A stretch of DNA of 41,741 nt from assembly GCF_027532945.1 (NCBI RefSeq), contig NZ_JAPZTZ010000024.1, positions 1 to 41,741 of the forward strand, read 5' to 3'. Shown in pieces: positions 1 through 41,741 of this stretch. The notes under the pieces are model-generated. The model did not search any database, was not told where the DNA came from, and was given only the letters and a program-made list of their open reading frames with translations. Made by a program: the position numbers and the translations under genes. How positions within the stretch are numbered: position 1 is the first letter of the stretch; every line of letters begins with the position of its first letter. Source of the DNA: Phreatobacter sp. GTDB taxonomy: Bacteria; Pseudomonadota; Alphaproteobacteria; Rhizobiales; Phreatobacteraceae.

Positions 1-77
1 TCCGAGACCGGGATCCCGGCCTCGTGCTCCTTCAGGATCCCGATGATCTGCTCTTCCGTGAAGCGGCTGCGCCTCAT
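1..77 (-). CDS. IS3-family transposase OrfA, N-terminal fragment
   Basis: The first 25 codons read MRRSRFTEEQIIGILKEHEA and then GIPVS before the window ends. This is the characteristic N-terminus of IS3-family OrfA proteins, which carry a helix-turn-helix that binds the IS ends and, after frameshifting, form the OrfAB transposase with the DDE domain. Start is the ATG at 75-77 with AGAGGA upstream. The gene is cut only by the window edge; nothing shows whether the full IS is intact. Confidence 0.85.
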   Translation of the reverse strand, partial: MRRSRFTEEQIIGILKEHEAGIPVS

Positions 78-141
78 GTTCTGGTCCTCTCGATGGGCCA
101 GAACGAACTTCAAACTGGATTATCCCAGAGGGGCAACGTCA
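1..141 (-). mobile_element. End of an IS3-family (IS407-group-like) insertion sequence, truncated by the window edge
   Basis: Read on the minus strand, this contains a Shine-Dalgarno-like AGAGGA followed by the start of an IS3-type orfA. The stretch between the orfA start and about 141 (minus strand reading TGACGTTGCCC inward) looks like the left terminal repeat. The other end lies outside the window, so the terminal repeat and the target duplication cannot be confirmed. The IS lies directly against the 5' end of the next gene, which has no ATG of its own. Confidence 0.7.
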
Positions 142-148
142 TTCCAAG

Positions 149-811
149 TTGATTGAGGAAGCACAAACGGATCGAGCCAGGCGGACTCTGCGCAACATCC
201 GCTCCGTGTGTTTGGAATTCTTGGCTGATGGGCGCCCCGTTTATGTCGCGGCCGTCGCCCGTGAGTTGGTGACAAAATACGGCGGTCCCAAAGAGCAGTC
301 GATCCGTGATCAGCCGCTGCGCTTGAGACTGTTAGTGGAACTATACGGGAGGGAGCAACAAGCCGAGGCTACCGCAAGTGGCGCGCAATCAAACGGTAGA
401 AAGGGTCAGAAAGCATCGAAAGATGAGAGCGTGCTGGATGCAATAACTGATATAAACGTGCGCGCCTATGTGAGCGCATTAATGACCAGTCTGGACGACG
501 CACAGGGTGAGCTTAGCAGCTTGCGCGCTGCCTTTCGGCGTATCAAGGTAACCCATCTAAACCACACGCAATGTTACGAACAAATCGAAGAATGTGCTGA
601 TGAGGATGTCAGCGAAGGTCGACTATCTCGTAGCCCGCTGACTGAAGCTGAGATCGATGCGATACGCACCTTCCTGAGTGACCGATTCCTATATGATGAG
701 AACATGCGCGTTGATGAAAGTCTTGGCCTTGTAAGTGACCGGTCTGGAAGGCTGATTATTGGTCTTCCGTTTGTTTCGGCCCTTAGGAAAATGGCGCGGC
801 AGGGTCAGTGA
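149..811 (+). CDS. GmtX-like protein of a site-specific recombination element, probably 5'-truncated by the IS
   Basis: The 220-residue frame opens at a TTG only 8 bp after the presumed IS end. The frame stays open upstream into the IS as far as 62, but has no ATG or convincing ribosome site, so the native start was probably removed. Residues about 12-60 contain RTLRNIRSVCLEFL and a helix-turn-helix-like stretch with YGGPKEQSIRD; a second helical segment follows near 105-130 (LDDAQGELSSLRAAFRRI). This layout resembles GmtX, the third protein of gamma-mobile-trio elements, which also encode two recombinases; those partners would lie left of the window. GC content and codon use are visibly lower than in the chromosomal genes. 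It overlaps the 3' end of the HNH gene by 7 bp, tail to tail. Family assignment is from recalled motif similarity only. Confidence 0.5.
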   Translation: MIEEAQTDRARRTLRNIRSVCLEFLADGRPVYVAAVARELVTKYGGPKEQSIRDQPLRLRLLVELYGREQQAEATASGAQSNGRKGQKASKDESVLDAITDINVRAYVSALMTSLDDAQGELSSLRAAFRRIKVTHLNHTQCYEQIEECADEDVSEGRLSRSPLTEAEIDAIRTFLSDRFLYDENMRVDESLGLVSDRSGRLIIGLPFVSALRKMARQGQ

Positions 812-1353
812 TCAAGTTCGCTGTCCCAGTACAAATAATCGATCCACGTATGATGGTACCGGTGATGATCGAAATCAGGCTGGCGCCTATGTAATTCAAG
901 TCGTGTTGGACGTCGTGGTCTTTGAATGAGAGGCATTCCCGCCTCGGGCGGCGTCCTGTTGGCCTTGCGCAGATTGCAAGGGGAGCAAGCGGCAACGACG
1001 TTCTCCCAAGTAGTTAAGCCGCCGCGTGAGCGAGGCATCACATGATCGAACGTAAGCCCACCCGACGGAAGATACTGAGAGCAGTATTGGCAGGTAAAGC
1101 GATCGCGCAAATAGATGTTGTATCGAGTAAACGCCGGGTGTCGGACCGGAGATATATAATTCTTGAGCGCCACAACACTCGGAATTGGCATACTTCGACT
1201 GGGTGACCGCGCCTCTAAATCATAAGTCGCTACTAGGGTCACTCGTTCCGAAAACAGCGCTACTAAAGCGTCTCTCCAACCCCAAAGGGATAGGGGACTG
1301 TAGGAAAGGGGCCGATAGTCCGCATTCAACACTAGCGTCTGAAGATCCATCAT
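805..1353 (-). CDS. HNH endonuclease, complete, element-borne copy
   Basis: This 182-residue protein belongs to the HNH nuclease family common in alphaproteobacteria. It has the conserved N-terminus LVLNADYRPLSYSPLSLWGW, then RDRFTCQYCS, the core FDHVMPRSRGGLTTWENVV, and a second zinc pair CSPC. It ends in the family's usual DYLYWDSELD. The two CxxC pairs bind structural zinc and the DH/N/H residues form the beta-beta-alpha metal catalytic site. The ATG at 1353 is preferred because GGAG lies about 10 nt upstream; an in-frame TTG at 1371 is weaker. It lies immediately downstream of the truncated relative at 1476-1772 and is clearly divergent from it, so it is not a recent tandem duplicate. Its cellular substrate is unknown. 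Confidence 0.85.
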   Translation of the reverse strand: MMDLQTLVLNADYRPLSYSPLSLWGWRDALVALFSERVTLVATYDLEARSPSRSMPIPSVVALKNYISPVRHPAFTRYNIYLRDRFTCQYCSQYLPSGGLTFDHVMPRSRGGLTTWENVVAACSPCNLRKANRTPPEAGMPLIQRPRRPTRLELHRRQPDFDHHRYHHTWIDYLYWDSELDH

Positions 1354-1475
1354 GGAACCGCTCCACCCCAAGCCGCCCCGTGACGAATATGGATGGAATA
1401 CGTTTTGCCAATATGTATCGTGCTCCTAAGACGCTGATAAAACACCAACAAGTGGTTTTGCATTGCGGAGTACGC

Positions 1476-1772
1476 CAGGAAGACGTTGAACCGGGTGAAG
1501 GCGGGGTTGCGCGACGGCTTCACATAGGTCTTGAGCGAGACGACGCTGGGCAGGCGCATCTCGAAGCTCGGCGAGTGGATCGCCTTGTCATATGTCGAGA
1601 CCACGGTGACGCGGTCGAGGAAGACGGCCTTGATCGTGTCCTGCCAGGACCAGAGCGACAGGGGATAGTAGCTCAACGGGCGGTAATCCGCGTTGAGCAC
1701 CAGGGCCGGCCATGAACCCGGGGAGATTGCGGTCGAAACCGGCAATGCCCCAGGCGATACGGCGACCGTCAA
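1476..1772 (-). pseudogene. 5' half of a native HNH endonuclease gene, interrupted by the element
   Basis: Translation from a TTG at 1772, preceded by AAGGAG seven bases upstream, gives about 99 residues that align with the N-terminal half of the same HNH family. Examples are LVLNADYRPLSYYPLSLWSW, HSPSFEMRLPSVVSLKTYV and NPAFTRFNVFL. In the intact family the next residues are RDRF(S/T)CQYC; here the frame instead reads AYSAMQ and runs to an unrelated stop near 1350. The homology break at about 1476 therefore marks the right boundary of the inserted element. The zinc and HNH residues are all missing, so the remnant cannot be a nuclease. Its GC content matches the chromosomal genes to the right. 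The missing 3' half should lie beyond the left edge of the window. Confidence 0.85.
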
Positions 1773-1884
1773 GATGAACTCCTTGCGATCGGGCGGCTCG
1801 GCGATTCGCGAGCCGCGAATTCAGGCACTGATGAATAGTATGGGGTTCGTGTCGCTCTTGTGAAGCCCTCTGGCGGCGCAAGCC

Positions 1885-2526
1885 TCACGTTGCCGGAACG
1901 GCGGACCGGCCCTTGAGCACGGCATAATGGGCCCAGAGGAGGCGCGCCGCTACGGCCCTGTGCGGCCGCCAGCGCTCGCCGATCGCCCGCATCGCTGGCG
2001 TATCGGGGCGCGCGGGCAGCCCCAGCGCATCGGCCGCGGCCGCCTGCAGGGCGATGTCGCCGGCTGGCCAGGCGTCGGGATGGCCAAGGCAGGTGAGGAG
2101 ATAGACCTCAGCCGTCCAGGGGCCGATGCCGGAAACGCGGGTCAGTGCCGCCTCGGCCTCCTCCGGCGAGAGCGCCGCAAGCCGGTCAAGGTTAAGCGTG
2201 CCGTCGAGGACGGCTGCGGCAATGGCCCGGAGCGTCCGCGTCTTCGGCCGCGACTGGCCGGCGGCGCGATAGGCCTCGTCATCGGCCGTGGCCAGCGCCT
2301 CCGGCGTGATGGCGCCGAAGACGCTGCGGGTGCGCTCCCAGATGGCCTGCGCCGCCAGCGTCGAGATCTGCTGGAAGACGACGACATGGACGAGCCCTTC
2401 GAAACCGGCCGGGCGCCGCCGCAGCGGCGGTCGCCCGTTGGCTGCGGCGAGCCGCGCCATCACCGGGCAGGCGGCGGAAAGCGCCGTCAGGGCCGCATCG
2501 AGATCGTCGTCGCTGGCGATGGTCAT
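1885..2526 (-). CDS. DNA-3-methyladenine glycosylase II family protein (AlkA-like)
   Basis: This is a 213-residue base-excision repair glycosylase of the helix-hairpin-helix superfamily. The HhH motif is LTRVSGIGPWTAEVYLL, and the catalytic aspartate lies in the following WPAGDIALQ segment, as in AlkA/MAG enzymes. It excises alkylated purines such as 3-methyladenine. An upstream in-frame start would give 252 residues, but that extension overlaps gluQ on the other strand and resembles nothing; MTIASDDDLDAAL begins like the family. The gene is divergent from gluQ with 58 bp between the two starts. It lacks the N-terminal domain of E. coli AlkA, which is normal for the short form. Confidence 0.88.
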   Translation of the reverse strand: MTIASDDDLDAALTALSAACPVMARLAAANGRPPLRRRPAGFEGLVHVVVFQQISTLAAQAIWERTRSVFGAITPEALATADDEAYRAAGQSRPKTRTLRAIAAAVLDGTLNLDRLAALSPEEAEAALTRVSGIGPWTAEVYLLTCLGHPDAWPAGDIALQAAAADALGLPARPDTPAMRAIGERWRPHRAVAARLLWAHYAVLKGRSAVPAT

Positions 2527-2584
2527 GCGTCTCCTTGCCGGTCGCCTCTTGTCGAAGGACCATGCCTTGACCATAGGCTCACCC

Positions 2585-3481
2585 ATGGCACCAGCCCACC
2601 ACCTCGAACCGCAGCCGGTCTTGCGTTTCGCCCCGAGCCCCAACGGCTATCTCCATCTCGGCCATGCGCTGAGCGCGCTGGAGAACGAGCGGCTGGCGGC
2701 AGCGCTCGGCGGCCGGCTGCTCCTGCGCATCGAGGATATCGACCGCGCCCGCTGCCCACCGCATCTCGAAGCCGCGATGATCGAGGACCTCGCCTGGCTT
2801 GGCATTCCCTTCACGCCGCCCCACCGCCGCCAGTCCGAGCATCTCGCCGACCACCGGGCCATGCTGGCGCGGCTTCAGGCGATGGGCCTCGTCTATCCGA
2901 GCTTCGAGAGCCGCACCGAGCTGAAGGTGATGGCGGAGACCCGCGCGCGTGCCAGTCGTCGGCCCTGGCCGAACGATCCCGACGGCGCGCCGCTCTATGC
3001 CGGCCTCGGCCGCGACCTCCCGGCGGAGGAGGTCGCGGCGCGGCTGGCGGCCGGCGAGCCCCATGCGTTGCGCCTCGACATGGCGACGGCTCTCGCGCGG
3101 CTCGACGCGCCGCTGAGCTGGACCGAGGTGGATGCGGCGGGCCACCCGCTGCGCGTCGTGACCGCTCATCCCGAGCGTTGGGGCGACGTCGTTCTCGCCC
3201 GCAAGGATCTCGGGACAAGCTATCATCTCGCTGTCGTCACCGACGACGCGCTGCAGGGCGTGACCCATGTGGTGCGGGGCATGGACCTGTTCGAAGCAAC
3301 CGCGGTCCATCGCCTGCTGCAGGAGCTTTTGAGGCTACCTGTGCCCCTCTATCGCCACCATGACCTGCTGCTCGGGCCGGACGGCCGCAAGCTGTCGAAG
3401 AGCGACCAGGCCGAGGGATTCCGGGCGCTGCGGCAGTCCGGCGTGACGGCCGCGGAGCTCAGGCGGCAACTGGGATTCTGA
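2585..3481 (+). CDS. gluQ: Glutamyl-Q tRNA(Asp) synthetase
   Basis: This 298-residue protein is a truncated class I glutamyl-tRNA synthetase-like enzyme that lacks the anticodon-binding domain. It activates glutamate and attaches it to queuosine in the anticodon of tRNA(Asp). The HIGH-type motif is PSPNGYLHLGHA near residue 19 and the KMSKS-type motif is KLSKSD near 270. The zinc-binding cysteines present in E. coli YadB are absent: the corresponding region, GLVYPSFESRTELK, has no Cys, a variation seen in alphaproteobacterial members. The start at 2585 places the HIGH motif at its usual distance; longer frames run across the divergent glycosylase gene. Confidence 0.92.
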   Translation: MAPAHHLEPQPVLRFAPSPNGYLHLGHALSALENERLAAALGGRLLLRIEDIDRARCPPHLEAAMIEDLAWLGIPFTPPHRRQSEHLADHRAMLARLQAMGLVYPSFESRTELKVMAETRARASRRPWPNDPDGAPLYAGLGRDLPAEEVAARLAAGEPHALRLDMATALARLDAPLSWTEVDAAGHPLRVVTAHPERWGDVVLARKDLGTSYHLAVVTDDALQGVTHVVRGMDLFEATAVHRLLQELLRLPVPLYRHHDLLLGPDGRKLSKSDQAEGFRALRQSGVTAAELRRQLGF

Positions 3482-3488
3482 TAGCCCT

Positions 3489-5030
3489 CTAGATCGACCG
3501 CCCCGCCGCCGCCCAATAGGGATCGCGCAGCCGCCGCTTGAAGATCTTGCCGGAATCCTCGCGCGGCAGGTCGTGGCTGACCTCGATCGTGCGCGGCACC
3601 TTGTAGTCGGCAATGCGCTCGCCAAGCTTCGCCTTCAGCGCCTCGGCGCGGATCTCGACCCCCGGCTGCGGCTCCACCACCGCCATCACGCTCTCGCCGA
3701 ACTCGGCATGGGGCACGCCGAAGACCGCGCAATCCCGCACCTCCGGAAGCGCCAGCAGGGCCGCCTCGATCTCGGCGGGATAGATGTTCACGCCGCCGGC
3801 GATGATCATGTCGCGCTTGCGGTCGCAGAGGAACACGTGGCCGTCGGCATCGACATAGCCGATGTCGCCGCAGGTGATGAAACCGTCGCGGTCGACCTCG
3901 CGGCGCTTCTCCGGCGCCTTGTGATAGGTGAAGTCGGGATAGCCTTCGATCCGGCAGTAGAGTTCGCCGATGGCGCCCTGCGGCAGCACCGCGCCCTCCT
4001 CATCGACGACGCGGATCTCGGCGCCCGGCGACAGCCGCCCGACCGTGCCGGGCTTGGTGAGCGCATCCTCTGAGGTGGCGAAGGTCACCGGCCCGGTTTC
4101 CGTGCCGCCATAGAACTCGTGGATGACCGGCCCCCACCAGGTGATCATCGCCGCCTTGACCTCGGCCGGGCAGGGCGCGGCGGCATGGATGACGAAGCGG
4201 AGCGAGGAGGTGTCGTAGCGCGCCCGCACCGCATCCGGCAGCTTCAGGAGCCGCACGAACATGGTCGGCACCATGAAGATCGTATCGATCCGGTGCTCCT
4301 CGATCAGCCGCAGCATCTCCTCGGCATCGAAGCGCGGCATCAGCACCAACACGCCACCGAGACGCCCCGCGCGGATGCCGAAGGAATTGGGCGCGGAATG
4401 GTAGAGCGGCCCCGGCAGCAGCGCCCGCACCCCCGGCTTGAGGCCATAGACGAGGGCGCGCAGCCCCTCCGTCGCCTTGGCCTCCTCCGGCGTCGGCGCC
4501 TTGCGGCGCACGCCCTTCGGCCTTCCCGTTGTGCCGGACGTGTAGATCATGCTCATCGGCGCAGGGCGAGCGGCACCCGCATAGGGCTCTTGGCCGATCA
4601 TCCAGGCCTCCAGGGCCTCGGCGCCGGCGAGGGCCGCGCCCGGCCTTTGCGGAAAATGCTCCGCCACCTCCGGCGGCACCGGCACGGCGAGCACGGTGAG
4701 GTCCGCGGGCAGGTGGCCGGCGAGGGCGCTCAGAAGGTCGTCATGGCCGACCAGCACCTTCGCTTCGCAGTCGTCGAGGATGTAGCGGATCTCGTCGGGC
4801 TTCAGGTGCCAGTTCACCGGCACCGCATAGGCTCCGAGCGTTGCCGCCGCATAGGTCGCCTCGAGGAAGGCGATGTCGTTGCGCATGAGGATCGCGACGC
4901 AGTCGCCCGGGCCAACGCCGAGCCGCTGCAAGCCCCCGGCGATGCGCCGCGTGCGCGCCTCGACCTCCTCGGGCGCACGCTGCCGCGCGCCGCTGACGAT
5001 GCCGCGGGACAGGGTCTTCTCCTCAGGCAT
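3489..5030 (-). CDS. Acyl-CoA synthetase (AMP-dependent ligase), second gene of a tandem pair
   Basis: This 513-residue member of the ANL superfamily activates a carboxylic acid with ATP to an acyl-adenylate and then forms the CoA thioester. Visible motifs are the phosphate loop YTSGTTGRPKGV (about 163-174), the adenine-contact motif YGGTETG (307-313), the domain-hinge region GDIGYVDADGHVFLCDRKRD (388-407) and the C-terminal catalytic lysine in DSGKIFKRRL (about 492-501). The N-terminus begins nearer the first domain core than usual, so it is slightly short there. It starts 27 bp after the other ligase gene and is presumably co-transcribed with it. The substrate cannot be read from sequence; medium/long-chain, aromatic or sterol-type acids are possible. 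Confidence 0.9.
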   Translation of the reverse strand: MPEEKTLSRGIVSGARQRAPEEVEARTRRIAGGLQRLGVGPGDCVAILMRNDIAFLEATYAAATLGAYAVPVNWHLKPDEIRYILDDCEAKVLVGHDDLLSALAGHLPADLTVLAVPVPPEVAEHFPQRPGAALAGAEALEAWMIGQEPYAGAARPAPMSMIYTSGTTGRPKGVRRKAPTPEEAKATEGLRALVYGLKPGVRALLPGPLYHSAPNSFGIRAGRLGGVLVLMPRFDAEEMLRLIEEHRIDTIFMVPTMFVRLLKLPDAVRARYDTSSLRFVIHAAAPCPAEVKAAMITWWGPVIHEFYGGTETGPVTFATSEDALTKPGTVGRLSPGAEIRVVDEEGAVLPQGAIGELYCRIEGYPDFTYHKAPEKRREVDRDGFITCGDIGYVDADGHVFLCDRKRDMIIAGGVNIYPAEIEAALLALPEVRDCAVFGVPHAEFGESVMAVVEPQPGVEIRAEALKAKLGERIADYKVPRTIEVSHDLPREDSGKIFKRRLRDPYWAAAGRSI

Positions 5031-5057
5031 GGCGGCCCTCCCGGCCTCCTCGCGTCC

Positions 5058-6620
5058 TCAGTTGACGGCGCGCGCCCGCCCCTCCCAATGGGGGCTTCTC
5101 AGGGCGGTCTTCAGGATCTTGTTGGCCTGCGACAGCGGCATCTCGTCCCGGACCTCGATGGTCTGCGGGCATTTGAACCCGGCGATGCGTGTCTTGCAGT
5201 GGGCGATGATCTCGTCCGGCGTGGCGCTCTGGCCGGCCTTGAAGGTGACGACGGCGTGCACCGCCTCGCCCCAGATGGCGTGCGGCACACCGATGACGGC
5301 GCATTCGCGGATGGCCGGGTGGGTGAGGACGGCGTTCTCCACCTCGATCGAATAGACGTTCTCGCCGCCGGTCACGATCATGTCCTTGATGCGGTCGGAG
5401 ACGTAGAGATAGCCGTCGGCGTCGAGATAGCCGGCATCGCCCGTGTGCATGTAGCCGCCGCGCAGCGCGTCCGCCGTCATCTCCGGCTGGCCCCAGTAGC
5501 CCTTCATCACGGTCGCCCCGGCGACGATGATCTCGCCGATCTGGCCCACCGGCACGTCGCGGTCGTTCTCGTCCACCACGCGGATGTCGCAGCCGACGAT
5601 GGCGCGTCCGCCCGAGGCGAGGCGATGCACCTTGGCCGGGTCGAGCGAATGGTCGGCGGGCTCCAGATAGGTGCAGGCCGGCGAGAGCTCGGTCATTCCA
5701 TAGGCCTGGGAGAAGCGCACATGCGGCAGCCGCTGGATCAGCGCCTCCAGCGTCGCCACTGGCATGGGCGCGCCGCCATAGCCGATCAGCTGCAGCGAGG
5801 AGAGGTCATAGGCGTCGAGATCCGGCTCGTTGAGGATCATCGTCATCATGGTCGGCACCATGGAGGTCATGGTGATCCGGTGGGTCTGGATCGCCTCCAG
5901 AACGCCTTTCACGGTGAAGCGCGGGATGACGACATGGGTCGCGCCGAGCAGCGTGTTGGTGAAGACGCGGGACCCCGCCGCCGCATGATAGAGCGGCCCG
6001 GCATGGAGCCCGACCACCGAGCTGTCGAGCTTGGTGTGGACCATGCCGCCGAAGGAATTCGCCATGCAGTTGGTGTGGGTGAGCATGACGCCCTTGGAGC
6101 GCCCGGTCGTCCCGCCCGTGTAGAACAGCACCGCGATGTCATCGCCGCCGCGGCGGGCATCCTCGGCGGGCGCAGCGGCTGCCAGCGCGGCGTCATAGGC
6201 GATCATGCCGGCGGGGCAGGGCCCCTCGCCCGCATGGATCATGTGCGCGAGATCCGGGCATTGCGGCCTCAGGGCCTCGGCCATCTCGACGAACTCGTCG
6301 CCCACGAGAAGGATTTTTGCGCCGCAATCCTGCATCAGGAAGGTGGTCTCGGGCAGCGCATAGCGGGTGGAGACCGGCACGGCGATGCCGCCCGCCCAGA
6401 ACGCCGCGAAGAAGAATTCGAGATAGCGGTCGGAGGAATGGGAGAGCATGGCGACGCGGTCGCCGGGCTGGAAGTCGAGACCCTTCAGGACCCCTGCGAG
6501 CCGCGCCACCCGGTCCAGGAACTGCGTGTAGGTCCAGCGCCGCCCGGCGAAGACCAGGGCCGTCTTGTCCGGAAACAGCCGTTGCGCGCGGTGCAGCGCG
6601 AGGGTGAGCTGCATCGTCAT
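5058..6620 (-). CDS. Acyl-CoA synthetase (AMP-dependent ligase), first gene of a tandem pair
   Basis: This 520-residue ANL-superfamily ligase has YTGGTTGRSKGVML (167-180) as the ATP phosphate loop, YGMTELSPA as the adenine motif, HTGDAGYLDADGYLYVSDR for the hinge region, and GGENVYSIEVENAV after it. The C-terminal lysine motif is ANKILKTAL rather than the common SGKxxK, but the lysine is retained. It is only moderately similar to its downstream neighbour, so the pair is not a recent duplication and probably has different substrates. MTMQLTL and MQLTL are both possible starts. No dehydrogenase or thiolase genes lie alongside, which leaves the pathway open. Confidence 0.9.
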   Translation of the reverse strand: MTMQLTLALHRAQRLFPDKTALVFAGRRWTYTQFLDRVARLAGVLKGLDFQPGDRVAMLSHSSDRYLEFFFAAFWAGGIAVPVSTRYALPETTFLMQDCGAKILLVGDEFVEMAEALRPQCPDLAHMIHAGEGPCPAGMIAYDAALAAAAPAEDARRGGDDIAVLFYTGGTTGRSKGVMLTHTNCMANSFGGMVHTKLDSSVVGLHAGPLYHAAAGSRVFTNTLLGATHVVIPRFTVKGVLEAIQTHRITMTSMVPTMMTMILNEPDLDAYDLSSLQLIGYGGAPMPVATLEALIQRLPHVRFSQAYGMTELSPACTYLEPADHSLDPAKVHRLASGGRAIVGCDIRVVDENDRDVPVGQIGEIIVAGATVMKGYWGQPEMTADALRGGYMHTGDAGYLDADGYLYVSDRIKDMIVTGGENVYSIEVENAVLTHPAIRECAVIGVPHAIWGEAVHAVVTFKAGQSATPDEIIAHCKTRIAGFKCPQTIEVRDEMPLSQANKILKTALRSPHWEGRARAVN

Positions 6621-6780
6621 GGCGCGGTCTCCCGCCTCGCCCCACGATGCCCTGCCATGCCCGTCATGCCGATCGCCCCATCTGCCCCGGTGGTCCCGGG
6701 TCCATTCATGAAGCGGTATTTCTCACCATGAAACGCGCCGCCGCAACCGCGCCGGACGGGGGAGGGGGTCGCAAATGACG

Positions 6781-6807
6781 AAGGCCCGCGCGGTGGGCGC
6801 GGGCCTT
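6781..6807 (-). terminator. Probable rho-independent terminator after cysE
   Basis: A perfect 11-bp stem (AAGGCCCGCGC / GCGCGGGCCTT) with a 5-nt loop lies 26 bp downstream of the cysE stop. On the minus strand it is followed by a modest T-rich stretch (TTCGTCATTT). It would end cysE transcription ahead of the acyl-CoA ligase pair, whose coding sequence starts 160 bp further on. Confidence 0.65.
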
Positions 6808-6832
6808 GGAGAGGGACGGCTGACCGTGAGGG

Positions 6833-7687
6833 TCAGATCACGTAGTTGAAGCCATCCACCGCCTCGCGGGCGAGGATCTGATCCATGGACCGCGAGGGCT
6901 CGGCACAGCCAGCTGTGCCGACGGGCTTGGCCGGCACGCCCGCGACCGTGGTGTTCGGCGCAACCGCATGCAGCACCACCGAGCCGGCGGCGACACGCGC
7001 GCAGCGACCGATCTCGATATTGCCGAGGATCTTGGCGCCGGCGCCGATCAGCACGCCGCGGCGCACCTTCGGATGGCGGTCGCCCGCCTCCTTGCCGGTG
7101 CCGCCGAGCGTCACGCCCTGGAGGATGGAGACATCGTCCTCGATCACCGCCGTCTCGCCGACAACGAGGCCGGTGGCATGGTCGAGGAACACGCCCTTGC
7201 CCATGCGCACGGCGGGGTTGATGTCGGTCTGGAAGACCTCCGACGAGCGGCTCTGCAGGTAGAGCGCGAAGTCGCGGCGGCCCTGGCCGAGCAGCCAGTG
7301 GGCGATCCGATGCGCCTGGATGGCATGATAGCCCTTGAAGAACAGCACCGGCTCGATCAGCCGGTCGGCGGCCGGGTCGCGGTCGATCACCGCGGCGGCG
7401 TCGGCGCGCATGGCCTCGGCGATGGCGGGGGAGGCCTCCAGGGCCTCGGTGAAAGCGTCGTGCACCACATCCGCCGGCACGTCCGACGTGGCGAGGCGGG
7501 CGGCAACGCGGCGGGCCACCGCATCCTCGAAGGACGAGGCCCGGCCGATGGTGCGCAGCACCAGCGTGGCGATCTCGGGATTGGCGGCAGCGGTCGCCTC
7601 GGCCTCGGTCCGCAACCGGTGCCAGGCGAGGTCGGCGGTATCGGACGGCATCGGGATGACGGTGCCGGTGGTCTGCGGCTTGGCCAT
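6833..7687 (-). CDS. cysE: Serine O-acetyltransferase
   Basis: The 284-residue protein transfers acetyl from acetyl-CoA to L-serine, giving O-acetylserine, the first committed step of cysteine synthesis. An N-terminal helical domain (FFKGYHAIQAHRIAHWLLGQ near 120-140) is followed by a left-handed beta-helix of hexapeptide repeats (GVFLDHATGLVVGETAVI, then GVTLGGTGKEAGDRHPKV). The protein ends in isoleucine, the residue that CysE inserts into the CysK active site to form cysteine synthase. The ATG at 7687 has GGAGGA about 12 nt upstream; the longer frame to 7819 would pass through the likely promoter. Feedback inhibition by cysteine is expected from the family. Confidence 0.95.
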   Translation of the reverse strand: MAKPQTTGTVIPMPSDTADLAWHRLRTEAEATAAANPEIATLVLRTIGRASSFEDAVARRVAARLATSDVPADVVHDAFTEALEASPAIAEAMRADAAAVIDRDPAADRLIEPVLFFKGYHAIQAHRIAHWLLGQGRRDFALYLQSRSSEVFQTDINPAVRMGKGVFLDHATGLVVGETAVIEDDVSILQGVTLGGTGKEAGDRHPKVRRGVLIGAGAKILGNIEIGRCARVAAGSVVLHAVAPNTTVAGVPAKPVGTAGCAEPSRSMDQILAREAVDGFNYVI

Positions 7688-7725
7688 GAGAGAAAAATCC
7701 TCCGCAGGATCAGCTTGGAGGGGGA

Positions 7726-7753
7726 ATAAGACCTCCGTACGACGCCGATTCAA
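7726..7753 (-). promoter_or_regulatory. Candidate sigma-70 promoter of cysE
   Basis: On the minus strand TTGAAT (7753-7748) and TCTTAT (7731-7726) are separated by 16 bp. The predicted start would leave about a 30-nt leader that holds the GGAGGA ribosome site. Each hexamer matches consensus at four of six positions, so this is a moderate call. Confidence 0.4.
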
Positions 7754-7871
7754 GTCAATTCGGCGGGATAGAATGGTCGTCTGCGAATGCAGTGAACGGC
7801 GGGATGGGTATTTCGCCATCCGTATCCGCGGGAGTTATTGATCCTCCCGCCGATCCGCATTGCACAGCCGA

Positions 7872-8026
7872 AGTGCGTCCTTCGAGGCTCGCTTCCGCTC
7901 GCACCTCAGGATGAGGAGGGGCGGAGATTTGCATGAAAGACCTCAACGGCCGGTCCATTCTTGCTTGCAGGTCTCCCCATTCCTCATCCTGAGGTGCGAG
8001 CGGAAGCGAGCCTCGAAGGACGCACT
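7872..8026. repeat. Perfect 46-bp inverted repeat pair (alphaproteobacterial intergenic repeat)
   Basis: Arms 7872-7917 and 7981-8026 are exact reverse complements, separated by 63 bp. The core of each arm reads CTCATCCTGAGGTGCGAG on one strand. Within each arm, CTCAGGATGAG can also fold on itself. The pair lies between the rpoN stop and the cysE promoter, so on the minus strand it could fold into a very long hairpin and end rpoN transcription. A near-copy of one arm and the start of the opposite arm occur at 41617-41741. Short open frames across it (translating as PHPEVRAEASLEGRT) are translations of the repeat, not genes. The remainder of the 378-bp gap (7688-8065) shows only the cysE promoter. 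Confidence 0.9.
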
Positions 8027-8065
8027 AGGCTGATGCAGAGCGCCTCTTGGACAGCAGTCGCTGCC

Positions 8066-9595
8066 TCACACCGCCATGGCCTGCTTCTCGCGCCGGCGCT
8101 GCACCGACGAGGGAATGCGCAGCGCCTCGCGATATTTCGCCACCGTGCGGCGGGCGATGTCGATGCCGGCGTCCTTGAGCTTGTCCATGATCGCGTCGTC
8201 GGAGAGCACGTCGTCCGGCGTCTCCGCATCGATCATCTGCTTGATGCGGTAGCGCACGGCTTCCGCCGAATGGCTCTCGCCGCCCTCCGAACTCGCGATC
8301 GACGAGGTGAAGAAGTACTTCATCTCGAAAATGCCGCGGCTGGTGGCGATCGACTTGTTCGAGGTGACGCGCGACACGGTCGATTCATGCATGCCGATGG
8401 CATCGGCGATGGTCTTGAGGTTCAGCGGCCTCAGATACTCGACGCCGAGGGCGAAGAAGGCGTCCTGCTGGCGGACGATCTCGGTCGCGACCTTCAGGAT
8501 GGTGCGGGCGCGCTGGTCGAGGGCGCGGGCGAGCCAGGTCGCTGTCTGCAACGCGTCGGCGAGGAAAGCCTTTTCCCCGTCGCTCTTCGTCGTCTTCGAC
8601 ACCCGGGCGTAATAGCTCTGGTTAACCAGCACCTTCGGGAGCGTCTCGCTGTTCAGCTCGACGATCCAGCCGCCATCCGGGCCGGCACGCACCATCACGT
8701 CGGGCACCAGCGGCTGGACGGGCGCGAAGCCGAAGGCGAGGCCTGGTTTGGGGTTGAGGCGGCGGATCTCGGCGACCATGTCGGCGAGGTCTTCCTCGTC
8801 CACGGCGCAGAGCTTGCGCAGCTGGGCATAGTCGCGCTTCGCCAGCAGGTCGAGATGGCCGACCAGCACCTGCATGGCCGGGTCGAAGCGATCCTTGTCG
8901 CGCAGCTGGATGGCGAGGCATTCGGCGAGGTTCCGCGCCGCGACGCCCGAGGGCTCGAAGCTCTGGATGACCTCCAGCACGCTGACGACATCCTCGACCT
9001 CGGCGCCGAGCCGGTCGGCGACATCCTCGACCGTCACGGTGAGGTAGCCGGCCTCGTCGATGGCATCGATCAGCATTTGCCCGATGAGCCGGTCTGCCGG
9101 CACCTCCACCGCCAGCGCCAGCTGGTTCGACAGGTGGTCCTGCAACGACAGGTCGGCCGAGACGAAGGCTTCGAGGTTGTAATCCTCGTTGTCGCTGCCA
9201 CCCGACCCGACATTGGCCCAGGACGAGGTCATGGGGTCGGAGGCGGCGTCCACATGCTTTGCCTCGGGTCCCTTGTCGTCGGGAAAGACGTTCTCAAGCT
9301 CGGTGCCGAGTCGATCCTCGATGTCGGTCCGGCTGTTGCCCATGTCATCGCCGAGCCAGTCGCCGGCCTGGGCATCACCGCCATCGGCTATGGCGGGGGC
9401 CTCCGGCGCCTCGCCCTCGACGGTCGGTTCGGGCGTGTCGGCGCGCTCCAGGATCGGGTTCTTCTCCAGCTCCTGCTCGACATAGGCGACAAGATCGAGG
9501 TTCGACAGCTGCAGGAGCTTGATGGCCTGCATGAGCTGGGGCGTCATGACCAGAGACTGGCCGACGCGAAGCTCCAATCGTGCAGACAGGGCCAT
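8066..9595 (-). CDS. rpoN: RNA polymerase sigma-54 factor
   Basis: The 509-residue protein directs RNA polymerase to -24/-12 promoters that need an AAA+ activator, controlling nitrogen, carbon and surface functions. The glutamine/leucine-rich region I is at the start (SLVMTPQLMQAIKLLQLSNL), followed by an acidic region II (about 50-115), the core-binding and helix-turn-helix regions (HESTVSRVTSNK near 395), and the RpoN box ARRTVAKYREA near the C-terminus, which binds the -24 element. Length is normal. In many relatives rpoN follows lptB directly and is followed by hpf and ptsN; here an opposite-strand gene separates it from lptB, and the repeat and cysE follow instead. Confidence 0.96.
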   Translation of the reverse strand: MALSARLELRVGQSLVMTPQLMQAIKLLQLSNLDLVAYVEQELEKNPILERADTPEPTVEGEAPEAPAIADGGDAQAGDWLGDDMGNSRTDIEDRLGTELENVFPDDKGPEAKHVDAASDPMTSSWANVGSGGSDNEDYNLEAFVSADLSLQDHLSNQLALAVEVPADRLIGQMLIDAIDEAGYLTVTVEDVADRLGAEVEDVVSVLEVIQSFEPSGVAARNLAECLAIQLRDKDRFDPAMQVLVGHLDLLAKRDYAQLRKLCAVDEEDLADMVAEIRRLNPKPGLAFGFAPVQPLVPDVMVRAGPDGGWIVELNSETLPKVLVNQSYYARVSKTTKSDGEKAFLADALQTATWLARALDQRARTILKVATEIVRQQDAFFALGVEYLRPLNLKTIADAIGMHESTVSRVTSNKSIATSRGIFEMKYFFTSSIASSEGGESHSAEAVRYRIKQMIDAETPDDVLSDDAIMDKLKDAGIDIARRTVAKYREALRIPSSVQRRREKQAMAV

Positions 9596-9780
9596 CGGTG
9601 TCCTTCGGCTTCACCCGTTGCGAGCGTGACGGCCGATCATAGGCGGGGGCCGTCGCATATAGCAAGGTTCATGCCATGGTACCGATGACTGCGAGGTTAA
9701 GGGCGGCGGAGATATCCGGGCTTGAGCCTTGGCCCTGTCGGGGCCACGGTACCTGACGCTGCGTCATTCTGGAGCCTCCC

Positions 9781-10224
9781 ATGAAGCGCCCGTGGCTATT
9801 GGTCCTTGCCCTGATCCTTGCTCTGTCGCCGGCCGCCGCCGCACCCGCCGACGAGGCCAATGCCGTGGTCGATGCCTGGGTCGCCCGTTACAGCGCCAAT
9901 GATCGCGACGGGGTCGTCGCGCTCTACGCGCCGGATGCGATCCTGCTTGGCACCACCAGCCCCGTCATCTCCGAGGGAACGGACCAGATCCGCACCTATT
10001 TCGACGAACTTCCCGGCAGCGGCCGGTCGAACCGCATCACCGATCGCCGTACGCGCGTCCTGTCGCCCGATGCTGTGCTGTCGACGGGCTTCTATGCCTT
10101 CGCCCGGGCCGCTGAGGGCAACGTGCCGCGCCCCTCGCGCTTCTCGATGCTGCTGGTGCGGCGGGACGGCCGGTGGCTGATCCTGCACCACCATTCCTCG
10201 CCACACTCGGCAGTCCGGCGCTAG
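9781..10224 (+). CDS. Exported NTF2-like (SgcJ/EcaC, DUF4440-type) protein
   Basis: This is a 147-residue protein with a clear Sec signal peptide (MKRPWLLVLALILALSPAAAA) and a single SnoaL/NTF2-like alpha-beta barrel. The segment VVDAWVARYSANDRDGVVALYAPDAILLGT is the usual start of that fold, and the C-terminus, LLVRRDGRWLILHHHSS, is typical of the calcium/calmodulin kinase association-domain and SgcJ/EcaC groups. Members bind small ligands or dimerise; no activity can be assigned. The mature protein would be periplasmic. GGAG lies upstream of the ATG. Its stop is 1 bp from that of lptB, tail to tail, and it is inserted between lptB and rpoN against their direction. Confidence 0.8.
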   Translation: MKRPWLLVLALILALSPAAAAPADEANAVVDAWVARYSANDRDGVVALYAPDAILLGTTSPVISEGTDQIRTYFDELPGSGRSNRITDRRTRVLSPDAVLSTGFYAFARAAEGNVPRPSRFSMLLVRRDGRWLILHHHSSPHSAVRR

Positions 10225-10225
10225 G

Positions 10226-11116
10226 TCAGAGCCGGAATTCCTCGCCGAGATAGAGGCGGCGCACATCCGGGTTGGCGACGATCTCGTCCGGCGTGCCTTC
10301 CATCAGCACCTGGCCGGAATGGATGATGTAGGCGCGGTCGATCAGGCCAAGCGTCTCGCGGACATTGTGGTCGGTGATCAGCACGCCGATTCCGCGCTCC
10401 TTCAGGTGGCGGACGAGATTCTGGATGTCGCCGACCGCGATAGGGTCGATGCCGGCGAAGGGCTCGTCGAGCAGCATGAAGGAGGGCCGCGTCGCCAGAG
10501 CGCGGGCGATTTCGAGGCGGCGGCGCTCGCCGCCCGAGAGGGCGATGGCCGGGCTCTTGCGCAGCCGGGTGATGGTGAACTCCTCGAGCAGCTCGTCGAG
10601 GTCGCGCTCGCGCTTGGCCTTGTCCTTCTCGGTCACCTCGAGGACGGCGCGGATATTGTCCTCGACATTGAGGCCACGGAAGATCGAGGCCTCCTGCGGC
10701 AGGTAGCCGATGCCGAGGCGGGCGCGGCGATACATGGGCAGCGCCGTGATGTCATGGCCGTCGAGTTCGATATGGCCTTTGTCGGCCTCGACGAGGCCGG
10801 TGATCATATAGAAGACCGTGGTCTTGCCGGCGCCGTTCGGGCCGAGCAGGCCGACCGCCTCGCCGCGCCTGAGGTCGAGGCTGACGCCGCGCACGACGGC
10901 GCGGCCCTTGTAGCTCTTCCACACGCCATGGACCGACAGCACGCCCTGGCCGGAGCGCGGCTCCTCCTGCTCACGCGGCAGCGGGGCCTGCGGCGGCTGG
11001 TCGAGCTCGGCGACCTGCGCCGCCATTTCCCTGACCAGCCAGTCTCCGTCGACGGGCTCCGGGGCCGGAGCCGGCTTGCGGCCCATCAGGCCGGTGACGC
11101 GGTCGAGGACGGACAC
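10226..11116 (-). CDS. lptB: Lipopolysaccharide export ATPase LptB, with N-terminal extension
   Basis: The 296-residue ABC ATPase powers LptFG to extract LPS from the inner membrane and push it along the LptC-LptA-LptD bridge. Walker A is GPNGAGKTT (92-100), the signature LSGGERRR starts at 193, and Walker B with the catalytic Glu is FMLLDEPF (213-220), followed by the H-loop in LITDHNVRE. The ABC core starts near residue 58. The preceding ~57 residues are proline-rich and acidic and are absent from E. coli LptB (about 241 aa). The ATG at 11116 opens only 12 bp after the lptA stop, so the extension is probably real and the genes are co-transcribed. Confidence 0.94.
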   Translation of the reverse strand: MSVLDRVTGLMGRKPAPAPEPVDGDWLVREMAAQVAELDQPPQAPLPREQEEPRSGQGVLSVHGVWKSYKGRAVVRGVSLDLRRGEAVGLLGPNGAGKTTVFYMITGLVEADKGHIELDGHDITALPMYRRARLGIGYLPQEASIFRGLNVEDNIRAVLEVTEKDKAKRERDLDELLEEFTITRLRKSPAIALSGGERRRLEIARALATRPSFMLLDEPFAGIDPIAVGDIQNLVRHLKERGIGVLITDHNVRETLGLIDRAYIIHSGQVLMEGTPDEIVANPDVRRLYLGEEFRL

Positions 11117-11128
11117 GAGGCGGGGGCC

Positions 11129-11803
11129 TCAGCCGCGAGGGCTGCGGGCCTGCGGCCGGGCCGGCGCGCAGTCGGGATTGCTGGTGCCGCCACCCGGTGC
11201 GCCACCGCCACCGCCCTGCAGGATGCCGGAGACCCGGCCGCCCGACGGAGCGGCGTCGAGCCGGACGCGGTTGGCGGTGAGGTCGGCATGCAGGCGGGCG
11301 CCGCGCAGCACGTTCTCGCACTGGGTCAGCGTAACGTTGCCCTCCATGATTGCCTCGTTGCGGCGGGCATCGAAGGAGCCACGCTCGGCGGTCGCCGTCT
11401 GGTTCTTCGAGCGCACCACGACGCCGCCCTGCATCTCGAAGCGGCGGACATTCTGCGTCGGGGTGTTGCCCCCCGAGGCCGCCTGGCCCTGGCGCGGCGT
11501 GGTCGTGGCGGCGCGGCCGGCCGCCGAATTGTCCTCGTAGAAGATGACGAGGCGGCCGGTCTGCAGCGTCGATTCACCCTGCTGGATGCGGACATTGCCG
11601 GAGAGCACGGCGCGCTTCTCGTTGTCGAAGACTTCGGCCCGGTCGGCCTCGAAATTGATCGGCTCGCTGCGGTTCTGGGTGAAGCCGACGAAGGGGCTGC
11701 CCGCCTGCTGGGCCAGCGCCGGAGTCGCCAGGCCGAGGGCCAGGATGGCCGCAGCCGAGGCGCGCCGCAGGACGGAAACCGGGGCGGTGCAAGCCGGCAT
11801 CAT
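11129..11803 (-). CDS. lptA: Lipopolysaccharide transport periplasmic protein LptA
   Basis: The 224-residue protein has a signal peptide (AAAILALGLATPALA) and an OstA/LptA beta-jellyroll domain that carries LPS across the periplasm. Diagnostic segments are PINFEADRAEVFDNEKRAVL, GNVRIQQGESTLQTGRLVIF and EAIMEGNVTLTQCENVLRG. The C-terminal 40 residues are glycine/proline-rich and probably disordered. Its start overlaps the lptC stop by 4 bp (ATGA), indicating translational coupling, and lptB follows after 12 bp. Confidence 0.93.
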   Translation of the reverse strand: MMPACTAPVSVLRRASAAAILALGLATPALAQQAGSPFVGFTQNRSEPINFEADRAEVFDNEKRAVLSGNVRIQQGESTLQTGRLVIFYEDNSAAGRAATTTPRQGQAASGGNTPTQNVRRFEMQGGVVVRSKNQTATAERGSFDARRNEAIMEGNVTLTQCENVLRGARLHADLTANRVRLDAAPSGGRVSGILQGGGGGAPGGGTSNPDCAPARPQARSPRG

Positions 11804-12549
11804 GGGGAAGCTCCGGGGCGACCACGCGGCGGCGAGGGCTGCGACAGGTCGGTGATGGTGGGGTCGGGCGGTTCGGGCATGAAGTTACCACGCACCCTGC
11901 CTTCAAGCACGATCACCTTGCCATTGTCACTAACCTGCATGCGGTCGGAGAACAGCTCCCCGCGCGGCGAGGCGAGCTGCACCGGCCCATTCGACATGAT
12001 GGTACCGGCGCGGGTGTCGACCATGGCGTGGCCGAGCGTGCCGCGCTGGCCGTCGGTGGTCGTCACCGAGACATTGTCATTGAGTTCGACCCGGCCGGTC
12101 TTGGTATCGAGGAGGCCGGCGGAGGACACGACCCGCGCCGTGCCGCCGCCTTCGAGCTGCATTTCCGCGTCGATGGCCGAGAGCGCCACGAGGTTCGCCT
12201 GGGTCACGTCGTGCTCCGCCTTGGTGGCGGCGACGCGGTAGAAGCGGTTGTCGGTGGTGTAGCCGGTGAGGCGCGGCGCCTCCATCGTCACCTTGGAGCC
12301 CGACAGCGAGATGGCGCCGATGGAGATCGGCAGATTCAGCGCCTTCAGCGGATCCCACCAGGAGATGAAGACCACACCGGAGAAGATCAGCACGGCCAGG
12401 CTCGGCACGAGCACCCGCAGACTGCGCACGCGCTTCGAGTGACGGTAGGCGGCGCGGAACGCCGCCTCGCGATCGACGCCGTCGGCGAAGCCGATGCGGT
12501 CGCTGCCGCCGGCCGTCCCGCCAAAGTCCTCGATCCGCTTCGCCGCCAT
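11800..12549 (-). CDS. lptC: LPS export ABC transporter periplasmic protein LptC
   Basis: This bitopic inner-membrane protein passes LPS from LptBFG to LptA. One membrane segment (LRVLVPSLAVLIFSGVVFIS, about residues 45-64) is followed by a periplasmic jellyroll domain with EAPRLTGYTTDNRFYRV and repeated beta-strand segments similar to LptA. The start at 12549 (MAAKRIEDF) has a moderate ribosome site; an alternative at 12579 would add ten residues. It is the first gene of the lptC-lptA-lptB block and follows nrnC by about 117 bp. The C-terminal 20 residues are proline-rich. Confidence 0.9.
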   Translation of the reverse strand: MAAKRIEDFGGTAGGSDRIGFADGVDREAAFRAAYRHSKRVRSLRVLVPSLAVLIFSGVVFISWWDPLKALNLPISIGAISLSGSKVTMEAPRLTGYTTDNRFYRVAATKAEHDVTQANLVALSAIDAEMQLEGGGTARVVSSAGLLDTKTGRVELNDNVSVTTTDGQRGTLGHAMVDTRAGTIMSNGPVQLASPRGELFSDRMQVSDNGKVIVLEGRVRGNFMPEPPDPTITDLSQPSPPRGRPGASP

Positions 12550-12666
12550 GCCCTGTCCAAGCCTCGCCCTTGCCGGCATGGGCCGGCCTCAGGGCGTCAG
12601 ACCACCATTCTATGGCCCGACCATGGCCAAGGCAAAGCGGCCATCGGGCGAGATCGTCTCACACGC

Positions 12667-13284
12667 TTACGAATGCGCGAAGATGTCGGTTTCCGGCCAG
12701 CCCGCGAGGTCGAGTTGGGCGCGGGTCGGCAGGAAGGTGAAACAGGCTTCGGCGAGCGCCGTGCGGTTCTCGCGCGCGAGCATGGCGTCGAGCTTCTCCT
12801 TCAGCGCGTGCAGATGCAGCACGTCGGAGGCGGCATAGTCGAGCTGCGCGGGGGTGAGCGTCTCGGCCGCCCAGTCCGAGCTCTGCTGCACCTTCGACAT
12901 GTCGATGCCGAGCAGTTCGCGCGACAGGTCCTTCAGGCCGTGACGATCGGTGTAGGTGCGCACCAGCTTGGAGGCGATCTTGGTGCAGTAGATGGGCGAG
13001 GTGACGACGCCGAAGGCATGTTTCAGCACCGCCACGTCGAAACGGGCGAAATGGAACAGCTTGATGACCGTCGGGTCGGTGAGCAGCGCGCAGAGGTTCG
13101 GCGGCGCCGGCTGGCCGGAGCGGATCTGCACCACGTCGGCGGAGCCGTCGCCCGGCGACAGCTGGACGACGCAGAGGCGGTCGCGCTGCGGCACGAGGCC
13201 GAGGGTTTCGGTGTCGATGGCAACGATGCCGGTACGGTAGTGGCTGAGGTCGGGCAGGTCGCCGACATGCGAGCGGATGGTCAT
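12667..13284 (-). CDS. nrnC: NanoRNase C (DEDDy 3'-5' exoribonuclease)
   Basis: The 205-residue protein consists of the RNase D exonuclease domain alone, with no HRDC domains, which is the NrnC form of alphaproteobacteria. These enzymes degrade RNA dinucleotides and other very short RNAs and replace Orn. The DEDDy residues are visible: D24 and E26 (AIDTETLG), D83 (FHFARFD), Y150 and D154 (YAASDVLHLH). The sequence matches the family end to end, finishing in LDLAGWPETDIFAHS. The longer 379-codon frame is rejected because the added part is antisense to the DUF2948 gene. It lies upstream of lptC in the same direction, as in relatives. Confidence 0.94.
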   Translation of the reverse strand: MTIRSHVGDLPDLSHYRTGIVAIDTETLGLVPQRDRLCVVQLSPGDGSADVVQIRSGQPAPPNLCALLTDPTVIKLFHFARFDVAVLKHAFGVVTSPIYCTKIASKLVRTYTDRHGLKDLSRELLGIDMSKVQQSSDWAAETLTPAQLDYAASDVLHLHALKEKLDAMLARENRTALAEACFTFLPTRAQLDLAGWPETDIFAHS

Positions 13285-13380
13285 GGTGGCACCGGGTGCG
13301 CGAAGGAGACGAAGGCCGCGCCGCTGCCGTGGACGCGAGGCCGTGTCAGGTCCTATAGGGCGACGGGCCGGAGAAATCCA

Positions 13381-13812
13381 ATGACCGCCACGCCGCTCAA
13401 GCTCTACGCCTTCGACGCCGAGGATCTCGCCGTGCTCTCTGCCCATCTGCAGGATGCGGTGCTGAAGGCCTCCGACATGGCCTTTCTCGCGCGCGAGCGC
13501 CGCTTCGCCCTCGTCTGCGACCGCTTCGACTGGACCGCGGCGTCGGACGGCGTGCCGCAGCGCCGGCGGGCCGGTCTGCGCCTCGAGCGGGTGACGGCTG
13601 TGAAGGTGCGCGGCGTGCCGAAGGGCGAGGACAAGCCGCTGGCGCTGCTCGCCATCAACTATGCGCCCGCCGGTCCGGACTCCCCTGATGGCACGGTGGA
13701 GCTGGTCTTCGCCGGGGGCGCGGCCCTGCGTCTTTCCGTCGAGTGCATTGAGGCGGCGATGGACGATCTTGGGTCCGCCTGGGCAGCCGAGGCCACCCCG
13801 CGGCACGACTGA
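13381..13812 (+). CDS. DUF2948 family protein
   Basis: This 143-residue protein belongs to a family nearly confined to alphaproteobacteria and of unknown function. It begins LKLYAFDAEDLAVLSAHLQDAV and contains RERRFALVCDRFDW and ALRLSVECIEAAMDDLG, the conserved segments of DUF2948. It has no signal peptide or membrane segment, so it is likely cytoplasmic. The ATG at 13381 is 96 bp from the divergent nrnC start; the much longer frame to 12028 is antisense to lptC and nrnC. Its stop is 3 bp from that of the LysR gene, tail to tail. Confidence 0.88.
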   Translation: MTATPLKLYAFDAEDLAVLSAHLQDAVLKASDMAFLARERRFALVCDRFDWTAASDGVPQRRRAGLRLERVTAVKVRGVPKGEDKPLALLAINYAPAGPDSPDGTVELVFAGGAALRLSVECIEAAMDDLGSAWAAEATPRHD

Positions 13813-13815
13813 CGA

Positions 13816-14697
13816 TCACCGCTCCGCCGCGACCGTCGCAGCGATGGTCGCCACGGCCTCCGGCGTCGCTGCTTCCGGTGTCATGCGCCAGGAAGCGAAG
13901 AAGTCGAGCTCCGGCAGGACGACGGTGGTCTCGAGCCGGCGCAGCCGGCCGCTCGCAAGTTCCAGCCTCGCGATCGCCTCCGGCACGGCGGCGATCCCCA
14001 GTCCATCCTCGGCCATGCGCAGGATCGTCGCCATGGAGGATGAGGCGTGGATGCGCACCGGCGGCAGGCCGGGCGCGGAGAACATCTCGCGCAGCACCAG
14101 ATAGGGCTTGGTGTTGCGCGAGAAGGTCATGATCGGATGGGTGGCAAGGGTCGCGAGATCCACCGGCTGCGGCAGCGCGAGGCCCGGCCCGGCGAGGAAG
14201 GCGAGCTTGTAGGTGGAGAGCGGCAGGTTCTTCAGCTGCGCCGCGGCAAAGGCGCCAAGCGCGAAGACCAGATCGAGCTCCTGCGCCACCAGCCGGTCGC
14301 GCAGGTTCGGCGTGATGTCCACCTCGATCTCCAGCACCAGTCCCGGATAGGCCTTGGCCATGCGCTCGACGAAGCGCGGCAGCCAGGTGTGGACGATGGT
14401 TTCGGCGACCCCGAGCCGCAACGTGCCGCGGATGGCGCTGCGGTCGGCCACCGCGTGCAGCATCTCCGCACGCAGCTTGAGCAGCCGCTCGGCATAGTCG
14501 AGGACGCGCCGGCCGGCATCGGTCGGCACGACCTGGCGTTTCTCCCGCACCAGCAGCCGCTGGCCGACTTCGGCCTCGAGCTGGGCGATGCGCTGCGACA
14601 CCGCCGGCTGCGTGGTGTTCAGCCTTGCCGCGGCCCGGTGGAAGCTCTGCAGCGTCGCCACCCAGACCAGCGTCTCCAGCGCCTTGAAGTCCACCAT
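13816..14697 (-). CDS. LysR-family transcriptional regulator
   Basis: This 293-residue regulator has the winged helix-turn-helix at residues 2-60 (ALETLVWVATLQSFHRAAAR, then TQPAVSQRIAQLEAEVGQRL) and a periplasmic-binding-protein-like effector domain in the rest. It is divergent from the hydro-lyase/cupin/TRAP genes with 138 bp between starts, so it is probably their regulator and likely represses its own gene. A dyad TCCAA-N8-TTGGA in that gap is a candidate operator. The effector is unknown; for LysR proteins in this layout it is usually the substrate or an intermediate of the adjacent pathway. Confidence 0.9.
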   Translation of the reverse strand: MVDFKALETLVWVATLQSFHRAAARLNTTQPAVSQRIAQLEAEVGQRLLVREKRQVVPTDAGRRVLDYAERLLKLRAEMLHAVADRSAIRGTLRLGVAETIVHTWLPRFVERMAKAYPGLVLEIEVDITPNLRDRLVAQELDLVFALGAFAAAQLKNLPLSTYKLAFLAGPGLALPQPVDLATLATHPIMTFSRNTKPYLVLREMFSAPGLPPVRIHASSSMATILRMAEDGLGIAAVPEAIARLELASGRLRRLETTVVLPELDFFASWRMTPEAATPEAVATIAATVAAER

Positions 14698-14735
14698 CCG
14701 CCAGCGTTCCAATAAATCCTGCTTATCAAAGGTGA

Positions 14736-14753
14736 TCCAAACTTCGGATTGGA
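14736..14753. promoter_or_regulatory. Candidate LysR operator dyad
   Basis: TCCAA and TTGGA arms are separated by 8 bp, and a further TCCAA lies at 14708-14712. The spacing resembles the T-N11-A type of LysR box. It lies between the LysR start and the divergent hydro-lyase start. Confidence 0.4.
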
Positions 14754-14835
14754 CGCAATGCAAGGGGAATGATCGACTACCAGCCCAAGGAAGTGTGGGA
14801 CCCTGTTCTGTCGGGGGTCTTCCTTGGGGGACGTT

Positions 14836-15651
14836 ATGGCCATTGCCCAGTTTCGCGCGCCGCACGTGGCCGACGTCACCGATCCGGCCGCCGTGCGCCG
14901 GGCCATCCGCCGCGGCGACATTACCGGCCACACGGCGGGCCTCGCGCCGGGACGCGTCCAGGGCAATCTGGCCATCCTGCCCAGGGATCTCGCGGCCGAC
15001 TTCCTGCGCTTCTGCACCCTCAATCCCAAGCCCTGCCCGATCATCGGCCTCTCCGACCCGGGCGACCCGGCCGTGCCGTCGCTCGGCGCCGATCTCGACA
15101 TCCGCACCGACCTGCCGCGCTACCGCGTCTGGAAGGACGGGGTCATGGTCGACGAGCCGACCGACATCCGGTCCTGGTGGCGCGACGATCTCGTCTCCTT
15201 CGTCATCGGCTGTTCCTTCTCCTTCGAGGAGGCGCTGATCCAGGACGGCATCCCCATGCGCCACATTGGCTGCAACACCACTGTGCCGATGTGGCGGACC
15301 AACATCGCCTGCGCGCCGGCAGGCCCCTTCGCCGGGCCGATGGTCGTCTCGATGCGGCCGCTGAAGCCCGCCGACGCCATTCGCGCCGTGCAGATCACCT
15401 CGCGCTTCCCCGCTGTCCACGGCGCGCCGGTCCATCTCGGTCTGCCCGGCGACATCGGCATCGCCGACATCACCAAGCCCGACTACGGCGACCCGGTCGA
15501 GGTGAAGTCGGACGAGCTGCCGGTCTTCTGGGCCTGCGGCGTCACCCCCCAGTCGGTCATCGCCGCGGCGAAGCCGCCCTTCGCCATCACCCACGCACCG
15601 GGCTCCATGCTCGTCACCGACCTCACCAACAGCCGGATGGCCGCCCTGTGA
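14836..15651 (+). CDS. Putative hydro-lyase, DUF1445 (D-glutamate cyclase-like)
   Basis: This 271-residue protein belongs to the DUF1445 family annotated as putative hydro-lyases; a eukaryotic relative converts D-glutamate to 5-oxo-D-proline. Conserved segments include [69 protein letters not shown] and the C-terminal [15 protein letters not shown]. The length is typical. The ATG at 14836 has GGGGGA just upstream. Its TGA overlaps the GTG start of the cupin gene, so the two are translationally coupled. The TRAP transporter downstream suggests it acts on an imported organic acid, which is inference. Confidence 0.87.
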
Positions 15652-16061
15652 CCGCCGCCCCGACGCCGCACCCCGGCTTCGGGGCCTTCGGCAAGATCCA
15701 TCGCGAGTTCTTCGACGCCCTCGGCTCCGAGGGCTGGACCGACGTCGCCGGCTATGAGGGCGTCAGTGAGAAGATCCTCTCGGGCCGGCTCGATCCCGCC
15801 CGCCGCGCCGGTGCCGTCACCCGCCTCGCCCGCTGGCAGCCCGGCGCAGCCGTTGCCACGACCGTGGCGCATGACTGGTGCGAGGAGGTCTTCATTGTCT
15901 CCGGTTCGCTCCGCATTGGCACGTCCGCTGCTAGGGACCAGTCCACGCTTCTGCCGGCGGGCACCTATGCGGTGCGCCCCGCCCATGTCGTCCACGGTCC
16001 CTTCTTCAGCGACGAGGGCTGCCTGCTGATCGAGTTCATGTACTACCCGCCGACCCCATAA
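15648..16061 (+). CDS. Cupin-domain protein
   Basis: The 137-residue protein starts at a GTG overlapping the hydro-lyase stop (4 bp). It has a single cupin barrel: THVAHDW-like metal motif region ([19 protein letters not shown]) and the second half [14 protein letters not shown], which supply the His/Glu ligands. ChrR-like and anti-sigma-like cupins share this pattern. Position inside the operon suggests a small-molecule isomerase, dioxygenase or sensor role for the same substrate as the hydro-lyase, but the sequence does not decide. There is no export signal. Confidence 0.78.
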
Positions 16062-16123
16062 CCAGAACATCCAGAGACCGCCGCAACCCCGCCTCCGGGC
16101 GGACACGACGAAGGAGTGACCCG

Positions 16124-17200
16124 ATGTATCGATGGACGACCGCCGCGGCCGTAGCCGCGCTCACGCTCACCGGCGCACTGCCGGTGCTGGCCCAGACGGT
16201 GCCGGCCGGACCGCAGGTCAATGTGCAGATCGTCACCCAGCCGAACCCGACCATGCCGCAGTTCACGCGGGTCGATCAGCCGCTGCTGCGCGACGGCCTC
16301 GCCACCAAGTCGAACGGCCGCATCCGCGTGACGCTCGCCTCCTGGCCCGAGCGCAACCTCAACGGTCCGGAAATTCTCCGCCTTGTCCGTTCCGGCCAGG
16401 TCGATATCGGCGCGGTGCCGCTGAACACGGTGGCTGGCGACGTGCCGCTGCTCGACGTGGTCGACCTCGCCGGTCTCAATCCCAGCCTCGACCAGGCCCG
16501 CAAGGTCGCCGCCGCCATGCTGCCGGAGGCCAACAGGGAGCTGGAGCGCTTCGGCGTCCGCATCCTCGCCATGTATCCCTTCGCGGCGCAGCAGTTCTTC
16601 TGCCGCGGCGAGGTGAAGAGCCTTGCCGATCTGCGCGGCAAGCGCATCCGGACCAGCGGCGGGTCCTCGAATGACTTCGTCAGCCAGATCGGTGGCCAGC
16701 CCACCGGCATCGGCTTCCCCGAGGTTTACTCCGCGCTCGAGCGGGGCGTTGTCGACTGCGCCATCACCGGCAGCGGTTCGGGGAACTCGGCTCGCTGGTA
16801 CGAGGTCACCCAGAGCCTCTATGCCCTGCCGCTCTTCTGGTCGGTCTCCGCCTATGTCGTGAACATCCAGTGGTGGAACCGCCTCGACCCGGCCGTGCGC
16901 GCCGCCATGGAAGAGACCATCAAGGAGGTCGAGGAGGCGCAGTGGAAGCTGGGTCTCGAGCAGACCGAGGATGGCATCTCCTGCAACATCGGCGACCGTG
17001 CCAATTGCAAGCTTGGCCGCGTGCCGGACGCCAATCCGATGCGCGTCTTCCGTCCCGTCGAAGCCGACACGGCGGTGATGCGTACGACGCTGACCTCCAC
17101 CATCCTGCCGGCCTGGGTGCAGCGCTGCGGCGCCCGTTGCGGTGAGGTCTACAACCGCGTCGTCGCCCCGATCACCGGCGTCCGCTTCGGCACCAACTGA
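16124..17200 (+). CDS. TRAP transporter substrate-binding protein (DctP family)
   Basis: The 358-residue protein has a signal peptide (residues 1-23, ending LPVLAQ) and the DctP fold. The family arginine and flanking segment lie in LADLRGKRIRTSGGSSNDFV, followed by GFPEVYSALERGVVDCAITG, typical of TRAP binding proteins. It captures a carboxylate in the periplasm and delivers it to the QM permease encoded downstream. AAGGAG precedes the ATG. Cysteine pairs near the C-terminus (CNIGDRANC and RCGARC) could form disulfides. A strong hairpin follows the gene, which would let the binding protein be made in excess of the permease. The closest subfamily ligand is not identifiable. Confidence 0.92.
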   Translation: MYRWTTAAAVAALTLTGALPVLAQTVPAGPQVNVQIVTQPNPTMPQFTRVDQPLLRDGLATKSNGRIRVTLASWPERNLNGPEILRLVRSGQVDIGAVPLNTVAGDVPLLDVVDLAGLNPSLDQARKVAAAMLPEANRELERFGVRILAMYPFAAQQFFCRGEVKSLADLRGKRIRTSGGSSNDFVSQIGGQPTGIGFPEVYSALERGVVDCAITGSGSGNSARWYEVTQSLYALPLFWSVSAYVVNIQWWNRLDPAVRAAMEETIKEVEEAQWKLGLEQTEDGISCNIGDRANCKLGRVPDANPMRVFRPVEADTAVMRTTLTSTILPAWVQRCGARCGEVYNRVVAPITGVRFGTN

Positions 17201-17210
17201 CACACACGGC

Positions 17211-17236
17211 CCGGCGCGGGCGGGGACCCGCGCCGG
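17211..17236 (+). terminator. Strong intercistronic hairpin between TRAP P and Q genes
   Basis: A perfect 10-bp GC stem (CCGGCGCGGG / CCCGCGCCGG) encloses a 6-nt loop just after the binding-protein stop. It has no T-tract, so it more likely acts as a partial terminator or an mRNA 3'-end stabiliser, giving more binding protein than permease. Confidence 0.55.
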
Positions 17237-17330
17237 AACCTTGCATCATTTTGATCACGACATCGACGGATGCCGGCGCGATCATGACGCCGGAACGGGC
17301 GGGCCGTTGGCCGGCCGCGAGGGGACTGCC

Positions 17331-17969
17331 ATGCTGAACACATTGATTGATGTCGCGGGGCTGGGCCGAAGGGCCGTCGCCCGGGTCGGCACCCTCATGG
17401 GCTATGTCGCCGGCTGGGGCTTCCTCGCGATTTCCGCCCTCATCACCTTCGACGTGCTGGGCCGCCGCTTCTTCGGCATCTCGACCCAGGCCACCACAGA
17501 GCTCTCCGGCTATGCGCTGGCCTTCGGCATGGCCTGGGGCCTCGCCCACACGCTCTCCATGCGCGCCCATGTGCGGATCGACGTGGTGGTGAACCTGTTT
17601 CCCCCGCGCATCCGCCAGTGGCTGCACCTGACCAGCCTCGCCTTCCTCGGCGTGCTGGCCGGCTACCTGTTCTACGGGGCCTGGACGCTGGTGGAGGAAT
17701 CCATGCTGTTCAACGCCACCGACATCAGCGTCATCCGCACGCCGCTGGCGATCCCGCAAGGGCTCTGGGCCGCCGGCATCGGCGTCTTCTTCGTCCTCAT
17801 CCTCGCGCTCTTCATCGAGGCGCTGCTCCTCGTCCTTGCGGGACGCACCGGCGAAGCCGAGGCCCTGCTCACCAGCCGCACCTACCAGGAGGAGGTCGCC
17901 GAGGCGCTCGAAGCCGTCGGCGAACCCGTCCCCGAAACCGCCGCCGCCAGCCCCGAGGTGAAGCCGTGA
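17331..17969 (+). CDS. TRAP transporter small permease (DctQ family)
   Basis: The 212-residue membrane protein has four predicted helices, including GYVAGWGFLAISALITFDVL and GLWAAGIGVFFVLILALFIEA. The conserved DctQ pattern FDVLGRRFFG and the central MRAHVRIDVV are present. It pairs with the large permease and stabilises it. The last 40 residues are acidic and probably cytoplasmic. The gene ends in TGA within GTGA, overlapping the start of the dctM-type gene by 4 bp. The ATG at 17331 is preferred because the upstream frame contains the P-Q hairpin. Confidence 0.9.
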   Translation: MLNTLIDVAGLGRRAVARVGTLMGYVAGWGFLAISALITFDVLGRRFFGISTQATTELSGYALAFGMAWGLAHTLSMRAHVRIDVVVNLFPPRIRQWLHLTSLAFLGVLAGYLFYGAWTLVEESMLFNATDISVIRTPLAIPQGLWAAGIGVFFVLILALFIEALLLVLAGRTGEAEALLTSRTYQEEVAEALEAVGEPVPETAAASPEVKP

Positions 17970-19342
17970 TCGCCGTCGTCTTCCTCCTCATCCTCGTCGG
18001 CATCATGGTCGGCATGAGCTTCACCGGCCATGCGCCGTCGGGCGAGCTCATGGGCGAAATCCTGCTGCTGGTCGGCCTCTTCGTCGTCTTCTTCGGAATG
18101 GGCATCTATGTCGGCGCCGCCCTCGGCGTCCTCGGCCTCATCGTCGGCTATGCCTTCTCCGACCGGCCTTTCTGGCTGTTCATCGGCCAGACCATCTGGA
18201 ATCCCTCCTCCTCCTTCGTGCTGGTGGCGGTGCCGCTCTTCTTGCTGATGGGCGAGATCTTGCTGCGCGCCGGCCTCTCCGACCGGCTCTACAAGACGCT
18301 GAACATCTGGCTGAACCGGATGCCCGGCGGCCTCCTGCACACCAACATCGCGGCGTCCGGCGTCTTCTCGGCGATCTCCGGCTCGTCGGTCGCCACCGCT
18401 GCCACCATGGGCTCGGTGGCGCTGCCCTTCTTCCAGGGAAAGCCCTATGACCCGAAGATGGTGCTCGGCTCCCTCGCCGCCGGCGGCGCGCTGGGCAACC
18501 TCATCCCGCCCGGCATCACCTTCATCATCTACGGCCTCATCACCGAGACCTCTGTGGGCGCGCTCTATATCGCCGCCATCGGGCCGAGCATCCTCGTCGT
18601 CGCGCTGTTCATCGCCATCATCCTGCTCAAGGCCAAGACCGCCGCGCCGAAGGACCCAGACGGGCCGCGCTATACCTGGGGCGAGAAATTCCGCAGCCTC
18701 GTGGACCTGACCCCCACCGCCATCCTCATCCTCATCGTGCTCGGCACGATCTATGGCGGCCTTGCCACCGCAACGGAATCGGCGGCGCTGGGCGTCATCG
18801 CCGCCATCGTGCTCGCCGCCTTCGACGGCAAGCTCTCCTTCAAGATGCTGAACGACTCGGCCGAGGCCACCGCGCGCAACACCGCGCTCATCGGCCTGAT
18901 CCTCTTCGGCGCCTATCTCCTGAACTACGTCTTCACCGCGCTCGGCGTGCCGCAGGCCCTCGCCAAGCTCGTCTCCGAGATGCCGCTGCCGCCCTGGGCG
19001 ATCATGCTGCTGATCATCGGGTTCTACCTGGCGCTCGGCACCTTCATGGAGGGCTTCTCCATGATGATCACCACGATACCGGTGATCTTCCCCGTCGTGC
19101 AGGCGCTCGGCTACGACCCGATCTGGTTCGGCGTCATCGTCGTCATGCTGGTGGAGATCGCGCTGATCTCGCCACCTGACGGCACGGTGCTCTACGTGCT
19201 GCAGGGCATGCGCAAGGATGGCGGGCCCATCACCGACGTCTTCTCCGGCGTCCTGCCCTTCATGCTCGTCTACATCCTGGCGGTGGGGATCCTGATGGTC
19301 TTTCCCTCCATCGCCCTCTGGCTGCCAAGCGTCATGCGCTGA
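17966..19342 (+). CDS. TRAP transporter large permease (DctM family)
   Basis: The 458-residue protein is the ion-coupled permease with about 12 hydrophobic segments. Family landmarks are VPLFLLMGEILLRAGLSDRL, SGSSVATAATMGSVALP and the loop GALGNLIPPGITFIIYG, plus the second-half GTFMEGFSMMITTIPVIFP and ISPPDGTVLYVLQG. It starts with GTG inside the stop of the small permease gene. Together with the P and Q proteins it imports an organic acid using a sodium gradient, as in the family. Confidence 0.93.
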   Translation: MIAVVFLLILVGIMVGMSFTGHAPSGELMGEILLLVGLFVVFFGMGIYVGAALGVLGLIVGYAFSDRPFWLFIGQTIWNPSSSFVLVAVPLFLLMGEILLRAGLSDRLYKTLNIWLNRMPGGLLHTNIAASGVFSAISGSSVATAATMGSVALPFFQGKPYDPKMVLGSLAAGGALGNLIPPGITFIIYGLITETSVGALYIAAIGPSILVVALFIAIILLKAKTAAPKDPDGPRYTWGEKFRSLVDLTPTAILILIVLGTIYGGLATATESAALGVIAAIVLAAFDGKLSFKMLNDSAEATARNTALIGLILFGAYLLNYVFTALGVPQALAKLVSEMPLPPWAIMLLIIGFYLALGTFMEGFSMMITTIPVIFPVVQALGYDPIWFGVIVVMLVEIALISPPDGTVLYVLQGMRKDGGPITDVFSGVLPFMLVYILAVGILMVFPSIALWLPSVMR

Positions 19343-19583
19343 GAGCGGGCCCGCCCCGGCGATCGGTTCAGATTGCGTTCAGTTGGAAGGTCCCATGACA
19401 GGGGCCTCACGACCGTCGGGGCGTCGGGGCCGCCTGCCGAAGTTCACCCTGCGCGAGGAATCGCGACACGGTGGCTTTATTCGACAGGAAAGCCTCGCTA
19501 TAGCTCCGTCCCGGTTGATTTTCAGCGGATGACGGCCAGGCGGCGCCACAGGCGTGGCCGGCCCAAGGGACGAAAGTTCGGAC

Positions 19584-21749
19584 ATGACGCGAGTCGCGAT
19601 TATCGGTGGCGGGCCGGGTGGGCTCTTCACCAACTACCTGCTGGACCGCTTCTGTGACGGCCTCTTCACGGCGACCCTGTTCGAAGCCTCCGACCGGCTC
19701 GGCGGCAAGGTCGCCACCGACAGCTTCGAGAAGGGCAACTCGCTCTTCGAGCGCGGCGTGGCGGAGTTCTACGACTATTCCCATTTCGGCCCGGACCCGC
19801 TGAAGCGCATCATCACCGAGGTCTTCGGCCTCGACGTCGTGCCGATGGACGGCAAGGGCGTCATCCTCGACGGCAAGGTCCTCAACACCCGCCGGGACAT
19901 CAAGAAGCACTTCGGCGAGGCGACCGCCAAGGCGATCGACGATTTCCACGCCAAGTGCCATGAGCTCTGCTCGGCGGACGAGTATTACGAGGGCTATTCG
20001 GGCGACGACAACAAGCACCCCTGGGGCGGCAAGACCTTCCGCGAGGTGCTCGACGAGATCCCGGACGAGATGGCCCGCAAATATATCGAGGTCGCCTCGC
20101 GCTCCGACGTCGCCACCGAGGCCCAGCTCACCAACGCGCTGAACGGCCTGAAGAACGTCCTGATGGACGACCCGAAATACCTGCGCCTCTATTCCATCGT
20201 CGGCGGCAACGAGAAGCTCATCGAGGGTCTCGCCGAGCGCATCTCCGCCAAGGTCATGCTGGAGAGCCGCGTGGCCAAGGTCCGCCGCAACGAGGGCGGC
20301 ACCTACACGCTCACCGTCCGCCGCAAGGGCCGCGACGAGACGCACGAGTTCGACCACGTCGTCGTCGCCGTGCCGAACTACTGGGTCAGCCAGATCGAGT
20401 TCGAGGGCCGCGAGGAGCGCATGGCGATCCAGGCGCACCAGGCCCGCTACGACAACCCGGCCCACTATCTGCGCGTCACCATCCAGTTCAAGAAGCCGTT
20501 CTGGGGCGAGACCTTCCAGGGCCACTACGTTATGACGGACGCCTTCGGCGGCTGCTGCATCTATGACGAGAGCGCCCGCCATCCCTCCAAGCACGGCGTG
20601 CTCGGCTGGCTGATCCCGGCGAGCCAGGCTCTCGCCCTGTCGAATCTCGACGACGAGCGCCTCGTGCAGCTCGCCCTCGACTCGCTCCCCGCCGAGCTGA
20701 TCGCCACGGCGAAGAAGCAGATGATGGATGCCAAGGTCCAGCGCTGGGTCGGCACCATCTCCGGCCTGCCGGGCGGCCATCCGACCCCGTCGCTGCGTGA
20801 CCGTCACCAGCCGGACGGCAAGGTTCTGCCGAACCTCTATCTCGTCGGCGACTACCTCTTCGACTCGACGGTGAACGGCGCCTATGACAGCGCCAATTTC
20901 GTCGTCGATATGATGATGGGCAAGCTGCGCGGTGCCGCCTATTCCGGCGCCCGCAAGAAGGCCGATCTCGAGAAGCAGAAGGGCGTCATCGAGGAGGGCT
21001 TCGTCGAGTCGACCCTCACCGACGACTACCACGACGAATATGCCGTCGGCCTCTCCTACGAGGAGAGCTTCCGCGAGTATTTCGACGAGCAGTACAACGC
21101 CGATCTCTACCAGTGCATCTTCGGCATCAAGCCGCCCTACACCCTGCTCGACGTGGGCTCGGCCTCGGGCCTGACGCTGAAGTGCTTCGCCGATATCGGC
21201 ATCGACGCCTGGGGCATCGAGAATTCCCGGCACGTCCATGCCCAGACGCCGAAGGATTGGCTGCACCGCAACCTGCTCGGCGACGTGACGAACCTGCCCT
21301 TCGAGGACAAGTCCTTCGACGTCATCTACGACACCTGCCTGTGCTACGTGCCGGAAGAGCTGATCGACAAGGCGATCGAGGAGCTGTTCCGCGTCACCCG
21401 CATCGGCATCTTCTTCGGCGGCATCACCGCCGACATGACCCGCGAGGTGATCGAGTATCACGACGTCTTCGACGGCGTCCTGACTCTGGAGACGACCTGG
21501 CAGTGGTCCGAGCGCTTCCAGAAGCATGGCTGGCGCCCGGCCGTCCACGACCAGAAGATCCTCAAGAGGGCCTGGAAGATCGAGTGCGACGCCAACGAGG
21601 GCGACTTCCCCTGGTATCCGGACATGGAGACCATGCGCTACTGCTTCTACGCCAAGCCGGACGCCGCCCAGTGGGTGGAGAAGCTGATGGCCGGCCGCGA
21701 GAAGGGACCGACCTCCAAGCTGCGGCTGGTGGCCGGCGGCAAGCGCTGA
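19584..21749 (+). CDS. Fusion of flavin amine-oxidase-like dehydrogenase and SAM-dependent methyltransferase
   Basis: This 721-residue protein has two complete enzyme-like halves. Residues 1 to about 450 form an FAD-binding amine-oxidase/protoporphyrinogen-oxidase-like domain: dinucleotide fold VAIIGGGPGGLF (glycines 8-13), LFEASDRLGGK after it, a VVVAVPNYW segment, and the C-terminal FAD contact YLVGDYLFDSTVNGAYDSA (GD at 422-423). Residues about 485-721 form a class I methyltransferase: motif I LLDVGSASG (D523), acidic residue after strand 2 (WGIENS), and LPFEDKSFDVIYDTCL (from about 571). The methyltransferase lacks nothing obvious. The ATG at 19584 starts the Rossmann fold at the proper distance; the 41-bp gap to the next upstream frame start carries no better site. 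Substrate is unknown. A strong terminator follows, so the gene is probably monocistronic. Confidence 0.85.
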   Translation: MTRVAIIGGGPGGLFTNYLLDRFCDGLFTATLFEASDRLGGKVATDSFEKGNSLFERGVAEFYDYSHFGPDPLKRIITEVFGLDVVPMDGKGVILDGKVLNTRRDIKKHFGEATAKAIDDFHAKCHELCSADEYYEGYSGDDNKHPWGGKTFREVLDEIPDEMARKYIEVASRSDVATEAQLTNALNGLKNVLMDDPKYLRLYSIVGGNEKLIEGLAERISAKVMLESRVAKVRRNEGGTYTLTVRRKGRDETHEFDHVVVAVPNYWVSQIEFEGREERMAIQAHQARYDNPAHYLRVTIQFKKPFWGETFQGHYVMTDAFGGCCIYDESARHPSKHGVLGWLIPASQALALSNLDDERLVQLALDSLPAELIATAKKQMMDAKVQRWVGTISGLPGGHPTPSLRDRHQPDGKVLPNLYLVGDYLFDSTVNGAYDSANFVVDMMMGKLRGAAYSGARKKADLEKQKGVIEEGFVESTLTDDYHDEYAVGLSYEESFREYFDEQYNADLYQCIFGIKPPYTLLDVGSASGLTLKCFADIGIDAWGIENSRHVHAQTPKDWLHRNLLGDVTNLPFEDKSFDVIYDTCLCYVPEELIDKAIEELFRVTRIGIFFGGITADMTREVIEYHDVFDGVLTLETTWQWSERFQKHGWRPAVHDQKILKRAWKIECDANEGDFPWYPDMETMRYCFYAKPDAAQWVEKLMAGREKGPTSKLRLVAGGKR

Positions 21750-21774
21750 GCCGCTCCAATCGATAACATCCGAG

Positions 21775-21802
21775 AAAGCCGGGCCATGCGCCCGGCTTTT
21801 TT
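21775..21802 (+). terminator. Rho-independent terminator after the fusion gene
   Basis: A perfect 10-bp stem (AAAGCCGGGC / GCCCGGCTTT) with a 5-nt loop (CATGC) is followed by more T residues. It lies 26 bp after the fusion gene stop. Confidence 0.85.
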
Positions 21803-21942
21803 GCATCGCGCTTATGGTCCCCGGCGGGCTGCCGGCGCGGTTTTCGGATGCATCCTGTGACAGAATGCGGCATGAGGATGGGGCGACAGGCGTCCGGGCC
21901 CCTCCGGCCGCGCATGGCCCCGTACCGACCCCAAGACCCGTC

Positions 21943-23790
21943 ATGAGCCAGGACAAGAACTACGTCGAGCCCGTCGACGAGGATGACGAGGAGGAGGAAG
22001 AGGATGTCAGCGCCGATGACCTTCGGCTCATGGCCCGCTTCCTGGCGCCCTTCGCCGCGCCCTACAAGACCACCATCGCCATTCTCGTCGTCCTGATCCT
22101 GACCGAGGCGGCCCTCAACTTCTCCTTCCCGCTCGTCACCCAGTACCTGATCGACGAGGGCCTGATCAAAAAGGAGTGGCGGGCGCTCCTCAACTCGCTG
22201 ATGTTCATGGGCATTGCCGCCATTGCGGTCTCCGGCGTCGCCCTGCTCGCTGATTTCGTCTACACGCGCCTCTTTGCCGACATCACGCGCGACATCCGCC
22301 AGCGCCTCTTCGACCATGTCCAGTCGATGTCGATGCCCTTCTTCCACACGACGCCGACAGGCACGGTCCTGTCGCGCTTCTCCGGCGACCTCGTGGCGCT
22401 CGAGGCGGCCCTCGTCGCCTTCGTGCCCGGCTTCGTCATGCCCTTCATGGAGGTCATCTACGCCACGATCCTGATGTTCATGTTCGACATCTGGCTCGGG
22501 CTGATCGCCTCGCTCGTCTTCCCGATGATCCTGTGGTGGCCGCGCATCTTCGCCCGCAAGGCCTTCCTCTTCGCCTATGAGAAACGCCAGACCGAAGGCC
22601 GCCTCATGACGGCGGTCCAGGAAAACGTCTCGGCCCAGCCGGTGATCAAGGCCTTCGGCATGGTGGGCCGGGCGCGCCTTGCCTTCGCCGGCATCAACGG
22701 CGTCTGGGTCGCCGTTGCCCGCCGCACCAACTTCTCCTCCGCCCTGGTGGAGCGCACCGCGCAGACCGGCCTCTATGTCATTCACATCGCCGTCTTCGCG
22801 CTCGGCGCCTACTGGGCCTTCACCGACCGCATCACGGTGGGGACGATCATCGCCTTCGAGGGCGTGTTCCTCTCCATGGGCTACGCCCTCACCAACGTGA
22901 CGCAATATGTGCCGACGCTGGCCCAGGCGGCCGGCTCCATCCGCCATCTCGACGATCTTCTGGCGGTCAAGCCGACCATGGTCGATGCGCCGGATGCCGG
23001 CACGCTCGCCCCCTTCGAGCGCGAGATCGTCTTCGACAATGTCGCCTTCTCCTATCCCGGCTCGTCCTTCCGCACCGAGCAGCTGGCCGTCACCGTCCCC
23101 AAGGGCTCCTTCCTCGGCATCGTCGGCCCCTCGGGCTCGGGAAAAAGCACCTTCCTCAACCTGCTGATGCGCTTCTATGACCCCGTCGAGGGCCGCGTGA
23201 CCATCGACGGAACGGATATCCGAACGGTCACCCAGGCCTCGCTGCGCGCCCAGATGGCCGTGGTGTTCCAGGAAAGCTTCCTGTTCAACACCTCCATCGC
23301 CGAGAACATCCGCATGGCCTATCCGGACGCGACGATGGACGACATCATCGCCGCCGCCCGACAGGCCGAGGTCCATGATTTCATCGCCGCCCTGCCGCTC
23401 GGCTACGACACGATGGTGGGCGAGCGCGGCGGCCAGCTCTCCGGCGGTCAGCGCCAGCGCGTCGCCATCGCCCGGGCGCTTGTGCGCAATCCTGCCGTCC
23501 TCATCCTCGACGAGGCGACGAGCGCCCTCGACGCCGAGACCGAATCCAAGCTCAACGAGACCCTGCGCCGCATCGCCGAGACGCGCACCGTCGTCTCGGT
23601 CACCCACCGGCTCGGCAGCGTCGTCACCGCCGACCGCATCATCGTGCTGGACCACGGCCATATCGCCGAGACCGGCACCCACGAGGAGCTGCTGCGTGCC
23701 GGGGGCCTCTACGCCACCATGTGGTCGCGCCAGCAATCGGCCCGCAAGGCTGTGGCCGCGGTCGAGGACGACGAGGAAGAGGACGAGTGA
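21943..23790 (+). CDS. ABC transporter half-transporter (exporter type, transmembrane plus ATPase)
   Basis: The 615-residue protein joins a type I exporter membrane domain (six helices, about residues 35-330) to an ATPase domain. Walker A is GPSGSGKST (from 395), the Q-loop lies in VFQESFLFN, the signature is LSGGQRQR (from 499), Walker B LILDEATSALD follows, and the H-loop is VTHRLGS. It should work as a homodimer unless a partner lies elsewhere. Both ends are strikingly acidic (DEDDEEEEED at residues about 12-21, and EDDEEEDE at the C-terminus). The substrate is unknown; MsbA-like lipid and multidrug exporters share the layout. The start at 21943 (MSQDKNY) avoids an upstream stretch without family similarity. 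Confidence 0.9.
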   Translation: MSQDKNYVEPVDEDDEEEEEDVSADDLRLMARFLAPFAAPYKTTIAILVVLILTEAALNFSFPLVTQYLIDEGLIKKEWRALLNSLMFMGIAAIAVSGVALLADFVYTRLFADITRDIRQRLFDHVQSMSMPFFHTTPTGTVLSRFSGDLVALEAALVAFVPGFVMPFMEVIYATILMFMFDIWLGLIASLVFPMILWWPRIFARKAFLFAYEKRQTEGRLMTAVQENVSAQPVIKAFGMVGRARLAFAGINGVWVAVARRTNFSSALVERTAQTGLYVIHIAVFALGAYWAFTDRITVGTIIAFEGVFLSMGYALTNVTQYVPTLAQAAGSIRHLDDLLAVKPTMVDAPDAGTLAPFEREIVFDNVAFSYPGSSFRTEQLAVTVPKGSFLGIVGPSGSGKSTFLNLLMRFYDPVEGRVTIDGTDIRTVTQASLRAQMAVVFQESFLFNTSIAENIRMAYPDATMDDIIAAARQAEVHDFIAALPLGYDTMVGERGGQLSGGQRQRVAIARALVRNPAVLILDEATSALDAETESKLNETLRRIAETRTVVSVTHRLGSVVTADRIIVLDHGHIAETGTHEELLRAGGLYATMWSRQQSARKAVAAVEDDEEEDE

Positions 23791-23798
23791 GGTCCGGT

Positions 23799-23818
23799 CC
23801 GGCGGCTGCGGCCGCCGG
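23799..23818. terminator. Hairpin between convergent ABC and fabI genes
   Basis: CCGGCGGC and GCCGCCGG form an 8-bp stem with a 4-nt loop in the 34-bp gap between the two stops. It has no T-tract, so bidirectional termination is a weak inference. Confidence 0.4.
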
Positions 23819-23824
23819 CGCCCC

Positions 23825-24631
23825 TCAGGTCACCGTGATGTCCGGCGCGTAGGGGTTCTTCATGCCGACGACGTGGTAGCCGGCGTCCACATGGTGGATC
23901 TCGCCGGTCACGCCGCGCGACAGGTTCGACAGGAAGTACATGCCGGAATCGCCGACCTCGTCGATGGTGACGTTCCGGCGCAGCGGCGAATTGTACTCGT
24001 TCCACTTGAGGATGTAGCGGAAGTCGCCGATGCCCGAGGCCGCCAGCGTCTTGATCGGGCCGGCCGAGATGGCGTTGACGCGGATGTTCTTCTCGCCGAG
24101 GTCGGCGGCCATGTAGCGCACGCTCGCCTCCAGCGCCGCCTTGGCGACACCCATGACATTGTAGTGCGGCATCCACTTCTCGGCGCCGTAATAGGTCAGG
24201 GTCAGCAGCGAGCCGCCATCTGTCATCAGCTTCTCGGCGCGCTGGGCGATGGCCGTGAACGAGTAGCAGGAGATGAGCATCGACTTGGTGAAATTGCCCT
24301 CCGTCGTGTCGACGTAGCGGCCGGTCAGCTCGTCCTTGTCGGAGAAGGCGATGGCATGGAGCAGGAAGTCGAGCTTGCCGTCGAAGACCTTGGCGGTCTC
24401 GGCGAAGACCGCGTCGATGGTCGCGCCATCGGTGACGTCGCAATGGCCGACGACATGGCCGCCGACTTCGGCCGCCAGCGGGCGCACGCGCTTCTCGAGC
24501 GCCTCGCCCTGGTAGGTAAAGGCCAGCTCCGCCCCCTGGTCGTGGCAGGCCTTGGCGATGCCCCAGGCGATCGATCGGTTGTTCGCAACCCCCATGATGA
24601 GGCCGCGCTTGCCCTTCATGATGCCTGCCAT
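23825..24631 (-). CDS. fabI: Enoyl-[acyl-carrier-protein] reductase (NADH)
   Basis: The 268-residue enzyme reduces enoyl-ACP in the last step of each fatty acid elongation cycle. It is an SDR-fold protein with the FabI-specific features: MGVANNRSIAWGIAKAC nucleotide loop, the catalytic pair Y147 (LTYYGAEK) and Y157-x6-K164 (YNVMGVAK), and the C-terminal GVTGEIHHVDAGYHV. Start at 24631 has GAGGAG upstream. It is the target of triclosan and isoniazid-type inhibitors in other species. The gene is convergent with the ABC exporter and downstream of the DnaJ gene on the same strand, about 90 bp apart. Confidence 0.95.
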   Translation of the reverse strand: MAGIMKGKRGLIMGVANNRSIAWGIAKACHDQGAELAFTYQGEALEKRVRPLAAEVGGHVVGHCDVTDGATIDAVFAETAKVFDGKLDFLLHAIAFSDKDELTGRYVDTTEGNFTKSMLISCYSFTAIAQRAEKLMTDGGSLLTLTYYGAEKWMPHYNVMGVAKAALEASVRYMAADLGEKNIRVNAISAGPIKTLAASGIGDFRYILKWNEYNSPLRRNVTIDEVGDSGMYFLSNLSRGVTGEIHHVDAGYHVVGMKNPYAPDITVT

Positions 24632-24722
24632 GTCGCTCCTCGCCCGGCGGTATGCCTTGGAAAACCAGCCGGTCCCTATGCCACCGGGCGGGCCATGGCG
24701 CAAGCCGAGGGGGTGGAGCGCC

Positions 24723-25742
24723 TCACGCCCCGTCGCGCGGGGAGCCCTTGCGCCGCTCGCGCAGCACGCGGGCGAAGCCCTCGAGGTCGGCGCTCGCCTC
24801 GGGGAGCACGATGCGGACGGTGACATAGAGGTCGCCGGGCTCGCCCTCGCCGGTGAGGCCCTTCCCGCGCAGGCGGAAGGTCTTGCCCGAGGAGGTCATG
24901 GCCGGCAGCGTCAGCTCCACCTCGCCATCGAGGGTGGGGGCGCGCACCTTCGCCCCGAGGATCGCCTCGTCGAGGGCGATCGGCAGGTCGAGGCGGATGT
25001 CCTTGCCCTCGGCCTTGAAGGCGGGATGAGGCTCGACCGCGATCACGACATAGGCATCGCCGGTGGGGCGACCGAGGCTGCCGGGCCTGCCCTTGCCGCG
25101 CAGGCGCATCCGGTGGCCATCGCGCGTGCCGGCGGGGATCTTCAGGTCCAGCGCCTCGCCGGAGGGCAGGACGATGCGCTGTGTCGCCCCGCGCGCCGCG
25201 TCGAGGAAGGGCACCTTGATGGTGAGCGTCACATCCTCGCCGGATGGCGGCGGGCCCGTGTCCGGCTCGAAGGGGCTGCGGCCGCGCGCGCCCGCCCTGC
25301 CCTGCATGCCCGAGAGGATGTCGAAGAAATCGTCCATCGGCGGCGGTCCGCCGGGCTGGCCACCCGGCCCGGACTTGCCACTGCCGCGGCGGAAGCCGTC
25401 AGGACCGAAGGAGAAGCTCTCGAAGATGGTCTCGGCATTGGGACCGGCGCCGGCCCCCGGGCCTGCACCGCCACGCGGCCGGCCGCCGCCGAAGCCCTCG
25501 AAACCGGCGAAGCGCGGCTTGCCCTCGGCATCGATCTCGCCGCGGTCGAACTGCCGCTTCTTGTCGGCATCCGACAGCAGCTCGTACGCGTTGTTCAGTT
25601 CCGCGAAGCGGTCCTGCGCCTTCGCGTCGGTGGGGTTGGCGTCGGGATGCAGCACCTTCGCCTTCTTGCGGAAGGCGCGCTTGATCTCGTCGGCGCTCGC
25701 CGAGCGCGCGACGCCGATCACGTCATAGGGATCGCGAGCCAT
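24723..25742 (-). CDS. DnaJ C-terminal-domain co-chaperone (CbpA-like)
   Basis: The 339-residue protein begins with a J domain (about 4-68) that contains the HPD motif in VLHPDANP and stimulates DnaK ATPase. A glycine/phenylalanine-rich linker follows (about 78-140). The C-terminal substrate-binding domains come next: EDVTLTIKVPFLDAARGAT, then IPAGTRDGHRMRLRGKG and FRLRGKGLTGEGEPGDLYV. The cysteine-rich zinc region of canonical DnaJ is absent, which defines the CbpA/type II class. Upstream on the opposite strand is no gene; the lipoprotein gene ends 106 bp away on the same strand. Confidence 0.92.
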   Translation of the reverse strand: MARDPYDVIGVARSASADEIKRAFRKKAKVLHPDANPTDAKAQDRFAELNNAYELLSDADKKRQFDRGEIDAEGKPRFAGFEGFGGGRPRGGAGPGAGAGPNAETIFESFSFGPDGFRRGSGKSGPGGQPGGPPPMDDFFDILSGMQGRAGARGRSPFEPDTGPPPSGEDVTLTIKVPFLDAARGATQRIVLPSGEALDLKIPAGTRDGHRMRLRGKGRPGSLGRPTGDAYVVIAVEPHPAFKAEGKDIRLDLPIALDEAILGAKVRAPTLDGEVELTLPAMTSSGKTFRLRGKGLTGEGEPGDLYVTVRIVLPEASADLEGFARVLRERRKGSPRDGA

Positions 25743-25848
25743 GGTGGTCCTTCAGGGGGGAGCGCGCCTCAGGGCGCTCCGATCGTATCGATTCATCGAT
25801 CCATGTGGGGATGGCCGCCGCCCTTCACAAGTTCGAGAGGGCCGCCGC

Positions 25849-26442
25849 TCAGCTCCGCCGCCAGGGGCGCAGTTCCACCACGGCCCAGGGCCCGCTGGTG
25901 CGGCAGGCGCGGCCGTCGAACCACACCTCCTTGCCGTCCTTGATGGCGCTGCCGAGGAAGTCGCGGCAGGTCTGGCCGCCGGTGCCGGCGGCGCGCTGCA
26001 ATGCCGTCACCGTGCCGCTCATGCCGGACCCCGCATTGGCCCAGGGCAGGCTCGGCGTGTCGGCGCGGTCGGCCAGCGCCTCCATCAGCACCGCCTTGGC
26101 GGCGTCCCAGTCGGCCTGGGGGATGGGAAGGCCATTCGGCTGCGGCGCGGGCGCCGCGGCGGCAGCCGCCTCCGGCGTCCGGCGAACGGAGCCGGTGGTG
26201 ATCTGGTCGTCGCTCGTGCCCTGGCGCATCTGCGCCGTGCCGGGGGGTGCGACATTGCTGCGCTCCCACAGGGAGGGCAGAGCCACCGTACATCCCTGCG
26301 TCAGGACGAAGGTGATGAGCGCAAGGGCGGCAAGGGGTCCACGGCAAGGGGCGAATCGGAATGGCGGCTCAGCCGGCGTCGGGCATGGGCTGCCCGCATC
26401 CGCTCCGCTATAGACATGGCGAACGCCACACCCGTCGACCAT
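25849..26442 (-). CDS. RT0821/Lpp0805-type surface lipoprotein
   Basis: The 197-residue protein has a long presequence followed by a hydrophobic segment ([15 protein letters not shown]) ending in an imperfect lipobox, suggesting lipid attachment at that Cys (about residue 51). The C-terminal domain matches the rickettsial 17-kDa/RT0821 surface antigen pattern: [45 protein letters not shown]. No other in-frame ATG, GTG or TTG lies nearer the hydrophobic segment, so the long presequence is kept, but the true start is uncertain. The middle (about 70-110) is alanine/proline rich. Function is unknown. It is divergent from pdxH (58 bp). Confidence 0.75.
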
Positions 26443-26500
26443 ACGCCCTCAACTCCAGAGCCTACGTGGCTCTCGCTGCAGTGAACATCGGAGTTCGTTA

Positions 26501-27118
26501 ATGTCCGGTTCGGATCAGGACGATTTCACCGAAAGCCAGGAGCCTTTCGCGCTCTTCGACGCCTGGCTCGCCGAGGCCGGCCGCTCCGAGCCCAACGATC
26601 CCAATGCCATGGCGCTCGCCACCGTCGACGCCGACGGCCTGCCAAACGTCCGCATGGTGCTGCTGAAGGGCGTCGACCCCCGCGGCTTCGTCTTCTACAC
26701 CAACACCGAGAGCCAGAAGGGCACCGAGCTCGACGGCCAGAAGAAGGCCGCGGTCGTCTTCCACTGGAAGTCGCTGCGCCGGCAGGTCCGCATCCGCGGG
26801 CCGGTCGAGCGCGTCGCCGATGCCGAGGCCGACGAATATTTCGTCTCCCGGCCGCGCGGCAGCCGCATCGGCGCCTGGGCCAGCCAGCAGTCGCGCGAGC
26901 TGGAAAGCCGCTTCGCGCTGGAAAAGGCCGTGGCCTCCTACACCGCCAGATATGCTGTCGGCGAGGTGCCGCGCCCGCCGCACTGGACCGGCTACCGCAT
27001 CCTGCCCGTCTCCATCGAGTTCTGGCATGACCGGCCTTTCCGCCTGCACGACCGGGTGCAATTCACCCGCGCGGAGCCGGCCGGTCCCTGGACCGCCAAG
27101 CGCCGCCTCTACCCGTGA
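26501..27118 (+). CDS. pdxH: Pyridoxamine 5'-phosphate oxidase
   Basis: The 205-residue FMN enzyme oxidises pyridoxine or pyridoxamine 5'-phosphate to pyridoxal phosphate. The FMN-binding split-barrel segments are [34 protein letters not shown] and [13 protein letters not shown]. The conserved [13 protein letters not shown] and the C-terminal dimer signature with [13 protein letters not shown] and the terminal WTAKRRLYP complete the family. Length is normal and nothing essential is missing. Confidence 0.96.
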
Positions 27119-27196
27119 TGCGCGAACGGCCATAGGCAGATGCCGCAGATGGCTCTATGAACGGGCCTTCTGTTCCGCGGCGCACCCGAGGCCACC

Positions 27197-27934
27197 GTGA
27201 ACCAATCCCGACGCACGCTCCTGCTCACCGGTGCCAGCCGTGGCATCGGCCACGCCACCGTCAAACGCTTCTCCTCGGCCGGATGGCGGGTCATCACCTG
27301 CTCCCGCCAGGCCTTCCCCGAGAACTGCCCCTGGGAGATGGGACCCGAGGACCACATCCAGGTCGACCTCGCCGATCCCGACGATACCGAACGCGCCATC
27401 GATGAGATTCGCGGCCGTCTCGGCACCGGCCGGCTCGAGGCCCTCGTCAACAATGCCGGCATCTCGCCCAAGGGCGATGGTGGATCGCGCCTCGACTCGC
27501 TCCACACGCCGCTGAAAGTCTGGCAGCAGGTCTTCCAAGTGAACTTCTTCTCCTCGATCCTGCTGGCGCGCGGCCTTCTCAAGGAGCTTGCCGAGGCCAA
27601 GGGCTCGGTGGTGAACGTCACCTCCATCGCAGGCTCGCGCGTCCATCCCTTCGCCGGGGCGGCCTATGCGACGTCGAAGGCGGCGCTCGCCGGCCTCACC
27701 CGCGAGATGGCGGCGGATTTCGCCCCCCACGGCATCCGCGTCAACGCCATCGCGCCCGGCGAGATCGACACTTCGATCCTCTCCCCCGGCACCGACAAGA
27801 TCGTCGAGCAGATCCCCATGCGCCGCCTCGGCACGCCCGACGAGGTCGCAAAGATCATCTACGTGCTCTGCACGGAGACCTCGAGCTACCTCAACGGCGC
27901 CGAGATCCACATCAACGGCGGCCAGCACGTGTGA
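27197..27934 (+). CDS. Short-chain dehydrogenase/reductase
   Basis: The 245-residue SDR starts at a GTG 78 bp after pdxH. The cofactor motif TGASRGIG is at 11-18, NNAG at 85-88, and the catalytic residues S143, Y157 and K161 lie in NVTSIAG and YATSKAAL. PG at about 189-190 and the C-terminal YLNGAEIHINGGQHV also match. It is a classical SDR with NAD(P)H-dependent oxidoreductase activity; the lack of an acidic residue directly after strand 2 favours NADPH (CSRQAF), by inference. Substrate is unknown. It may be co-transcribed with pdxH. Confidence 0.88.
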   Translation: MNQSRRTLLLTGASRGIGHATVKRFSSAGWRVITCSRQAFPENCPWEMGPEDHIQVDLADPDDTERAIDEIRGRLGTGRLEALVNNAGISPKGDGGSRLDSLHTPLKVWQQVFQVNFFSSILLARGLLKELAEAKGSVVNVTSIAGSRVHPFAGAAYATSKAALAGLTREMAADFAPHGIRVNAIAPGEIDTSILSPGTDKIVEQIPMRRLGTPDEVAKIIYVLCTETSSYLNGAEIHINGGQHV

Positions 27935-27974
27935 GAGCTGTTGAGCCGGGTGGTGACGGGCGGCGTCTCTGCGC

Positions 27975-28790
27975 TCACCCCGCCATCGCCCGGAGCCGCT
28001 CCGCCGTTTCCGCATCTGCTGGCAAAAACGTCTCGATCGCCAGTTCCGCCAGCGTCACGTCCACCGGCGTGCCGAACACGGTGGTCGCCGAAATCAGCGT
28101 CAGCAGCCCCGCCGCGCTCTGCAGCCGGACGGGAATGAACAGCTCCTCCGCCTCCTGCCCCTTGCGCGGGTGGGGCGCGGCGAAGGGCAGGGGATAGGCC
28201 GAGACCTCCTCGAGCAGCGTCTCCAGCACCGGATCGCCGGTCAGTTCCACCTGGCGCCTGAGGCGCGCCAGCACATGGCCGCGCACCTCGCCGAGATTGA
28301 CGATGCGCGGCGCGATGCCTTGGGGGTGCAGCGACAGCCGGATCATGTTGATCGGCCCCGCGAGCAGCTCCGGCGCGCAGCCCTCCAGGAAGGGCGCGAT
28401 GGCGCGGTTATGCGCGACGATGGCCCAGTGCCGATCGAGCGCCACCGCCGGATAGGGTTCATGCCCGCGCAGCACCAGGTCGATGGCAGCCCGCGCCGCC
28501 GCCACCGCCGGATCGTCCAGCGACCGCTCCGGGAAGACCGGCGCGAAGCCGGCGGCGACCAGCATGAGGTTGCGGTCGCGCAGCGGTACCTCCAGCACCT
28601 CGGCAAGCCGCAGCACCATGTCCCGGCTCGGCGCGGCGCGGCCCGTCTCGACGAAGCTGAGATGACGGGTCGAGATCTCCGCCTCCAGCGCCAGATCCAT
28701 CTGGCTGAGGCGGCGGCGCTGGCGCCAGTCGCGCAGGTGGTCGCCGATGGTCCGGGCAGCGGGGCGGGGGGAGGCTTGGGCCGTGCTCAT
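27975..28790 (-). CDS. XRE-family regulator with MmyB-like ligand-binding domain
   Basis: The 271-residue protein has a Cro/C1-type helix-turn-helix at about residues 15-72 (LSQMDLALEAEISTRHLSFV, ETGRAAPSRDM) and a C-terminal MmyB-like PAS-related ligand domain (ALDRHWAIVAHNRAI, NMIRLSLHPQGIAP, then ISATTVFGTPVDVTLAELAI). In other bacteria such proteins bind small hydrophobic ligands such as fatty acids and control an adjacent gene. It is divergent from the small membrane protein gene (132 bp), the likely target. It is convergent with the SDR, separated by 40 bp. Confidence 0.88.
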   Translation of the reverse strand: MSTAQASPRPAARTIGDHLRDWRQRRRLSQMDLALEAEISTRHLSFVETGRAAPSRDMVLRLAEVLEVPLRDRNLMLVAAGFAPVFPERSLDDPAVAAARAAIDLVLRGHEPYPAVALDRHWAIVAHNRAIAPFLEGCAPELLAGPINMIRLSLHPQGIAPRIVNLGEVRGHVLARLRRQVELTGDPVLETLLEEVSAYPLPFAAPHPRKGQEAEELFIPVRLQSAAGLLTLISATTVFGTPVDVTLAELAIETFLPADAETAERLRAMAG

Positions 28791-28922
28791 CGCAAAACCC
28801 TAGTCGCGGCAGCGCCGTCGTCCAATGACCTCGGACGTAATCGACCCGCCGCGCCGGCCCTCCCATCCTCGCCCCATCGCCGCCCGGATCCCCCGCCGCG
28901 GCCCATGTCGAGGAGCCATGCC

Positions 28923-29336
28923 ATGTCCCAAGCGACCGCTTTCGCCTTCGCCCTGTTCCGCGCCGCCGACGCCCCGACCTTCCTGCGTCGCGTCCTCGCC
29001 CTCGATGCCGCAACCGCTGCTCCAACCACCTTCATGCTTCTCATCGGCGCAGGGACGATGGGCCCGCTTCTGGGCCTGCCGACGGAGCTCCTGCGCAATG
29101 TCGGCTTCGCCTTCATTCCCTTCGTGGCGCTCGTCACTTGGGCCGCGGTCTCACCCTCCCGCGGCCTCGCGCTGACCGTCGGCCTGCTCAATGCCGGATG
29201 GGTTTTGGCCTGCATCGGCGCGCTGGTCATGGGAGCGATTGCGCCGAACGCGCTCGGTATGGCCTTCGTGGCCGGACAGGCTGTTTTTGTCGGCGTGCTC
29301 GCCGAGCTGCAGATCATCGGCGCACGCCGGCTGTAA
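28923..29336 (+). CDS. Small integral membrane protein of unknown function
   Basis: The 137-residue protein is hydrophobic with four predicted membrane helices: TTFMLLIGAGTMGPLLGL, VGFAFIPFVALVTWAAV, LALTVGLLNAGWVLACIGAL and LGMAFVAGQAVFVGVLAEL. A GAGGAG ribosome site precedes the ATG at 28923; the ATG at 28905 would lie before that site. I do not recognise the family. Its divergence from the XRE/MmyB-type regulator suggests that it is controlled by that regulator, as is common for such pairs. Confidence 0.75.
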   Translation: MSQATAFAFALFRAADAPTFLRRVLALDAATAAPTTFMLLIGAGTMGPLLGLPTELLRNVGFAFIPFVALVTWAAVSPSRGLALTVGLLNAGWVLACIGALVMGAIAPNALGMAFVAGQAVFVGVLAELQIIGARRL

Positions 29337-29364
29337 GGCTGAAACGACGGGATGGGGCTGACCT

Positions 29365-29511
29365 GCCCCTCACCCTTCCCTCTCCCCGCGGGCGGGGAGA
29401 GGGCGCAACAGCGCCGGGTCGCGTCCGCCAGCCCCTGTGCCTGGCACGGCCGATCCAAACTCGCGGAACGTCGAAGTCCCCTCTCCCCGCCAGCGGGGAG
29501 AGGGTGAGGGG
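29365..29511. repeat. Two palindromic CCCTCTCCCCGC repeats in inverted arrangement
   Basis: Two units, 29365-29403 and 29478-29511, each contain CCCTCTCCCCGC facing GCGGGGAGAGGG around a 2-4 nt centre. Flanking CCCCTCACCC and GGGTGAGGGG also pair across the 75-bp spacer. The block lies between two convergent genes and could form hairpins on either strand, stopping transcription of both the membrane protein gene and corA. Similar sequences are abundant in related genomes. Confidence 0.8.
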
Positions 29512-29528
29512 CCAAAGAGCCAGGCCCC

Positions 29529-30497
29529 TTACAGCCAGCCCTTCTTGCGGAAATAGAGATAGGGCAGCACGCCCGAGGCCAGCATCAGCATCATGGCCAT
29601 GAGGTAGCCGTACTCCCAGCCGAGCTCCGGCATCTGCTTGAAGTTCATGCCGTAGATCGTGCCGACCAGCGTTGGCGGCATGAACACCACCGACAGCACG
29701 GCGAAGATCTTCACGATGTTGTTCTGTTCGATGCCAATGAGGCCGAGCGTGGCGTCGAGCAGGAAGGTGATCTTGTTGGCGAGCGAATCGCAGTGCTGCA
29801 TCAGCGATTCCACGTCGCGGCTCTGGGTCTTCACCAGCGTGCGGATGTCCTTGGACACCTTGTTGCCCTCGATCTCGGTGGCGAGGAACAGCAGGAGGCG
29901 GTTGATGGAGACGAGGCTCTCGCGCGCCTTCGACACCAGCTCGCCCTTGAGGCCGAGGGTGCGCAGCACGTCCTGGAAGGTCTTGTCGCGCCGCGCCGCG
30001 CCATCGCGGAAGATGCCGGTCGAGACCTGTTCGATCTCCTCGCTGACCTTCTCCAGAATGTCGGCGACCCGGTCGACGATGGTGTCGAGGAGGCCGGTGA
30101 GGATCGCCTCCGGCGTGCCCTGGATCGAGCCCGGCTTCTGGGCGCGGTTGAGGAAGAGGTTGATCGGCTTCGGCGTGTCGTAGCGCACCGTGATGAGCCG
30201 GTGCGGCGCCAGCACGAAGGAGATCTGCGTCAGCTTCGGCGTGCCGAGCTCGGTGTTGCACAGCGTCGTCGCCGTCATGTAGCGCACGCCATGGTCGACA
30301 TAGAGCCGGCTCGACGGCTCGATCTCCTGCATCTCCTCGCGCGTCGGGATCTCGATGCCGAGGCAGCGCTCCAGCGCCTTGTCCTCGCCCTGCTGGGGAT
30401 GGAGGAGATCGACCCAGGTCACCTCGGCCGGAACGGCGTCATGCGAGGTCTCCACCCGCACCAGTGCCTCGTTGCGGACAGCATAGGCATTCAGCAT
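29529..30497 (-). CDS. corA: CorA-family magnesium/divalent-cation transporter
   Basis: The 322-residue protein has a large cytoplasmic N-terminal domain with long helices (about residues 150-250, including RDKTFQDVLRTLGLKGELVS) and two C-terminal membrane helices. The selectivity motif YGMNF follows the first helix (FAVLSVVFMPPTLVGTIYG). These funnel-shaped pentamers carry Mg2+ and sometimes Co2+ or Ni2+. The protein ends in the short basic tail YFRKKGWL. No M-box riboswitch could be recognised in the 152-bp region upstream. Confidence 0.93.
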   Translation of the reverse strand: MLNAYAVRNEALVRVETSHDAVPAEVTWVDLLHPQQGEDKALERCLGIEIPTREEMQEIEPSSRLYVDHGVRYMTATTLCNTELGTPKLTQISFVLAPHRLITVRYDTPKPINLFLNRAQKPGSIQGTPEAILTGLLDTIVDRVADILEKVSEEIEQVSTGIFRDGAARRDKTFQDVLRTLGLKGELVSKARESLVSINRLLLFLATEIEGNKVSKDIRTLVKTQSRDVESLMQHCDSLANKITFLLDATLGLIGIEQNNIVKIFAVLSVVFMPPTLVGTIYGMNFKQMPELGWEYGYLMAMMLMLASGVLPYLYFRKKGWL

Positions 30498-30649
30498 GGG
30501 GGAACTCCGATGGGACTGGCGCCTGTGCTAGCCAGTCTGCCGCCGCTTGCAAAGCGTTGAAACCACGTGCGGCGCAATCATGACATCCCCATGACGCGGG
30601 CGGCGCATGTGTGGTTGCCCGCATCAATGCCGCGCGCTAGGCCGGTGAG

Positions 30650-31282
30650 ATGATCGCTAGCACCTCAGCCTCCGCCGCACTCACCGGCTTTCTCCTTGGC
30701 CTCGGCCTCATCGTCGCCATCGGTGCGCAGAACGCCTTCGTGCTGCGACAGGGCCTCCAGCGTCGGCACGTGCTCGTCGTCACGACGATCTGCGCCATTT
30801 CCGACGCGGCGCTGATCGCCGCCGGCGTCGCCGGCCTCGGCACGCTGGTCAGCGCCTCGCCGGTGCTGCTCACTGTCGCCACGCTGGGCGGCGCCACCTT
30901 TCTTGCCGTCTACGCGGTCAAGGCCGCCCTCCGGGCGCTTTCGCCCGGCAGCCTCGAGGCGGCATCCCGCGACGAGGCCGATCTCGGCCGCACCGTCGCC
31001 GCGGCCCTCGCCTTCACCTTCCTCAACCCGCATGTCTATCTCGACACGGTGGTGCTGGTCGGCAGCCTCTCCGGCGGCTTCACCGGCGCGGACCGCCTCG
31101 CCTTCGCCCTCGGGGCCATGAGTGCCTCGGCCATCTGGTTCTACAGCCTCGGCTTCGGGGCACGGCTCCTCGCCCCGCTCTTCGCGCGCCCCGTCGCCTG
31201 GCGCGTGCTCGATGCCTTGATCGCCGTGGTCATGGCGGCGATCGCCCTGTCACTGGTCCGGGCCTGGCTGGCCATGTCCTGA
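30650..31282 (+). CDS. LysE/ArgO-type amino acid exporter
   Basis: The 210-residue protein has the six-helix LysE fold. The conserved entry loop GLIVAIGAQNAFVLRQGL (about 20-37) marks LysE/ArgO rather than RhtB, and TFLNPHVYLDTVVLVG is the second signature. Members export arginine and lysine and are usually controlled by an adjacent LysR-type LysG/ArgP; no such regulator is present here. The exact amino acid is inferred from family only. Confidence 0.9.
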   Translation: MIASTSASAALTGFLLGLGLIVAIGAQNAFVLRQGLQRRHVLVVTTICAISDAALIAAGVAGLGTLVSASPVLLTVATLGGATFLAVYAVKAALRALSPGSLEAASRDEADLGRTVAAALAFTFLNPHVYLDTVVLVGSLSGGFTGADRLAFALGAMSASAIWFYSLGFGARLLAPLFARPVAWRVLDALIAVVMAAIALSLVRAWLAMS

Positions 31283-31293
31283 CCAGTGACTTG

Positions 31294-31324
31294 AAAAAAA
31301 AGGGCCGGTCACGAGGACCGGCCC
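31294..31324 (-). terminator. Rho-independent terminator for the 57-aa minus-strand gene
   Basis: A 9-bp perfect stem (GGGCCGGTC / GACCGGCCC) encloses a 5-nt loop. On the minus strand it is followed directly by eight T residues, the strongest T-tract in the window. It lies 57 bp downstream of the small gene stop and 11 bp from that of the exporter. Its orientation shows that a real transcript runs leftward here. Confidence 0.88.
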
Positions 31325-31381
31325 AAGGTGTTCAGGAGAGGCATGCGGGAGGTCTGAAAGCCCTGCAGAGCCGGAAATCCC

Positions 31382-31555
31382 TCAGTCCATGGAGACCGGT
31401 TCGGCCAGCGTCCGGGGACGCGGCGAGCCCTTGCGGGCAGCGGTGAAAGGCGCGGCGGCGGCGACCGCCGAGATGCCGATGGCACCGTAGCGGGCCTCCA
31501 GGGGCTCGCGGGACGGTTGACGCGGAACAAGGGGGGCCGCCGTGGCGGTTTTCAT
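31382..31555 (-). CDS. 57-residue microprotein with LExRYGxxGxxAVAxA motif
   Basis: The ATG at 31555 has GGAG 8-9 nt upstream, and a canonical terminator follows the stop, so this short frame looks like an expressed gene. The protein contains REPLEARYGAIGISAVAAAA (residues 17-36) in a cationic, proline-rich context, and no membrane segment is certain. The same motif (LEDRYGQVGLKAVAGA) occurs in the 40-residue gene at 32509-32631. It is too short for most annotation thresholds. I know no function. Being two genes away from its relative with the L,D-transpeptidase between them suggests an old duplication rather than chance. Confidence 0.75.
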   Translation of the reverse strand: MKTATAAPLVPRQPSREPLEARYGAIGISAVAAAAPFTAARKGSPRPRTLAEPVSMD

Positions 31556-31857
31556 CGTCGATCTCCATTCGCCGGACGCGGGTGCATGGGCCGGTCCGGA
31601 CGAGGAGAAAGGCTAGGGGGCCATCGCGGCGCCGTTGCGATGGGATCATGAAGCGATCGTGGCGGCGGGGCGCCCGCCATGCGGCTGACGCGACAGGTCA
31701 TGGGCATGGCACGGATGCAACAGTTTTGCGGCTTTCCGCGAGATTCCACGCGCTGATGCGTTGACCTAGCGCCAACCCTTCGCCACAAGCTTGACACGGC
31801 TGGTCACAAACCGCGTTGCTTTGCCAATCGCCGCGCGGACGCCATCAGAGGGGTCGA
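31556..31857. other. Divergent intergenic region between the 57-aa gene and the L,D-transpeptidase gene
   Basis: This 302-bp gap holds the promoters of two divergent genes. TTGACA occurs at 31791-31796 on the plus strand but without a convincing -10 at 17 bp. CATCG and CGATG arms near 31622-31642 (CATCGCGGCGCCGTTGCGATG) form a short dyad on the side of the small gene. No further coding sequence was recognised. Confidence 0.5.
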
Positions 31858-32442
31858 ATGATGCGTTGGGGCGTACTCGCAGTTCTGGGTCTGGCGCTCG
31901 CCGGCTGCAACAACACCGTTTCCCAGACCCAGCCGGTCTCCGAGCGCGACCGCACCCTGATGGCCCAGGCGCCGCAGGTGGAGATGGATTACTGGCGCAT
32001 GCCGCTGCGCGTGCCCTATCGCACCACCGAGGCGCCGGGCACCATCGTCGTCGAGACCTCGACCAAGCACCTGTTCCTGGTCGAGCCGAACGGCACCGCC
32101 ATCCGCTACCAGGTGGCCGTCGGCAACGAGGCTTTCGGCTGGACCGGCACCGCCACGATCCAGCGCAAGGCCGAATGGCCGACCTGGACCCCGCCGGCCG
32201 AGATGCGCCGCCGCTGGCCGACCCTGCCCACCTTCATGGAGGGCGGCCCGCAGAACCCGATGGGCTCGCGAGCGCTCTATCTCTACCAGAACGGCCGCGA
32301 CACGCTCTATCGCATCCACGGCACCAACTCGCCGCTGCAGATCGGCGAGGCCGTGTCGTCGGGCTGCATCCGCATGCACAACGAACACGCCATCGACCTC
32401 TACAATCGGGTCGGCGTGGGCACCAAGGTCATCGTGCGCTGA
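31858..32442 (+). CDS. L,D-transpeptidase (YkuD), lipoprotein
   Basis: The 194-residue protein has a lipoprotein signal ending in LGLALAGC (Cys about residue 16) and a YkuD catalytic domain. The active-site motif HGTNSP and SSGCIRM with nucleophile C170 are intact. Such enzymes make 3-3 peptidoglycan cross-links or attach outer-membrane proteins to peptidoglycan, which is prominent in Hyphomicrobiales. The domain ends at the C-terminus, with no LysM repeats. GAGGGG precedes the tandem ATGs at 31858 and 31861; either could be used. Confidence 0.9.
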   Translation: MMRWGVLAVLGLALAGCNNTVSQTQPVSERDRTLMAQAPQVEMDYWRMPLRVPYRTTEAPGTIVVETSTKHLFLVEPNGTAIRYQVAVGNEAFGWTGTATIQRKAEWPTWTPPAEMRRRWPTLPTFMEGGPQNPMGSRALYLYQNGRDTLYRIHGTNSPLQIGEAVSSGCIRMHNEHAIDLYNRVGVGTKVIVR

Positions 32443-32467
32443 GGCGCAGCCAAGGCTCGAAAGCACG

Positions 32468-32489
32468 ACGGCGGCCCTTGGGCCGCCGT
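32468..32489 (+). terminator. Terminator after the L,D-transpeptidase gene
   Basis: A near-perfect 9-10 bp stem (ACGGCGGCCC / GGGCCGCCGT) with a very short loop is followed by TATCGTTTT. It lies between two convergent genes, so it may also stop the minus-strand microprotein gene. Confidence 0.75.
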
Positions 32490-32508
32490 TATCGTTTTGG
32501 GGGCTTTG

Positions 32509-32631
32509 TCAGCCGGCCTTCTGGGCCTTGGTGGGCTTGATCGCCCCGGCCACCGCCTTCAGGCCAACCTGGCCGTAGCGATCTTCAAGCCGGACACCCT
32601 TGGGCGGCACCGGTTGCGGTTTGGCACTCAT
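32509..32631 (-). CDS. 40-residue microprotein with LExRYGxxGxxAVAxA motif
   Basis: The ATG at 32631 is preceded by AAGGAGG at ideal spacing (rare strength in this window), and the stop lies before the shared terminator. The protein reads GVRLEDRYGQVGLKAVAGAI at residues 12-31 and ends with a lysine-rich tail (KPTKAQKAG). The core motif matches that of the 57-residue gene at 31382-31555 while the flanks do not. A larger frame to 32937 exists but lacks a ribosome site and has no family similarity. Function unknown; the strong ribosome site suggests it is well translated. Confidence 0.75.
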   Translation of the reverse strand: MSAKPQPVPPKGVRLEDRYGQVGLKAVAGAIKPTKAQKAG

Positions 32632-32960
32632 GGTTTCCTCCTTCGGGCGGGCTTCGTGGCGTCCCGGCCGTCTGATTCCGCACCTTCTTGTACACCAAGC
32701 CGGCTCATGGCCGTAGTGTGTTGACGTGCGATGCAACGTCGCTGGGTGCGCTGCGGTGGCCGCAGCGCACGGGCCCCGGGGGATAAACGGGCGCTTTCTG
32801 TGCACAAGCCGGCCGTGGAGCTTGCCCGGCGGGCCCCTGCCCGCGAAGCTCCTGGCACCAAGATGTTGAGGTATCCCCTCGCATCGACCGCTAGATGTGG
32901 CGGTAGGCCGCGTTTCGTGGCAGGGTCTTTCCTCCATCCCGCAAGGGGCTTCGCCGCGCG
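32632..32960. other. 329-bp gap upstream of smc
   Basis: No convincing gene was found. In many alphaproteobacteria a DsbA-like thioredoxin gene precedes smc, and it is missing here. A 77-codon plus-strand frame (32731-32964) shows no family similarity and overlaps the smc start, so it is not called. The region should contain the smc promoter and the divergent promoter of the 40-residue gene. Confidence 0.5.
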
Positions 32961-36416
<3,456 letters not shown>

Positions 36417-36480
36417 GGGGGCATCGCCTTTCGGTCTCTCCTGCATCAGCACCGTCATGCCGGCGTTAGGACTAAAGTCC

Positions 36481-36509
36481 TTGACAGCGTAGCGCTGTTC
36501 CGGTATCGT
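36481..36509 (+). promoter_or_regulatory. Sigma-70-like promoter facing the 3' end of the amine oxidase gene
   Basis: TTGACA (36481-36486), a 17-bp spacer and TATCGT (36504-36509) form a good promoter downstream of smc. No plus-strand gene follows: the transcript would run antisense into the amine oxidase gene. AGGACT-AA-AGTCCT is a perfect dyad immediately before the -35. It could be chance. Confidence 0.4.
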
Positions 36510-36565
36510 TTCGGCAGGTTCGAGAGCTGCGCCTCGGCCAGCCAGGCGCCCCGCCAACATCCCCC

Positions 36566-38557
36566 TCACCCGCAGCAGCACCCCGCGCCGCCATCCTCGC
36601 CCGCCCCGTTCTGCACGCTGGCGTGGTTCTTCTCCGGCGGCAGATCCATGGCGATGTTCTCGGAGAAGAAGCCGTTCGGCTTCAGCATGAAGCCGGCGTA
36701 CTCCATCGGCATCACCGGGAAATCCTCGGGCTTGCACACATGGGTGTGGCCGAAGGAGTGCCAGACCACGAGGTCGGTGTTCTCGATGCTCCGCCCCTGC
36801 CGGATGTAGCGCGGCAGGCCGTCGCCGCCGGCATGCTGGTTCGGATAGTCGCCGCTCGCATAGCGTTCCGCCGGGTCGAAGGGCGTCACCCACACATGTC
36901 TCCGGGCAAAGCCCCCGCGCTCCGCCACCGTCGAGCCCTCCTGCGCCAGCATGAGCGGGCTCGGCTGCACCACCAGCTTGTAGCCGGTGGGCTTGCCGAC
37001 GGAATTGGTGACGTTCGGATTGATGATCTTCCAGTAGCGGCCGGTCTTCCCGTCTGCCTCGCGGGCGGCGTCCCGCTCGTTGGCCAGCACCCGCGTCGTC
37101 GTGTCGAAGACATTGCCATGGGGGTTGTCGGTGCCCCAGGGCCGCGGCACGAATTCATGCTCGGTGACCGTGTTGCCGTTGCCGTCGACAGCCATGTGCA
37201 GGCGGGCGTTGAAGAAGTGCTGATGGGTCGGCCCGCCGAGCCCCTCATCCACCATGCCGCCCCAGGGATAGGCGGCGCCGGGCGCCACTGCCGCGGTCTG
37301 GATGATGCCGGTGAGCTTCGCCTCCAGCTGGATCGTGCCGTCCTGGTAGAGGTACCAGTAGAAGCCGTAATCGTAGTTCCCCACGGTCGCGAAGAACGAG
37401 ATGACCAGCCGGCGCGACCGCCGCGCCTCGAAGACACCCGTCCTCATCTCGTAATGCTTCCACAGGAGGCCGTAATCCTCCTCGTGCATGCAGACCGCGT
37501 TCGGCATCACCATGGGGTTGCCGGCGTCGTCGGCCATGGGCACGTCGAAATAGTGGATGAGGCCGAGGCAATCGCAGCCGAGTTCCAGCGCATTGGCCAG
37601 TTTGCCGAGGCCATATTCGCCGGCGTCGAAGGCGCTCTTCCAGAAATGGTTCGCGGTGGGATCGGCATAGGGCACCACCATTTCGGTGACGCTGGCGCGG
37701 TGGAGGATGGGACGGACGCGGCCCTTGTCGGTGATGCCGAGCTGGTGGAGCACCAGCCCCTCGCGGGCGGTGAAGCCGACGCGGAAGGACCAGCCCTGCC
37801 AGCTCACCTTCCAGCCGTCGACCGTGAAGCTCGGTCCCTCCGGCTGGACGATGTTCAGCGGCTTCACGTCGGTGCGCGGGGCGGGGAGCGAGGCGCGGTC
37901 GTAGTTCCGCCTTTTGCGCGGGATGGAAATGATCGGGTCCTCGTCGACGAGATGGACGACGCGGTTCTCGATCAGGTCCACGAGGGCGACGACACCCTCG
38001 ATCGGCGAGGCATAGCCATTGTCCTCCGGAGCCGCGCGCCAGTAGCTGACCGCGCTGACGAGGCGGCGGCCGATCTCCGCCTCGCGGCCGAAATAGCCCG
38101 CCGAGAACGGATCGACCTGCACCAGGTCGATCTCGGCGTCGGTGAGGCCGCGGCGGGTCATCGCCGCCCGCCAGCCGGGATCGGCCTTGACGATATCGCC
38201 GGCCTTGAAGAACTCCTCGATGATCACCGGCGGCTGGCCATAGGGCGCGACCCTGGTGTCGCGGGCGGTGAAGGCGAGGACCGTGCCGCCGCTGACGTCG
38301 ATCAGCGCCTCGTGGACCGCGCCACTGGCCGTGTCGAGCGTCACCGCGGAGGCCCGGCGGTGGATCGGCACTCCCGGTGACCAGGCGGCAAGCTCCGCCT
38401 TTCCCGGCTCGTCGAGCTCGAGGGTCGGGAAGCGCGTCGTCTCCGGCAACGCCTTCGCCGTCATCAGGATCGTCCGGGCCGCCGCAATCTCAGCCGCCGT
38501 CAGCGGGTCCAGCGGGTGGCGCGGCGCGGGATCGGCGGCAGGTAGGGGCGAGGACAT
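36566..38557 (-). CDS. Copper-containing primary-amine oxidase
   Basis: The 663-residue enzyme oxidises primary amines to aldehydes, with H2O2 and ammonia released. It has the small N2/N3-like domains, then the catalytic beta-sandwich. The tyrosine that becomes topaquinone is Y395 in VGNYDYG. The catalytic base is D311 in FDAGEYG. The copper ligands are H445 and H447 (HQH) and H606 (THVCKPEDFPVMP). All key residues are present. There is no signal peptide, so the protein may be cytoplasmic, unlike E. coli TynA. The last residues are CCCG, a Cys-rich tail of uncertain meaning. The start at 38557 (MSSPLPAADPA) is preferred; the longer frame adds 18 residues without family similarity. Confidence 0.94.
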   Translation of the reverse strand: MSSPLPAADPAPRHPLDPLTAAEIAAARTILMTAKALPETTRFPTLELDEPGKAELAAWSPGVPIHRRASAVTLDTASGAVHEALIDVSGGTVLAFTARDTRVAPYGQPPVIIEEFFKAGDIVKADPGWRAAMTRRGLTDAEIDLVQVDPFSAGYFGREAEIGRRLVSAVSYWRAAPEDNGYASPIEGVVALVDLIENRVVHLVDEDPIISIPRKRRNYDRASLPAPRTDVKPLNIVQPEGPSFTVDGWKVSWQGWSFRVGFTAREGLVLHQLGITDKGRVRPILHRASVTEMVVPYADPTANHFWKSAFDAGEYGLGKLANALELGCDCLGLIHYFDVPMADDAGNPMVMPNAVCMHEEDYGLLWKHYEMRTGVFEARRSRRLVISFFATVGNYDYGFYWYLYQDGTIQLEAKLTGIIQTAAVAPGAAYPWGGMVDEGLGGPTHQHFFNARLHMAVDGNGNTVTEHEFVPRPWGTDNPHGNVFDTTTRVLANERDAAREADGKTGRYWKIINPNVTNSVGKPTGYKLVVQPSPLMLAQEGSTVAERGGFARRHVWVTPFDPAERYASGDYPNQHAGGDGLPRYIRQGRSIENTDLVVWHSFGHTHVCKPEDFPVMPMEYAGFMLKPNGFFSENIAMDLPPEKNHASVQNGAGEDGGAGCCCG

Positions 38558-38912
38558 GGCGGCACTCCAATAGGACGGCGCCAGTGTCGGGAGCGCCGGC
38601 CGTGACGGCAAGCGGCCTTTTCAGGCAGCGCATGCCTTCGCGTCGGGCGAAAGCCCAATCGCCTCCGCGGGATGCCGCACTGCGCACGCGATGTCGCACG
38701 GCTGCTCGGACCTTCGACGAAGAGGCTGAAAAAATGATATATATCAACGCGTTAAATCATGTGTCAGTGTCCTTGACACGATTTGGCCGCATCACTATAG
38801 GTGTGCCCGGTTTTCGGGGGGTGGCCGTTCGGCGTCCTTCCGTCGTTGATTTCGGGCGAGGCGCCGGCCGACAAGGCCGTGGCGAGGCGCCAAGAAGTGG
38901 AGCGGCGGTACG
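38558..38912. other. 355-bp divergent region between amine oxidase and atpI
   Basis: It contains the atp promoter (38773-38801), an overlapping dyad and a 12-bp perfect palindrome TGATATATATCA (38735-38746) in an AT-rich patch that is unlike the rest of the window. The start of the amine oxidase transcript must also lie here but no clear minus-strand promoter was found. Confidence 0.6.
38761..38801 (+). promoter_or_regulatory. Near-consensus sigma-70 promoter of the atp operon with overlapping dyad
   Basis: TTGACA (38773-38778) and TATAGG (38796-38801) are separated by exactly 17 bp, the best promoter in the window; the start would be near 38808, about 105 bp upstream of atpI. GTGTCA (38761-38766) and TGACAC (38774-38779) form a dyad with a 7-bp spacer covering the -35, so a repressor could bind there. 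Confidence 0.8.
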
Positions 38913-39236
38913 ATGACGGGTCAGTCTCCCCCAGAATCCGACCTCGACGCGCGGCGACGCGCCCTTGAATCGAAGCTCGCGGAACTTGATCGCGACCGAT
39001 CCACGGGTGCAGTGCCCGACGGCCGGACGGCTGAGGAGCCATCCGGGCTGGTGAAGCTCTTCCGCTTCTCGGCCGATTTCGTGTCCGGCGTCATCGCCGG
39101 CGCCATGATCGGCTGGCTCGTGGACCGGTTCGCCGGAACGCGGCCCTGGGGTCTGATCGTGTTTCTCCTGCTGGGCTTCGCGACGGGGATCTACAACCTC
39201 GTCAAGTCGGCACAGCGGGCCCAGCGGGGCGGCTGA
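38913..39236 (+). CDS. atpI: ATP synthase subunit I
   Basis: The 107-residue protein has a charged N-terminal half and two membrane helices ([20 protein letters not shown] and [20 protein letters not shown]), the AtpI/AtpZ pattern. It helps assemble the c-ring of Fo and may admit Mg2+. It is the first gene of the Fo operon, 48 bp before atpB. A promoter at 38773-38801 drives the whole set. Confidence 0.88.
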
Positions 39237-39283
39237 ACGGCCGGTCCGGTCCGACTAGAAGATCGCGTGGGAGCAGACCGGCG

Positions 39284-40033
39284 ATGGCCGATCCGATCAA
39301 ACAGTTCGAGCTCGTCCACCTCGTCCCGCTCAAGATCGGCGGGGCTGACTTCGGTTTCACCAATTCCTCGCTGCACATGTTCATCGCGGTCGGCGTGACC
39401 GCGGCCTTCCTGCTGCTCTCCACCTCCGGCCGCCGGCTGGTGCCGACCCGCATGCAGTCCATGGCCGAGCTCGCCTATGAGTTCGTCGCCGGGACGGTGA
39501 GGCAGACAACCGGCAAGGAAGGCATGAAGTTCTTCCCGCTGGTCTTCTCGCTGTTCATGTTCGTGCTGTTCGGCAACCTGATCGGCATGATCCCCGGCGC
39601 CTTCACGGTCACCAGCCACATCATCGTCACCGCGGCGCTTGCCATGCTGGTGATCACCACCGTGATCGTCTACGGCATCATGAAGCATGGCACCCACTGG
39701 TTCGCGCTCTTCGCGCCCTCGGGTCTGCCCAAGGCGATCCTCCCCGTCATCGTGGTGATCGAGGTCATCTCCTTCCTGTCGCGGCCGATCTCGCTGTCGC
39801 TGCGTCTCTTCGGCAACATGACCGCCGGCCATATCGCGCTGAAGGTCTTTGCCGGTTTCGTCACCGCCATGGCGGGCGCCGGCGTCCTCGGCATGATGGG
39901 CGCCACGCTGCCCGTGCTGATGATCACCGCGCTCACCGCGCTCGAACTGCTCGTCGCTGTCCTGCAGGCCTATGTCTTCACCATCCTGACCTGCATCTAC
40001 CTCAACGACGCCCTCCATCCTGGCCATCACTGA
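39284..40033 (+). CDS. atpB: ATP synthase Fo subunit a
   Basis: The 249-residue membrane protein forms the two proton half-channels next to the c-ring. The essential arginine lies in the fifth-helix segment [17 protein letters not shown], and [20 protein letters not shown] ends the protein with the conserved Q-Y-F residues. It has about six hydrophobic segments. It belongs to the operon between atpI and atpE. Confidence 0.95.
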
Positions 40034-40091
40034 TCCGGTGACGGCAGGCCGCTAAGCACTCTTCGCTCCCAACACCTCACAGGAGTTCAAA

Positions 40092-40319
40092 ATGGATCCG
40101 GTTGCAGCCAAGTTCCTCGGCGCTGGTCTCGCCTGCCTCGGCATGGGCCTCGCCGCCATGGGCGTGGGCAACATCTTCGGCAACTTCGTTGCCGGCGCCC
40201 TGCGCAACCCGTCGGCTGCCGCCGGCCAGTTCACCAACGCCATCGTCGGCGCGGCCCTCGCGGAAGGTCTCGGCATCTTCGCGCTCGTCGTCGCCCTCGT
40301 CCTGCTCTTCGTGGTTTGA
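40092..40319 (+). CDS. atpE: ATP synthase Fo subunit c
   Basis: The 75-residue proteolipid forms the rotor ring. It has two helices: [20 protein letters not shown] and the second, with the ion-binding glutamate in [14 protein letters not shown]. The polar loop RNPSAAAG joins them. AGGAG is placed just before the ATG, consistent with the high level needed for a multi-copy ring. A GC-rich imperfect hairpin follows the stop and may stabilise the upstream message. Confidence 0.95.
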
Positions 40320-40337
40320 TCCACGGCGGACGCTCCT

Positions 40338-40374
40338 CCGCGCGCCGGGCCCCTTGAGGGTCCGGTCCGCGCGG
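40338..40374 (+). other. GC-rich imperfect hairpin after atpE
   Basis: CCGCGCG-CCGGGCCC pairs with GGGTCCGGTCCGCGCGG around CTTGA, with one or two mismatches or bulges. It lies in the 146-bp gap between atpE and the b' gene. Partial termination or RNA stabilisation would fit the higher need for subunit c, but no T-tract is present. Confidence 0.5.
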
Positions 40375-40465
40375 GAGAACCGGCGTTCCCCGCCCGGCTC
40401 CGGCCGGCCACCGCATTCGCGTACGGTCTCCCCGTGAGGCCGTTGCGCGCCGTCAGGGTCCCGCA

Positions 40466-40999
40466 ATGGCGACGAACACCTCTTCTGGGACTCAGGTCCC
40501 GTCCAAAGGCGGTTTCCCGGCCTTCCGGGTGGAAACCTACGGCTCGCAGCTGCTCTGGCTGGCGATTGCCTTCGGCCTGCTCTACTACCTGATGTCGCGG
40601 CACATCGCGCCGCGCATCGGCGGCATCCTCGAGGATCGCGCCAGTCGCATCGCCTCGGACCTTGCCGCCGCCCAGACCATGAAGGCGGAGGCGGACGCCG
40701 CCACCGCGTCCTACGAGAAGTCGCTCGCCGAGGCCCGGGCCAATGCCCAGGCCATCGCCGCCGAGACCAAGGCGAAGATCACCGCCGAGGCCGATGCGGA
40801 GCGCAAGACGCTCGAGGCCAAGCTCGCCGCCGACCTTTCCACCGCCGAGGCGACCATTGCCAAGGCGCGCGAGAGCGCCATGGGCAATGTCCGCTCGATC
40901 GCGGTCGAGACCGCCCAGGCCATCGTCGAGCGCCTCGCCGGCGCCTCCGCCGAGGCGTCCCGTGTCGAGGCGGCGGTCGACGCTGCCCTGAAGCGCTGA
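40466..40999 (+). CDS. atpG: ATP synthase Fo subunit b'
   Basis: The 177-residue protein has one N-terminal membrane helix (LLWLAIAFGLLYYLMSRHIA, about 28-47) followed by a long Ala/Glu/Lys-rich coiled coil. Alphaproteobacteria and phototrophs use a b/b' heterodimer as the peripheral stalk, and this is the first of the two. The coil is rich in EAxANAQAIAAETKAK-type repeats. The ATG at 40466 places about 28 polar residues before the helix, typical of b'. The symbol follows usual alphaproteobacterial naming for b'; the F1 gamma gene shares the letter elsewhere. Confidence 0.9.
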   Translation: MATNTSSGTQVPSKGGFPAFRVETYGSQLLWLAIAFGLLYYLMSRHIAPRIGGILEDRASRIASDLAAAQTMKAEADAATASYEKSLAEARANAQAIAAETKAKITAEADAERKTLEAKLAADLSTAEATIAKARESAMGNVRSIAVETAQAIVERLAGASAEASRVEAAVDAALKR

Positions 41000-41009
41000 G
41001 GAGAGCGGG

Positions 41010-41489
41010 ATGAGCGAATATCTGCCGATCTGGATCGGTCTGATCATCTTCCTCGCGATTGCGTGGAAGATGGGCGCCCACACCACCGTTCTCAATGCGC
41101 TCGACGCCCGCGCCGATCGCATCAGCGCCGAACTCGCCGAGGCCAAGCGCCTGCGCGAGGAGGCCGAGGCCATCGCAACCGAGTACCGCAAGCGCCAGCA
41201 GGCTGCCGAGCAGGAGGCGCGTGACATCGTCGCCGCCGCCAAGACCGAGGCCGAGCGTCTCGCCGCCGAGGGCAAGGCCAAGATCGAGGACTTCGTCGCC
41301 CGCCGCACGGCGATGGCGGAGACCAAGATCGCCCAGGCCGAGGCCCAGGCCATCGCCGACGTCCGCGCCGCGGCCGCCGATGTCGCCACCGCCGCCGCCG
41401 GCACGGTCCTCGCCGATCTCGCCAAGGGGGCCGCCGGTGAGAAGTTCATCGCCTCCGGCATCGCCGAGGTGAAGGCGCGGCTGAACTGA
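41010..41489 (+). CDS. atpF: ATP synthase Fo subunit b
   Basis: The 159-residue protein begins with a membrane helix (LPIWIGLIIFLAIAWKMGAH, about 5-24) and continues as an Ala/Glu-rich coiled coil that forms the peripheral stalk with b'. It starts 10 bp after the b' stop with GAGGAG upstream. F1 genes are not in this window; in relatives they form a separate operon elsewhere. Confidence 0.93.
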   Translation: MSEYLPIWIGLIIFLAIAWKMGAHTTVLNALDARADRISAELAEAKRLREEAEAIATEYRKRQQAAEQEARDIVAAAKTEAERLAAEGKAKIEDFVARRTAMAETKIAQAEAQAIADVRAAAADVATAAAGTVLADLAKGAAGEKFIASGIAEVKARLN

Positions 41490-41521
41490 CGCCTCAAGGC
41501 CGAAGCGACCTGACCATTTCG

Positions 41522-41548
41522 AACCGCCGGGCCCCGCCCGGCGGTTTT
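41522..41548 (+). terminator. Rho-independent terminator of the atp (Fo) operon
   Basis: A perfect 10-bp stem (AACCGCCGGG / CCCGGCGGTT) with a 5-nt loop is followed by further T residues, 32 bp after the subunit b stop. Confidence 0.85.
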
Positions 41549-41616
41549 CGTTTGGGGGCTGGCCAAAGGGGGCGATGGGGCCGGCGCTTAGCCAGAACTG
41601 CGCCTTGCAGAACCCG

Positions 41617-41741
41617 AGTGCGTCCTTCGAGGCTCGCTGTCGCGCGCACCTCAGGATGAGGGAGGTTGAGACTGGCAGTCCGCCCAGCCGCCGGGACGCC
41701 CTCTCTGCCACTCACCCCCGATCCTCATCCTGAGGTGCGAG
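41617..41741. repeat. Second copy of the inverted repeat pair, cut by the window end
   Basis: 41617-41663 matches the left arm of the pair at 7872-8026 with a small difference (GCTGTCGCGCGC in place of GCTTCCGCTCGC). The opposite arm starts at 41722 and is cut after 20 bp. The arm spacing (58 bp) is close to the 63 bp of the first pair. Again it lies just after a transcription unit. Confidence 0.88.

Follow-up and report, generated by a model that had tools for sequence, protein, structure and literature searches.

What might a single bacterial polypeptide do that carries an amine oxidase-like flavoenzyme domain in its N-terminal half and a SAM methyltransferase domain in its C-terminal half? 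The question is raised by a gene on a 41,741-nucleotide stretch of DNA from Phreatobacter sp. (contig NZ_JAPZTZ010000024.1), which is called the window below. We examined the protein itself, its relatives, its genomic surroundings, and the known enzymes that it resembles.

One gene encodes both domains

The fusion is encoded on the forward strand by a single uninterrupted open reading frame of 721 amino acids, which starts with an ATG at position 19584 and ends with its stop codon at 21749. A further in-frame GTG is present at 19554, and the ATG was taken as the start because close relatives begin there. The flavoenzyme domain (residues about 1 to 450; 19584 to 20933) was delimited by Pfam, AlphaFold2, and Foldseek, with residues 26 to 438 matching the flavin amine oxidoreductase family PF01593 (E value of 7.6e-28; 98.4 bits against a cut-off of 19.8). 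The methyltransferase domain (residues about 511 to 690; 21114 to 21653) was delimited by alignment and profile searches, and its residues 522 to 608 match the class I SAM methyltransferase family PF08241, methyltransferase 11 (E value of 1.1e-9; 39.2 bits against a cut-off of 21.2). Between them is a linker (residues about 451 to 510; 20934 to 21113) that varies in length and sequence among lineages. An initial annotation, made from the sequence of the window, had described one polypeptide with these two domains, with the score of the C-terminal domain as a methyltransferase as one of the points to check; the Pfam matches, both above their cut-offs, agree with that description. It had also held that both halves keep their cofactor motifs, and each of these was found where it had been placed: GGGPGG at residues 8 to 13, GD at 422 and 423, LLDVGSASG at 521 to 529, and LPFEDKSFDVIYD at 571 to 583. 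Among the best 25 of 28 NCBIfam matches, none exceeded its own cut-off, the top ones being a protoporphyrinogen oxidase model and a DVU_1556-type methyltransferase model.

The fusion recurs in several alphaproteobacterial lineages

The fusion gene is the only match to itself in its own genome at an E value of 0.001 or lower. Full-length relatives (35 to 98% identity) are found in Phreatobacter, in a second family, here labelled f35, and in four further alphaproteobacterial families, with a single genome apiece; a frameshift or misassembly as the origin of the fusion is thereby ruled out. At the order level (297 genomes; E value of 0.001 or lower), 54 genomes gave some match and 23 contained the fusion: 12 from Phreatobacter, counting that of the window, 9 from f35, and one each from families f52 (G089) and f50 (G050). 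The non-fusion matches scored at most 39 bits. A class-level search (385 genomes; E value of 1e-30 or lower) returned four matches, two of them new (G1211 and G1032, at 37 to 38%), and a phylum-level search (398 genomes; E value of 1e-20 or lower) returned 11, namely the genome of the window and 10 genomes of f35. In one f35 genome (G035; locus L053, positions 9019 to 11078) the fusion is read as two open pieces meeting within the flavin domain, probably owing to a frameshift or a sequencing error. Plasmid-borne relatives were considered and rejected, since the matches, on seven Pseudomonas plasmids, cover just a methyltransferase stretch. No study of this family was found in the literature searched, which comprised the main texts of papers available without subscription.

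An alignment of 23 fused proteins contains 116 invariant columns, including G8 to G10, G12 and G13, R297, G422 and D423, G525, G529, and E546. In all nine pairs compared by the Nei-Gojobori method, dN/dS was 0.09 to 0.24 over residues 1 to 450 and 0.08 to 0.16 over residues 511 to 690, which indicates purifying selection on both halves. In f35 the linker evolves more quickly, with a dN above that of the domains. Given the full-length homologues, the invariant columns, and the low dN/dS in both halves, the protein is the product of neither chance nor misassembly; it represents a real, conserved family in which flavoenzymes of the flavoprotein amine oxidoreductase (FAO) superfamily are naturally fused to class I SAM methyltransferases. 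A single origin of the fusion was not upheld by a flavin-domain tree of 21 rows, in which one branch separated the fused rows from all others in only 44% of bootstraps (support 45/9).

The flavoenzyme half has an arginine in place of the superfamily lysine

An AlphaFold2 model of the flavin domain alone (residues 1 to 454) reached a pLDDT of 78.9, and its best 50 Foldseek matches were flavin oxidases, among them L-amino acid oxidase, monoamine oxidases (MAO) A and B, putrescine oxidase, and protoporphyrinogen oxidase, at 14 to 20% identity and with E values down to 5.7e-24. The full-length protein, modelled with 10 alignment rows, was predicted poorly (pLDDT of 55.2), with the methyltransferase half mostly below 50. 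By Pfam score and by fold, then, the N-terminal half belongs to the FAO superfamily, and residues 1 to 450 have the fold and FAD motifs in common with putrescine oxidase, MAO, and L-amino acid oxidase. The fusion differs from these enzymes in its attached methyltransferase and in one otherwise nearly universal residue. In a profile search of solved structures, R297 (codon at 20472 to 20474) stands opposite the lysine of putrescine oxidase and that of an L-amino acid oxidase ancestor. This position is arginine in every aligned row: in 23 of 23 fused proteins, in all 15 rows of a second alignment (A2) that includes four planctomycete flavoenzymes, and in all 10 rows of a third (A4) that includes three viral ones. 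According to a 2025 study, the superfamily lysine next to flavin N5 aids the reaction with oxygen and is nearly universal though not absolute, a small number of members having glutamate instead (PMC12224317). To call the fusion an amine oxidase may therefore be misleading, and from the substitution we expect a flavin chemistry that is dehydrogenase- or desaturase-like, or otherwise oxygen-poor, and not that of a classical amine oxidase.

Relatives of the flavoenzyme occur without a methyltransferase

At four planctomycete loci (L009, L010, L011, and L068) the flavoenzyme has no methyltransferase and is followed by a protein of 260 to 310 amino acids, with a C-terminal membrane anchor apparent by eye, and then by a membrane acyltransferase. 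This third gene of the cluster is of the HGSNAT type in L011 (10268 to 11389; PF07786, 68 bits), with homologues at the other three loci. A search of the phylum of one planctomycete relative (294 genomes; E value of 1e-30 or lower) gave three matches, one of them divergent (G684). A protein related to the 260- to 310-residue partner is also encoded downstream of fused genes, in L052 (two copies; genome G050), L070, and L071. With the L071 copy as the query, none was found in 10 Phreatobacter and 10 f35 genomes; the copies in G655 and G908 escaped this query as well. The C-terminal tail had suggested a DUF155/RMD1 protein, an assignment we rejected because PF02582 was silent on the partner in G050, G1211, G1032, G655, G656, G657, and G908, while it did find other members in G1032 and G1211. 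Three partner proteins, searched against Pfam (L052), NCBIfam (L071), or both (L011), gave no match.

A scan of IMG/VR added three viral contigs (L084, L085, and L086) with a flavoenzyme at 40 to 42% to the query and no methyltransferase match; in the flavin-domain tree the viral rows lie close to the fused ones. The viral flavoenzymes adjoin a minor head protein (phrog_220; Mu F-like), whose Pfam match is above the cut-off in L084 and L086 and below it in L085. In L085 the flavoenzyme and the head protein share one open reading frame of 1,457 amino acids, with an intein-like stretch, below the cut-off, between them. A collection of annotated phages contained no relative of the L084 flavoenzyme at an E value of 1e-3. 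The planctomycete and viral relatives indicate that the flavin and methyl activities need not be coupled.

These observations bear on whether the flavin half has a catalytic part at all. The protein could be a methyltransferase whose FAD half has a structural or regulatory role or senses the redox state, with the chemistry done by the SAM half alone, as would fit the loss of the superfamily lysine. A helper role of this kind has also been considered for the oxidase half of plant cyclopropane fatty-acid synthases, and the cotton enzyme GhCPS1 is described as keeping about 30% of its activity without that half (PMC3132707). However, alphaproteobacterial, planctomycete, and viral copies of the flavin half agree without exception at FAD-motif and other residues, and in planctomycetes and on viral contigs the flavoenzyme occurs with no methyltransferase; together these argue that the flavin half has its own function, and we regard a pure helper role as unlikely.

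The methyltransferase half is conserved, with an altered motif I in some lineages

When the methyltransferase profile was compared with solved structures, 35 distinct sequences matched at an E value of 0.001 or lower, nearly all of them named methyltransferases. The best was LahSB (E value of 3.1e-9), a peptide methyltransferase. Besides the PF08241 score, the assignment to class I SAM methyltransferases draws on G525 and G529 of motif I (residues 521 to 529; 21144 to 21170) and on E546 (codon at 21219 to 21221), the acidic residue after strand 2 and presumably a contact of the SAM ribose, all three invariant in the 23 fused rows. Further toward the C terminus of the domain, W639, W641, G649, W664, W677, Y678, and D680 are invariant as well. 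The motif I aspartate at position 523 is more variable: the 23 rows have D in 11, the window among them, V in 8, I in 1, and H in 3, where the nine f35 rows all have V or I and the three with H are L052, L070, and L071. The methyltransferase may thus be weak in f35 and at those three loci.

This raises the possibility that the protein is a flavoenzyme whose SAM-binding domain has degenerated into a SAM sensor or a partner-binding module, methylation having been lost. The replaced acidic residue in 12 of the 23 rows would fit, as would the PF08241 score of L052, down to 26.0 bits (E value of 1.4e-5) though still above the cut-off of 21.2. Against it, the methyltransferase half is constrained at least about as much as the FAD half, the glycine motif, E546, and the C-terminal tryptophan, tyrosine, and aspartate residues do not vary, and the copy in the window retains LLDVG and scores well against PF08241. 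We find degeneration improbable.

An ABC exporter adjoins the fusion in two lineages

The gene downstream of the fusion (21943 to 23790, forward strand; an additional in-frame ATG lies at 21814) encodes a half-transporter with domains PF00664 and PF00005, an ABC exporter of the MsbA/P-glycoprotein type. Among the best 25 of its 199 NCBIfam matches, none reached its own cut-off: MsbA_rel, the best, scored 405 bits against 780, and MsbA_lipidA 373 against 602, and the identification as the lipid A exporter MsbA was rejected on this equivalog cut-off. In the order (297 genomes, each represented by no more than four scored candidates), a match of at least 485 bits was found in 21 genomes, 12 from Phreatobacter and 9 from f35, and in none of the 274 genomes that lack the fusion; the next best match scored 339 bits. 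All 21 follow closely behind the fusion on its strand and account for 21 of the 23 fusion genomes, the two without such a match being G050 and G089 (in the latter, only about 0.6 kb downstream was available and was read by eye). An exporter near the fusion was likewise not found in G1211 and G1032.

When 15 genes of the window were compared with f35 loci L043 and L047, the fusion and the exporter were the only ones found near the fusion there (a faulty DctQ query gave no match at any locus). Across 11 Phreatobacter loci from nine genomes, the genes past the exporter differ in five, and the pair stays together. The nearby exporter gene that the initial annotation had pointed out is thus a conserved neighbor in two lineages whose surroundings otherwise differ; because only two lineages are concerned, this is evidence of linkage and not of many independent events. 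Upstream of the fusion, positions 16124 to 19342 of the window hold genes that look, by eye, like those of a TRAP transporter. Genes like DctP and DctM occur at all 11 Phreatobacter loci (nine genomes) and were not found in L043 and L047.

An intrinsic terminator had been proposed between fusion and exporter, and folding supports one at 21771 to 21803 (forward strand), a 14-pair hairpin of -23.7 kcal/mol (z score of -4.5) that a simple scan lists with fewer pairs. L054 and L055 have hairpins of other sequence at this position. In f35 (L043 to L051 and L053) the gap holds a promoter-like stretch before the exporter, TTGCCG-17-TAGAAT in 8 of 10 loci and TAGGAT as its second element in the other 2. 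Given these features, fusion and exporter do not form one simple operon, and each may have its own promoter.

The pair is flanked by rpoC on one side and rpsL-rpsG-fusA on the other at all 10 f35 loci, as located by tblastn; the names rpoB, rpoC, rpsL, rpsG, fusA, and tuf follow from a reading of the L043 proteins. None of these f35 genes turned up beside the fusions of L052, L070, and L071. For the place of the pair in Bradyrhizobium diazoefficiens the tags bll5406 to bll5408 were at first a guess, and published tags of the neighbors bore this out. There, bll5402 to bll5404 are given as tuf, fusA, and rpsG (PMC6320959), and bll5409 and bll5410 as RNA polymerase subunits (PMC8225791). Tags 5406 to 5408 fall between these two groups, so the f35 gene order fits that of B. 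diazoefficiens, and family f35 is probably Bradyrhizobium. Papers name bll5409 and bll5410; none was found whose main text names bll5406, bll5407, or bll5408.

Known fusions of flavin- and SAM-using domains are of other families

Plant cyclopropane fatty-acid synthases (CPS) have a methyltransferase of the CMAS class (PF02353). That of the fusion is instead PF08241, with no match to PF02353 up to an E value of 1, whereas genuine CMAS proteins score 261 to 281 bits. The domain order is nevertheless the same: cotton GhCPS1 and GhCPS2 and the Sterculia CPS are described as single polypeptides that begin with an oxidase domain bearing an FAD motif and end with a SAM-using CPS domain (PMC3132707), and Arabidopsis AT3G23510, similarly built, matches both UfaD, a flavoprotein desaturase, and UfaM, a methyltransferase (PMC10940516). 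UfaD is reported to be a fatty acyl desaturase (PMC7380195). The claim in the initial annotation that no named enzyme has this order was accordingly too strong, as the plant enzymes share it and MnmC has the reverse (PMC3132707, PMC3648344). TmsA and TmsB, which make 10-methylstearate and are also used as fusions, resemble the fusion, in a review's description, as a reductase and a methyltransferase acting on acyl chains (PMC7762315).

Membership in the plant CPS or UfaD-UfaM family was rejected, as the fusion has no CMAS-type domain and its flavin half is similar just at the superfamily level. For this comparison, UfaD was represented by UfaD-like proteins chosen by their place beside DUF1365. 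The flavin half shares 21 to 24% with them over the nucleotide-binding part; BLAST finds three of the four (E values of 1e-5 to 6e-5), and the profiles align with an E value of 1.1e-12 over 229 columns. The methyltransferase half aligns with CMAS around motif I only (hhalign, 73% over 73 columns). At this level of similarity the fusion belongs to another family, which may nonetheless work in a similar way. DUF1365 was present in five of six fusion genomes tested (absent from G184), and the surrounding regions encode a PF01593 flavoprotein, UfaD-like by place, in four of the five and a CMAS protein in three: both in G143 and G050, the former in G000 and G019, and the latter in G1032. In two Phreatobacter genomes, that of the window included, the separate PF01593 flavoprotein beside DUF1365 lies at L092, 4725 to 6077, and L095, 2576 to 3928, and these loci possibly serve fatty-acid modification. 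That the fusion itself acts in the plant CPS or bacterial UfaD-UfaM pathway, on the fatty acyl chains of phospholipids, would agree with its domain order and with the lipid/drug-type exporter beside it; the low similarity of both halves, and the separate UfaD-like and/or CMAS genes in some fusion genomes, make this rather improbable.

MnmC, a well-studied bifunctional enzyme of the tRNA wobble uridine, likewise combines FAD-dependent oxidation and SAM-dependent methylation in one polypeptide, with the methyltransferase N-terminal and the oxidase C-terminal (PMC3648344). The fusion does not belong with it: besides the reversed order, the families differ, with the DAO match at 22.9 bits, below the cut-off of 27.9, and no MnmC-type methyltransferase family among the 12 Pfam matches up to an E value of 1. 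An MnmC-like role, in which a macromolecule such as tRNA or a peptide is oxidised and then methylated, might be read from the f35 position between rpoC and rpsL as a link to translation and from the peptide methyltransferase LahSB as the best solved match, but it does not account for the exporter, the rpo, rps, fusA, and tuf genes of f35 were not seen around the fusions of L052, L070, and L071, and we consider it very improbable.

A possible tailoring enzyme and its exporter

The conserved family, together with the membrane pump that adjoins it in two groups, suggests that the fusion probably tailors a small molecule or lipid for export. The reading that we tentatively favor, at somewhat less than even confidence, is a bifunctional tailoring enzyme, acting on a molecule that is exported or belongs to the envelope, whose FAD half oxidises a molecule, whose SAM half methylates that molecule or its product, and whose product is moved by the exporter. 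The protein would bind both FAD and SAM; the flavin half would take two electrons from a small organic or lipid-like substrate, desaturating or dehydrogenating it, the SAM half would methylate the same molecule or what is made from it, and the ABC exporter would carry the product across the inner membrane. MnmC and UfaM/UfaD are precedents for a flavoenzyme and a methyltransferase that work in succession on one substrate. Fusions of flavin enzymes with SAM-using enzymes are already known, and what would set this one apart, judged by its sequence, is that it belongs to a different family.

A wider proposal, which we offer as more speculative, is that flavoenzymes carrying arginine instead of the lysine form an undescribed family that has recruited lineage-specific partners. 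In Phreatobacter and the Bradyrhizobium-like group these would be a methyltransferase and an exporter, in other alphaproteobacteria a membrane-anchored protein, in planctomycetes that protein together with a membrane acyltransferase, and on viral contigs a phage head protein. The product in the exporter group might then be a metabolite or envelope lipid of a new kind, methylated and exported. If the tailoring reading is right, the enzyme and its exporter would form a conserved two-gene neighborhood in a group that probably includes soybean symbionts, and the family would offer a natural case in which to test how a flavin enzyme of this superfamily behaves after arginine has replaced its lysine.
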